Assembly: GCA_017619355.1 (NCBI GenBank)
Contig: JAFZSO010000031.1
Coordinates: 1 to 42,792, forward strand
Reading direction: 5' to 3'
Source: Muribaculaceae bacterium
GTDB taxonomy: Bacteria; Bacteroidota; Bacteroidia; Bacteroidales; Muribaculaceae
DNA length: 42,792 bases
The notes below the pieces were generated by a model. The model made no database searches. It saw only the letters and a list, made by a program, of their open reading frames with translations, and had not been told where the DNA came from. Every line of letters starts with the position of its first letter. The stretch's first letter is position 1. Shown here one piece after another: positions 1 through 42,792 of this stretch. Made by a program: the position numbers and the translations under genes.

Positions 1-272
1 AGAACCGCTTCGAGCAGGAACTCATCTACTACATCGAGAAACTCGACATTACCGAAGAGAAAATCAGGCTGCAGAACCATTTGAACTATTTCCTTGAAAC
101 CCTGCACAATGCTACCGGACAAGGCAAGAAACTGGGCTTCATCACGCAGGAAATGGGGCGTGAAATCAACACACTGGGCTCTAAAGCCAATCATGCCGAG
201 CTCCAGAAACTTGTGGTGGGCATGAAAGATCAACTGGAACAAATCAAAGAACAAGTATTAAATGTGTTATGA
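1..272 (+). CDS. yicC: YicC/YloC family protein, 3' end only (DUF1732 region)
   Basis: This is the C-terminal end of a gene that begins before the window; the frame is open from base 3. The readable 89 or so residues include the motifs GKKLGFITQEMGREINT and GSKAN followed by a charged helix ending KEQVLNVL, which is the typical C-terminus of the YicC/YloC family. Family members are implicated in RNA cleavage and stress or stationary-phase survival; that role is known from homologues and is not shown here. The stop codon overlaps the start of gmk by an ATGA junction, so the two are very probably translationally coupled. The order yicC-gmk-nadD is common in Bacteroidales. An in-frame TTG at 81 is internal and should not be taken as a start. 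Confidence 0.93.
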   Translation, partial: NRFEQELIYYIEKLDITEEKIRLQNHLNYFLETLHNATGQGKKLGFITQEMGREINTLGSKANHAELQKLVVGMKDQLEQIKEQVLNVL

Positions 273-847
273 GAAAGAAAAAAGGTAAACTGATTATCAT
301 ATCGGCGCCTTCAGGCAGCGGTAAATCAACCATCATCAGTCACCTGATAGGCGACGAGTCACTGAAACTGGAATTCTCGGTATCAGCAACAACCAGGCCT
401 CCCCGTGGCGAGGAGAAGAATGGAGTGGAATACTACTTCATGAGCCCAGAAGAGTTTAACAAGGCTATCGAGAACGATGAGCTCGTGGAGTATCAGGAAG
501 TGTACCCGGGACGTTTCTATGGCACGCTGAAAAGCGAAGTGACCCGCATCAACAAGAAGGGCAAAAATGTAGTGCTCGACGTGGACGTGCTGGGCGCCAT
601 CAATGTGAAAAAGATGTATGGCGACCACGCGCTGGCAGTCTTCATCAAGGCCCCAAGCATTGAAGTGCTTCGTGAGCGCCTGGTGAAACGTGGCACCGAC
701 AGCCCTGAAGATATCGAGAAACGCATCAGCAAAGCCGAGTTTGAACTGGGCTATGCCGACCAGTTCGACCACATTGTGATAAACGATGTCCTTGATGTGG
801 CCGTGCGTGAAACTCATCAGTTGATTACCGATTTCATTAAAAAATGA
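269..847 (+). CDS. gmk: Guanylate kinase
   Basis: Cytosolic enzyme that phosphorylates GMP (and dGMP) to GDP with ATP in purine nucleotide synthesis. The 192-residue length is usual for the family. The P-loop APSGSGKST is at residues 13-21, followed by the GMP-binding segment TTRPPRGEEKNGVEYYFM around residues 41-58 and the family block LDVDVLGAINVKK near residue 100. The ATG overlaps the yicC stop by four bases. nadD follows after a gap of seven bases, so the three genes form one transcription unit. guaB, which acts earlier in the GMP pathway, is also in this window but is on the other strand and about 17 kb away. Identification is secure. Confidence 0.98.
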   Translation: MRKKKGKLIIISAPSGSGKSTIISHLIGDESLKLEFSVSATTRPPRGEEKNGVEYYFMSPEEFNKAIENDELVEYQEVYPGRFYGTLKSEVTRINKKGKNVVLDVDVLGAINVKKMYGDHALAVFIKAPSIEVLRERLVKRGTDSPEDIEKRISKAEFELGYADQFDHIVINDVLDVAVRETHQLITDFIKK

Positions 848-854
848 CCACAAG

Positions 855-1436
855 ATGAAGGTAGGTATTTTCGGCGGTTCATTCAATCCCATCCACATTG
901 GCCATGCCATTATTGCCAGTCATGTGATTCAGCACAGCGACCTCGACCAGATTTGGCTCATGGTGGCTCCGCTCAACCCGCTGAAAGAGCCCAATGCACA
1001 CAACAACGACATCCATAGACTCAGAATGACCGAACTGGTATCAAGACACATCGATGGTGTTGAGACCAGTGCTTTCGAGTTCACCCTACCCATCCCCTCC
1101 TACACCATCAACACGCTTCACGCACTTCAGGACAAATTCCCTCAACATGAGTTCTCACTTATCATTGGTGCCGACAACTGGGCCGTGTTCAAGAAGTGGA
1201 AAGACTGGGAAGAAATCATTGCCCATCACGACATACTGATTTATCCCCGACTGGGTTATGATGTGACCATTCCTGAGGAATATGCTCAACGTGTGAAACT
1301 CACCGATGCCCCCATCATCGAAATCTCCTCGACCCAAATCAGAGAAGGACTGACAAAAGGAGAGTCCATGCAATTCTGTGTGCCCCACGATGTCTACAAA
1401 TATATCATGGCTAATCACCTCTATCAAAATGAATAA
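855..1436 (+). CDS. nadD: Nicotinate-nucleotide adenylyltransferase
   Basis: Transfers AMP from ATP to nicotinate mononucleotide to make deamido-NAD, the penultimate step of NAD synthesis. The nucleotidyltransferase signature GGSFNPIHIGH is at residues 7-17, and the second signature ISSTQIRE is at residues 157-164. The 193-residue length is typical. It lies seven bases after gmk and its last eight bases overlap the start of the next gene, so it sits in the middle of a tightly packed operon. Confidence 0.97.
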   Translation: MKVGIFGGSFNPIHIGHAIIASHVIQHSDLDQIWLMVAPLNPLKEPNAHNNDIHRLRMTELVSRHIDGVETSAFEFTLPIPSYTINTLHALQDKFPQHEFSLIIGADNWAVFKKWKDWEEIIAHHDILIYPRLGYDVTIPEEYAQRVKLTDAPIIEISSTQIREGLTKGESMQFCVPHDVYKYIMANHLYQNE

Positions 1437-1959
1437 CACTGCACAACTGCCCCCTAACAGCCTCACATTCATAGCGCTTGCCAACGAGTATTGTCAAGCC
1501 ATCGAGAACATACGAGAAATGGACCGCAACACCTTTGTGTCCACCATGCTCAAATTGTTGCCCAGACTCTATATCGTTGTCACCGATATGAACGACGGCA
1601 TAAGTGAAGCCAACACCGAAATGCAGTTTGCCCTCGACGAGCAGACTTACGACCATGCCCGCGAACTGATGAGTGCTGTGATGGGCGAAGCCGATGTGTA
1701 TCTTGAGGTATTTGAGGAGGACATGAAATACAGCGACACTCCCATCGCCGCAACGGTGAGTGAAAATCTTGCCGACCTCTATCAGGAATTCTTCAATCTG
1801 ATCTATTCAGTAAAAGACGCCGACACCGATGCACAGTTGCAACTGCTATTGCAATGCAAGGAGAATTTCAAAGAATACTGGGGCCAGACCCTGTGCAATG
1901 TGATGCGCGCCCTTCATGCCATTTCATGTGAAAACCTTGACACCGAAAACAATTATTAA
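1429..1959 (+). CDS. DUF5063 family protein
   Basis: A predicted soluble, mostly helical, acidic protein of 176 residues with no signal peptide or membrane segment. It resembles the DUF5063 proteins found in many Bacteroidales beside nadD; its biochemical role is unknown. The ATG at 1429 is chosen because the reading frame upstream of it lies inside nadD. With this start the gene overlaps the nadD end by eight bases, which fits the packed operon. The C-terminal part contains an aromatic and acidic stretch (NFKEYWGQTLCNVMRALH). The family assignment rests on recall of family sequences rather than on a diagnostic motif. Confidence 0.8.
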   Translation: MNNTAQLPPNSLTFIALANEYCQAIENIREMDRNTFVSTMLKLLPRLYIVVTDMNDGISEANTEMQFALDEQTYDHARELMSAVMGEADVYLEVFEEDMKYSDTPIAATVSENLADLYQEFFNLIYSVKDADTDAQLQLLLQCKENFKEYWGQTLCNVMRALHAISCENLDTENNY

Positions 1960-1972
1960 AAACGATATAACT

Positions 1973-3277
1973 ATGAATTCCAATCAAACGACAAAACAAA
2001 TCCAAACACTGCTCAATTTCATGAACATGAGCCCGTGCAACTTCTTGGCAATTAACCATATCAAGCAATTGCTGGAAACTGCTGGATTTCAAGAAAAGAA
2101 ACTTGAGAAACCTCTCGATGTAAAGAAAGGCGACAAATTCTATGTCACGAAAAATGATTCAGCCATTTTCGCCATAACCGTGGGCAGCAAGAAAATGCAC
2201 GAAACTGGTGTGAAAATTGTCTCAGCACACAGCGACTCGCCTGGTTTCCGCATCAAGCCACATGCCGAGATGAAGAGCGAAGGCAACATCATTCGCCTCA
2301 ACACCGAAGTGTATGGCGGGCCCATCCTCTACACTTGGTTCGACCGTCCGCTATCAGTTGCAGGCCGTGTGATTCTGCGTGGCAAAGATGCACTGCACCC
2401 AGTTACCAAACTGCTGAAAATAGACCGCCCGTTGCTTACCATCCCGCATCTGGCCATTCACTTCAACCGTGCCGTGAACGAAGGCAACAAACTTTCGAAG
2501 CAGAAAGACATGCTTCCCATCATTGCCAAGGTGAACAATGCGCTTGAAGCCGACAATATGCTCATGAACCTGGTAGCCAAAGAACTCAAAGTGAAAATCG
2601 AAGACATCTTGGATTTCGACCTCTTCCTCTATGATGTGCAGCCCGCATGCATCTTTGGAATCAATAACGAGTTCATCTCTTCAGGTCGGCTCGACGACTT
2701 GAGCATGGCGCAGGCAGCCATCGAGGCTATCACTAACGCCAAAGACAGCAAGGGCACCTGCGTGGCAGCCATCTTCGACAACGAGGAAACCGGCAGCGGT
2801 ACCAAGCAAGGTGCGGCTTCGCCTGTGCTTGCCAATGTGCTCATGCGTCTGAATGAAGCCATGGGCGGCAACTACGACACCTTCTGCCAAGCCATCGCCA
2901 AATCGTTCATGATTTCGGCCGACAATGCCCATGCCTTCCATCCTAATTATCCCGAGAAATATGACCCCACCAATCATCCCGTTCTGGGTGGTGGTCCCTG
3001 CATTAAGATTAACGCCAACTGCAAGTACATGTCTGATGCTCACTCGTCGGCCATCTTCCGTTCGTTGTGCGAAGATGCCGGAGTGCCTTTCCAGTATTTC
3101 GTGAATCACAGCGATGTGGCTGGCGGTTCAACTCTGGGCAACATCTTCACCGGCCAGGTCGACATTGAGGGCGTGGATGTGGGCAGTCCGCTGCTTGCCA
3201 TGCACTCGGCACGCGAGACTGCATCGGTTTCCGATCACCTGAACATGATTAAGGTTTTCAAGCAATTCTTCTCGTGA
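1973..3277 (+). CDS. M18 family aminopeptidase (aspartyl aminopeptidase type)
   Basis: Zinc aminopeptidase expected to remove acidic or other N-terminal residues from peptides in the cytosol. The M18 metal-binding blocks are visible: SAHSDSPGF with His86 and Asp88, DNEETGSGT with the Glu271-Glu272 pair, the DNAHAFHPNYPEKY segment, and HSDVAGGST with His379. The length is 434 residues from the ATG at 1973. That ATG is preferred because the upstream extension of the frame lies inside the previous gene and because the M18 N-terminus aligns there. It starts 13 bases after the DUF5063 stop, so it may be the last gene of the yicC-gmk-nadD unit. Confidence 0.95.
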   Translation: MNSNQTTKQIQTLLNFMNMSPCNFLAINHIKQLLETAGFQEKKLEKPLDVKKGDKFYVTKNDSAIFAITVGSKKMHETGVKIVSAHSDSPGFRIKPHAEMKSEGNIIRLNTEVYGGPILYTWFDRPLSVAGRVILRGKDALHPVTKLLKIDRPLLTIPHLAIHFNRAVNEGNKLSKQKDMLPIIAKVNNALEADNMLMNLVAKELKVKIEDILDFDLFLYDVQPACIFGINNEFISSGRLDDLSMAQAAIEAITNAKDSKGTCVAAIFDNEETGSGTKQGAASPVLANVLMRLNEAMGGNYDTFCQAIAKSFMISADNAHAFHPNYPEKYDPTNHPVLGGGPCIKINANCKYMSDAHSSAIFRSLCEDAGVPFQYFVNHSDVAGGSTLGNIFTGQVDIEGVDVGSPLLAMHSARETASVSDHLNMIKVFKQFFS

Positions 3278-3299
3278 TTTTCCCCATATTTCAATTTTT

Positions 3300-3319
3300 A
3301 TGATTACTTTTGTAATCAT
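3300..3319 (+). promoter_or_regulatory. Small palindrome with a possible -7 box upstream of the phosphohexomutase gene
   Basis: An 8-bp perfect stem with a TTTT loop (ATGATTAC/GTAATCAT) lies between the aminopeptidase stop and the next start. The same bases contain TACTTTTG (3305-3312), which fits the Bacteroidetes -7 consensus TAnnTTTG, but no TTTG is seen 19-20 bases upstream. It could be a weak terminator, part of a promoter, or both. Confidence 0.35.
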
Positions 3320-3352
3320 TTCTTGACCAGAAACATCTAAACTCTATAAATT

Positions 3353-5110
3353 ATGTACGACGAAAAACTATTAGCAGAAGTAACCGCTAAGGCCCAGCAG
3401 TGGCTTGGTGAGGGTTACGACGAGGCCACCCAGGCAGAGGTGCGTCGCATGCTCGAGAACGAAGACAAGACCGACCTGATCGAGTCGTTCTACAAGAATC
3501 TTGAGTTCGGTACAGGCGGTCTGCGCGGCATTATGGGTGCAGGTTCTAACCGCATGAACATCTACACCGTGGGCATGGCCACACAGGGTCTTGCCAACTA
3601 CTTGAAAGAGGCCTTCAAAGACCTGGAACAGATCAAAGTGATTGTGGGTCACGATGTGCGCAACAACAGCCGCCTCTTTGCCGAGACTGTGGCTAACATC
3701 TTCTCGGCCAATGGCATCAAGGTGTTCCTCTTTGAAGGAGCTCGCCCCACCCCCGAGGTGTCTTACGCCATCCGCCTGCTCGATTGCCAGAGTGGTGTGA
3801 ACATCACCGCTTCGCACAATCCTAAGGAATACAACGGCTACAAGGCCTACTGGGCCGACGGCGCCCAGGTGGTATCGCCTCACGATGTGAATACCATCGA
3901 CTATGTGAACCGCATCCAGGATGTGAGCGAAATCAAGTTTGAGGGCAACCCCGAACTCATCGAAATCATCGGCGAGAACATTGATTCGCAGTATATCGAG
4001 CAGATTCACACCCTCTCGCTCAGTCCCGAAATCAATAAGCGTCAGCACGACCTCAAAATCGTCTACACTCCCATTCATGGCGTTGGACGTGACATCGTGC
4101 CTCGCTCCATCATGCGCTGGGGATTCGACAACATCATTCATATCCCCGAGCAGGACGTAATGAGCGGCGATTTCCCAACCGTTCCTCAACCTAACCCCGA
4201 GATGCGCAGTGCCATGGAAATGGCCATTGCCAAGGCTACCGAGGTACAGGCCGACATTGCGCTGGCAAGCGACCCTGATGCCGACCGCATCAGCGTTGTA
4301 TTCAAGAACAACAAGGGTGAATATGACCTGGTGAATGGCAATCAGATTCAGCTTATTTTCCACTACTACCTCATCACCCGCAATGCCGAATTGGGCCGTC
4401 TTGACCGCGACAACGATTATATCGTTAAGACTATCGTGACGAGCGAAACCATTCGCCGCATTGCCGAGAAACAGGGCATCAAGATGTATGATTGCTACAC
4501 CGGTTTCAAGTGGATTGCCTCGGTTATGCGTGATCTCGAAGGCACCAGCGCCCGTTATCTGGGTGGCGGCGAGGAGAGCTACGGCTTCCTGCCCGAGACA
4601 TTCGCCCGCGACAAAGACTCTGTCTCTTCAATCCCTCTGATGTGCGAGATTGCAGCATGGGCCAAGGATCGTGGACAGACCATGAACGAGATGCTCATCG
4701 AACTATACAAGACCTATGGCTATAGCAAGGAACGCGGCATCAGCGTGATACGTACCGGCAAGAGCGGAGCCGAAGAGATTGTGGCCATGATGAAGAACTT
4801 CCGCGAGAACCCCATGAAGCAAATCGACGGTTCGCCCGTTGTCCTCATCAAGGACTTCCAGCTGCTTGAGCAGAAAGACATGAATACAGGAACCGTTGAA
4901 AAGATTGATATGCCCACCACCTCTAATGTGCTTCAGTACTTTACCGAAGACGGCACCAAGGTCTCGATTCGTCCCTCGGGCACAGAACCCAAAATCAAGT
5001 TCTACATCGAGGTTCACGACGTGAACTGGGACGGCAACGACTATGATGCCAAGAACGATTGGGGCGATGCCAAACTCGACCGCATCGCTCACGACATGGG
5101 CATCGCATAA
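3353..5110 (+). CDS. Phosphoglucomutase/phosphomannomutase family protein
   Basis: Alpha-D-phosphohexomutase that interconverts hexose 1- and 6-phosphates for glycogen, envelope and sugar-nucleotide metabolism. The four family signatures are present in order: the catalytic phosphoserine loop TASHNPKEYNGYK with Ser154, the metal-binding loop DPDADR at residues 307-312, the sugar-binding loop GGGEESYGF near residue 404, and the phosphate-binding loop RPSGTEPKIKFY starting near residue 540. The N-terminus has GTGGLRGIMG. The length of 585 residues matches the long PgcA-like bacterial phosphoglucomutases. Substrate preference cannot be told from sequence. It is separated by 75 bases from the aminopeptidase and by 34 from the MFS gene. 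Confidence 0.95.
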   Translation: MYDEKLLAEVTAKAQQWLGEGYDEATQAEVRRMLENEDKTDLIESFYKNLEFGTGGLRGIMGAGSNRMNIYTVGMATQGLANYLKEAFKDLEQIKVIVGHDVRNNSRLFAETVANIFSANGIKVFLFEGARPTPEVSYAIRLLDCQSGVNITASHNPKEYNGYKAYWADGAQVVSPHDVNTIDYVNRIQDVSEIKFEGNPELIEIIGENIDSQYIEQIHTLSLSPEINKRQHDLKIVYTPIHGVGRDIVPRSIMRWGFDNIIHIPEQDVMSGDFPTVPQPNPEMRSAMEMAIAKATEVQADIALASDPDADRISVVFKNNKGEYDLVNGNQIQLIFHYYLITRNAELGRLDRDNDYIVKTIVTSETIRRIAEKQGIKMYDCYTGFKWIASVMRDLEGTSARYLGGGEESYGFLPETFARDKDSVSSIPLMCEIAAWAKDRGQTMNEMLIELYKTYGYSKERGISVIRTGKSGAEEIVAMMKNFRENPMKQIDGSPVVLIKDFQLLEQKDMNTGTVEKIDMPTTSNVLQYFTEDGTKVSIRPSGTEPKIKFYIEVHDVNWDGNDYDAKNDWGDAKLDRIAHDMGIA

Positions 5111-5144
5111 TTTGAATTTTATTCTAAACAATTATTTATAAATC

Positions 5145-6803
5145 ATGACTAACAACATTAAAACCTTACGTGATTCTGCGGCCATGCGATGGACGGCTCT
5201 GCTGCTCCTTGCATTGGCCATGTTCTGTTCCTACATTTTCATGGACATCCTCTCGCCCATCAAGGACCTTATGCAGACCGAACGCGGCTGGGATAGCTTA
5301 GCCTTCGGAACTATGCAAGGTTCAGAGGTGTTCCTTAATGTGTTCATATTCTTCCTCATCTTTGCGGGTATCATCCTCGACAAGATGGGCGTTCGTTTCA
5401 CAGCGGTACTATCTGGTGCCGTAATGCTAATAGGCGCTCTGATTAAGTGGTATGCCGTGAGCGACAGTTTTGTCGGCACTGGCTTGGAACGCTGGTTCAC
5501 TGAGAACCTGAACTACATTCCATTATTTGACGAATTAGGTGTCAGTCCCTTCTACGAGGGTATGCCTGCTTCAGCCAAAGTGGCGGCTTGCGGCTTTATG
5601 ATATTCGGCTGTGGTTGCGAAATGGCGGGTATCACAGTGAGCCGCGGTATCGTCAAGTGGTTTAAGGGACGTGAAATGGCGCTCGCCATGGGTTCAGAGA
5701 TGGCACTCGCCCGCCTGGGTGTTGCCACCTGTATGATCTTCTCGCCCTTCTTCGCCAAGCTGGGTGGCTCGGTCAATGTGAGCCGTTCGGTAGCCTTTGG
5801 TGTGGTGCTCTTGTGTATCGCCCTCATCATGTTCATTGTCTATTTCTTCATGGATAAAAAACTCGACAAGCAAACCGGTGAAGCCGAAGAAAAGGACGAT
5901 CCTTTCAAAATCAAGGACCTCGGCAAGATTCTTACCGACAGCGGTTTCTGGATTGTTGCGCTGCTCTGCGTGCTCTACTACTCAGCCATCTTCCCCTTCC
6001 AGAAGTATGCCGTGAACATGCTTCAGTGTAACCTTACTCTCACTGAACCTGCAGCCAACACCTTCTGGGCAAGCCAATCGGTAAGCATCGTGCAATATAT
6101 CATCATGCTCGTGGTAGCCGCTGCCGGATTTGCAAGCAACTTCATGAAGAACAAACAGAAGAAGTACACGCTGCTTGGTATCTCCATCATAGCGCTCATC
6201 GTCTATTGCTATATGGGTTATATGCGACAGTCAGCCGAAGCCATCTTCGCCGTGTTCCCGCTGCTCGCCGTGCTCATCACCCCCATTCTGGGTAGCTATG
6301 TTGACCACAAGGGCAAAGCTGCGTCAATGCTTGTGCTTGGCTCTCTGCTGCTCATCGCTTGCCACCTCACCTTCGCCTTCATTCTGCCTATGTTCAAGGG
6401 CAGCCCTGTAGGTGGAATTGCCATAGCCTACATTACCATTCTGGTGCTCGGTGCTTCGTTCTCGCTCGTGCCCGCATCACTCTGGCCCAGCGTACCTAAA
6501 CTGGTTGACTCAAAGGTTATCGGTTCGGCCTACGCACTTATCTTCTGGATTCAAAACATTGGCCTGTGGCTCTTCCCGCTGCTCATTGGCATCGTGCTCA
6601 ACAAGACCAATCCTGGCGTAGAAGATCCCACCAAGCTCAACTACACTTGGCCTCTGGTCATGCTCGCTTGTCTGGGTATTGCAGCACTCTTGCTCGGACT
6701 CTTGCTCAAGGTCATCGACAAGAAGAAAGGCATCGGTCTTGAAGAACCCAACATCAAGCCCGAAGAGACTCCTGCAGTTCCTGAAACAACTGCTGAAGCA
6801 TAA
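5145..6803 (+). CDS. MFS transporter (first of two paralogues)
   Basis: Inner-membrane major facilitator superfamily protein of 552 residues with about twelve hydrophobic segments. The loop between segments 2 and 3 reads AGIILDKMGVRFTA, an MFS motif A-like region, and a GREMALAMGSEMALARLG block lies around residues 177-195. A cytoplasmic central loop (MDKKLDKQTGEAEEKDDPF) separates the two halves. The C-terminal tail is Pro/Glu-rich. It is a clear paralogue of the next gene, sharing the KEMALAMG, RLG, LDKxTG and PAxLWPxVPK blocks. It has an extra segment in the second half relative to the next gene. The substrate is unknown; the phosphohexomutase next to it hints at sugars or sugar phosphates, but that is only context. 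Confidence 0.88.
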   Translation: MTNNIKTLRDSAAMRWTALLLLALAMFCSYIFMDILSPIKDLMQTERGWDSLAFGTMQGSEVFLNVFIFFLIFAGIILDKMGVRFTAVLSGAVMLIGALIKWYAVSDSFVGTGLERWFTENLNYIPLFDELGVSPFYEGMPASAKVAACGFMIFGCGCEMAGITVSRGIVKWFKGREMALAMGSEMALARLGVATCMIFSPFFAKLGGSVNVSRSVAFGVVLLCIALIMFIVYFFMDKKLDKQTGEAEEKDDPFKIKDLGKILTDSGFWIVALLCVLYYSAIFPFQKYAVNMLQCNLTLTEPAANTFWASQSVSIVQYIIMLVVAAAGFASNFMKNKQKKYTLLGISIIALIVYCYMGYMRQSAEAIFAVFPLLAVLITPILGSYVDHKGKAASMLVLGSLLLIACHLTFAFILPMFKGSPVGGIAIAYITILVLGASFSLVPASLWPSVPKLVDSKVIGSAYALIFWIQNIGLWLFPLLIGIVLNKTNPGVEDPTKLNYTWPLVMLACLGIAALLLGLLLKVIDKKKGIGLEEPNIKPEETPAVPETTAEA

Positions 6804-6824
6804 AACTCAATTTTTAACCATATC

Positions 6825-6857
6825 AAAGGGCATGTGCCTGCATGGTGCATGCCCTTT
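6825..6857 (+). terminator. Hairpin between the two MFS genes
   Basis: A perfect 10-bp inverted repeat (6825-6834 with 6848-6857) around a 13-base loop, ending in TTT and followed by ATTTAA. The stem has a run of A upstream and T downstream, so it could act as an intrinsic terminator or attenuator between the paralogous transporters. Confidence 0.6.
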
Positions 6858-6882
6858 ATTTAACTCGAAAATATAGAATCAC

Positions 6883-8256
6883 ATGAGAGAAAAAGTCAGA
6901 GAAACCATTGCCACCAAGGCTTGGGCACGATGGACCGTGCTTGCCATTGTCTCGTTCACCATGATGGCGGGATATATTGTTGCCAAGGAAATGTCGCCCC
7001 TGCAATTCATGCTCGAGAAAGCTACTGCCGATGGAGGCATGAACTGGACCAGTGGAGAATTCGGCATCTTTGCCGGTTCGCGCGGCTTTTTCAATGTGTT
7101 CCTGCTCATGCTCTTTGTAGGCGGCATCATCCTCGACAAGAAAGGCGTGCGCTTCACGGGCATTCTCTCATGTGTGCTCATGCTGGCGGGAGCAGCTGTT
7201 GTGTATGGCGTCATCACCTTCACCTCACCTGGTCCCGTGTGGGATGTGCCTTTGTTGGGCATGGTCAAGCGACAGGTGGCACTCGCATCCTTGGGATTTG
7301 CATTCTTCGGTATTGGCTATGAGATGTGCGGCATCACCGTATCTAAAGTGGTGGTACGCTGGTTCTCGGGCAAGGAGATGGCACTCGCCATGGGTTTGCA
7401 GGTGGCCATGGCACGACTGGGCACAGCGTTGGCACTGGGATTCAGCCCCATCATCGCTCTCAAGTGGGGGCTCTCCACTCCCATCATGATTGGCGTGTTC
7501 TGCGTGGGTGTGGGGCTCATCGCCTACCTGTATTATTGCACCATGGACCGCCAACTCGACAAGGTGACTGGAAATCTTGCCACTCAAGACGAAAATGCCG
7601 ACGACGAGCAGTTCCACTTCTCCGACATGAAGCTCACTGTCAAGAATCCGGGCTTCTGGCTCATTACCCTGCTGTGCCTATTCTATTACTCGGCGCTCTA
7701 CCCCTTCCTCGACTTTGCCACCAAACTCATGATTTCCAAGTATGGTGTCGATGCCCACATAGCCGGCCTCATTCCGGCCATCCTGCCATTCACATCCATC
7801 GTGCTCACACCTTTGTTCGGCGCCTGGTGCGACAAGAAAGGCCGTAGCGCCACCATGATGTTCATTGGCAGCGTCATGCTCACCGTTGTGCTCGTAGTCT
7901 TTGCCTTGCCCAGCAACTTCAGCGCACTGGCGGTTACCCTCATGTGCATCCTGGGTATCGCTTTCTCGCTGCTACCTGCCGCTCTGTGGCCCGCAGTGCC
8001 CAAGATTGTACCCATGAAACAACTGGGAACCTCCTACTCCATCATCTATTATATCCAGAACATCGGCCTCATCCTGGTGCCCATCTTTATCGGCAAAATC
8101 AACGAGAACAACACCACTGCTGGTGTCACCGACTACACGCCATCAATGTGGATTTTCACTGTGATAGGCATCCTCGCCATCATCACATCGGCGCTGCTGC
8201 TCAAGGCCGACCGCAAGCACAACTACGGTCTCCAGCTCCCCAACATCGACCATTAA
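6883..8256 (+). CDS. MFS transporter (second paralogue)
   Basis: Inner-membrane major facilitator superfamily protein of 457 residues with about twelve hydrophobic segments. It has the same signature blocks as the gene before it: GGIILDKKGVRFTG, SGKEMALAMGLQVAMARLG, MDRQLDKVTGN and PAALWPAVPKIV. The central cytoplasmic loop is acidic (QDENADDEQF). It is shorter than its partner because it lacks the longer second-half loop and the Pro/Glu tail. Tandem duplication followed by divergence is the simplest explanation. The transported substrate is unknown. It begins 79 bases after the first gene, with a hairpin in between. Confidence 0.88.
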   Translation: MREKVRETIATKAWARWTVLAIVSFTMMAGYIVAKEMSPLQFMLEKATADGGMNWTSGEFGIFAGSRGFFNVFLLMLFVGGIILDKKGVRFTGILSCVLMLAGAAVVYGVITFTSPGPVWDVPLLGMVKRQVALASLGFAFFGIGYEMCGITVSKVVVRWFSGKEMALAMGLQVAMARLGTALALGFSPIIALKWGLSTPIMIGVFCVGVGLIAYLYYCTMDRQLDKVTGNLATQDENADDEQFHFSDMKLTVKNPGFWLITLLCLFYYSALYPFLDFATKLMISKYGVDAHIAGLIPAILPFTSIVLTPLFGAWCDKKGRSATMMFIGSVMLTVVLVVFALPSNFSALAVTLMCILGIAFSLLPAALWPAVPKIVPMKQLGTSYSIIYYIQNIGLILVPIFIGKINENNTTAGVTDYTPSMWIFTVIGILAIITSALLLKADRKHNYGLQLPNIDH

Positions 8257-8289
8257 CCCCTAGAATAGTTGTGTTGCTCGTCCTCAACT

Positions 8290-8316
8290 GTAGGGACAGG
8301 GCGTGCCCTGTCCGCC
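8290..8316. repeat. 27-bp dispersed palindromic repeat, copy 1
   Basis: Contains the inverted repeat GGACAGGGC-GT-GCCCTGTCC and is identical over 27 bases to the copy at 40019-40045, about 32 kb away. It lies 34 bases after the second MFS gene stop and could fold in either strand's transcript. Confidence 0.8.
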
Positions 8317-8535
8317 TGTACGGTCGTCAGTCTGCAGAAATCCTCACACAAAGCACAAAAAGGAGCCGCAAAAAGCCTGCATCGCAGGAATTATATCCTT
8401 TTGGGAAGGGTGAATCATGTGGAAAAAATGGGAAATTTGCGGATATCTTTCATTTAATTAATTGATTTATAGAAATATGGATTGTTTGGGGTTTGTACAG
8501 CATCCGTAGATGCATTGTATACTTGCGTCATATTT

Positions 8536-8577
8536 CATACCACTTCCGTTCAGAATCATACCGCTTCCGTTCAGAAT
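8536..8577. repeat. 21-bp tandem repeat, two copies
   Basis: Two adjacent 21-base units (8536-8556 and 8557-8577) differ at one position and contain CTTCCGTTCAGAAT. A degenerate third start (CGTACTGCT) follows. Confidence 0.7.
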
Positions 8578-8935
8578 CGTACTGCTGTCGTGCTTCGCAC
8601 TTAAAATTATAAAACTTCGTTTTAAAATTACGATATTAAAAATTACTGCGCTGGCGCGCTAAAAACAAGGCGAGGACAGGATAATGATCAAAAAGCTGCG
8701 AACAAGGTTCGTCAAAAAGCCACAAAAAGCCTGCTAACGCAGGAATATTATCTATTGGTGGGTGGATGGGAAAAGTTGTCAAAGAGCGCTTGCGCGGTGG
8801 CGCACGGGCAAAGATAAAGCAGCAGGATTGTTTGCACTATGGCAATAAGACACAACCAAGGGCTGGCAGTGAGGCCAGCCCTGCAGGATGTTCTTAAAAG
8901 TTAATCTCAAAGTTTTTGAATAAAAATAGTTTAAT

Positions 8936-9163
8936 TTACACTTTGTTGTTTGGGGCGACCTCGTCTTTCTCACACATTACAATATCATTCATCATAATAT
9001 TGTTTTTGTTTATTTTGAATTTGTTGTAATAATATCTAAAATAAAAGAATATTACTATATAATTCACAGCTGGTAACATAAACAGAAACCATTTACGCCA
9101 AAACATATAGAAAAGGTAGAAAAGTGCTATTAATAATGTATTATATGCCAAATATAAACCCAA
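8936..9163 (-). CDS. Small predicted membrane protein, AT-rich
   Basis: A 75-codon frame, very AT-rich, with two hydrophobic segments (LLIALFYLFYMFW and FLFMLPAVNYIVIFFYF) and a charged C-terminal tail (CEKDEVAPNNKV). It begins at a TTG; internal ATGs near residues 20 and 29 are alternatives. No family is recognised. It overlaps the end of the small ORF before it by about 20 bases and is the last of three small minus-strand ORFs downstream of the PHP phosphatase gene. My base-by-base reading of the start region differs by one base from the stated boundary, so the start is uncertain. It may be a real small membrane protein or the remnant of a larger one. Confidence 0.45.
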   Translation of the reverse strand: MGLYLAYNTLLIALFYLFYMFWRKWFLFMLPAVNYIVIFFYFRYYYNKFKINKNNIMMNDIVMCEKDEVAPNNKV

Positions 9164-9318
9164 TATTAGTTTTTATATTTCTCTGGCATTTTTATTTGAA
9201 AAACAATTGCAGTAACAAGCAAACCTAATAAAAGTGATGACGCACCACCCGCAACAGCTAAAGCCAGCATCAGCAATGCTTGAATGGCAAAAAACGTAAT
9301 ATAAATGTTTCTTATCAT
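9142..9318 (-). CDS. Small hydrophobic ORF, 58 codons
   Basis: An ATG-started frame with one long hydrophobic segment rich in Ala, Leu and Gly (IQALLMLALAVAGGASSLLLG). It ends just inside the next small ORF. An A-rich leader (AAAAAG) precedes the ATG, as is common in Bacteroidales where Shine-Dalgarno sites are weak. It resembles small inner-membrane proteins, but no family is recognised. The surrounding base composition is clearly more AT-rich than in the PHP gene upstream. Confidence 0.4.
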
Positions 9319-9339
9319 CTTTTTAAAATTGTTATGTTT

Positions 9340-9546
9340 TTATTTTTTTAATGGCTTTATATATGAACTTGGGAGCAATGTGTCTTGTTTCATTGGTAAA
9401 TGAAATCCTGCAAAAACACTAAAAAAGTTACGTCCTATAGTGCTTGTATCAGCCGATTCATCACATTTTTTATCCATTATATCATTATAACGCAAAACAC
9501 CTATTAATATTTTGTAAAATAAAACAGAAATATGAGAAGACGTCAT
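9340..9546 (-). CDS. Short ORF of unknown function just after the PHP gene
   Basis: A 68-codon frame counted from the ATG two bases downstream of the PHP phosphatase stop. A longer upstream extension of the frame runs inside the PHP gene and is unlikely to be coding. The predicted peptide has a short hydrophobic start (ISVLFYKILIGVL) and a polar remainder without known motifs. The position directly after the PHP stop suggests co-transcription. It may also be a decayed remnant. Confidence 0.3.
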   Translation of the reverse strand: MTSSHISVLFYKILIGVLRYNDIMDKKCDESADTSTIGRNFFSVFAGFHLPMKQDTLLPSSYIKPLKK

Positions 9547-9548
9547 CA

Positions 9549-10373
9549 CTAATCTCGAACGCAGCGAGCCTTGAGCAGGTGCAGGGCCTCGATACGGCCT
9601 GAATTGATGCGGTCGGGGTAATGGGCGTCGCTGTTTACAAGCACCGTGCAATCATACTTCTTAAGCAAGGGGAAATACTTGGCATCGGGATAAAAGCGGC
9701 AGCGCCGCTCCCATGCCTTGGTGTTGATTTCAATCACATAATGGTGATCCATAATGGCCTCAAACAACTGCATAACCAGCTGATCATACCACGCTTCCAG
9801 TGTTACGCCACTCTTGAAAGCCTCGGCATTGAAGCCTATCTTGTCGAAATGACCTATCACATCAAAACCGCCCTTCTCCACCATCTTCAGCGATTGCTCA
9901 AAGAAAGAGCGTATCACCGCCTCTATATCGTCGTGGAAATGGTCATGCATCTTCTCGATGAAACGCTCTGGCCTACCATCAATATCAATGTACTCCGACG
10001 GGTCGTCGAATGACGGGATGAAATGCACCGAGCCAATTCTATAATCGAGTGGCAACTGGGCAAAAAAGTCATGGCTGGGACCGAACTCGTCGACATAGTC
10101 AATTTCCATTGACGTATAAAGCTTGATTCTGCTGCAGTAGCGTGCCCTTAGTCTATCCATCTCCTCAAGATACTGGACCACACTTGCCCGCGACATGTTG
10201 CAAGAGGACTCGAAGGGAAGTGGCGAATGAGGCGAAAACCCGAAATGGGTGAACCCCTGCCCTATTGCCTCACGCACAAAGTCTTCCATGGGCGCATGAC
10301 CGTCGCAGTAAAGGGTGTGGGCATGGAAATTATAGAGTGTAGATTGTGACGTTATTTCCTTGAAATCTATCAT
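9549..10373 (-). CDS. PHP-family phosphatase, histidinol-phosphatase-like
   Basis: A metal-dependent phosphoesterase of the PHP superfamily, 274 residues. The metal-binding signature FHAHTLYCDGH gives His17 and His19. GSVHFI (about residue 104), the VIGHFDKIG block (about residue 180) and the C-terminal NSDAHYPDRI supply the further His/Asp ligands. This pattern fits the histidinol-phosphatase (HisK-type) subgroup that dephosphorylates histidinol phosphate in histidine synthesis. There are no other his genes nearby, so another small phosphate ester is possible. It begins six bases after the mutL stop and is probably the distal member of the mutL operon. Confidence 0.88.
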   Translation of the reverse strand: MIDFKEITSQSTLYNFHAHTLYCDGHAPMEDFVREAIGQGFTHFGFSPHSPLPFESSCNMSRASVVQYLEEMDRLRARYCSRIKLYTSMEIDYVDEFGPSHDFFAQLPLDYRIGSVHFIPSFDDPSEYIDIDGRPERFIEKMHDHFHDDIEAVIRSFFEQSLKMVEKGGFDVIGHFDKIGFNAEAFKSGVTLEAWYDQLVMQLFEAIMDHHYVIEINTKAWERRCRFYPDAKYFPLLKKYDCTVLVNSDAHYPDRINSGRIEALHLLKARCVRD

Positions 10374-10379
10374 AGACTA

Positions 10380-12227
10380 TCAGAAAAGTTTCTCGATTTG
10401 TTCATTACCGATAACTGAAATAATGGTCTTGCCATCGGGAGTATAATTGGGATTGGAGAGTTGCAACAGCTTGGCAAGCAGGTCCTCCATCTCATCTTGC
10501 GTGAGCACCTTGCCATAGGGAATGGCCGAGTTGCGAGCCACCGTGAGGGCTATCTTGCCATGAATGGTATCACTGATGCTCTCGCCTCCGTCTGTCACCG
10601 ACTCTATGACCTGGAGCAAGGTATCCTTGGCATCAAACGAGCCTAAACCAGCTGGTACTGCACTAATAGACCAGTCGTTGCCACTCAACTGTGACAAGCT
10701 GAAGCCCACCGTTTCCATTTCAGGTTCCAGTTCTTTCAGAATAATGTTCTGCGCAGGGGTGAGATGAATGATATCGGGGAACAGTACCGTCTGCGACTTC
10801 ACCTTCTGTGCTTTAATCTGATGGATATACTGCTCGTAGAGCACCTTGATGTGTGCCCGATGCTGGTCAATGACCATCAGTCCCGACTTGATGGGCGAAA
10901 GCAGATAGCGTGCCTTGAGCTGAATGCACTTCGATACACCCAAATCACTGTCAATCACTTTATCATCGGTTTCCGGAACCACATCTATCAGTTCATTGGC
11001 TGGAGGAGTCACGGTATCCTTTGGTTCCGACTTGCCACCCGTGAAGTTGGCATAGAGCTTTTCCCAATCAGTGATGAGACTGTTATCGGGAGTGCGAGGG
11101 GCTTGATGCGACTGCTTGGACTGAAAAGGATTATAGGTGGGGTCAACCCCATTGGCAGGAGGTGTCACCTGGGTGTGGCTGGTCAAGTTAGGGATATTGA
11201 GAGCACCTTCCTGATCAAAGTCGATTTGAGGCACAGAACTGAAGCGCCCTATCGACTCCTTGACGGCCGCTGCCAATATCTGCCAGATGGGCATCTCGTT
11301 CTCAAACTTGATTTCAGTCTTGGTCGGATGTATGTTCACGTCAATCGATTCCGGCTCCACATCAAAAATGATGAAGTAGCAGGGCTGAGTGTCGGCTGGT
11401 ATGATCTGGTCGTAGCACGACAGAATCGCCTTATGGAAATAGGGATGACGCATATAACGCCCGTTCACAAACAGATATTGCAACGCACCGCGCTTACGGG
11501 CATTCTCGGGTTTTCCCACATAGCCATGAATGGTAGCCAGCGACGTAGTGATGTCAAGTGGCACAATCTGCTGGTCGATATTGCGACCAAACAGTGCAGC
11601 GATGCGCTGCTTGAAGTTGCCACTCATGAGCTTGAACATCGCATTGCCGTTATGAGTGAGCGAAAACTCTACCTGCGGATTGATGAGAGCAACCTTCTCA
11701 AACTCCTTCACGATATTGCTCAGTTCCACCTGATTACTTTTCAGGAACTTGCGGCGAGCCGGCACATTGAAGAAGAGGTTCTTGACCATGAAGTTAGAGC
11801 CTTCAGGACACATATCGGGTTCCTGACTCTCACAAGTCGAGGCATTGATAAAGAGCCGCGTGCCCAGTTCGGCACCACGACGCCTGGTGCGCAACTCCAC
11901 ATGCGAAATGGCCGAGATGGAAGCCAGAGCCTCGCCCCTGAAACCCATGGTATGCAGCGAGAACAGATCCGAGGCCTGTGAAATCTTCGAGGTGCTATGA
12001 CGCTCAAAGGCCAGGCGGGCATCGGTCTCGCTCATGCCATCGCCATTGTCGATGACCTGAATGAGTGTGCGACCTGCATCTTTCAGAACAATGTCGATGC
12101 GCGTTGCATGGGCATCGATGGCATTCTCCACCAGTTCCTTGATAACCGAGGCAGGACGTTGAATCACTTCGCCTGCCGCAATCTGATTGGCTACCGAGTC
12201 GGGCAGCAACTTGATCACATCACTCAT
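10380..12227 (-). CDS. mutL: DNA mismatch repair protein MutL
   Basis: GHKL ATPase that couples mismatch recognition to strand removal. The N-terminal ATPase motifs are intact: ELVENAIDAHATRI with Asn35, DNGDGM at residues 60-65, and GFRGEALASIS at about 95-105. The length of 615 residues is normal. The C-terminal region has VIDQHRAHIKVLYEQ rather than the canonical endonuclease motif DQHA-x2-E-x4-E. The later LTVARNSAIPYGK segment lacks the usual Cys/His metal ligand. This suggests a dimerisation-type C-terminus without classical nuclease residues. Its ATG overlaps the stop of the OstA-like gene by four bases, so it is coupled to the envelope genes upstream. Confidence 0.96.
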   Translation of the reverse strand: MSDVIKLLPDSVANQIAAGEVIQRPASVIKELVENAIDAHATRIDIVLKDAGRTLIQVIDNGDGMSETDARLAFERHSTSKISQASDLFSLHTMGFRGEALASISAISHVELRTRRRGAELGTRLFINASTCESQEPDMCPEGSNFMVKNLFFNVPARRKFLKSNQVELSNIVKEFEKVALINPQVEFSLTHNGNAMFKLMSGNFKQRIAALFGRNIDQQIVPLDITTSLATIHGYVGKPENARKRGALQYLFVNGRYMRHPYFHKAILSCYDQIIPADTQPCYFIIFDVEPESIDVNIHPTKTEIKFENEMPIWQILAAAVKESIGRFSSVPQIDFDQEGALNIPNLTSHTQVTPPANGVDPTYNPFQSKQSHQAPRTPDNSLITDWEKLYANFTGGKSEPKDTVTPPANELIDVVPETDDKVIDSDLGVSKCIQLKARYLLSPIKSGLMVIDQHRAHIKVLYEQYIHQIKAQKVKSQTVLFPDIIHLTPAQNIILKELEPEMETVGFSLSQLSGNDWSISAVPAGLGSFDAKDTLLQVIESVTDGGESISDTIHGKIALTVARNSAIPYGKVLTQDEMEDLLAKLLQLSNPNYTPDGKTIISVIGNEQIEKLF

Positions 12228-14095
12228 CTTACTCCTCCTTTCATTTCAAGATTGTTATCTTCTCCAGGTTGTTCTCCTGCGCCTTCATCACTCGCAGCAC
12301 CAGTGCCATCACTACCGGCCGACAACGAAATGCGCTCCAGTTCCTTCTCCTGAACAATGTAGGGGCTGTCGATCATGGCTCGCATCTCTGACGACACATT
12401 GAAAATATCGTCAGGATCCTTAGGCCGCAAATCATCGAACCACTTGAATTCCTTCTCAAGATAGAGTTGCGACTTCTTGATAGTGAACAGCGGAATTACA
12501 GAACCCGTCACCTCGGGCCACAACTTGATTTTCTCTACTTCTTGCTTGGCCTTGAGGTCAAGTGCCAGATAGCCGCTCTCGGTTCTCACACACTTGTTAT
12601 AGGTTGAATCCTCCTCCATAGGAAAGAAGACCGTTCTCACGTTGCCAGCCACATCCACATGGCGCAGGTCCACACCCTTGCGATGCTTGCCGTTCTCAAT
12701 GGTATCCACCTTTTCAAAGTAGGCCTTGATCGACTTGCCGCTCAACTGGTTATAATAGACTTCGCCCAGATGTTCCACAAGCAATCCGTGATTGGGAATC
12801 GTCGCCCAATCGATCGAGGTACTGTCCTTCAGGTGAACATTGATTTCGTTCTCGCTGAAGATTTGCCTGTTACCACTCCACACCACAGGGTGGTTGTAAA
12901 GGTTGAGTATCGAGTCGTTGTTGGCAAAGGTGAGGTAGCCGCATAGCCCCTGCACATCCTTGCGGTAGAATCGCACCCCATTGGTGGCCATAAGCACTCG
13001 CACGCTGTCGTTGCCATTGAAGTACACATAGGTCTTGAGCGTGTCGCCATGGAAATAGAGCGTGTCGTTCTTGGAAAACTCACGAGCACGTGCGCGCTTG
13101 GTGGCATACGACACATGGGTCACCTCGTTGTGATACCCATAGTCACCATCTAGAATCAAATCGTGCTTGGGGTCGGTGACGATGATGTCGCCACGGGCAT
13201 TGCCCTCGCTCTTCTTGCGGTCATAGTAAAGGGTGTCGCCAGTGAGCGTCTTGCCATCTTTTGCCACAAGTTTCGAGCGGTTATAGAGTGTGGCACGCTC
13301 GGTAGCCGTGTTATAAATGCCGTTGTTAGTGTAAATCTTGTTGCTGTCCGACACAATCACCGTTTCCTCCAGAATGGTGGCAACTTTGGTGCGTGTATCG
13401 TAGTTCAGGCGCTCGGTGTTCATCACATACTTGTCCTTGTTGTTCACCAGCACAACATTCTCGGTGAAATAGGCCCTGTCGGTATTGAAGTCGTAGGTTC
13501 CGAGCACCGACGACAGGTCCTTCCCGTCAGTATCCTTCAGGTTGCCTCCATTGCTGTATCGGCCGGTGTTAGCCTTCACATCATAGTCAATGTAGTCTGA
13601 CGACAGCACTCGCCCATCCTTCTCAATCACCACATTCTCCATGAGGTTGAGCATCTCGGTAATGCCGTCGTAGTGCAGATTGTTGGCATAGCCTGTCATG
13701 TTGTTGCCACGCTCCATGCGCACGTTGCCAAAGGCATCGATGCTGTTGGTCTTGTCATAGAAGTGGGCACTATCACAATAGAGATACATGTTGCCACGCC
13801 TGAACACCACATTATATCGCAGTATCTGGAATTCGAAGTTCTGGGAATTGGCCTCCAGTATATCGGCATGTTCAAGAAACACCTTGTTGCGCTGATAACG
13901 GTCAGCCTTGGGAATCTGTGGTGTGATTTTCTTGATTTGACGGCTCTGTGTGGCAGTAGTGTTGCGGGCCGGCTTCGTGTTACCCGAGGTTTGAGCCCAA
14001 GCAGGACAAAAAGCGGCAAACAGAATCAAAAGGCATAAGAAATGCAACTTGTTCTTATGCCTTGATGAAGACTTATATGACCTATTGGCTATCAA
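12224..14095 (-). CDS. OstA/LptA-like LPS transport protein
   Basis: A 623-residue exported protein with an N-terminal signal sequence (hydrophobic LHFLCLLILFAAFCPAWA, cleavage near residue 34). The mature part is dominated by repeated beta-strand units such as YLYCDSAHFYDKTNSIDAFGNVRME and the related LTGDTLYYDRKKSEGNARGDI pattern, typical of OstA/LptA beta-jellyroll folds. It probably bridges the periplasm in lipopolysaccharide transport, as LptA does, but is much longer than proteobacterial LptA, as usual in Bacteroidales. It starts seven bases after the SurA-like gene, consistent with a shared outer-membrane biogenesis operon. Confidence 0.88.
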   Translation of the reverse strand: MIANRSYKSSSRHKNKLHFLCLLILFAAFCPAWAQTSGNTKPARNTTATQSRQIKKITPQIPKADRYQRNKVFLEHADILEANSQNFEFQILRYNVVFRRGNMYLYCDSAHFYDKTNSIDAFGNVRMERGNNMTGYANNLHYDGITEMLNLMENVVIEKDGRVLSSDYIDYDVKANTGRYSNGGNLKDTDGKDLSSVLGTYDFNTDRAYFTENVVLVNNKDKYVMNTERLNYDTRTKVATILEETVIVSDSNKIYTNNGIYNTATERATLYNRSKLVAKDGKTLTGDTLYYDRKKSEGNARGDIIVTDPKHDLILDGDYGYHNEVTHVSYATKRARAREFSKNDTLYFHGDTLKTYVYFNGNDSVRVLMATNGVRFYRKDVQGLCGYLTFANNDSILNLYNHPVVWSGNRQIFSENEINVHLKDSTSIDWATIPNHGLLVEHLGEVYYNQLSGKSIKAYFEKVDTIENGKHRKGVDLRHVDVAGNVRTVFFPMEEDSTYNKCVRTESGYLALDLKAKQEVEKIKLWPEVTGSVIPLFTIKKSQLYLEKEFKWFDDLRPKDPDDIFNVSSEMRAMIDSPYIVQEKELERISLSAGSDGTGAASDEGAGEQPGEDNNLEMKGGVR

Positions 14096-14102
14096 AATCA
14101 GA

Positions 14103-15452
14103 TTATTTCTTCAACCAGTTATACTTGAAGTCACAGTTGCGCCAGCCCTCTTCAATGTAAACATAGGTCTTCTTCTGTTTCTCGTCGACCCACTTCTCGA
14201 TGATGTCATTCTTCAGCTTGGCCTCATACATGCCTTTCAGCGTCTGATAGTCTTCGGCAAGGTCGGCCTTGTGACCCTCAATGCGCTTCACGAGTTTCAC
14301 GATTGCCACCTGCTTACGGTTAGTGGCGGCATTCATCATCACAAAGGGTACCGACATCTCTCCCACCTGCATGACATCGACCTGTTTAGCCACTTCAGGC
14401 GGCAGGTCGGCCATCTCGAACAGGTTAGAGTGGTTCTTTTCATTGAGCATCATGCCATTGTTGTTGCGTGAATCCTTGTCTTGCGAGATATACATGGCAG
14501 CCTCTTCAAAGGTATACTTCTTGTTGTTCACATCGGTGCGCAAAGAGTCAAGCTTCACCATGGCATCGGTAAGGTCTTTCTCGTTCACCTTGGGACGCAG
14601 CAGTATGTGACGCGTATTGATGCGGTCACCACGCTTCTCAATGAGCTGAATGATGTGGAAACCGGCCTCGGTCTCAACTATTTTTGAAACCTTCTTGGGG
14701 TCATTCAGGTTGAAAGCGACATTGGCATACTCAGGGAGCAGTTCTGAACGGCCCTTGAAACCAATCTCTCCGCCATAAGTCGACGAACCATCTTCAGAGT
14801 AAAGAATGGCCAGCGTGGAGAAATCACTCTCGCCCGAGTTCACCTTCTGCGTGTAGTCACGAAGACGTGCCTTCACCTCGTCGATTTCCTGCTGAGGAAT
14901 AACGGGATTGATGGTGATGATCTGCACCTGCACTTGTCTGGGAATGTAAGGAAGCGAATCCTGAGGGAGCGAGTTGAAGTATTTACGCACATCGGCAGGA
15001 GTGGCCTTGATGTCCTTGGTGAGATTGTTCTGCACCTGCTGAATGGTGTATTGCTCTCTGACGGTGTTCACAAGCTGTTCACGCAATTCGGGCATGGGCT
15101 TGCGGAAGTACTCCTCTACCTTCTCTTTCGAGCCGAGGTTGGCGATGAAATAATTGATGCGGGCATCCACACTCTGCATCACAACCGAATTTGATACTTC
15201 AACAGTGTCAATCTTAGCCTGATGCAGGAACAGCTTGTTGATCGCCATCTGTTCGGGTATGATGCAATACGGATTGCCCAGTATGTGCACATGCTCATAC
15301 TGCGCCTGCATATATTGTTCCTCGACATCTGACTTGAAAATGGGCTCGTCACCAACCACCCACACCACTTCTTCAGCCACATTGTTCTGAGCCACGGCTT
15401 GGGTTAAAGATATAAATGCAAAACTAAGAATCAAAAACAATTTTGCTTTCAT
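14103..15452 (-). CDS. SurA-like periplasmic peptidylprolyl isomerase
   Basis: A 449-residue exported parvulin-type chaperone or isomerase. The signal sequence is MKAKLFLILSFAFISLTQAVAQ. An N-terminal SurA-like chaperone region follows (VVWVVGDEPIFKSDVEEQYM). PpiC-type rotamase domains come next: one around residues 175-275 with LAILYSEDGSSTYGGEIGFKG and GFHIIQLIEKRGDRINTRHILL, and a second, less complete, after it. It probably helps outer-membrane proteins fold in the periplasm. It is the first gene of the SurA/OstA/MutL/PHP unit. A plausible promoter lies upstream at 15513-15543, just after the terminator of the PpiD-like gene. Confidence 0.9.
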   Translation of the reverse strand: MKAKLFLILSFAFISLTQAVAQNNVAEEVVWVVGDEPIFKSDVEEQYMQAQYEHVHILGNPYCIIPEQMAINKLFLHQAKIDTVEVSNSVVMQSVDARINYFIANLGSKEKVEEYFRKPMPELREQLVNTVREQYTIQQVQNNLTKDIKATPADVRKYFNSLPQDSLPYIPRQVQVQIITINPVIPQQEIDEVKARLRDYTQKVNSGESDFSTLAILYSEDGSSTYGGEIGFKGRSELLPEYANVAFNLNDPKKVSKIVETEAGFHIIQLIEKRGDRINTRHILLRPKVNEKDLTDAMVKLDSLRTDVNNKKYTFEEAAMYISQDKDSRNNNGMMLNEKNHSNLFEMADLPPEVAKQVDVMQVGEMSVPFVMMNAATNRKQVAIVKLVKRIEGHKADLAEDYQTLKGMYEAKLKNDIIEKWVDEKQKKTYVYIEEGWRNCDFKYNWLKK

Positions 15453-15512
15453 CGGGTTTCAGTATTTCTTTAACAATTACTGCTTGAAGCAGTCTATCTT
15501 TTAATTAAAGTG

Positions 15513-15543
15513 CAAATTTCCTTATTTTTTGCGATTTGACAAA
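15513..15543 (-). promoter_or_regulatory. Possible promoter for the SurA-like gene
   Basis: On the minus strand TTTG (15540-15543) is followed after 19 bases by GAAATTTG (15513-15520), one mismatch from the Bacteroidetes -7 consensus TAnnTTTG. It lies between the terminator of the preceding gene and the SurA-like start. Confidence 0.4.
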
Positions 15544-15592
15544 ATTTCAACACTTAATATAAATTAATTCCACAACACAAATGTGCTAAATT

Positions 15593-15627
15593 TAAAAAAC
15601 CCCTCATTCCATTAGAGAAATGAGGGG
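15593..15627 (-). terminator. Intrinsic terminator after the PpiD-like gene
   Basis: A 9-bp GC-rich inverted repeat (CCCCTCATT/AATGAGGGG at 15600-15608 and 15619-15627) with a 10-base loop is followed, on the minus strand, by a run of six T. It lies 25 bases past the stop of the isomerase gene. Confidence 0.85.
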
Positions 15628-15651
15628 ACATAAACATAACAATTAGAAAAA

Positions 15652-17577
15652 TTACTTCTTCACCATTTTCAACACCTTTTTGAAGACTTGGACAGGATAC
15701 TTCTGACGCAGTTCCTCAATCCACTTCTTCTCAAGCACGTCTTGATAGTCTGAAGTCACTTGACCTTTCACGTCGGTATAGTCCTGAGGCTCATAGATGA
15801 GACCGCCTTCAAGAATCATACCCACGGGATAAGCAGTCTCTTCCTTTCCCTCAGCGGGTTTATTGAACACGATGCGGTCAACCACATCATTCTCGCCTGG
15901 ACCGAAGAGCATGCGCTCCATCTTGATATCACGAGCATATTTCTTGTGCAGCGTGTTAGTGAGCGTGTCGGTACCATAATTGGGTATGTCGGCTTTCACC
16001 ACTTGAAGAATCGAGTCGTTCTTGGCCGAGAGAATGATACCCTTGAAGTGTGGCTGTTCCCACTTGTAGTTCTTCCTGTTGGCTTCGAAGAAGTTCTTGA
16101 GGCCGAGGGTGTCTTTGCTAGCACCTTCCCACACGCGCTGGTTGCTGATCTCGAACAGCAACATGCCATCGCGATACTCATTGATGAGATTGCGATACTC
16201 CACATTGTCGTTAATGAGGTTATCGACGTAGTATTTCATGATTTCCCGCTTGGCGATAGGCTCCACTTCAGCTACAATGTAGGCCTTGGCGGCTTCATTG
16301 TTCATCTTGGCTTTGGGATTAATGCGCTTGGCAACTTCAGAGGCCGGTATGGTAACGCCATTAGCATAAGAGCAAACGGGGAAATTAGAGTTCTTAAGCA
16401 CATCGGCAACAAATGCCGAGTCATACTGACCGTGCTTGTTGAGTTCCGACTGAATGAATTCGGCAAATTTGGGGTTCTCTTTATAGTTATAGAATTCCAT
16501 GGCCTCTTTCAACTTGGCTTCGCGAGGTGCATTGGCACGCTCGTCGCGCATGATTTGAGCCTCAATGCCTTTTCTGGCATCTTCAAGCGTGGGAACGCCC
16601 TGATGAGAAAGTTTCTTCACGATGTGCCAGCCATAGTTAGTCTCAAACGGAATCGACATTTCGCCGTCATTGAGTTTGAATGACATTTCTTCAAAGGGCT
16701 TCACCATGCGGTTAATGCCAAACAAGGGCAGCTTGCCGCCATTCTTTGCCGAACCGGGGTCCTGCGATTCAACCTTGGCAAGTTCCTCAAAGTCAGCACC
16801 GTTCACAAGCGCAGTGTAAATAGAGTCAATCTTCTCTTTGACCACAGCCTTAGCCGAGTCATTGGCGCCACGGGGGAAGAGACGCAGAATGTGCTCTACC
16901 TCCACCTTGCCGGGGTCATCACGCTTGCCATTGACGCGAATCAGGTGATTACCAAAGTCGGTTCTGAAGGGTTTGCACATCTCCCCTATTGGAGTGTTGA
17001 ATGCTTCATATTCCCATACATAAGGGAAGATTCCCGACGGGATAAAACCATAATGACCCTTGTTGTTTTTCACCGATGGGTCGATCGAGAATTTCTGTGC
17101 CAATTCATAGAAGTCTTCACCATTGAGCACACAGTTGCGAATGCTGTCGAGGCGGGCAAGGATTTGATCATTCTCAGCCTTGTCTTTTCCCAAAGGAAGC
17201 ATGAGGTGATCCACATCCACATTATACTTCATGCGTTCATAGGCCTCATTCACGAGTCTTTCCTGAACAGTTCCGTCGGTCAGGAAGGGTTTCACGAGGT
17301 CAGCCTTATAACCATCAAATTCTTTCTGGAAGGACTCAAGCGTGTCAATCTTGTTTGCCTCAGCATCAGCCACCTTCAACTTGTAGGTGATGAAACGGTC
17401 CACATACTGGTCTAACGTCTCTTGCTGAACTTGTTGCTGATTGTTTTTCTTGTAGAGATACTCAAACTCCGATAGTTTCACATCCTTTCCATTAATCTTC
17501 ATTAAGACAGGATCTTTAGCTGCAATCGCCAGTAAGGCGGTGCCTGCTAATGCGCATAGAATCAATTTACTTTTCAT
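15652..17577 (-). CDS. PpiD/parvulin-type peptidylprolyl isomerase
   Basis: A 641-residue exported protein with signal sequence MKSKLILCALAGTALLAIAA. The body has two PpiC-type rotamase modules: one around residues 120-215 (DHLMLPLGKD, LAQKFSIDPSVKNNKGHYGFIPSG), and one around 227-325 (VEHILRLFPRG, KVESQDPGSAKNGGKLPLFG, ETNYGWHIVKKL). A long helical C-terminal region follows. This is the larger of the two periplasmic isomerases here and probably works as a folding factor for outer-membrane or secreted proteins. It is transcribed as a separate unit, bounded by its own terminator. Confidence 0.9.
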   Translation of the reverse strand: MKSKLILCALAGTALLAIAAKDPVLMKINGKDVKLSEFEYLYKKNNQQQVQQETLDQYVDRFITYKLKVADAEANKIDTLESFQKEFDGYKADLVKPFLTDGTVQERLVNEAYERMKYNVDVDHLMLPLGKDKAENDQILARLDSIRNCVLNGEDFYELAQKFSIDPSVKNNKGHYGFIPSGIFPYVWEYEAFNTPIGEMCKPFRTDFGNHLIRVNGKRDDPGKVEVEHILRLFPRGANDSAKAVVKEKIDSIYTALVNGADFEELAKVESQDPGSAKNGGKLPLFGINRMVKPFEEMSFKLNDGEMSIPFETNYGWHIVKKLSHQGVPTLEDARKGIEAQIMRDERANAPREAKLKEAMEFYNYKENPKFAEFIQSELNKHGQYDSAFVADVLKNSNFPVCSYANGVTIPASEVAKRINPKAKMNNEAAKAYIVAEVEPIAKREIMKYYVDNLINDNVEYRNLINEYRDGMLLFEISNQRVWEGASKDTLGLKNFFEANRKNYKWEQPHFKGIILSAKNDSILQVVKADIPNYGTDTLTNTLHKKYARDIKMERMLFGPGENDVVDRIVFNKPAEGKEETAYPVGMILEGGLIYEPQDYTDVKGQVTSDYQDVLEKKWIEELRQKYPVQVFKKVLKMVKK

Positions 17578-17677
17578 CTTTATAATATGTCTTTGTTTAT
17601 GATTGTTCGGTGTTTACAATTTCTTATAACGATGCTGCGTGAAAAATATTATAATAAAAGGTAGATTTTCACAAATA

Positions 17678-19153
<1,476 letters not shown>

Positions 19154-19204
19154 TTATGATTTTATAGTTATTTCAGTAGAATGTTCAGTCATTAAATTTG
19201 CATA

Positions 19205-19212
19205 CAAAATTA
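19205..19212 (-). promoter_or_regulatory. guaB: Possible guaB -7 box
   Basis: TAATTTTG on the minus strand matches the Bacteroidetes -7 consensus TAnnTTTG and lies 55 bases upstream of the guaB ATG. No TTTG is visible 19-20 bases further upstream, so this is tentative. Confidence 0.3.
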
Positions 19213-19242
19213 CTCTTTTTATATGACATAATCATCTTGTGA

Positions 19243-19283
19243 AACAAAAAAAATCTCAATGAAATGTTGCATTGAGATTTTTT
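19243..19283 (-). terminator. Intrinsic terminator after recQ
   Basis: A perfect 10-bp inverted repeat (AAATCTCAAT at 19251-19260 with ATTGAGATTT at 19271-19280) with a 10-base loop is followed on the minus strand by a T-rich run. It is flanked by A/T runs on both sides and might work in either direction, but only recQ transcription approaches it. Confidence 0.8.
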
Positions 19284-19336
19284 AACCATTTTTACACCAA
19301 TTCGCTTGTCGCCATTCTGACGCAATCTGAGTGTCA

Positions 19337-21514
19337 TCAGTTGGCGTTCTCGCTGTAATACTTGATTCTCATCATTCGCAGTTCCTCATCGGGATACTCT
19401 GGGCCAAGTTCTTCGCGAGCCTGCTTCAACCCATCGGTTTCACTTGTGTTGAAGTACTCATAGATTTCTTCCTGATGTTCAGGATCTATCACTTCGTCGA
19501 TGTAATAGTCGATATTGATCTTGGTACCCGAGTAAACAATGGCTTCAATTTCTTTCAGCAGTTCGTCAAATTCCAGATTATGCGACTTGGCCAATGCATC
19601 AAGTTCCACCCTGCGGTCGATTCCCTGAATGAGCGCAATCTTCTGACGGCTCTTGTTGGGAACCGTGCGCACTCGCAGGTCTTCAGGCCGCGTGATTTCA
19701 TTCTCCTCCACATAGTTTTTGATCGTGTCGACAAACGGCTTGCCAAACTTCTTTGCCTTGCCGGCTCCCACACCTGGAATATTCTGCAATTCTTCCAAGG
19801 TTATGGGATATGATGTGGCCATGGCAGCTATGGTGGGATCCTGGAAAATGATGTAAGGCGGTTTATCGATTTTTCGGGCCATATCCTTGCGCACGCCTTT
19901 CAGGATGGCAAGCAGTTCAGGATCGAGCACACTTGTTGCCGATTCGGGCACATCCTGCTCGTCGGTCTGAGAGAAGTCGCGGTCTTCCACTATCATGAAT
20001 GAATCCTTCGATTCCAGGAAATCACGGCCTTTCTGGGTAATCTTCAACAGACCGTAATTCTCGATGTCACGAATTATGTAACCGGCTATGATGGCTTGAT
20101 TGATGACTGCAGCAAGGAACTTCTCGTCACGCTCCTGCATGCAGCCAAACTCCTCGAGTTCATCGTGCCTGTACGATTTCACATTGGTGGTTAATTTACC
20201 ACGCATCACCTCTATCACATAGTTGGCCTTGAATTTCTCTTTCAGGGCAAGTGTGGTTTCTATTGCGGCACACAACTCTTCACGTGCCTCAATCTTCTTG
20301 CGCGGATGCAGACAGTTATCACAACTTCCGCAATTGTCCTCGAAATAGTCTTCACCAAAGTAGTGGAGCAACGTCTTTCGCCGGCACACCGACGACTCGG
20401 CATAGGTAGCAGTCTCCTGAAGCAGCTGCTTGCCTATTTCCTGCTCCGACACCGGTTTCCCCTGCATGAACTTAAGCAATTTGCTCAAGTCCTTTTTGGC
20501 ATAGAAGGTGATGCATTTGCCCTCACCACCATCACGGCCAGCGCGCCCTGTTTCCTGATAGTAGCCTTCCAAGCTCTTAGGTATATCATAGTGAATGACA
20601 AATCTCACATCGGGTTTATCAATGCCCATACCGAATGCGATGGTGGCAACAATCACATCAATCTCTTCGTTCAGGAACTTGTCTTGATTCTCTGAGCGGG
20701 TAACACTGTCCATTCCTGCATGGTAGGCCAGCGCCTTGATGTCGTTCACACGCAAGGTTTCAGCAAGTTCTTCCACCTTCTTGCGGCTCAGGCAATAGAT
20801 GATGCCCGACTTTCCTGGCATTGACTTCACATAACGGATAATGTCCTTATCCACATCGGCAAGCTTGGGACGCACTTCATAGTACAGGTTGGGCCTGTTG
20901 AACGACGACTTGAATACCGTGGCATTTGGAATGTTCAAGGTCTTCATGATATCATGCTGAACCTTGGGAGTAGCGGTTGCCGTGAGTGCTATGATAGGAC
21001 GCTTGCCTATCTCATCCACACTCTTGCGTATGTTGCGATACTCGGGCCTGAAGTCGTGACCCCACTCCGAGATACAATGGGCTTCGTCGATGGCATAGAA
21101 CGAGACTTTCACATTCTTGAGAAAACTGATGTTCTCCTCTTTAGAGAGCGACTCGGGAGCCACATAGAGCAAACGGGTCTTCCCCAACAGGACATCGTTT
21201 TTTACCTGGTCAATCGATTGCCTGTTAAGTGATGAATTCAAAAAATGTGCAATACCTTCTACCTCGCTATAATTGCGCATGGCGTCGACTTGGTTTTTCA
21301 TGAGCGCAATCAACGGTGATATGACTATGGCTGTGCCGTCCATCATGAGCGAGGGTAACTGATAGCATAGCGATTTTCCACCTCCTGTAGGCATCAGCAC
21401 AAAGCCATCCTTCTCCTCAAGAAGGTTCATGATAATGGCTTCTTGATAACCCTTAAAGGTGTCAAAACCAAAATGCTTTTTCAGTTCAGCCGTTAGTGTT
21501 TTCTTGTCTATCAT
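19337..21514 (-). CDS. recQ: ATP-dependent DNA helicase RecQ
   Basis: A 3'-to-5' DNA helicase used in recombination and replication repair. The motifs are Walker A PTGGGKS at residues 42-48, the DEAH box AIDEAHCISEWGHDFRPEYR (DEAH at 143-146), helicase motif VI in YYQETGRAGRDGG, the zinc-binding cysteines (CRRKTLLHYFGEDYFEDNCGSCDNC split across residues about 374-398), a winged-helix region and a C-terminal HRDC domain (LEELQNIPGVGAGKAKKFG). At 725 residues it is somewhat longer than E. coli RecQ because of an acidic C-terminal extension after the HRDC, as seen in Bacteroidetes. A possible -7 box (TATATTTG) lies on the minus strand at 21551-21558. Confidence 0.96.
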   Translation of the reverse strand: MIDKKTLTAELKKHFGFDTFKGYQEAIIMNLLEEKDGFVLMPTGGGKSLCYQLPSLMMDGTAIVISPLIALMKNQVDAMRNYSEVEGIAHFLNSSLNRQSIDQVKNDVLLGKTRLLYVAPESLSKEENISFLKNVKVSFYAIDEAHCISEWGHDFRPEYRNIRKSVDEIGKRPIIALTATATPKVQHDIMKTLNIPNATVFKSSFNRPNLYYEVRPKLADVDKDIIRYVKSMPGKSGIIYCLSRKKVEELAETLRVNDIKALAYHAGMDSVTRSENQDKFLNEEIDVIVATIAFGMGIDKPDVRFVIHYDIPKSLEGYYQETGRAGRDGGEGKCITFYAKKDLSKLLKFMQGKPVSEQEIGKQLLQETATYAESSVCRRKTLLHYFGEDYFEDNCGSCDNCLHPRKKIEAREELCAAIETTLALKEKFKANYVIEVMRGKLTTNVKSYRHDELEEFGCMQERDEKFLAAVINQAIIAGYIIRDIENYGLLKITQKGRDFLESKDSFMIVEDRDFSQTDEQDVPESATSVLDPELLAILKGVRKDMARKIDKPPYIIFQDPTIAAMATSYPITLEELQNIPGVGAGKAKKFGKPFVDTIKNYVEENEITRPEDLRVRTVPNKSRQKIALIQGIDRRVELDALAKSHNLEFDELLKEIEAIVYSGTKINIDYYIDEVIDPEHQEEIYEYFNTSETDGLKQAREELGPEYPDEELRMMRIKYYSENAN

Positions 21515-21550
21515 ATATCAACCGAGTAATGACTTCTTCCATTTCTCATA

Positions 21551-21558
21551 CAAATATA
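21551..21558 (-). promoter_or_regulatory. recQ: Possible recQ -7 box
   Basis: TATATTTG on the minus strand fits TAnnTTTG and lies 37 bases upstream of the recQ ATG, directly beyond the clpX terminator. No matching upstream TTTG box is evident. Confidence 0.3.
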
Positions 21559-21560
21559 AT

Positions 21561-21609
21561 AAAAAAATGCGGAATAAAAAAAAATAGTCAATTATTCCGC
21601 ATTTTTTTT
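21561..21609 (-). terminator. Intrinsic terminator after clpX
   Basis: A stem of about 12 bp (AATGCGGAATAA with TTATTCCGCATT, 21566-21577 and 21592-21603) sits in an A-rich and T-rich context. On the minus strand it ends in a T run. It lies 20 bases past the clpX stop. Confidence 0.85.
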
Positions 21610-21627
21610 AAATATTTTTTGTTCTTC

Positions 21628-22857
21628 CTATGTTTGCGCCTCGAAATGAGATTTGTTGAACTGCTCTTGCGCATACTTGAGCGTAAGCTCAAATTTCTTC
21701 ACTTTCTTCGAGGGCACATCATACATGGCCTCAATCATGATTGTCTCAAAAATAGAACGCAATCCACGGGCGCCCAACTTGAATTCTATCGACTTGTCGA
21801 CAACGAAATCGAGCACAGCATCATCAATCTTAAGCACAACACCTTCCATCTTGAAGAGTTTCTCATACTGTTTCACGATGGCATTCTTGGGCTCGGTGAG
21901 AATGCGACGCAATGCATCGCGGTCAAGCGGTTCGAGATTAGTGACAATTGGCAATCGGCCTATAATCTCGGGAATCAGGCCATAAGACCTGAGGTCTTGC
22001 GGAGCCACGAAACGCAGCATGCGCTCTCGTTCTATCTTTGAAATCTTGTTGCCTGCCCCATAACCCACCACATGGGTGTTGAGTCGCAAGGCTATTTTCT
22101 TTTCAATTCCCTCAAAAGCGCCGCCGCAAATGAAGAGGATGTTACGAGTGTCAACGGCTATCATCTTCTGTTCAGGGTGTTTGCGTCCGCCCTGAGGAGG
22201 CACATTGACCACCGAACCCTCGAGCAGTTTGAGCAGACCCTGCTGCACGCCCTCTCCGCTCACATCGCGGGTTATCGACGGGTTATCGCCCTTGCGGGCA
22301 ATCTTGTCAATCTCATCAATGAAAACGATGCCTCGTTCGGCCTCCTTCACATTGTAGTCACAGGCCTGTAGCAGACGGGTGAGCAAGCTCTCGATGTCCT
22401 CACCCACATATCCTGCTTCGGTAAGAACCGTAGCATCGACAATGGCAAAAGGCACCTTGAGCAACCGGGCGATGGTCTTGGCAAGCAAAGTCTTGCCCGT
22501 ACCGGTAGGCCCAACGATGATAATATTAGATTTTTCAATCTCCACATCATCGCTCTTGTCTTGAAGCAGCCGCTTGTAGTGATTGTAAACCGCTACCGAC
22601 AGATACTTCTTGGCGGTTTCCTGTCCTATGACATACTGGTCAAGATATTCCTTGATCTCCTGAGGCTTGGGTAGCGTCGTGACATCAAGTTCCTTCACCT
22701 GGCGCTGCATCTGCTGGTCGAGGTATTCAAGCGAGATCTCATGCGCCCGTTCAGCACACTCATCGCAAATGCAACCGTTAATACCGGGCATCAGCAACTT
22801 CACCTCTCGCTCACTTCTTCCGCAGAAGCTGCAGTACATTTCACTCTTTTTTGCCAT
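21628..22857 (-). CDS. clpX: ATP-dependent Clp protease ATP-binding subunit ClpX
   Basis: AAA+ unfoldase that feeds substrates to ClpP. The N-terminal zinc-binding domain has CSFC (Cys9, Cys12) and CICDEC (Cys31, Cys34). The Walker A GPTGTGKT is at residues 116-123 and Walker B lies in [12 protein letters not shown]. The pore region [14 protein letters not shown] and the arginine-rich sensor segment [10 protein letters not shown] are visible. The length is 409 residues. The clpX start and clpP stop share one base (TAATG), so translation is coupled; the order clpP-clpX is the usual one. Confidence 0.98.
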
Positions 22858-23531
22858 TACTTGGTTTTCTTGAGCACATTGTCGATCATACCATACTCCA
22901 TGGCCTCTTGAGAGGTCATCCAGTAGTCACGGTCACTGTCGGCATACACCTTATCGTAAGGCTGACCCGAGTGTTCGCTGATGATGGTATAGAGCTCCTT
23001 CTTGAGCTTCAGAATCTCTCTCGATGTAATCTCGATATCAGATGCCTGACCCTGAATGCCACCCATGGGCTGATGAATCATCACACGTGAGTGGTTAAGC
23101 GCAAAACGCTTTCCCTTCTCTCCGGCAACCAGCAGCACAGCTGCCATCGATGCCGCCATTCCAGTGCAGATGGTCGACACATCGCTTTGGATATACTGCA
23201 TGGTGTCGTAGATTCCCAAGCCTGCATACACCGAGCCACCAGGCGAATTGATGTAAATCGAGACATCCTTGCCGGGTTCGGCCGAGTCGAGATAGAGTAA
23301 TTGGGCCTGAATCACATTGGCAGTATAATCATCAATCTGGGTGCCCAAGAAAATGATACGGTCCATCATAAGACGAGAGAACACATCCATTTGTGCCACA
23401 TTGAGTTTGCGCTCCTCAATGATTGTAGGAGAAATGTAGTTGTCAGTAATCTGGCTTGTGTACTGGTCAAGCGCCAGGCCGTTCATGCCTAAGTGGTGAA
23501 CAGCAAATTTTCTGAAATCGTTATTATCCAT
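22857..23531 (-). CDS. clpP: ATP-dependent Clp protease proteolytic subunit ClpP
   Basis: Serine peptidase subunit that forms the degradation chamber for ClpX substrates. The active-site serine is Ser128 in [11 protein letters not shown] and the histidine is His153 in [11 protein letters not shown]. The acid is probably Asp198 in [12 protein letters not shown]. The oxyanion segment [11 protein letters not shown] is present. At 224 residues it includes a slightly longer N-terminal part than E. coli ClpP, perhaps a processed propeptide. It is followed directly by clpX and lies downstream of tig. Confidence 0.97.
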
Positions 23532-23566
23532 TGCTTTAAAAATTTAACCTGTCTTTATTTTAACAA

Positions 23567-23600
23567 GGGAGCGGCCTCTCAACAGATTGTGCCGCTCCCC
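23567..23600 (-). terminator. Hairpin between tig and clpP
   Basis: A 9-bp GC-rich stem (GGGAGCGGC/GCCGCTCCC) with a 15-base loop lies between the tig stop and the clpP start. On the minus strand it is followed only by a weak T/A run, so it may act as a partial terminator that lets some transcription continue into clpPX. Confidence 0.6.
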
Positions 23601-23640
23601 TATTTCTTACTTGTCACTGAGTGGAGTTCTCTCTGCTGAT

Positions 23641-24990
23641 TTATTTTTCAAAGAGTTTGTTGAATTCCTCTACGCTCACTTCCTTCTCGTCAAGGCCCAC
23701 ATTCTCCTTGATGGTAGCAAACACCTTGTCTTCAAAGGCACGGTTCTGAATTTGTTCGCTTGATTCAGGTTTCGCCAGGAATTCATGAGCATACTTGTCG
23801 ATCACATCGTCAGGAATATTGGTCATGCCATACTGAGCAAATTGCTGAGCTGCATAGTAACGGGCCAGACGCATCTTGTCTTCAACCTCCACTTTCACAT
23901 CATAGTTGTGAGCAATCTTCTCCTTGATAAGTTGCCACACAAGCTGTTCGCGCATCTGGGGGTATTGCTCTTCCATCTTGTTCTCTTCGCCATCCTGGTT
24001 ACGGGCTTGCAGGAAGCGTTTCAGGAATTCGTCGGGAAGTTCCAGTTCACCCACTTTTTTCTTGAGCACGCGTTCAGCGTCGATTGTGAAGCGATAATTG
24101 CTGTCGCTCTTCAGTTGGTTGGCAATCGTTTCACGCAGTTTTTCGCGATACTCCTCTTCGCTCTTGGCCACATCTTTTCCAAGCACATTGTCAAAAAATT
24201 CCTGATCCACTTCAGCATCCTGGTTCACCAGAATCTCATTGACATGGAACTTGAAATCACTCTTCACGTCAGCTTCGTTTTTATCAACATTGAGCATAGC
24301 TGCCAGTTCGGTAAGATTGCCGTCGGCGGCAGTGTGAGGATTGAAGACAATCTCTTCGTCAACCTTTTTGCCCACAAACTTTGCCTTCTCATCGGCATTC
24401 TTCAAGAACTGCGGAGAAATGATGGTGCGGTCAACCTTAATGCCGCCCTCTTTAACATTACCATTCTCGTCAAGCTCTTCCATTGAGCCTTTTATGAGCG
24501 CATCTTCGGCCGAAAGTTCGCCGGGAACCTGCTTGCCGAAACGCTTTCTGTAACTTTCGTTCTGCTTATCCACCATCTCGTCGCTCACCTTAATATTATA
24601 ATAAGGTATCTTGACGCGCTTATCCAGTTTCAGATCAAATTCTGGCGCCAGACCCAAATCGAATTTAAATTCATAATTGGTTTCTTCCTTGAGGTCGGCC
24701 TTGGTATCGATCGAGACCATGGGTTCGCCCAGAATATCTATCTTGTTATTGACAATATAGTCGGTGAGAGCCTTGCTCACTTTTTTGTCGACGACCTGCA
24801 CACGCACATCAGTGCCATACTGCTTCATGAGAATGGGCAGGGGCACATGGCCAGGACGAAAACCTCTCATGGGGTGTTTCTGACCTATCGACAATAATTC
24901 TTTCTTCACATCATTCTGATAATCTTCAGGAGTTAACGACACTGTAAGAACAGCATTCACGTTATCCTTTTTTTCGAGTGTTACGTTCAT
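23641..24990 (-). CDS. tig: Trigger factor
   Basis: Ribosome-associated chaperone for newly made proteins. The N-terminal ribosome-docking loop GFRPGHVP is at residues 43-50. The middle FKBP-like region is diverged, which is common in Bacteroidetes, and the helical C-terminal chaperone region is rich in charged residues. The length of 449 residues is typical. It lies upstream of clpP and clpX, an order found in many bacteria. A well-formed promoter is at 25054-25085. Confidence 0.95.
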   Translation of the reverse strand: MNVTLEKKDNVNAVLTVSLTPEDYQNDVKKELLSIGQKHPMRGFRPGHVPLPILMKQYGTDVRVQVVDKKVSKALTDYIVNNKIDILGEPMVSIDTKADLKEETNYEFKFDLGLAPEFDLKLDKRVKIPYYNIKVSDEMVDKQNESYRKRFGKQVPGELSAEDALIKGSMEELDENGNVKEGGIKVDRTIISPQFLKNADEKAKFVGKKVDEEIVFNPHTAADGNLTELAAMLNVDKNEADVKSDFKFHVNEILVNQDAEVDQEFFDNVLGKDVAKSEEEYREKLRETIANQLKSDSNYRFTIDAERVLKKKVGELELPDEFLKRFLQARNQDGEENKMEEQYPQMREQLVWQLIKEKIAHNYDVKVEVEDKMRLARYYAAQQFAQYGMTNIPDDVIDKYAHEFLAKPESSEQIQNRAFEDKVFATIKENVGLDEKEVSVEEFNKLFEK

Positions 24991-25053
24991 TGTTTAGTGT
25001 TATAATTATATTGAGTATTTTCTTGTTTTATAGAATTCTCTTTTAACGTGGTG

Positions 25054-25085
25054 CAAAATTACAAAGAATGAGATGTTTGGGCAAA
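25054..25085 (-). promoter_or_regulatory. tig: Promoter for tig
   Basis: On the minus strand TTTG (25082-25085) is separated by 20 bases from TAATTTTG (25054-25061), an exact match to the Bacteroidetes primary promoter consensus. It lies 64 bases upstream of the tig ATG. Confidence 0.75.
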
Positions 25086-25215
25086 TTTCTCATTATTATT
25101 TTTTATCACATTTTATATTTTAAGCAAAACCTATGCCAATTCTCGATTTACCACGCTTCGTGTACAGTTATATCATTCAAGCAAAACGGCACTATCGGCT
25201 TTGCTACCGATTTGG

Positions 25216-25257
25216 ATTAAAAAAATCTCCACAATTCAGATACCGAATGTGGAGATT
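25216..25257 (-). terminator. Intrinsic terminator after the ECF sigma factor gene
   Basis: A 10-bp stem (AATCTCCACA at 25224-25233 with TGTGGAGATT at 25248-25257) has an additional inner ATTC/GAAT pairing. On the minus strand it is followed by a T run. It lies 25 bases past the sigma-factor stop. Confidence 0.8.
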
Positions 25258-25281
25258 ATATAGTGGTACATAAGTCTATAA

Positions 25282-25872
25282 TCACATCGAGAGTATGATT
25301 CGTTTTTCGTCGGCATAGCGACGCATGTTCATCAATGCATAACGCATACGGCCCAGAGCCGTGTTTATGCTCACCTTGGTTGCTTCAGCAATCTCCTTAT
25401 AGCTCATATTCTGATAATAACGCATGAATATCACTTCACGCTGGCTCAACGGGAGCGAAGAAATCAAACGCTTCACATCCAAGCGAGTCTGGTGCTGTAT
25501 CAATTCATCCTCAATGGTTGCTGCGCTGTATTCCTTCCGGTTGTAGATGTCCGAATCCTCAGAATCGGCCGACTGCACATTCTCCAGTTTTTCCTGACGG
25601 TAATGGTCCACGATAAGATTGTGCGCTATGCGCATAATCCAAGCCAAGAACTTGCCGTTCTCGTAATAGCGTCCTTGTTTAATGGTGGTAATGGCTTTGA
25701 TGAAGGTCTCTTGAAAAATGTCATCGGCAAAACCGTCATCTTTCACCGTGTAGCGTATATAAGAATAAACACTCTGCTTATAACGGTCCAGTAGCTCGTC
25801 AAAAGCAGCATTACACCCATCGACATACAGCGATATTAATCTCTCATCGCTTTCGTCCTTTAAATTTTTCAT
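25282..25872 (-). CDS. ECF (sigma-E type) RNA polymerase sigma factor
   Basis: An alternative sigma factor of 196 residues. Region 2 is seen in DDGFADDIFQETFIKAI and the -10 recognition helix in GKFLAWIMRIAHNLIVDHYR (about residues 73-92). Region 4 has the helix-turn-helix LSQREVIFMRYYQNMSYKEI. No anti-sigma factor gene is adjacent, so its control cannot be told from the window. A good promoter lies at 25951-25981 on the same strand. Its targets are unknown; the neighbouring envelope-protein cluster upstream is transcribed separately but on the same strand. Confidence 0.93.
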   Translation of the reverse strand: MKNLKDESDERLISLYVDGCNAAFDELLDRYKQSVYSYIRYTVKDDGFADDIFQETFIKAITTIKQGRYYENGKFLAWIMRIAHNLIVDHYRQEKLENVQSADSEDSDIYNRKEYSAATIEDELIQHQTRLDVKRLISSLPLSQREVIFMRYYQNMSYKEIAEATKVSINTALGRMRYALMNMRRYADEKRIILSM

Positions 25873-25950
25873 TACTATGTACTTGTTGGTTAGTAAGTAA
25901 TGGTCACGTCGATAGGCAGTATGAATTAAAAGTTATTAATGTTTACGGTG

Positions 25951-25981
25951 CAAAATTACAAATAAATTATAAAATCACAAA
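25951..25981 (-). promoter_or_regulatory. Promoter for the ECF sigma factor gene
   Basis: On the minus strand TTTG (25978-25981), 19 bases, then TAATTTTG (25951-25958), which is the Bacteroidetes primary promoter arrangement. The leader to the ATG is about 75 bases. It has the same -7 sequence as the tig promoter. Confidence 0.7.
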
Positions 25982-26065
25982 TAATTTGCGCTTTTTTTTA
26001 AAGATTTCATTCATATCAGTAGTGTGAGACCCTCATTTTCATGAGTTGAACCGAGAGTTTCCGGG

Positions 26066-26359
26066 CTATTTGCGCTTATTACGCCGCCATAATTTATAGA
26101 AGGCATTCGACACCTTGAAGCCCAGCAGCAAGTAGTCGGTCAGTTTCATTTTCTTCATGAGCGAATTGCTGCCCATCAAGCCCCTGATTCCGTTATCTGA
26201 AACACGGGTTTTAACATTATTCACCGAGTTCATCAGCTGATTGCGCCCTATTTCACGCTTCACCAGCGAGCGTGCCCTGCGGTAACGCAACTCTTCAAGT
26301 GTGTATCCTTTCCACCCATTCTGCGAGGGGTCTACATTTATATTTTGAATCTTCTCCAT
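26066..26359 (-). CDS. Small basic protein of unknown function, last gene of an envelope-protein cluster
   Basis: A 97-residue basic protein with no clear signal peptide. A segment near residues 72-89 (LTDYLLLGFKVSNAFYKL) is moderately hydrophobic and the tail is WRRNKRK. No family is recognised with confidence. It starts three bases after the stop of the holin-like gene, so it belongs to the same operon. By position it parallels YqjK in the proteobacterial yqjCDEK operon, though no sequence similarity to it is claimed. Confidence 0.7.
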   Translation of the reverse strand: MEKIQNINVDPSQNGWKGYTLEELRYRRARSLVKREIGRNQLMNSVNNVKTRVSDNGIRGLMGSNSLMKKMKLTDYLLLGFKVSNAFYKLWRRNKRK

Positions 26360-26362
26360 CGT

Positions 26363-26716
26363 TTATTTTTCATTATCATCAGGTGAAAGGAATAATTTCG
26401 ACACAAAGCGGGCCACTGGGTCCAGGATGAGTTGCTTCTTGAAGGCATAGATGCACAACAGAATTATCACGAAGATCAAGGCCACCATCAGATAGGCAAA
26501 CACGGCGCTTTGTGTGGCTCGTATAATCACATGTGCTAGTGAGAATGCCAAAAACAACAGGGCACTCATGCCAAGCACAATTGTTATCGCAACAAGGAAT
26601 ATCCTCGACAGCAGTATCGAGGTTTTCTCGGCACCGGTGAGCTTGGTGTAGTCTATCTCCAGTTTCAGGTGGCTCAGGAACGACTGCCACATTTTGCCGT
26701 AATCTACATCATTCAT
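26363..26716 (-). CDS. Holin superfamily III / YqjE-like membrane protein
   Basis: A 117-residue inner-membrane protein with two strong hydrophobic segments (IFLVAITIVLGMSALLFLAF and FAYLMVALIFVIILLCIYAF) and a soluble N-terminal helix. The pattern fits the phage-holin superfamily III (YqjE-like) proteins that are often found beside YtxH-type genes. The ATG at 26716 (MNDVDYGKMW) is chosen because a longer frame to 26758 runs through a perfect hairpin and has no similarity to the family. A single Pro/Asp-containing tail follows the second segment. The function is unknown; an envelope-associated role is inferred. Confidence 0.75.
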   Translation of the reverse strand: MNDVDYGKMWQSFLSHLKLEIDYTKLTGAEKTSILLSRIFLVAITIVLGMSALLFLAFSLAHVIIRATQSAVFAYLMVALIFVIILLCIYAFKKQLILDPVARFVSKLFLSPDDNEK

Positions 26717-26731
26717 ATTAAAAGCATTTAA

Positions 26732-26765
26732 ATCACACATGGCAAAACCAATTGCCATGTGTGAT
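26732..26765 (-). terminator. Perfect 14-bp hairpin between the second YtxH gene and the holin-like gene
   Basis: ATCACACATGGCAA (26732-26745) pairs exactly with TTGCCATGTGTGAT (26752-26765) around a six-base loop. On the minus strand it is followed by TTTAAATGCTTTT, so it may be an attenuator within the small envelope-protein operon or an mRNA-stability element. It lies 36 bases past the YtxH stop. Confidence 0.7.
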
Positions 26766-26801
26766 GTATTATGTCATTTTGTCAGTGACAATTTTTAGGG
26801 G

Positions 26802-26993
26802 TTATTGCTCTACCTGAGCACTAATCTGATCTACCAGGCGCTCCACTTCATCGTCGGTGAAGTCGATGCCTTTCTTCTTCAACAGGTCCTTGATGCGTTT
26901 ACGCGTATCTTCGCCTTTAGCAGGAGCAAACAGCAGAGCTATGCCGCAGCCCACAATGGTGCCACCAAGGAATGCATACAATAATGATTTCAT
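26802..26993 (-). CDS. YtxH domain protein (second copy)
   Basis: A 63-residue small protein. The N-terminal hydrophobic segment with GGTIVGCGIALLFAP is followed by KGEDTRKRIKDLLKKKGID and an acidic helix. This is the YtxH pattern: one membrane anchor, the LLFAPxKG motif and a charged cytoplasmic tail. It is paralogous to the next upstream gene at 27020 and separated from it by 26 bases. YtxH proteins are general-stress-associated in other bacteria, but their function is not established. Confidence 0.8.
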   Translation of the reverse strand: MKSLLYAFLGGTIVGCGIALLFAPAKGEDTRKRIKDLLKKKGIDFTDDEVERLVDQISAQVEQ

Positions 26994-27019
26994 CGTTCTA
27001 TCTGAGTTTTAATGGGTTA

Positions 27020-27226
27020 TCAATCTTTTTCAATTTCTCTTGCTATGTCATCAACCAGTTCCGACATATCATCATCTTTCAGCTTGATGCCTTTTTTCTT
27101 GAGCAACGTAGCTATTTTAGCACGGGTTTCTGTTCCCTTGTCGGGGGCAAAAAGCAAGCCCACCGTGGCACCTGCAAGCACTCCGCCCACTACTGCCATC
27201 ACAATGTGAAGAGGTTTTACGTTCAT
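27020..27226 (-). CDS. YtxH domain protein (first copy)
   Basis: A 68-residue protein from the ATG at 27226, with hydrophobic segment IVMAVVGGVLAGATVGLLFAP followed by DKGTETRAKIATLLKKKGIKL and a long acidic/basic tail. A longer frame to 27265 reads into an AT-rich leader and is not preferred. It shares the LLFAPxKG-x-TR-x-KI-x-x-LLKKKGI core with its neighbour, indicating tandem duplication. It is the first gene of the small envelope cluster and is divergent from uvrA. Confidence 0.8.
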   Translation of the reverse strand: MNVKPLHIVMAVVGGVLAGATVGLLFAPDKGTETRAKIATLLKKKGIKLKDDDMSELVDDIAREIEKD

Positions 27227-27336
27227 AATATTGATATTTTTAAAAGTTAATAAATAAGTTGTCAATTTTAATTTCGACCACTAAATTAATCATTATATTC
27301 GAGCAAAACAAATATTGTGCTAATTTTTTAACCTGA

Positions 27337-27368
27337 TTTGTTCATTATGCGAAGTTATGTTAACTTTG
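27337..27368 (+). promoter_or_regulatory. uvrA: Promoter for uvrA
   Basis: TTTG (27337-27340), 20 bases, then TAACTTTG (27361-27368), an exact match to the Bacteroidetes primary promoter. It lies 22 bases upstream of the uvrA ATG. Confidence 0.75.
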
Positions 27369-27390
27369 TAGGTCATTTTTTAAACATTTA

Positions 27391-30189
27391 ATGGAAAAAG
27401 ACTGCATCATCATAAAGGGCGCCAGGGTCAACAACCTCAAGAACATTGATGTGAACCTGCCTCGGGGCAAGTTCATCGTCATCACTGGGCTTTCTGGCTC
27501 AGGTAAATCATCCCTGGCTTTCGACACGCTCTATGCCGAGGGGCAAAGGCGCTATGTCGAGAGCCTTTCATCCTATGCACGCCAGTTCATGGGCCGCCTC
27601 ACTAAACCCGAGTGCGACTACATCAAGGGGTTGCCCCCCGCTATTGCCATTGAGCAAAGAGTGAACACACGCAACTCACGCAGCACAGTGGGAACCTCCA
27701 CTGAAATCTACGACTACCTGCGTCTGCTCTTTGCTCGCATAGGCGTCACCTACTCCCCTATCTCGGGCGATATTGTCAAGAAGCACACCTCCCAAGATGT
27801 GATGAGCACCATCTACTCTTATCCTGCCGGTTGCAAAATGGCTCTGCTCTGCAATGTCCTGCCACAAGGTGGCCGCACCATCGCGCAGCAACTCGAGGTA
27901 CTTGCTAAAGGCGGTTATTCCCGACTGGAACTGGATGGCTACTTCATGCCCATCAGCGATGTGCTGGCAGCGGGTGTCGACGAGGATCACTTTAATCATC
28001 ACCTCCTTATCGACCGCTTCATATCCTCCGAAACGCATGACGACGACATGCGCATTCTCGACTCGCTCTCTACCGCCTTCTACGAAGGCAAAGATGAGTG
28101 CACACTCATGGTGGTCGACGGCAACAACAATCGCCATTACCACACATTCTCCAAAAAGTTTGAAGCCGATGGCATGACTTTCCAAGAGCCTAACGACCTG
28201 ATGTTCAATTTCAACAACCCTCTTGGAGCATGTCCCACCTGCGAAGGTTTCGGCAAGATTATGGGCATCGACGAAAACCTTGTGGTCCCCAACAAATCAC
28301 TCTCGGTCTATGACGATGCCGTCATGTGTTGGCGCGGCAATGTGATGAGCGAATGGAAACGAGAATTCATCCACCTTGCATCAAGATACGATTTCCCCAT
28401 CCACAAGCCCTATTTCCAGCTCACCGATGAGCAGAAACGCCTGCTCTGGGACGGGGCCGACGGCTTCCCGGGAATCAATGGCTTTTTCAACTGGATTAAA
28501 AGCAAGTCCTACTCCATCCAATATCGGGTGCTGCTTGCACGATACCGAGGCAAGACCGATTGTCCTGACTGCCACGGATCTCGCCTGAAACCCGAAGCGC
28601 TCTATGTGAAAATCAACGGCATGACCATTGCCGACCTCGTGCAAATGCCCATCGAGCGCCTGGCAACCTGGTTCAACAATCTCACGCTCTCTGACAACGA
28701 GCAACTGATCACGAAACGCTTACTCACCGAAATCAAGCACCGGCTGCAATACCTTGTGGATGTGGGTCTCGGTTATCTCACACTCGACCGCCGTTCGTCA
28801 TCACTCTCGGGCGGTGAGAGTCAGCGCATCAATCTTGCCACATCCCTTGGCAGTTCGCTCATGGGGTCGGTCTACATTCTCGACGAGCCAAGCATCGGCC
28901 TTCATTCGCGAGACACCTACAAGCTCATTTCAGTACTGCGCCAACTCAAAGAGGCCGGAAACACCGTGGTGGTGGTGGAGCACGACGAAGAAATCATCCG
29001 GGCCGCCGACTACCTCATCGACATTGGCCCTGAAGCCGGTCGTCTCGGCGGTGAAGTGGTCTATCAGGGCGACGTGAACAAGCTGCACAGCAGTGAGCGC
29101 AGCTACACATCCAAGTATCTCACAGGCGTGCTTTCCATCCCCATCCCCAAAATCAGGCGAAAATGGAGCAACTACATCGAGGTGAAAGGAGCCGCCGAGA
29201 ACAACCTGAAAGGCATCGACGTCAAGTTCCCGCTGAATGTGATGACAGTGGTCACGGGCGTGAGCGGCTCGGGCAAGTCAACCCTTGTCGACGATGTGCT
29301 CTATAGGTCTTTAGCCCGACACTTCGACATTGCCGTCGATTCACCAGGTGCCGTCGCAGCACTCGAAGGCGACCTCAACCTGATCAAGAATGTGGAGTTT
29401 GTCGACCAGAACCCCATCGGCAAGTCAACCCGAAGCAATCCCGCCACCTACCTCAAGGCCTTCGACGAGATACGTCAACTCTATGCCTCCCAGCAACTCT
29501 CGAAACAAATGGGATATGGGCCAGGCTTCTTCTCTTTCAACGCTCAAGGCGGACGCTGTGAGGACTGCAAAGGTGAAGGCACCGTTACCATCGAGATGCA
29601 GTTCATGGCCGACATCGTGCTCACCTGCGAGACTTGCCACGGCAAGCGATTCAACCACAATGCGCTCGAAGTTACCTATCGCGGCAAGAACATTCACGAC
29701 ATACTTGAGATGACCGTCAACCAGGCCATCGAATTCTTCTCGCAAGAAAAAACTGCGAATGAAAAAAGGATTGTAGCCCGGCTGAAACCCCTGCAGGACG
29801 TCGGTCTGGGCTATATCAAGCTGGGACAATCGTCATCGACGCTTTCAGGCGGTGAAAACCAGCGCGTGAAGCTCGCATCCTACCTTGCCGGCGAGAAGCA
29901 CAACGCCACATTATATATATTCGACGAGCCAACCACTGGGCTCCACTTCCACGACATCAACAAACTGCTCGAATCGATGAACCGACTTGTCGACAACGGG
30001 CACACCGTCATCATCATCGAACACAACATCGACGTCATCAAGTGCGCCGACCATGTGATTGACCTGGGACCTGACGGCGGCAACCGTGGTGGCGAAGTGG
30101 TGGCAACCGGCACCCCCGAACAAATAGCAGCCTGCCCCAGCAGCTTTACAGGAAAATTCCTGAAACAGAAACTGGAAGCAGGCCGATAA
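27391..30189 (+). CDS. uvrA: UvrABC system protein A
   Basis: ABC-type ATPase that recognises DNA damage in nucleotide excision repair with UvrB. The length of 932 residues is normal. The first ATPase has Walker [10 protein letters not shown] at residues 33-41. Zinc-finger cysteines follow in CPTCEGFG and CPDCHGSR, then the signature [19 protein letters not shown]. The second ATPase has Walker [10 protein letters not shown] near residue 625, zinc-finger CEDCKGEG and CETCHGKR, and signature [13 protein letters not shown]. It stands alone, with a promoter just upstream, and converges with the DUF4293 gene. Bacteroidales often have more than one uvrA; which this is cannot be told here. Confidence 0.97.
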
Positions 30190-30218
30190 CAGCTTTAAAC
30201 AACCTTATTGCCAGGCAA

Positions 30219-30662
30219 TTACCTGAGGCGGTCGCTGTCGCTCAATATCCGCTGATCTCTCGAGATTCCCCGATAAGCCAAGAACAGCAGGAACAGCGAC
30301 ACTACTGGCAGCACATTGCTGATGTCGATGCTCAGGTTCTGCTCATCGGTTGCACCCAGAATCATCACACCAATCGAAATCAACAGCGCAATCAGCAAGA
30401 TGATGCTGATGCTGCACAGCCTTTTCTGCAATTTCAGGTTCTTATAACTGAATATGGCTATGGCCGTCAGCACCACCACCAACCCGTTCAGGCAGAGCAT
30501 GAGCAGGTTTATCGAGGTTTTGCCATCAACACCGGTGGCAAGAGTGCCCACCACATATTCGTTACCAGCAACATCAAAGGAGAATGAGGTCAGAAATGCA
30601 AAGGCTGCCATCATTACCAGAGCAACCAGCATGTAGAGCGTCTGAATTCTTTGAATAACCAT
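30219..30662 (-). CDS. DUF4293 family membrane protein
   Basis: A 147-residue protein with four hydrophobic segments: LYMLVALVMMAAFAFL, LLMLCLNGLVVVLTAIAIF, ISIILLIALLISIGVMILG and VLPVVSLFLLFLAYRGI. The N-terminus MVIQRIQTLYMLVALVMM and the RGISRD tail match the Bacteroidetes-specific DUF4293 family. The ATG at 30662 gives the family N-terminus; an alternative TTG seven codons upstream is less likely. It converges with uvrA and diverges from the TPR gene. A possible -7 box TAAATTTG lies on the minus strand at 30681-30688. The function is unknown. Confidence 0.8.
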   Translation of the reverse strand: MVIQRIQTLYMLVALVMMAAFAFLTSFSFDVAGNEYVVGTLATGVDGKTSINLLMLCLNGLVVVLTAIAIFSYKNLKLQKRLCSISIILLIALLISIGVMILGATDEQNLSIDISNVLPVVSLFLLFLAYRGISRDQRILSDSDRLR

Positions 30663-30780
30663 AATAATATCTTTTTTCTGCAAATTTATATTTTTTATTT
30701 GATTTTATCTCAAGATTATTCCACATAATTTATTTTTTAGCACGATTTTTGTGTATGAATCATTATTAATATTAAACATC

Positions 30781-33009
30781 ATGAATCTTCAAGAAATCCA
30801 ACTTCATAAAAACCAAATGGATGTGCTGCTTCGCAACAACCACATCCATGAGGCGCTCGACGTGCTGAAACGCTTCATTGACGCCGCTGCCGTCTACGAA
30901 TACAACAATGAGTTTGTCGATATCAAGACATCTTACAGCTACCTGTTGCAGTTCTTTGCCACTGGCGCCGACGACCCCGAACAGGAGAAGATGCTCGTGA
31001 ACATCATCACAAAAATCTACACACTGCGCGACAAGTGCATCATTCACCTCTCGCAGAACGATTCGTTCGACTTCTTCTTCACCCGGTTCAACACCCTTCG
31101 GCAAGTCAATCTGTCAGAGCTGATTGAGCAGTACAAGAACATCACCAACCGTTACGACCTGCTATTGTCGGTCGAAGAAAACACGCAGAATCAGTCCGCC
31201 ATCAGCAATCTGCTCGAACAGCGCGAAAAGACCGTTGTCAACATATTTAATAAAATATGGTGTTCGTTCCCCATGTCGGCGAGCGAAGCCACCGCAACGA
31301 GTGAACTCTTTGCCTCGCCCGATGTCGAGTGGCAGGCTAAGGCCGTCTTTGTCTCTGCCCTGTTCTTGGGCATCTGCAAGTTCTTCGACGAGCAAAAACT
31401 GCTGCTCCTCCTCGATGCCTATTGCAACTGCCCGGCCCGCGAGGTGCAGATCAGGGCCATCACGGCATTCGTCATTGCCCTGTACCTGCATCAAAACCGC
31501 AATCACTTCTCTCCGCAAGTGCATGTCATGCTCGACACAGTATCGCAGCAGCCCACTTTCACCTCCGATGTCAAGTCGGTTTTCATCCGGCTCATCAGGT
31601 CGCGCAACACCGAAAACATCACTAAACTAATGCGTGAAGACTTGATGCCTAACTTGATGAAAATCAAGCCAGATATCCTAAACAAAATCAAAGGCAAGGC
31701 CTCCTCGGCCGACATCCTCGACCTCGAGGCAAATCCCGAGTGGCAGGAGTGGCTCGAGAACTCGGGCATCGCCAAGAAGATGGAAGAACTCAACGAACTG
31801 CAGTTCGAGGGAAGCGACGTCTTCATCTCGGCCTTCTCGCACCTCAAGTCATTCCCCTTCTTCAACACGCTTGCCAACTGGTTCCTCCCCTACGACTCTA
31901 ATCACTCGATGGTCAGAGCCGCCTACCCTGATGGCCACAGCAAATTGCTCAGCGCACTCATCGCTTCGGCACCCGTGCTCTGCGACAGTGACAAATACTC
32001 GCTGTGTTTCTCGCTTGCCACCATGCCCGACAGTCAGAAGAACCTCATGCAAAACCAGTTCAATGCACAGTCTGAGCAGCTCAAGGAGATGGCAAGCGAA
32101 GCGTCCGACAACCCTGTCGCCGACCGCGACCGCCTCATCAATCAGTATGTGCAGGACCTTTATCGCTTCTTCAAGCTCTACTCCCGCCGTCGCGACTTCC
32201 CGGCCCTCTTCGACACCGACCTGAATCTCATCAACATCCCCCTCATCGGCCCCTTCATTCAAGACAAGGATTCCATCTCGCTCGTGGCAGAGTTTTATTT
32301 CAAGAACAACTTCTACAACGATGCTATCAGCCATTACCAGTATCTGCTCGACAACTGGAACGACAACGATTTGCTCATCTACCAGAAGATAGGTTTTGCT
32401 TATCAGGTCCAGGGCAAATACACCAAGGCCATCGACTACTATCTGAAGTATGACCTCACCAACGATGCCGACCTTTGGAATCTTCAGCACATTGCCAGCT
32501 GCTACAAGGCATTGAAAAACAATGAAAAAGCCTTTGAGTATTTCCAGAAAGCCTATGAGTTGAAACCCGACAATGTCTCTACCTGCCTCAACATCGGGCA
32601 CTATTACCTCGAAACATCCCAAATCGACGAGGCGCTGAAGTATTATTATAAAGTGGATTACCTCGACACCAAGAAGCATCGTTCATGGCGCCCCATCGCC
32701 TGGTGCTCGTTCCTGAAAGGCGACTTTGAACAGAGCCTGAACTATTACAACAAGATTCTCGACAGCGCAACTGCCACAGCTCACGATCACCTCAATCTGG
32801 GGCACCTCGTCCTGTGCAGCAAGGGACTGACCGAGGCCTTGCCGCATTATCTGAAGGCGATTCATGCCTTCGAGGGCAAGCTACACCTGTTCTCGCAAGC
32901 CTTCTTTGCCGATGCCAAAATTCTTGAGAGCAAAGGTATTGACCCGGCCACCCTGCCCCTCATCTGCGACTACATTTTCTTCCAGAACGCACAACAAAAT
33001 CAACAATAA
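30781..33009 (+). CDS. Large tetratricopeptide repeat protein
   Basis: A 742-residue soluble protein without signal peptide. The N-terminal two thirds is helical and of no recognised family (with FFARQ-like helices and repeated DIL/LEANPEW segments). The C-terminal third contains TPR-like helical repeats around residues 510-700, e.g. ADLWNLQHIASCYKALKNNEKAFEYFQKAY and NVSTCLNIGHYYLETSQIDEALKYYYKV. It may be a scaffold for protein interactions. The ATG at 30781 is preferred to one ten codons upstream because it fits the start of the helical domain. It is followed after eight bases by the M3 peptidase, with which it is probably co-transcribed. Confidence 0.8.
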   Translation: MNLQEIQLHKNQMDVLLRNNHIHEALDVLKRFIDAAAVYEYNNEFVDIKTSYSYLLQFFATGADDPEQEKMLVNIITKIYTLRDKCIIHLSQNDSFDFFFTRFNTLRQVNLSELIEQYKNITNRYDLLLSVEENTQNQSAISNLLEQREKTVVNIFNKIWCSFPMSASEATATSELFASPDVEWQAKAVFVSALFLGICKFFDEQKLLLLLDAYCNCPAREVQIRAITAFVIALYLHQNRNHFSPQVHVMLDTVSQQPTFTSDVKSVFIRLIRSRNTENITKLMREDLMPNLMKIKPDILNKIKGKASSADILDLEANPEWQEWLENSGIAKKMEELNELQFEGSDVFISAFSHLKSFPFFNTLANWFLPYDSNHSMVRAAYPDGHSKLLSALIASAPVLCDSDKYSLCFSLATMPDSQKNLMQNQFNAQSEQLKEMASEASDNPVADRDRLINQYVQDLYRFFKLYSRRRDFPALFDTDLNLINIPLIGPFIQDKDSISLVAEFYFKNNFYNDAISHYQYLLDNWNDNDLLIYQKIGFAYQVQGKYTKAIDYYLKYDLTNDADLWNLQHIASCYKALKNNEKAFEYFQKAYELKPDNVSTCLNIGHYYLETSQIDEALKYYYKVDYLDTKKHRSWRPIAWCSFLKGDFEQSLNYYNKILDSATATAHDHLNLGHLVLCSKGLTEALPHYLKAIHAFEGKLHLFSQAFFADAKILESKGIDPATLPLICDYIFFQNAQQNQQ

Positions 33010-33017
33010 ATCCCATT

Positions 33018-35096
33018 ATGAGCAACGATAATGTGTTTTTTGCTCCCTTCACCCTCAATCACGGAGCCATTCCATTCAACCGCATCAGCAATGCACTCTT
33101 CGAGCCAGCAGTCACCGAGGCCATTAGCAGGCACAACAAGGAAATACAGCAAATCATCGACAATCCTGAGCCGCCCACATTCCTGAACACCGTCGTGGTT
33201 CTCGAGCGCAGCGGCGAGATGCTCTCACGCGTGCTCGGCGTCTTCTTCCCGCTTCTCTCGGCCAATGCCGACGATGAACTGCTCGCCATCTCCGAGCGGC
33301 TCATGCCCGTGCTCGATGCTCACTCCAACGAAATCACCCTCAACGAGCAACTCTGGCAGCGCATCAAGTGTGTCGACGAGCAGTTCGACCCCGAGCAGCA
33401 CTCTCCCGAAGATGCCATGCTGCTCAAGCGCACTCGCGATGCCTTCATCAACTGTGGCGCTGCACTGCCTGCCGACAAGAAGGAGCAATTCAAGCAGTTG
33501 TCAAAACGGCTGGCACAGCTGAAACTCAAATTTGAGCAGAACACCCTCAAAGAGATGGCGCGCCTGGAGCTGTGGCTCACTGCCCACGACCTCGAGAGGC
33601 TGCCTGAAAGTACCGTCGAGGCTGCCGCCATGGCCGCTAAAGCCAAAGGTCGCGAAGGCGAGTATCTCATCACACTGCGCGCCCCCAGCTATTCGCCTTT
33701 CATGAAATACTCCTCGCGTCGCGACTTGCGTGAAAAGCTTTATATGATGTACAACACGCAATGCACCGCTGGCGACTACGACAACACAGCCATCATTCAA
33801 GACATCGCCAACACGCGCCTCCAGATAGCCCAGCTGCTGGGCTATGAGTGCTATGCCGACTATCATCTGAAGGATATGATGGCCGAGAACAAGGAGAATG
33901 TGTTCAACCTCTTCAACCAGTTGCACGACGCCTATCTGCCCGCGCTCAACAGTGAGATGGAGGAACTCACCCATTTCGCTCAGCAGCGCGAAGGCAACGA
34001 CTTTGAGCTCAAGCCCTGGGACTATTCCTATTATGCCAATCTGCTCAAAGACCACAAGTTCCACTTCAACGACGAGCAGCTCCGTCCTTATTTCGAGCTC
34101 TCCAATGTCATCAATGGCGTCTTTGGCCTGGCCACCAGGCTCTACGGACTCCAATTCTCAAAAAACGAGGAGGCTCCCGTTTTCGACCCCGACATGCGCG
34201 TCTACGATGTCTACGACCGCAACCGCAAGTTCATCGGCCTGCTCTACACCGATTTCTATCCGCGCGAAACCAAGCAGAGCGGAGCCTGGATGACCGATTT
34301 CCGTGACCAGCACATCGACGCTCACGGCAACGATGTCCGCCCGGTGGTGTCGCTCACCATGAACTTCACCAAGCCCACCTCCTCCAAGCCATCGCTCCTC
34401 ACTTTGAACGAGGTGCGCACCTTCCTTCACGAGTTCGGCCATGCCCTGCACAGTCTGCTCACGCGTTGCCGTTATGCTTCACTGTCTGGCACCAGCGTCG
34501 AGCGTGATTTCGTCGAGATGCCCTCGCAGTTCCTCGAGAACTATCTCTACCAGCAGGAGTTCCTCAACAGTTTCGCCCGTCACTACATCACCGGCGAGTG
34601 CATTCCCGAAGACCTGCTTAAGCAGATCATCGACTCCAAGCGTTTCGGTGTAGCCTATGCTTGCTTCCGCCAGTTAGGTTTCGGGCGCATCGACATGGCT
34701 TGGCACACACTCACTGCGCCCTTCGAGGGCGACGTGTTTGCTTTCGAGGATGCTGCCGTCGACCCCGTGCGCATCTTCAAGCCCATTGAGGGTTGTGCCA
34801 TGTCACCCCAGTTCGGCCACATCTTCGCCGGAGGCTATGCTGCCGGCTACTATGGCTACAAGTGGGGCGAAATGCTCGAGGCCGATGCTTTCCAGCAATT
34901 CCTCGACGACGGTATCTTCAACCCCAAGACCGCACTGCGCCTCGAGCAAAACATCCTCACGCGTGGCGGCTCCGAGCATCCCATGACCCTCTACCGCCGT
35001 TTCCGTGGCGCCGAGCCCTCCATCCAGGCCCTCCTCCGCCGCGACGGCCTCACCCCCAGCCCCTTTAGGGGCGTGAGCGAACAGGCAGGGGCGTGA
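33018..35096 (+). CDS. M3 family oligopeptidase (Dcp/OpdA-like)
   Basis: Zinc metallopeptidase of the thimet-oligopeptidase group, 692 residues, expected to cut short peptides in the cytosol. The zinc site HEFGH is at residues 471-475 (LHEFGHALHSLL), and the glutamate ligand follows downstream in ERDFVEMPSQFLENY. The C-terminal block GGYAAGYYGYKWGEMLEADAF is typical. The last 15 or so residues (TPSPFRGVSEQAGA) do not look like family sequence. They are encoded by palindromes CCCC-TTTA-GGGG and CAGGGGC-GTGA-GCCCCTG that belong to the intergenic repeat family. The stop codon sits in the loop of the second one. Confidence 0.93.
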   Translation: MSNDNVFFAPFTLNHGAIPFNRISNALFEPAVTEAISRHNKEIQQIIDNPEPPTFLNTVVVLERSGEMLSRVLGVFFPLLSANADDELLAISERLMPVLDAHSNEITLNEQLWQRIKCVDEQFDPEQHSPEDAMLLKRTRDAFINCGAALPADKKEQFKQLSKRLAQLKLKFEQNTLKEMARLELWLTAHDLERLPESTVEAAAMAAKAKGREGEYLITLRAPSYSPFMKYSSRRDLREKLYMMYNTQCTAGDYDNTAIIQDIANTRLQIAQLLGYECYADYHLKDMMAENKENVFNLFNQLHDAYLPALNSEMEELTHFAQQREGNDFELKPWDYSYYANLLKDHKFHFNDEQLRPYFELSNVINGVFGLATRLYGLQFSKNEEAPVFDPDMRVYDVYDRNRKFIGLLYTDFYPRETKQSGAWMTDFRDQHIDAHGNDVRPVVSLTMNFTKPTSSKPSLLTLNEVRTFLHEFGHALHSLLTRCRYASLSGTSVERDFVEMPSQFLENYLYQQEFLNSFARHYITGECIPEDLLKQIIDSKRFGVAYACFRQLGFGRIDMAWHTLTAPFEGDVFAFEDAAVDPVRIFKPIEGCAMSPQFGHIFAGGYAAGYYGYKWGEMLEADAFQQFLDDGIFNPKTALRLEQNILTRGGSEHPMTLYRRFRGAEPSIQALLRRDGLTPSPFRGVSEQAGA

Positions 35097-35103
35097 GCCC
35101 CTG
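35086..35103. repeat. Hairpin repeat over the M3 peptidase stop
   Basis: A 7-bp stem CAGGGGC/GCCCCTG with a GTGA loop. The TGA stop of the peptidase (35094-35096) lies in the loop. A second CCCC/GGGG stem lies just upstream at 35060-35071. Similar short palindromes fill the intergenic region that follows. Confidence 0.7.
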
Positions 35104-35564
35104 TAACATAGCATCACACACAACCATCAGCCCCATCGGGGCGACAGACTCCACAGAGCCAGCACTCTCCCAGCCCTCGCCATTATCCTGCGACAGCAGG
35201 CTTTTTGCAGCTTTTCGACGAGCTCAGCTCGCAACTTTTCGTGATTATCCCCTCGTCGTCATTGAAAAATAATTAATTCATGGCAATTCACGGTCATTTA
35301 TGGTAATTTATGGAGAAAACAAATCCGTGCACCGCACGGCTTTTTGGGGCTCCTTTTTGAACTTTTTGCGATAGAGCAACGACGACGCGGGATAATAATA
35401 TCAAAAAGTAACACCTCTCGGTGTCGAAAAGCCTGCTTACGCAGGATTTTTATATAAATCCGCCGTGAGGCGGCTCCAATACAATTGTCATCAATAAAAA
35501 AATTGTCATTCATTGTCATCAATTGTCTGATTAATTCATGGTCATTCATGGAGACATTCCCCCT

Positions 35565-35710
35565 CGCCAGCTTGTCCCTCGTCAGCTTGTCCCCTTGTTT
35601 GCTCGTTCGCTTGTCCCTTGTTAGCTTGTTAGCCCGTCCCTTGTCAGCTTGCTTGTTTGCTCGTCAGCTTGTTAGCTTGTTTGCTCGTCAGCTTGTTAGC
35701 TCGTTTACCA
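35565..35710. repeat. Low-complexity GCTTGT/GCTCGT repeat with a 24-bp perfect tandem copy
   Basis: About 145 bases of imperfectly repeated GCTTGT, GCTCGT and TCAGCTTG words. It includes two identical adjacent 24-base units at 35651-35674 and 35675-35698. It lies 30 bases or so upstream of the protease promoter. A frame through it would give a peptide of repeated CLFARQLVS-like words and is rejected as a gene. Confidence 0.8.
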
Positions 35711-35738
35711 CTCTACCATTTCACTATTTTACTAAAAA

Positions 35739-35770
35739 TTTGCACATCTCCACATTATTAATTAAATTTG
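35739..35770 (+). promoter_or_regulatory. Promoter for the dockerin protease gene
   Basis: TTTG (35739-35742), 20 bases, then TAAATTTG (35763-35770), an exact match to the Bacteroidetes primary promoter. The start codon is 49 bases downstream, giving a leader of roughly 40 bases. Confidence 0.75.
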
Positions 35771-35819
35771 CAAATAATATACCTTCTTCGATTTAAATAC
35801 AAACCAAACATAAATCACT

Positions 35820-38800
35820 ATGAAACATTCAAATCTTTTCAAATCATTACTGCTTGCTATTGCCCTGCTGTTAGGTTCTTTGCCAATAGCCGCACAGCAG
35901 ATGGTGAGCAACGACAATGACGATGAGGTCTATAAGGTAGAGCAATATGCTCCGAAATATCGACCTAATCAAGTCATCGTCAAGTTCAAGGAATCTTCCC
36001 CAGTGACTATCAAGAGCGACGCCAAGGGCAAATTTATGACCTCAAGCGTCAGTTCCATCGACAAGGTGATGAGCGAGATCGGCGTTCTAGAAGCGGAACA
36101 GCTTATGCCACTGACTGGTGCTATCAAGAACCGTGCACCACGCAAGGCAAAGGCACTTTCAGGCCGCGAAGTGATTGAACCCGACCTATCCAAACTCTAT
36201 TGCATGAAATTAGACTCAACTATTATGCAAAGAGTAGAAGATGTCGTGGAACGATTGAAAGCACTTGACGAAGTAGAATATGCCGAACCTAACTACCTCG
36301 CATTCATTCAATCCGTTGAAGATTCAACAGCCTATGTCAGTGAGCCTATGTACAGCCAGCAATGGGGGTTAGATGCCATCAATATGCCACAACTATGGGC
36401 AATGGAAAAAGTGGAGACAGAGCGCCCCGTTATCGCCATCCTCGATACAGGTGTGGATATCACACACCCTGACCTTACCGACAATATCTGGACAAATTCT
36501 CGTGAGGACAGTGGTGCTTCTTATGAAGATGATGACAACAACGGCTATGTTGATGACATTCACGGTTGGGACTTCATAGCTGGAACAGCTATTATCGGCA
36601 ATGGTATGGATCGCAATGGCCATGGCACTCACTGCGCAGGCATTGCCGCAGCAGTAGGTGACAATGAAATTGGCATCACTGGTGCCAACCCTGATGCATT
36701 GATTCTTCCCATCAAGGTGATGGGTGATGACGGCACAGGTGATATTGCTACTATCTGTCGTGGCATCGACTATGCAGTTGCCTGTGGTGCACATGTGCTG
36801 AGCATGAGTTTTGGTTCATCCATACCTTCCGCTGCTGAATATCAGGCATTATCAAAAGCCCTTACCAACTATGCTGTTATGGTTGGCGCTTCTGGTAATG
36901 CAGGCAGTAGTATTTATACACCGTATGGATGCTCTTATCCTGGAATGTACGATATTGTGATTGGGGTGATGGCTTCAGACACAGATGGTCAACGTGCGGT
37001 TTTCAGCAACTATGACCCTGATGGACCCTTCTTCTCCAAGTATAATATGAACAAGGCATTCTCAAGTGAAGTAACATGGAATGATGAGATGATGTGGAAC
37101 TATGACCTGATGGCTCCAGGTGTCAATATATTAAGCACTTACCTGAATGGTTCTTATAAAACACTTAATGGTACCTCCATGGCGACACCAATGGTGGCCG
37201 GTGCTATTTCACTTATTCTGCAAGTGAAAGGATATGATTATGCCCGTGATTATGGCCTGATGGGTGATATGGCGATTGCTAAGGATGGCGGCTTGACCGA
37301 CCTCGCAGTATTCAATGCTTATCAAGCTGCCAGTTTTGATGAAACCAATCGTCAAGTGGCACTTGCCCTTATCTCTTTAGAGATTGACGATAGTGAGGGT
37401 GAGGGTGATGGTGACGGCAGGTTTGATGCTGGAGAGAACATCAGCATCTGGCCTACTATCCGCAGCCTTTGGGGGCACGCAGAGAATATCAAGATTGCAA
37501 TAGAGCCATACGATGAGAACACTCCAACTGATGCCATTGAAATACTTGACAACAATGTAGACTTCGGTTGGTCGCTTAATAGCCGTGGATCATTTAAGAG
37601 CAAAAATCCCATCCGTGTGCATGTTAACGAAAATGCATACGATGGCATGCACCTTCCCTACAAAATTGTTATTACCAGCGACAATCTTCTTGCTGGCATT
37701 GAGCAAGAACATGTCTTTGAAGTGGAAAATGGTGTGGAGCTTGGCGGTGTCATCAATGAAGACATGACACTTTATCCAAACAAGCACTACATCGCCACCA
37801 AGAGTATCGCTATCCCCCAAGGCAAGACTCTCACCATTATGCCCGGCACTCGCTTGGAGTTCAATGAGGGATGCTGCATCCAAAGCGATGGCAAGCTTAT
37901 CGCCAACGGCAACCCCGACTCACTCATCGTATTCACCAGCCGCGACCCTGAGAAACCTTGGGGTGGAATCCGCTCGCATTTTAGTTCCAGCGACAACCCC
38001 TGTGACACCATTGCTTATTGTTTCCTTGTGTATGTCAATTATGGCGGTTATTATCCTTGCCTGTACATAAAGAATTGCATTTTGGACAAAATGAACGAAA
38101 GGACTGGTGGCAACTATTGGATTATGCATGAAGGAGCAGGTTTTGACGGTATGTATAACAATTTCCTGAACTCATACTCATATTATAATGGATGCATGAA
38201 GAGAAGTAACTCCCTGTTTTACAGTAATTTTATCAACTTCAGAAATAGAGAAGATATCCCCAACAGCTGGCAATACTCGCAACTTGCGAGTAGCAACTTG
38301 ATTCAGAGTGGAAGTGACAATGAATGGAGCAATTTGCCATTGATGGTTGTGGGTCGTGACAACGGCATCACCATCGACCATGCCGAGTGGCCCTCATGGC
38401 TCGGGACAAGCAAGGAGGAGATAATCAGACCTTACATATACGACAGCAAGAACCCGCTTTTGGATTGCTTCACGACGGTGGATTTAAGCAATATGCCAAC
38501 CCGACCCTATAAAGAAGCCCATGGCATAGTTTGGAAAGTGATGGTTGATGGCTATGATGCTCAGGATGAGTTTGACCAACTGCCGCCGCTTGGTGTTGGT
38601 CGCCACAAATTTGAGGTCTATTATAATCGTGATGATATCGACACCACCTTTACACCAACAGTGTCAATGGGCTTCAGAGAGCCTTACACCCAAACCCCAA
38701 TTAACAAAGATGGTTTCTGGTGTGCAAAAGACAGTGCAAGTGTTTACACTGTATTCTTGGATATTACTGGAAAGACAAATTGTGATGGTCTTAACCGCAT

Positions 38801-39935
38801 CAAGGTGACAGGAGGCAAAGACCATGACCACTTTGATGTACCTGATGAATACTGGCGATTCAACGTCTTTGTTCAAGCTGCAGGCTCTATGGCTACTGGC
38901 TTTGCTGCCGAGGCTGGTCTTGGCAAGGTAAACCTCACCTGGAACAACGAGAACAACGATTTTGAAGACGCCATGGGCTTCAATGTCTATCGCTATTCAG
39001 AAGAAGAGAAACTTATGCCCGTTTATGACGAATGGGGCAACGAAGTTTGGGAAGAAGATGAGAATGGCTACTGGGTACCTAAGTTAGAAATGCAGACAGT
39101 TAGAGATACTGTCCGCCTTAACGAGATGATTCTTGACCTTGATACTGACCAGTTCACAGACTATGAAGTAACTCCTGGCAAAGTATATTACTACTATTAC
39201 AAGGTGCTGAGTACCGACCTGAAGGAATATGACATCAGCAATGTGGTGGCTGCCAGCCCGCTCACCAGTGTGCTGGGCGATGCGAATGCCAGCGGTGAGG
39301 TGGATGTCGCCGATGTAATCACCACGGTGAACTATGCCGCCGGTATGGAACCGCGCCCCTTCCTCTTCGAGGCGGCGGATGTGAATATGGACCAAGACAT
39401 TGATATCCTCGATGTGATTGGCATTATCAAGCTAATCACCAACCCCAATGCCAATGTTACTGCCATGGCAGAGGCGGAGGCCATCTACAGCGTGGAGAAC
39501 GGCGTGGTCTATGTCGACTGCCCCGTGGAACTGGCTGGCGTTCAGGTAATGCTTAATGCTAACCCCGATGCCACCATCACGCCTACCGAGGACTTGAACG
39601 GCTTTGAGAAGGTGAGCGCTTGGCTAGCCGATAACCAGTATTTGTTCATGGCCTACAATATGGCGGGCCGCACCATTCCTGCCGGCAAGCACGCCCTGCT
39701 CAGCATTGGCGATGCTTCCATCAGCGACATTCGCCTCGCCGACAAGCAAGGTCACAACGTGCGCGCCTATATGGCTACCCCCACGGTCATAGATGTGATT
39801 CCCGCCGACCGCACCGTGCGCCACTCGGGCATCTACGACCTCATGGGCCGCAAGATTGCCGACAATGCCGATGCCCTGCGCACCCTGCAACCCGGCATCT
39901 ACATCGTCAACGGCCAAAAAGTGGTCAAAAAATAG
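35820..39935 (+). CDS. Secreted S8 subtilisin-like protease with dockerin, cohesin-like half-module and T9SS-like tail
   Basis: A 1371-residue exported protease. Signal sequence MKHSNLFKSLLLAIALLLG is followed by a prodomain-like region (about residues 40-170) that ends VEYAEPNYLAF. The catalytic domain has Asp209 in VIAILDTGVDITHPDL, His268 in NGHGTHCAGIAA, Asn360 in ASGNAGSS and Ser453 in GTSMATPMVAGA, so it is predicted active. After a beta-rich region that includes a parallel-beta-like stretch (near residues 640-740) and a fibronectin-III-like module (about 1020-1145), a type I dockerin has calcium loops at 1154-1165 and 1187-1198. A cohesin-like half-module follows (about 1222-1320). The last 35 residues, ending QPGIYIVNGQKVVKK, look like a type IX sorting signal. 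Its upstream three quarters is more AT-rich than the dockerin end. Its likely partner is the cohesin-like protein downstream. Confidence 0.9.
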   Translation: MKHSNLFKSLLLAIALLLGSLPIAAQQMVSNDNDDEVYKVEQYAPKYRPNQVIVKFKESSPVTIKSDAKGKFMTSSVSSIDKVMSEIGVLEAEQLMPLTGAIKNRAPRKAKALSGREVIEPDLSKLYCMKLDSTIMQRVEDVVERLKALDEVEYAEPNYLAFIQSVEDSTAYVSEPMYSQQWGLDAINMPQLWAMEKVETERPVIAILDTGVDITHPDLTDNIWTNSREDSGASYEDDDNNGYVDDIHGWDFIAGTAIIGNGMDRNGHGTHCAGIAAAVGDNEIGITGANPDALILPIKVMGDDGTGDIATICRGIDYAVACGAHVLSMSFGSSIPSAAEYQALSKALTNYAVMVGASGNAGSSIYTPYGCSYPGMYDIVIGVMASDTDGQRAVFSNYDPDGPFFSKYNMNKAFSSEVTWNDEMMWNYDLMAPGVNILSTYLNGSYKTLNGTSMATPMVAGAISLILQVKGYDYARDYGLMGDMAIAKDGGLTDLAVFNAYQAASFDETNRQVALALISLEIDDSEGEGDGDGRFDAGENISIWPTIRSLWGHAENIKIAIEPYDENTPTDAIEILDNNVDFGWSLNSRGSFKSKNPIRVHVNENAYDGMHLPYKIVITSDNLLAGIEQEHVFEVENGVELGGVINEDMTLYPNKHYIATKSIAIPQGKTLTIMPGTRLEFNEGCCIQSDGKLIANGNPDSLIVFTSRDPEKPWGGIRSHFSSSDNPCDTIAYCFLVYVNYGGYYPCLYIKNCILDKMNERTGGNYWIMHEGAGFDGMYNNFLNSYSYYNGCMKRSNSLFYSNFINFRNREDIPNSWQYSQLASSNLIQSGSDNEWSNLPLMVVGRDNGITIDHAEWPSWLGTSKEEIIRPYIYDSKNPLLDCFTTVDLSNMPTRPYKEAHGIVWKVMVDGYDAQDEFDQLPPLGVGRHKFEVYYNRDDIDTTFTPTVSMGFREPYTQTPINKDGFWCAKDSASVYTVFLDITGKTNCDGLNRIKVTGGKDHDHFDVPDEYWRFNVFVQAAGSMATGFAAEAGLGKVNLTWNNENNDFEDAMGFNVYRYSEEEKLMPVYDEWGNEVWEEDENGYWVPKLEMQTVRDTVRLNEMILDLDTDQFTDYEVTPGKVYYYYYKVLSTDLKEYDISNVVAASPLTSVLGDANASGEVDVADVITTVNYAAGMEPRPFLFEAADVNMDQDIDILDVIGIIKLITNPNANVTAMAEAEAIYSVENGVVYVDCPVELAGVQVMLNANPDATITPTEDLNGFEKVSAWLADNQYLFMAYNMAGRTIPAGKHALLSIGDASISDIRLADKQGHNVRAYMATPTVIDVIPADRTVRHSGIYDLMGRKIADNADALRTLQPGIYIVNGQKVVKK

Positions 39936-39943
39936 TTTATTAA

Positions 39944-40018
39944 ACACGAATTGCCATGAATTTCCCATAAATTAATAATAATTCGTGGTTAATTTGTGGT
40001 AATTCGTGTAAAATTTTT
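39944..40018 (+). terminator. Long imperfect inverted repeat after the protease gene
   Basis: ACACGAATTGCCATGAATT (39944-39962) pairs imperfectly (16 of 19) with the reverse of 39991-40009, and is followed by TTTTT. It may terminate protease transcription. It uses the same ATTCATGG/ATTCGTGG words as the decamers at 35271-35313. Confidence 0.5.
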
Positions 40019-40045
40019 GTAGGGACAGGGCGTGCCCTGTCCGCC
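40019..40045. repeat. 27-bp dispersed palindromic repeat, copy 2
   Basis: Identical over 27 bases to 8290-8316, with the stem GGACAGGGC/GCCCTGTCC. A further short palindrome CCCC-GTCA-GGGG (40049-40060) follows at once. Confidence 0.8.
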
Positions 40046-40090
40046 AAACCCCGTCAGGGGCGACAGATAATAATTAAATAAGGTTTGCTC

Positions 40091-40230
40091 TTGCGTCAAA
40101 AGAAATTTGTTCTTATGTTCTTCTGTCTAAAATACTATTTTGCGTCAAAGGAAATATGTTCTTATGTTCTTCTGTCTAAAATACTATTTTGCGTCAAAAG
40201 AAATTTGTTCTTATGTTCTTCTGTCTAAAA
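40091..40230. repeat. 49-bp tandem repeat, almost three copies
   Basis: Units at 40091-40139, 40140-40188 and 40189-40230 begin TTGCGTCAAAAG and contain TTCTTATGTTCTTCTGTCT. The first two differ at only two positions; the third matches for 42 bases and then diverges. The array ends 33 bases upstream of the scaffold start codon. The unit lacks palindromic structure and there are no unique spacers, so it is not a CRISPR array. Confidence 0.9.
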
Positions 40231-40263
40231 CAATTATGTTCTTGTGTCAAATAATAAAGAACA

Positions 40264-42330
40264 ATGAAATATAAATTTTTATTCATCATATTTGCTCTTC
40301 TGTCTATCCTTGCCCGCGCCGCCAATGTGGTCACCCTCCCCACCGTCAACGGCTCCCCTGGCGATGAGGTGACCCTGAGCATCAGCCTCGACAACACTGA
40401 TGCCGTGAGCGCCATGCAACTGCACATCCCCATTACTGGCGACATCAGCGTGGTGGCGGGCAGCGAGACCCTCGGCAGCCGTGCCACCGACCACAGTGCT
40501 ACAGTGGGCATCAACGGCGGCACGCTGGTGGTGATGGTGTGGTCGATGAACTTCACGCCCTTCACTGGCAGCAGCGGCGAGGTGCTCTCGTTCCGCATTC
40601 TGCTCGGCAACGAGCCAGGTTCAGTAGACCTTGTTGCTAACAAAGTCACCCTCACCGACACCGACGGCAACACCCTCGATGCCTCAGCCACCAGCGGCTC
40701 GGTGACCATCAGCGCCCCCAAGGCCCAGCTTGCCACGCGCGATATAGACTATGGGCACATCCCCATTCGTGATGTCTATCACCGATCGCTGCAGGTGACC
40801 AACGTGGGCACTGCCCCTTTGGTTATCAGCGGCATCGAGCCAAGCGCCTCCGAGTTCTCGAGTGAGACCGTGTTCCTTTACGTCATCGAAGCTGGCAATA
40901 CGGGCACTGTGGATATCACCTACAGCCCTGTGGAGCGTGGAGCGATAGAGGAAACCATCCGCCTGCTGAGCAACAATATTGCGGGCACTAACACCATTCG
41001 CATTGTTGCCGACCCCTTTGCCGTAAACGAGCTTCATGTGGAGAACGCCAGCGGCATTGCTGACAGCACAGTGACCATCCCCCTGCGGGTGAATAACATG
41101 GATGCCATTAGCGGTTTCCAGTTCGAGTTCGACCTGCCCGAGCAACTACAGTATGTAGATGGCTCATTTACCTTGAGCAACCGAAAGGCAGATCATCAGT
41201 TGGTAGTGACCTGCATGGGTCAGCACCTCACCGCCATCGCCTACACCATGGGCAGCGGCACCTTCAGTGGCGAGGATGGCGTGATTGCCACCTTCGATGT
41301 GCTGCTCAGCGGCCGCTATGGCACGGAACTGCGCGCCAGCAAGGCAAAACTTACTGCCACTTACAAAGGGGTTGACATGGATGTGCTCAGCGACCACTAT
41401 GGCGGCTGGATCGACATTGCCAGTCCGCAACTCAATGCTACCGACCAGCTTGATTTGGGCGCAACCCCAGTCACCGAGAATGCCGAGGGCACAGTAACCG
41501 TCTATAATGGCGGCGGTGCCCCGCTACGCATCGACCGTGTGGTCTTTGATGCCGAGGGCTTCAGCATCAGCGAGGCTTGCCCGCTGGTGATTGAGCCTTG
41601 GAGCAGCATCGACCTCCATGTGACCTTTATCGGACAGGAGGAAGTACCCTTCGAGGCACTGATGCAGCTCTACAGCAACGACCCCGACCATCGCCTGCAC
41701 AACATCACCGTCACCGGCTCCCGCTTCGCCCCCAACTACCTCTTCTTCACTGCCGACGATGCCTACCAAGGCGATGATGTATTGGTGCATCTCAACATGA
41801 GCAACTACGACCCCATCAACGGTATCCAGTTCGACCTCGACTATCCCGCCAACTGCGTAGAAGCACCTGCAGAGTTTGAGCCGACTGAACGGGCACAGGG
41901 CTTCACGATGATGTGGCGCGACTTGAGTGGCGGCAAGGCCCGACTCTTCATCTACTCGCTCACCGATAATGTAATTGCTACTGGCGAAGGCGAGATTGCC
42001 ACCCTGCGTTTTGCCATGAAGCAAGATGTAGCGCTGGGGCAATATTCGTTCAGCGCCACCGAAATCAGCATGGGTGTGGCAAATCTCACCGACAAGTATG
42101 CCGGTACCGACCAGGAATGCGCGTTTGAAGTGATCGAGAAAACCGGACTTCCTGGCGATGCCAACGATGATGGTAGAGTGGATGTGAACGATGTTACCAC
42201 CACCATCAACTACATTTTAGGCAAGAACCCCAGTCCATTCAACTTTGCGAATGCTGATGTGAACAACTCTGGCGACGTGAACGTGATGGATGTGACTCTC
42301 ATCATCAACATCATCCTCGGCATAGAGTAA
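40264..42330 (+). CDS. Secreted scaffold-like protein: three cohesin-like modules, two ASH-like modules and a C-terminal dockerin
   Basis: A 688-residue exported protein. Signal sequence MKYKFLFIIFALLSILARA is followed by repeating modules: cohesin-like 1 (about 22-150), ASH-like 1 (154-250), cohesin-like 2 (256-387), ASH-like 2 (389-487), cohesin-like 3 (492-626) and a type I dockerin (630-688). The cohesin-like modules share the start pattern (D)xVTxxxxLxNxDAxSxxQ, as in DNTDAVSAMQLHI, NNMDAISGFQFEF and SNYDPINGIQFDL. The dockerin has two calcium loops, GDANDDGRVDVND and ADVNNSGDVNVMD. The ASH-like modules have the NxGxAPL pattern (NVGTAPLVISG, NGGGAPLRIDR). No T9SS-like tail is present. 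It resembles a small scaffoldin able to bind dockerin proteins and to be docked itself. Its neighbour is the dockerin protease. Confidence 0.85.
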   Translation: MKYKFLFIIFALLSILARAANVVTLPTVNGSPGDEVTLSISLDNTDAVSAMQLHIPITGDISVVAGSETLGSRATDHSATVGINGGTLVVMVWSMNFTPFTGSSGEVLSFRILLGNEPGSVDLVANKVTLTDTDGNTLDASATSGSVTISAPKAQLATRDIDYGHIPIRDVYHRSLQVTNVGTAPLVISGIEPSASEFSSETVFLYVIEAGNTGTVDITYSPVERGAIEETIRLLSNNIAGTNTIRIVADPFAVNELHVENASGIADSTVTIPLRVNNMDAISGFQFEFDLPEQLQYVDGSFTLSNRKADHQLVVTCMGQHLTAIAYTMGSGTFSGEDGVIATFDVLLSGRYGTELRASKAKLTATYKGVDMDVLSDHYGGWIDIASPQLNATDQLDLGATPVTENAEGTVTVYNGGGAPLRIDRVVFDAEGFSISEACPLVIEPWSSIDLHVTFIGQEEVPFEALMQLYSNDPDHRLHNITVTGSRFAPNYLFFTADDAYQGDDVLVHLNMSNYDPINGIQFDLDYPANCVEAPAEFEPTERAQGFTMMWRDLSGGKARLFIYSLTDNVIATGEGEIATLRFAMKQDVALGQYSFSATEISMGVANLTDKYAGTDQECAFEVIEKTGLPGDANDDGRVDVNDVTTTINYILGKNPSPFNFANADVNNSGDVNVMDVTLIINIILGIE

Positions 42331-42716
42331 ACTCATATCACTCTTATAATCACTGTGAGGCGGCACTTCGATGTCGCCTCACAGCTTTTTGCGCCTTTTC
42401 GACACCGATAGGTGCTACTTTTTGAATTAATCCCCCTCGCCGTCAAGCTACTAAAAAAAGATTTGTTCCTGGATTTGTTAGATTTCTCGCGAAGCGACTC
42501 CAATCCCTCGTCGTCATTGAAAAAAATCCGCGTCAGCGGCTTTGCTGCGCTTCGCTTGCCCTTCGGGCTCCCGTTCGGTCGCGAGCACTTCGTGGTTGTG
42601 TGCCAGCGCCTTTGTGAGATTAACCCCCACGTCGTCTAAACAATCCGCATTAATCAGCATTCTATGTTAAATTCCTAATGTTTTTATGATTTTAACTATA
42701 TTTTAACAGTCTTGAC
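42331..42716. other. Intergenic stretch with terminator and palindrome-family repeats
   Basis: No gene is seen. After the terminator, it has CACC-GATA-GGTG (42403-42414), the word TTTTTGAATTAATCCCC, TCGC-GAA-GCGA followed by CTCCAAT (42487-42504), the word CCCTCGTCGTCATTGAAAAA (42505-42524, identical to 35250-35269), and CCGC-GTCA-GCGG (42528-42539). The rest to 42716 is AT-rich. A frame at 42412-42639 is made of these repeats and is not accepted. Confidence 0.7.
42353..42390 (+). terminator. Intrinsic terminator after the scaffold gene
   Basis: A perfect 10-bp stem (CTGTGAGGCG/CGCCTCACAG at 42353-42362 and 42375-42384) with a 12-base loop is followed by CTTTTT. It lies 22 bases past the stop. 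Confidence 0.85.
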
Positions 42717-42792
42717 TTATGCGGACAGTAAGGCTGCATAATAGTCGTGATCTGGATTGTACTTTTCTCCTTTCCTGACCATAGCTGTTATA
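42717..42792 (-). CDS. C-terminal end of a gene that continues past the window, possibly a transposase
   Basis: Reading the minus strand from the window edge gives an open frame of 25 codons ending at the stop at 42717-42719. The peptide ends MVRKGEKYNPDHDYYAALLSA. The pattern AMVRKGEKYNP is like the C-terminus of some IS110-family transposases, but 25 residues are too few for certainty. The start and most of the gene lie outside the window. Confidence 0.4.
   Translation of the reverse strand, partial: ITAMVRKGEKYNPDHDYYAALLSA

What the first reader, a model, noticed from the sequence alone, without database searches (positions are those of the whole stretch)
35820..42330. Possible scaffoldin-like system with a dockerin protease
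Seen directly: an S8 protease with a type I dockerin (calcium loops at residues 1154-1165 and 1187-1198) next to a secreted protein with three cohesin-like modules and its own dockerin. Known: cohesins bind dockerins in clostridial cellulosomes, and such modules also occur outside cellulosomes. Inference: the pair may form a surface complex that gathers proteases or other dockerin enzymes, in a Bacteroidales species rather than a Firmicute. The alternation of cohesin-like and ASH-like modules is an unusual scaffold design. The protease has a T9SS-like tail but the scaffold does not, so the two may reach the surface by different routes, with the scaffold perhaps held through its dockerin.
Basis: partly seen in the sequence, partly recalled or inferred. 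Interest (0 to 1): 0.85.

Follow-up and report, generated by a model that had tools for sequence, protein, structure and literature searches.

The report
Gut bacterium's protein-docking surface scaffold
A gut Bacteroidales bacterium carries well over a hundred probably secreted proteins with a docking tag, and this window holds one of its paired genes for the sockets: a protease with a hidden socket, next to a three-socket scaffold.

Summary

The pair belongs to a genome-wide system. The genome has at least 136 dockerin ORFs; 123 of 131 with a stop end within 7 residues of the dockerin. Recognised cargo domains are mostly BspA-type LRRs and peptidases. Eleven cohesin modules were detected, plus the cryptic one. 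A genus-specific profile finds cohesins in 60 of 61 sampled genomes of the genus; Pfam found 33. Anchor genes (Doc-Coh plus a T9SS-like tail) sit directly before Coh-Doc scaffold genes.

Scaffold-terminal dockerins follow each genome's dockerin "dialect" (0 of 5000 permutations as high); anchor-internal ones mostly do not (two unpaired anchors here do), and the protease's is its most conserved module.

A 2020 paper left open whether Bacteroidetes dockerins lack partners or their cohesins go unrecognised; here cohesins exist. Binding and export are inferred. New variant of a known kind.

The parts
35820..39935 (+). S8 protease / anchor ORF, 1371 aa: signal peptide, prodomain, subtilase, middle region, dockerin, cryptic cohesin, T9SS-like tail
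   Evidence: orthologs in L213 (split in two ORFs), L214, L216, L182 (partial)
36426..37229 (+). Subtilase catalytic domain; D209, H268, S453 in motifs DTGV, HGTHCAG, GTSMA (triad assignment recalled)
   Evidence: Pfam PF00082 151.2 bits; motif positions 209, 268, 451
39273..39440 (+). Internal dockerin of the protease (residues 1152-1207), calcium loops 1154-1165 and 1187-1198
   Evidence: 89% identity between 5 species, most conserved of the protease segments compared
39462..39779 (+). Cryptic cohesin module (residues about 1215-1320)
39822..39932 (+). Divergent T9SS type A-like C-terminal tail
   Evidence: TIGR04183 14.0 bits, E 0.037, under cut-off 23; by eye resembles the tail of L201, which is over the cut-off
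40091..40230 (.). 49-bp tandem repeat, 2.9 copies, in the intergenic gap
40264..42330 (+). Scaffold ORF, 688 aa, Coh-ASH-Coh-ASH-Coh-Doc
40324..40713 (+). Cohesin 1
40717..41010 (+). ASH / choice-of-anchor-D Ig-like module 1
   Evidence: PF15780, NF012200
41026..41403 (+). Cohesin 2, the most conserved of the three cohesins (76%, level with ASH1 at 73-75%)
41416..41715 (+). ASH / choice-of-anchor-D Ig-like module 2
41734..42141 (+). Cohesin 3
42151..42324 (+). Terminal dockerin, class A dialect of this genome

Best explanation
The window holds one of several anchor-plus-scaffold gene pairs of a genome-wide cohesin-dockerin surface assembly system in a gut, Muribaculaceae-like Bacteroidales genus. 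Shown: the modules, the predicted cohesin fold of the protease's hidden module, the dockerin numbers, the conserved gene pairing, and that scaffold-terminal dockerins follow each genome's dockerin dialect while anchor-internal ones as a set do not.
For: Modules. Cryptic cohesin. At least 136 dockerin ORFs (131 of the 140 matches behind them have E up to 1e-6); 123 of 131 with a stop codon end within 7 aa of the dockerin. Hydrophobic N-terminus in 28 of 31 class A and 90 of 94 class B complete ORFs, lipobox in 1 and 3 (crude test). Own-genome cohesins: 11 modules in 7 ORFs. Genus: 60 of 61 sampled genomes, own included; 26 of the 27 genomes that had no Pfam hit and gave no row to A1. Profile A1 matches 11 PDB sequences, all scaffoldin/anchoring cohesins, an archaeal cohesin or the cohesin-like NagJ module. 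Order: 13 of 16 cohesin-positive genomes are dockerin-positive against 40 of 198 overall, hypergeometric 5.6e-8, kinship not corrected. Gene pairing. Dialect: terminal dockerins 0 of 5000 permutations as high, internal p=0.29, own genome left out. Module conservation. Scaffold Coh1, Coh2, Coh3 are each one clade across 5 species, as if each site had its own lasting role. SprA 2728 bits. In another family, G027, a protein with 8 cohesins ends in a full T9SS tail.
Against: No binding, expression or localisation data. The protease's T9SS tail is under the curated cut-off; nothing shows how tail-less cargo and scaffold cross the outer membrane. Two own-genome anchors without a scaffold neighbour (C56) carry internal dockerins of the cargo classes A and B (71-72% to own cargo), so internal dockerins are not always outside the dialect. 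Coh2 (76%) is hardly more conserved than ASH1 (73-75%). The Coh1/Coh3-dialect correlation (0.58, 0.60; ASH1 0.44, Coh2 0.21, ASH2 0.06) rests on 15 non-independent pairs. Eleven detected cohesins for at least 136 dockerins is few, although R. albus and R. bromii are described so (PMC6118326, passages). Three of 16 cohesin-positive genomes have no dockerin at E 1e-6 (G084, G141, G205), and dockerin-rich G157 and G259 no A1 cohesin. The dockerin part of the model had pLDDT under 50 and the whole model only 61. The scaffold's structure could not be run.
Confidence: 0.72

Rival explanations
1. Cis lock: in the anchors, dockerin and neighbouring cohesin of the same chain bind each other, a conserved structural unit next to the T9SS-like tail, so the protease does not touch the scaffold through its dockerin; the gene pair is linked otherwise, for example protease cohesin with scaffold dockerin.
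For: Doc and Coh are adjacent in the anchors examined (the protease cohesin); the internal dockerin is the most conserved module of the anchors and as a set ignores the dialect.
Against: The protease cohesin (67%) is much less conserved than its dockerin (89%), and less than scaffold Coh2 (76%). The protease dockerin was not modelled confidently, so no docked pose was seen either way.
Confidence: 0.3
2. One reading: the protease is a cargo enzyme that plugs with its dockerin into any scaffold cohesin; the scaffold is held at the surface by its own dockerin.
For: Both modules are there; other peptidases carry dockerins.
Against: The protease has its own cohesin and a T9SS-like tail; its dockerin stays the same while the cargo dialect changes between species; Coh1, Coh2 and Coh3 are old separate lineages, against interchangeable sites.
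Confidence: 0.15
3. The cohesin and dockerin modules act alone, as calcium-stabilised folds or glycan or surface binders, without forming pairs; Bacteroidales dockerins have no partner.
For: Non-cellulosomal cohesins and dockerins are known (Peer et al. 2009, recalled; not held); rumen surveys reported Bacteroidetes dockerins without cohesins (PMC7260996 passages; PMC9863278 passages).
Against: Cohesins are there once a fitting profile is used and co-occur with dockerins; dialect following of scaffold dockerins is what shared partners would give.
Confidence: 0.12

Closest known systems
Clostridial and ruminococcal cellulosomes and amylosomes (scaffoldin with cohesins, dockerin enzymes, anchoring and adaptor scaffoldins; general description recalled)
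   Same: Multi-cohesin non-catalytic secreted scaffold with its own dockerin; dozens to hundreds of C-terminal dockerin proteins; anchors with cohesins; small Coh-Doc adaptors; best fold match of the protease cohesin is the OlpC cohesin
   Different: Gram-negative Bacteroidales; T9SS-like tails instead of SLH or sortase anchors; recognised cargo domains mostly BspA-LRR and C10/M6 peptidases, few CAZymes; no CBM found in the scaffold; the anchor is itself a protease; anchor and scaffold genes paired
Ca. Stygibacter (Cloacimonadota) cellulosome-like system (PMC8542988, passages read)
   Same: Scaffoldin with tandem cohesins and a T9SS-type CTD; C-terminal dockerins on peptidases (S8/S53, C25) and glycosidases
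   Different: One 3,755-aa scaffoldin with CBMs; few dockerin proteins named; no anchor-scaffold gene pairs or internal Doc-Coh anchors described in the passages seen
Ruminococcus albus and R. bromii: many dockerins, few cohesins (PMC6118326, passages)
   Same: Large dockerin excess over cohesins
   Different: Gram-positive; single anchoring cohesin or amylosome; no T9SS (recalled)
Rumen Bacteroidetes dockerins without recognisable cohesins (PMC7260996, passages) and Muribaculaceae C941, dockerins without cohesins (PMC9863278, passages)
   Same: Possibly the same kind of organism; in PMC7260996 most rumen dockerin proteins carry no CAZyme domain
   Different: Those surveys found no cohesin there; here cohesins are found in 60 of 61 sampled genomes of the genus. 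Whether this genus is C941 was not tested

Membership tests
Cohesin (PF00963) | Sequence match over the curated cut-off, scaffold | tested here: met
   65.6 bits against 24.1, 3 stretches; A1 profile matches known PDB cohesins
Cohesin (PF00963) | Cohesin fold, protease C-terminal module | tested here: met
Dockerin type I (PF00404) | Match over the cut-off, scaffold terminal module | tested here: met
   43.1 bits against 22.9
Dockerin type I (PF00404) | Match over the cut-off, protease internal module | tested here: inconclusive
   19.1 bits against 22.9; 25.1 with its neighbours in the frame; both loops present and conserved
Cellulosome | Several cohesins on one secreted non-catalytic scaffold and dockerins on separate proteins | tested here: met
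Cellulosome | Cargo mainly plant cell-wall enzymes | tested here: not met
   Of 125 complete dockerin ORFs: LRR_5 40, DUF285 13, C10 peptidase 11, M6 peptidase 6, alpha-amylase at least 3, GH16 at least 2 (25 families shown per call, 7 and 2 not shown; ORFs without a second family were not counted and could hold unknown enzymes)
Cellulosome | Carbohydrate-binding module on the scaffold | tested here: not met
   No CBM family; a divergent one is not excluded
Cellulosome | Cohesin-dockerin binding | not testable with these tools
   Needs complex prediction or bench work
T9SS type A cargo | Por_Secre_tail over the cut-off, protease | tested here: not met
   TIGR04183 14.0 bits against 23; of nine other anchor tails scanned there, two reach 22.1 and 22.2, the G027 scaffoldin 38.3, the rest have no TIGR04183 match
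T9SS type A cargo | T9SS machinery in the genome | tested here: met
   SprA TIGR04189 2728 bits; other components not searched
Subtilase S8 | Catalytic domain with D, H, S motifs | tested here: met
   151.2 bits; motifs at 209, 268, 451

The most novel reading that the evidence does not exclude
The dockerin serves as a second-hand secretion tag: tail-less dockerin proteins bind, in the periplasm, the cohesins of T9SS-tailed anchors and ride with them through the SprA pore, so that one genome replaced individual T9SS sorting tails by well over a hundred dockerins and a handful of cohesin carriers.
Probability: 0.2. Interest if true: 0.93.

Novelty: new variant of a known kind. Interest (0 to 1): 0.8.

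Why it matters
A 2020 rumen catalogue paper (PMC7260996, passages) says the role of Bacteroidetes dockerins is unclear and offers two readings: cohesins are not needed, or they are too distant to be recognised. A 2023 cattle survey inferred a non-amylosomal way of starch use for Muribaculaceae C941 from the missing cohesins (PMC9863278, passages). Here the cohesins are found, with a profile and gene pairs that make the question directly testable. It would bring large surface assemblies, classic in Gram-positive bacteria, into a Gram-negative gut genus, with protein and adhesion rather than cellulose as the likely theme, and it gives natural cohesin-dockerin dialects for work on binding specificity.

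Tried and rejected
Pfam cohesin alone: in the own genome it finds two window modules and two weak places, and 33 of 61 genus genomes; replaced by a genus profile. 'Plain cellulosome': rejected on recognised cargo content. 'Protease as simple cargo': lowered by the cohesin fold and the dialect test. T9SS tails by Pfam and NCBIfam: mostly under the cut-off, and at E up to 1 the tail model also rings in 13 of 14 control genomes, so T9SS export stays inferred. The dockerin model at E up to 1 rings in 9 of 14 control genomes (over the cut-off in 2); at E up to 1e-6 in none.

Literature: searches (the last 0 papers; two listed 25 of 29 and 10 of 20). In the listings and the passages that I opened I saw no cohesin-dockerin anchor-scaffold gene pair described in Bacteroidales; two papers mention some Bacteroidetes cohesins in metagenomes (PMC6071333; PMC4035507; passages). 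The library holds open-licence papers only. Other papers of which I saw passages: PMC5830445, PMC10266427, PMC7480376, PMC9763041, PMC3368933, PMC5831590.

Counting choices: a dialect script failed on a setting and was run again. In one search the own genome's rows could match either of two cargo classes, so they rank first too easily: all 5 rank-1 internal dockerins are from the own genome (two of them, the C56 anchors, truly resemble own cargo at 71-72%), and 2 of the 9 rank-1 terminal ones. The permutation test leaves own rows out. Also dropped: rows of G017, G058 and G003 for want of cargo sequences, and the short half-dockerins of the two-cohesin scaffolds (own C67, G011, G003). Cargo in these tests was the best-scoring 2 to 8 dockerins per genome, not all. 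In one search the main-type figures leave out own C65 and G004. In the tree my labels put the small adaptors' cohesins under AncN, and the tool warned of few columns and long branches; only the Sca1-3 result is used.
Full report
Check of the observation. The two ORFs are at the stated places. The protease has a subtilase domain (151.2 bits) and a dockerin with loops at 1154-1165 and 1187-1198; the dockerin alone is under Pfam's cut-off (19.1 against 22.9), and over it with its neighbours in the frame (25.1). The second protein has three cohesin stretches, two ASH stretches and a terminal dockerin, each family over its cut-off. A loose double-EF-hand pattern hits only these two places in six frames of the window.

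The genome. G000 has 2.63 Mb in 74 contigs and is 89% complete. PF00404 gave 140 matches at E up to 1, 131 of them at E up to 1e-6; 150 of 255 candidates were scored, so this is a lower bound. They fall in 136 ORFs; 123 of the 131 with a stop codon in the fetched stretch end within 7 residues of the dockerin match, and four of the eight exceptions are anchors described below. The dockerins form two classes: 36 matches with a P-x-P-F/Y linker, the scaffold's among them and the protease's as an outlier, and 104 others, many of them nearly alike. Of 125 complete ORFs outside the window (31 + 94; 9 open or short ones left out), 118 have a hydrophobic N-terminus by a crude test and 4 a lipobox. Pfam on these 125 (E up to 1e-5): LRR_5 in 40, DUF285 in 13, peptidase C10 in 11, Spi inhibitor I69 in 11, peptidase M6 in 6, phosphodiester glycosidase at least 5, GHL10 4, alpha-amylase at least 3, CotH at least 3, GH16 at least 2, S8 at least 1 (25 families shown per call). 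The recognised cargo is adhesin-like and proteolytic more than cellulolytic; ORFs without a second family were not counted.

The cohesins. PF00963 finds two window modules and two weak places. A profile of 68 modules from the genus (A1) finds 11 modules in 7 ORFs. The same profile matches 11 PDB sequences at E 1e-6 to 7e-3, scaffoldin and anchoring cohesins, an archaeal cohesin and the NagJ module. In 61 sampled genomes of the genus, own included, it finds cohesins in 60 at E 1e-6 where Pfam found 33 at E 1e-3; of the 27 genomes that had no Pfam hit and gave no row to A1, 26 are positive. Over 198 genomes of the order, 16 have A1 cohesins and 40 have dockerins at E 1e-6; 13 have both (hypergeometric 5.6e-8, not corrected for kinship). 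Three cohesin-positive genomes (G084, G141, G205) show no dockerin at that level, and dockerin-rich G157 and G259 no A1 cohesin. Thirteen other genus members have 68 to 143 dockerins, four more genomes 31 to 88, all lower bounds.

Gene pairs. In the own genome each of the 7 cohesin ORFs fits one pattern: an anchor ending Doc-Coh-tail or Coh-Doc-Coh-tail, followed on the same strand by a secreted Coh(n)-Doc protein (C44 = window, C65, C67; the C67 scaffold has only a half dockerin), or two anchors side by side without a scaffold (C56). In 18 of 18 regions of other genomes, which I had picked because cohesin hits lay close together, the same pairing is seen with n = 1 (15), 2 (2) or 6 (1); this is not an unbiased sample. 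In 4 of 4 relatives with readable upstream sequence it is seen for the protease pair (two of these genes are split). The 25 pairs have gaps of 6 to 157 nt, 328 in the window. In another family, G027 has proteins with 8 and 5 cohesins; the tail of the 8-cohesin one was scanned and is a full T9SS tail (38.3 bits).

Dialects. The terminal dockerins of scaffolds and adaptors resemble the cargo dockerins of their own genome more than those of 15 others (17 dockerins, excess identity 0.103, 0 of 5000 label permutations as high), while anchor-internal dockerins do not (20, excess 0.004, p = 0.29; own-genome rows left out). Against this: in the own genome the two unpaired C56 anchors carry internal dockerins that do match cargo classes A and B (71-72%). 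Between 5 species the protease dockerin is 89% identical and the scaffold's terminal dockerin 49%. Within the protease the dockerin is the most conserved segment compared (catalytic domain 72%, cohesin 67%). Within the scaffold Coh2 has 76%, hardly above ASH1 (73 to 75), then ASH2 69, Coh1 62, Coh3 53. In the Coh-Doc-Coh anchors the internal dockerin (61%) again exceeds both cohesins (46, 53%) and the adaptor's cohesin (52) and dockerin (47). Identity of scaffold Coh1 and Coh3 goes with that of the terminal dockerin (r 0.58, 0.60), that of ASH1 less (0.44), of Coh2 and ASH2 hardly (0.21, 0.06), over 15 non-independent pairs. Coh1, Coh2 and Coh3 are each one clade across 5 species (100/99, 99/96, 100/100).

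Mechanism. From this I infer surface anchors exported by T9SS (SprA is present, 2728 bits; the protease tail itself is only 14 bits), a private conserved link inside each gene pair, and dialect cohesins that gather dockerin cargo. How tail-less cargo crosses the outer membrane is open; riding on the anchors is the boldest reading left.

Known or new. Cohesin-dockerin assemblies are a known kind, and a scaffoldin with a T9SS-type tail has been inferred in Cloacimonadota (PMC8542988, passages). In Bacteroidetes, dockerins without recognisable cohesins were reported and left as an open question (PMC7260996, passages; PMC9863278, passages); one survey saw cohesins only in Firmicutes_A bins (PMC9177762, passages), another mentions some in Bacteroidetes (PMC6071333, passages). 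The four named records with the scaffold are MAGs called Muribaculaceae (2), Bacteroidales and Porphyromonadaceae; one title says roe deer rumen, and that RUG in the other names means rumen is recalled. I file this as a new variant of a known kind.

Noticed in passing
window 40091-40230: 49-bp tandem repeat, 2.9 copies, 95% matches, between protease and scaffold genes; the gap is 328 nt here against 46 to 88 nt in the four relatives.
   Followed up: partly
L213:4246-8666 and L216:6985-9038: The protease gene of L213 and the scaffold gene of L216 are each split into two ORFs (break or assembly error); described only.
   Followed up: no
L163 (own genome C56): Two Doc-Coh-tail anchors side by side without a scaffold gene, one with a class A and one with a class B internal dockerin.
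   Followed up: partly
L184 (G027 C25): A Bacteroidales genome of another family has neighbouring proteins with 8 and 5 cohesins; the 8-cohesin one scanned has a full T9SS tail.
   Followed up: partly
G157 and G259: At least 29 and 14 dockerins at E 1e-6 but no A1 cohesin; among the rows shown their matches mostly begin at profile position 8 or later, perhaps another dockerin type with other partners.
   Followed up: no
L252, L262 and L046: The small Coh-Doc adaptor is continued at its C-terminus by a domain that by eye looks like a formylglycine-generating-enzyme domain; not tested by profile.
   Followed up: no
window 1916-3277 and 33018-35096: Two more peptidases in the window, M18 aminopeptidase and M3 oligopeptidase; the other window genes scanned look like housekeeping and transport genes.
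   Followed up: no
L266, L183 (G058, G011): Six-cohesin-plus-dockerin scaffolds next to Doc-Coh-tail anchors.
   Followed up: partly
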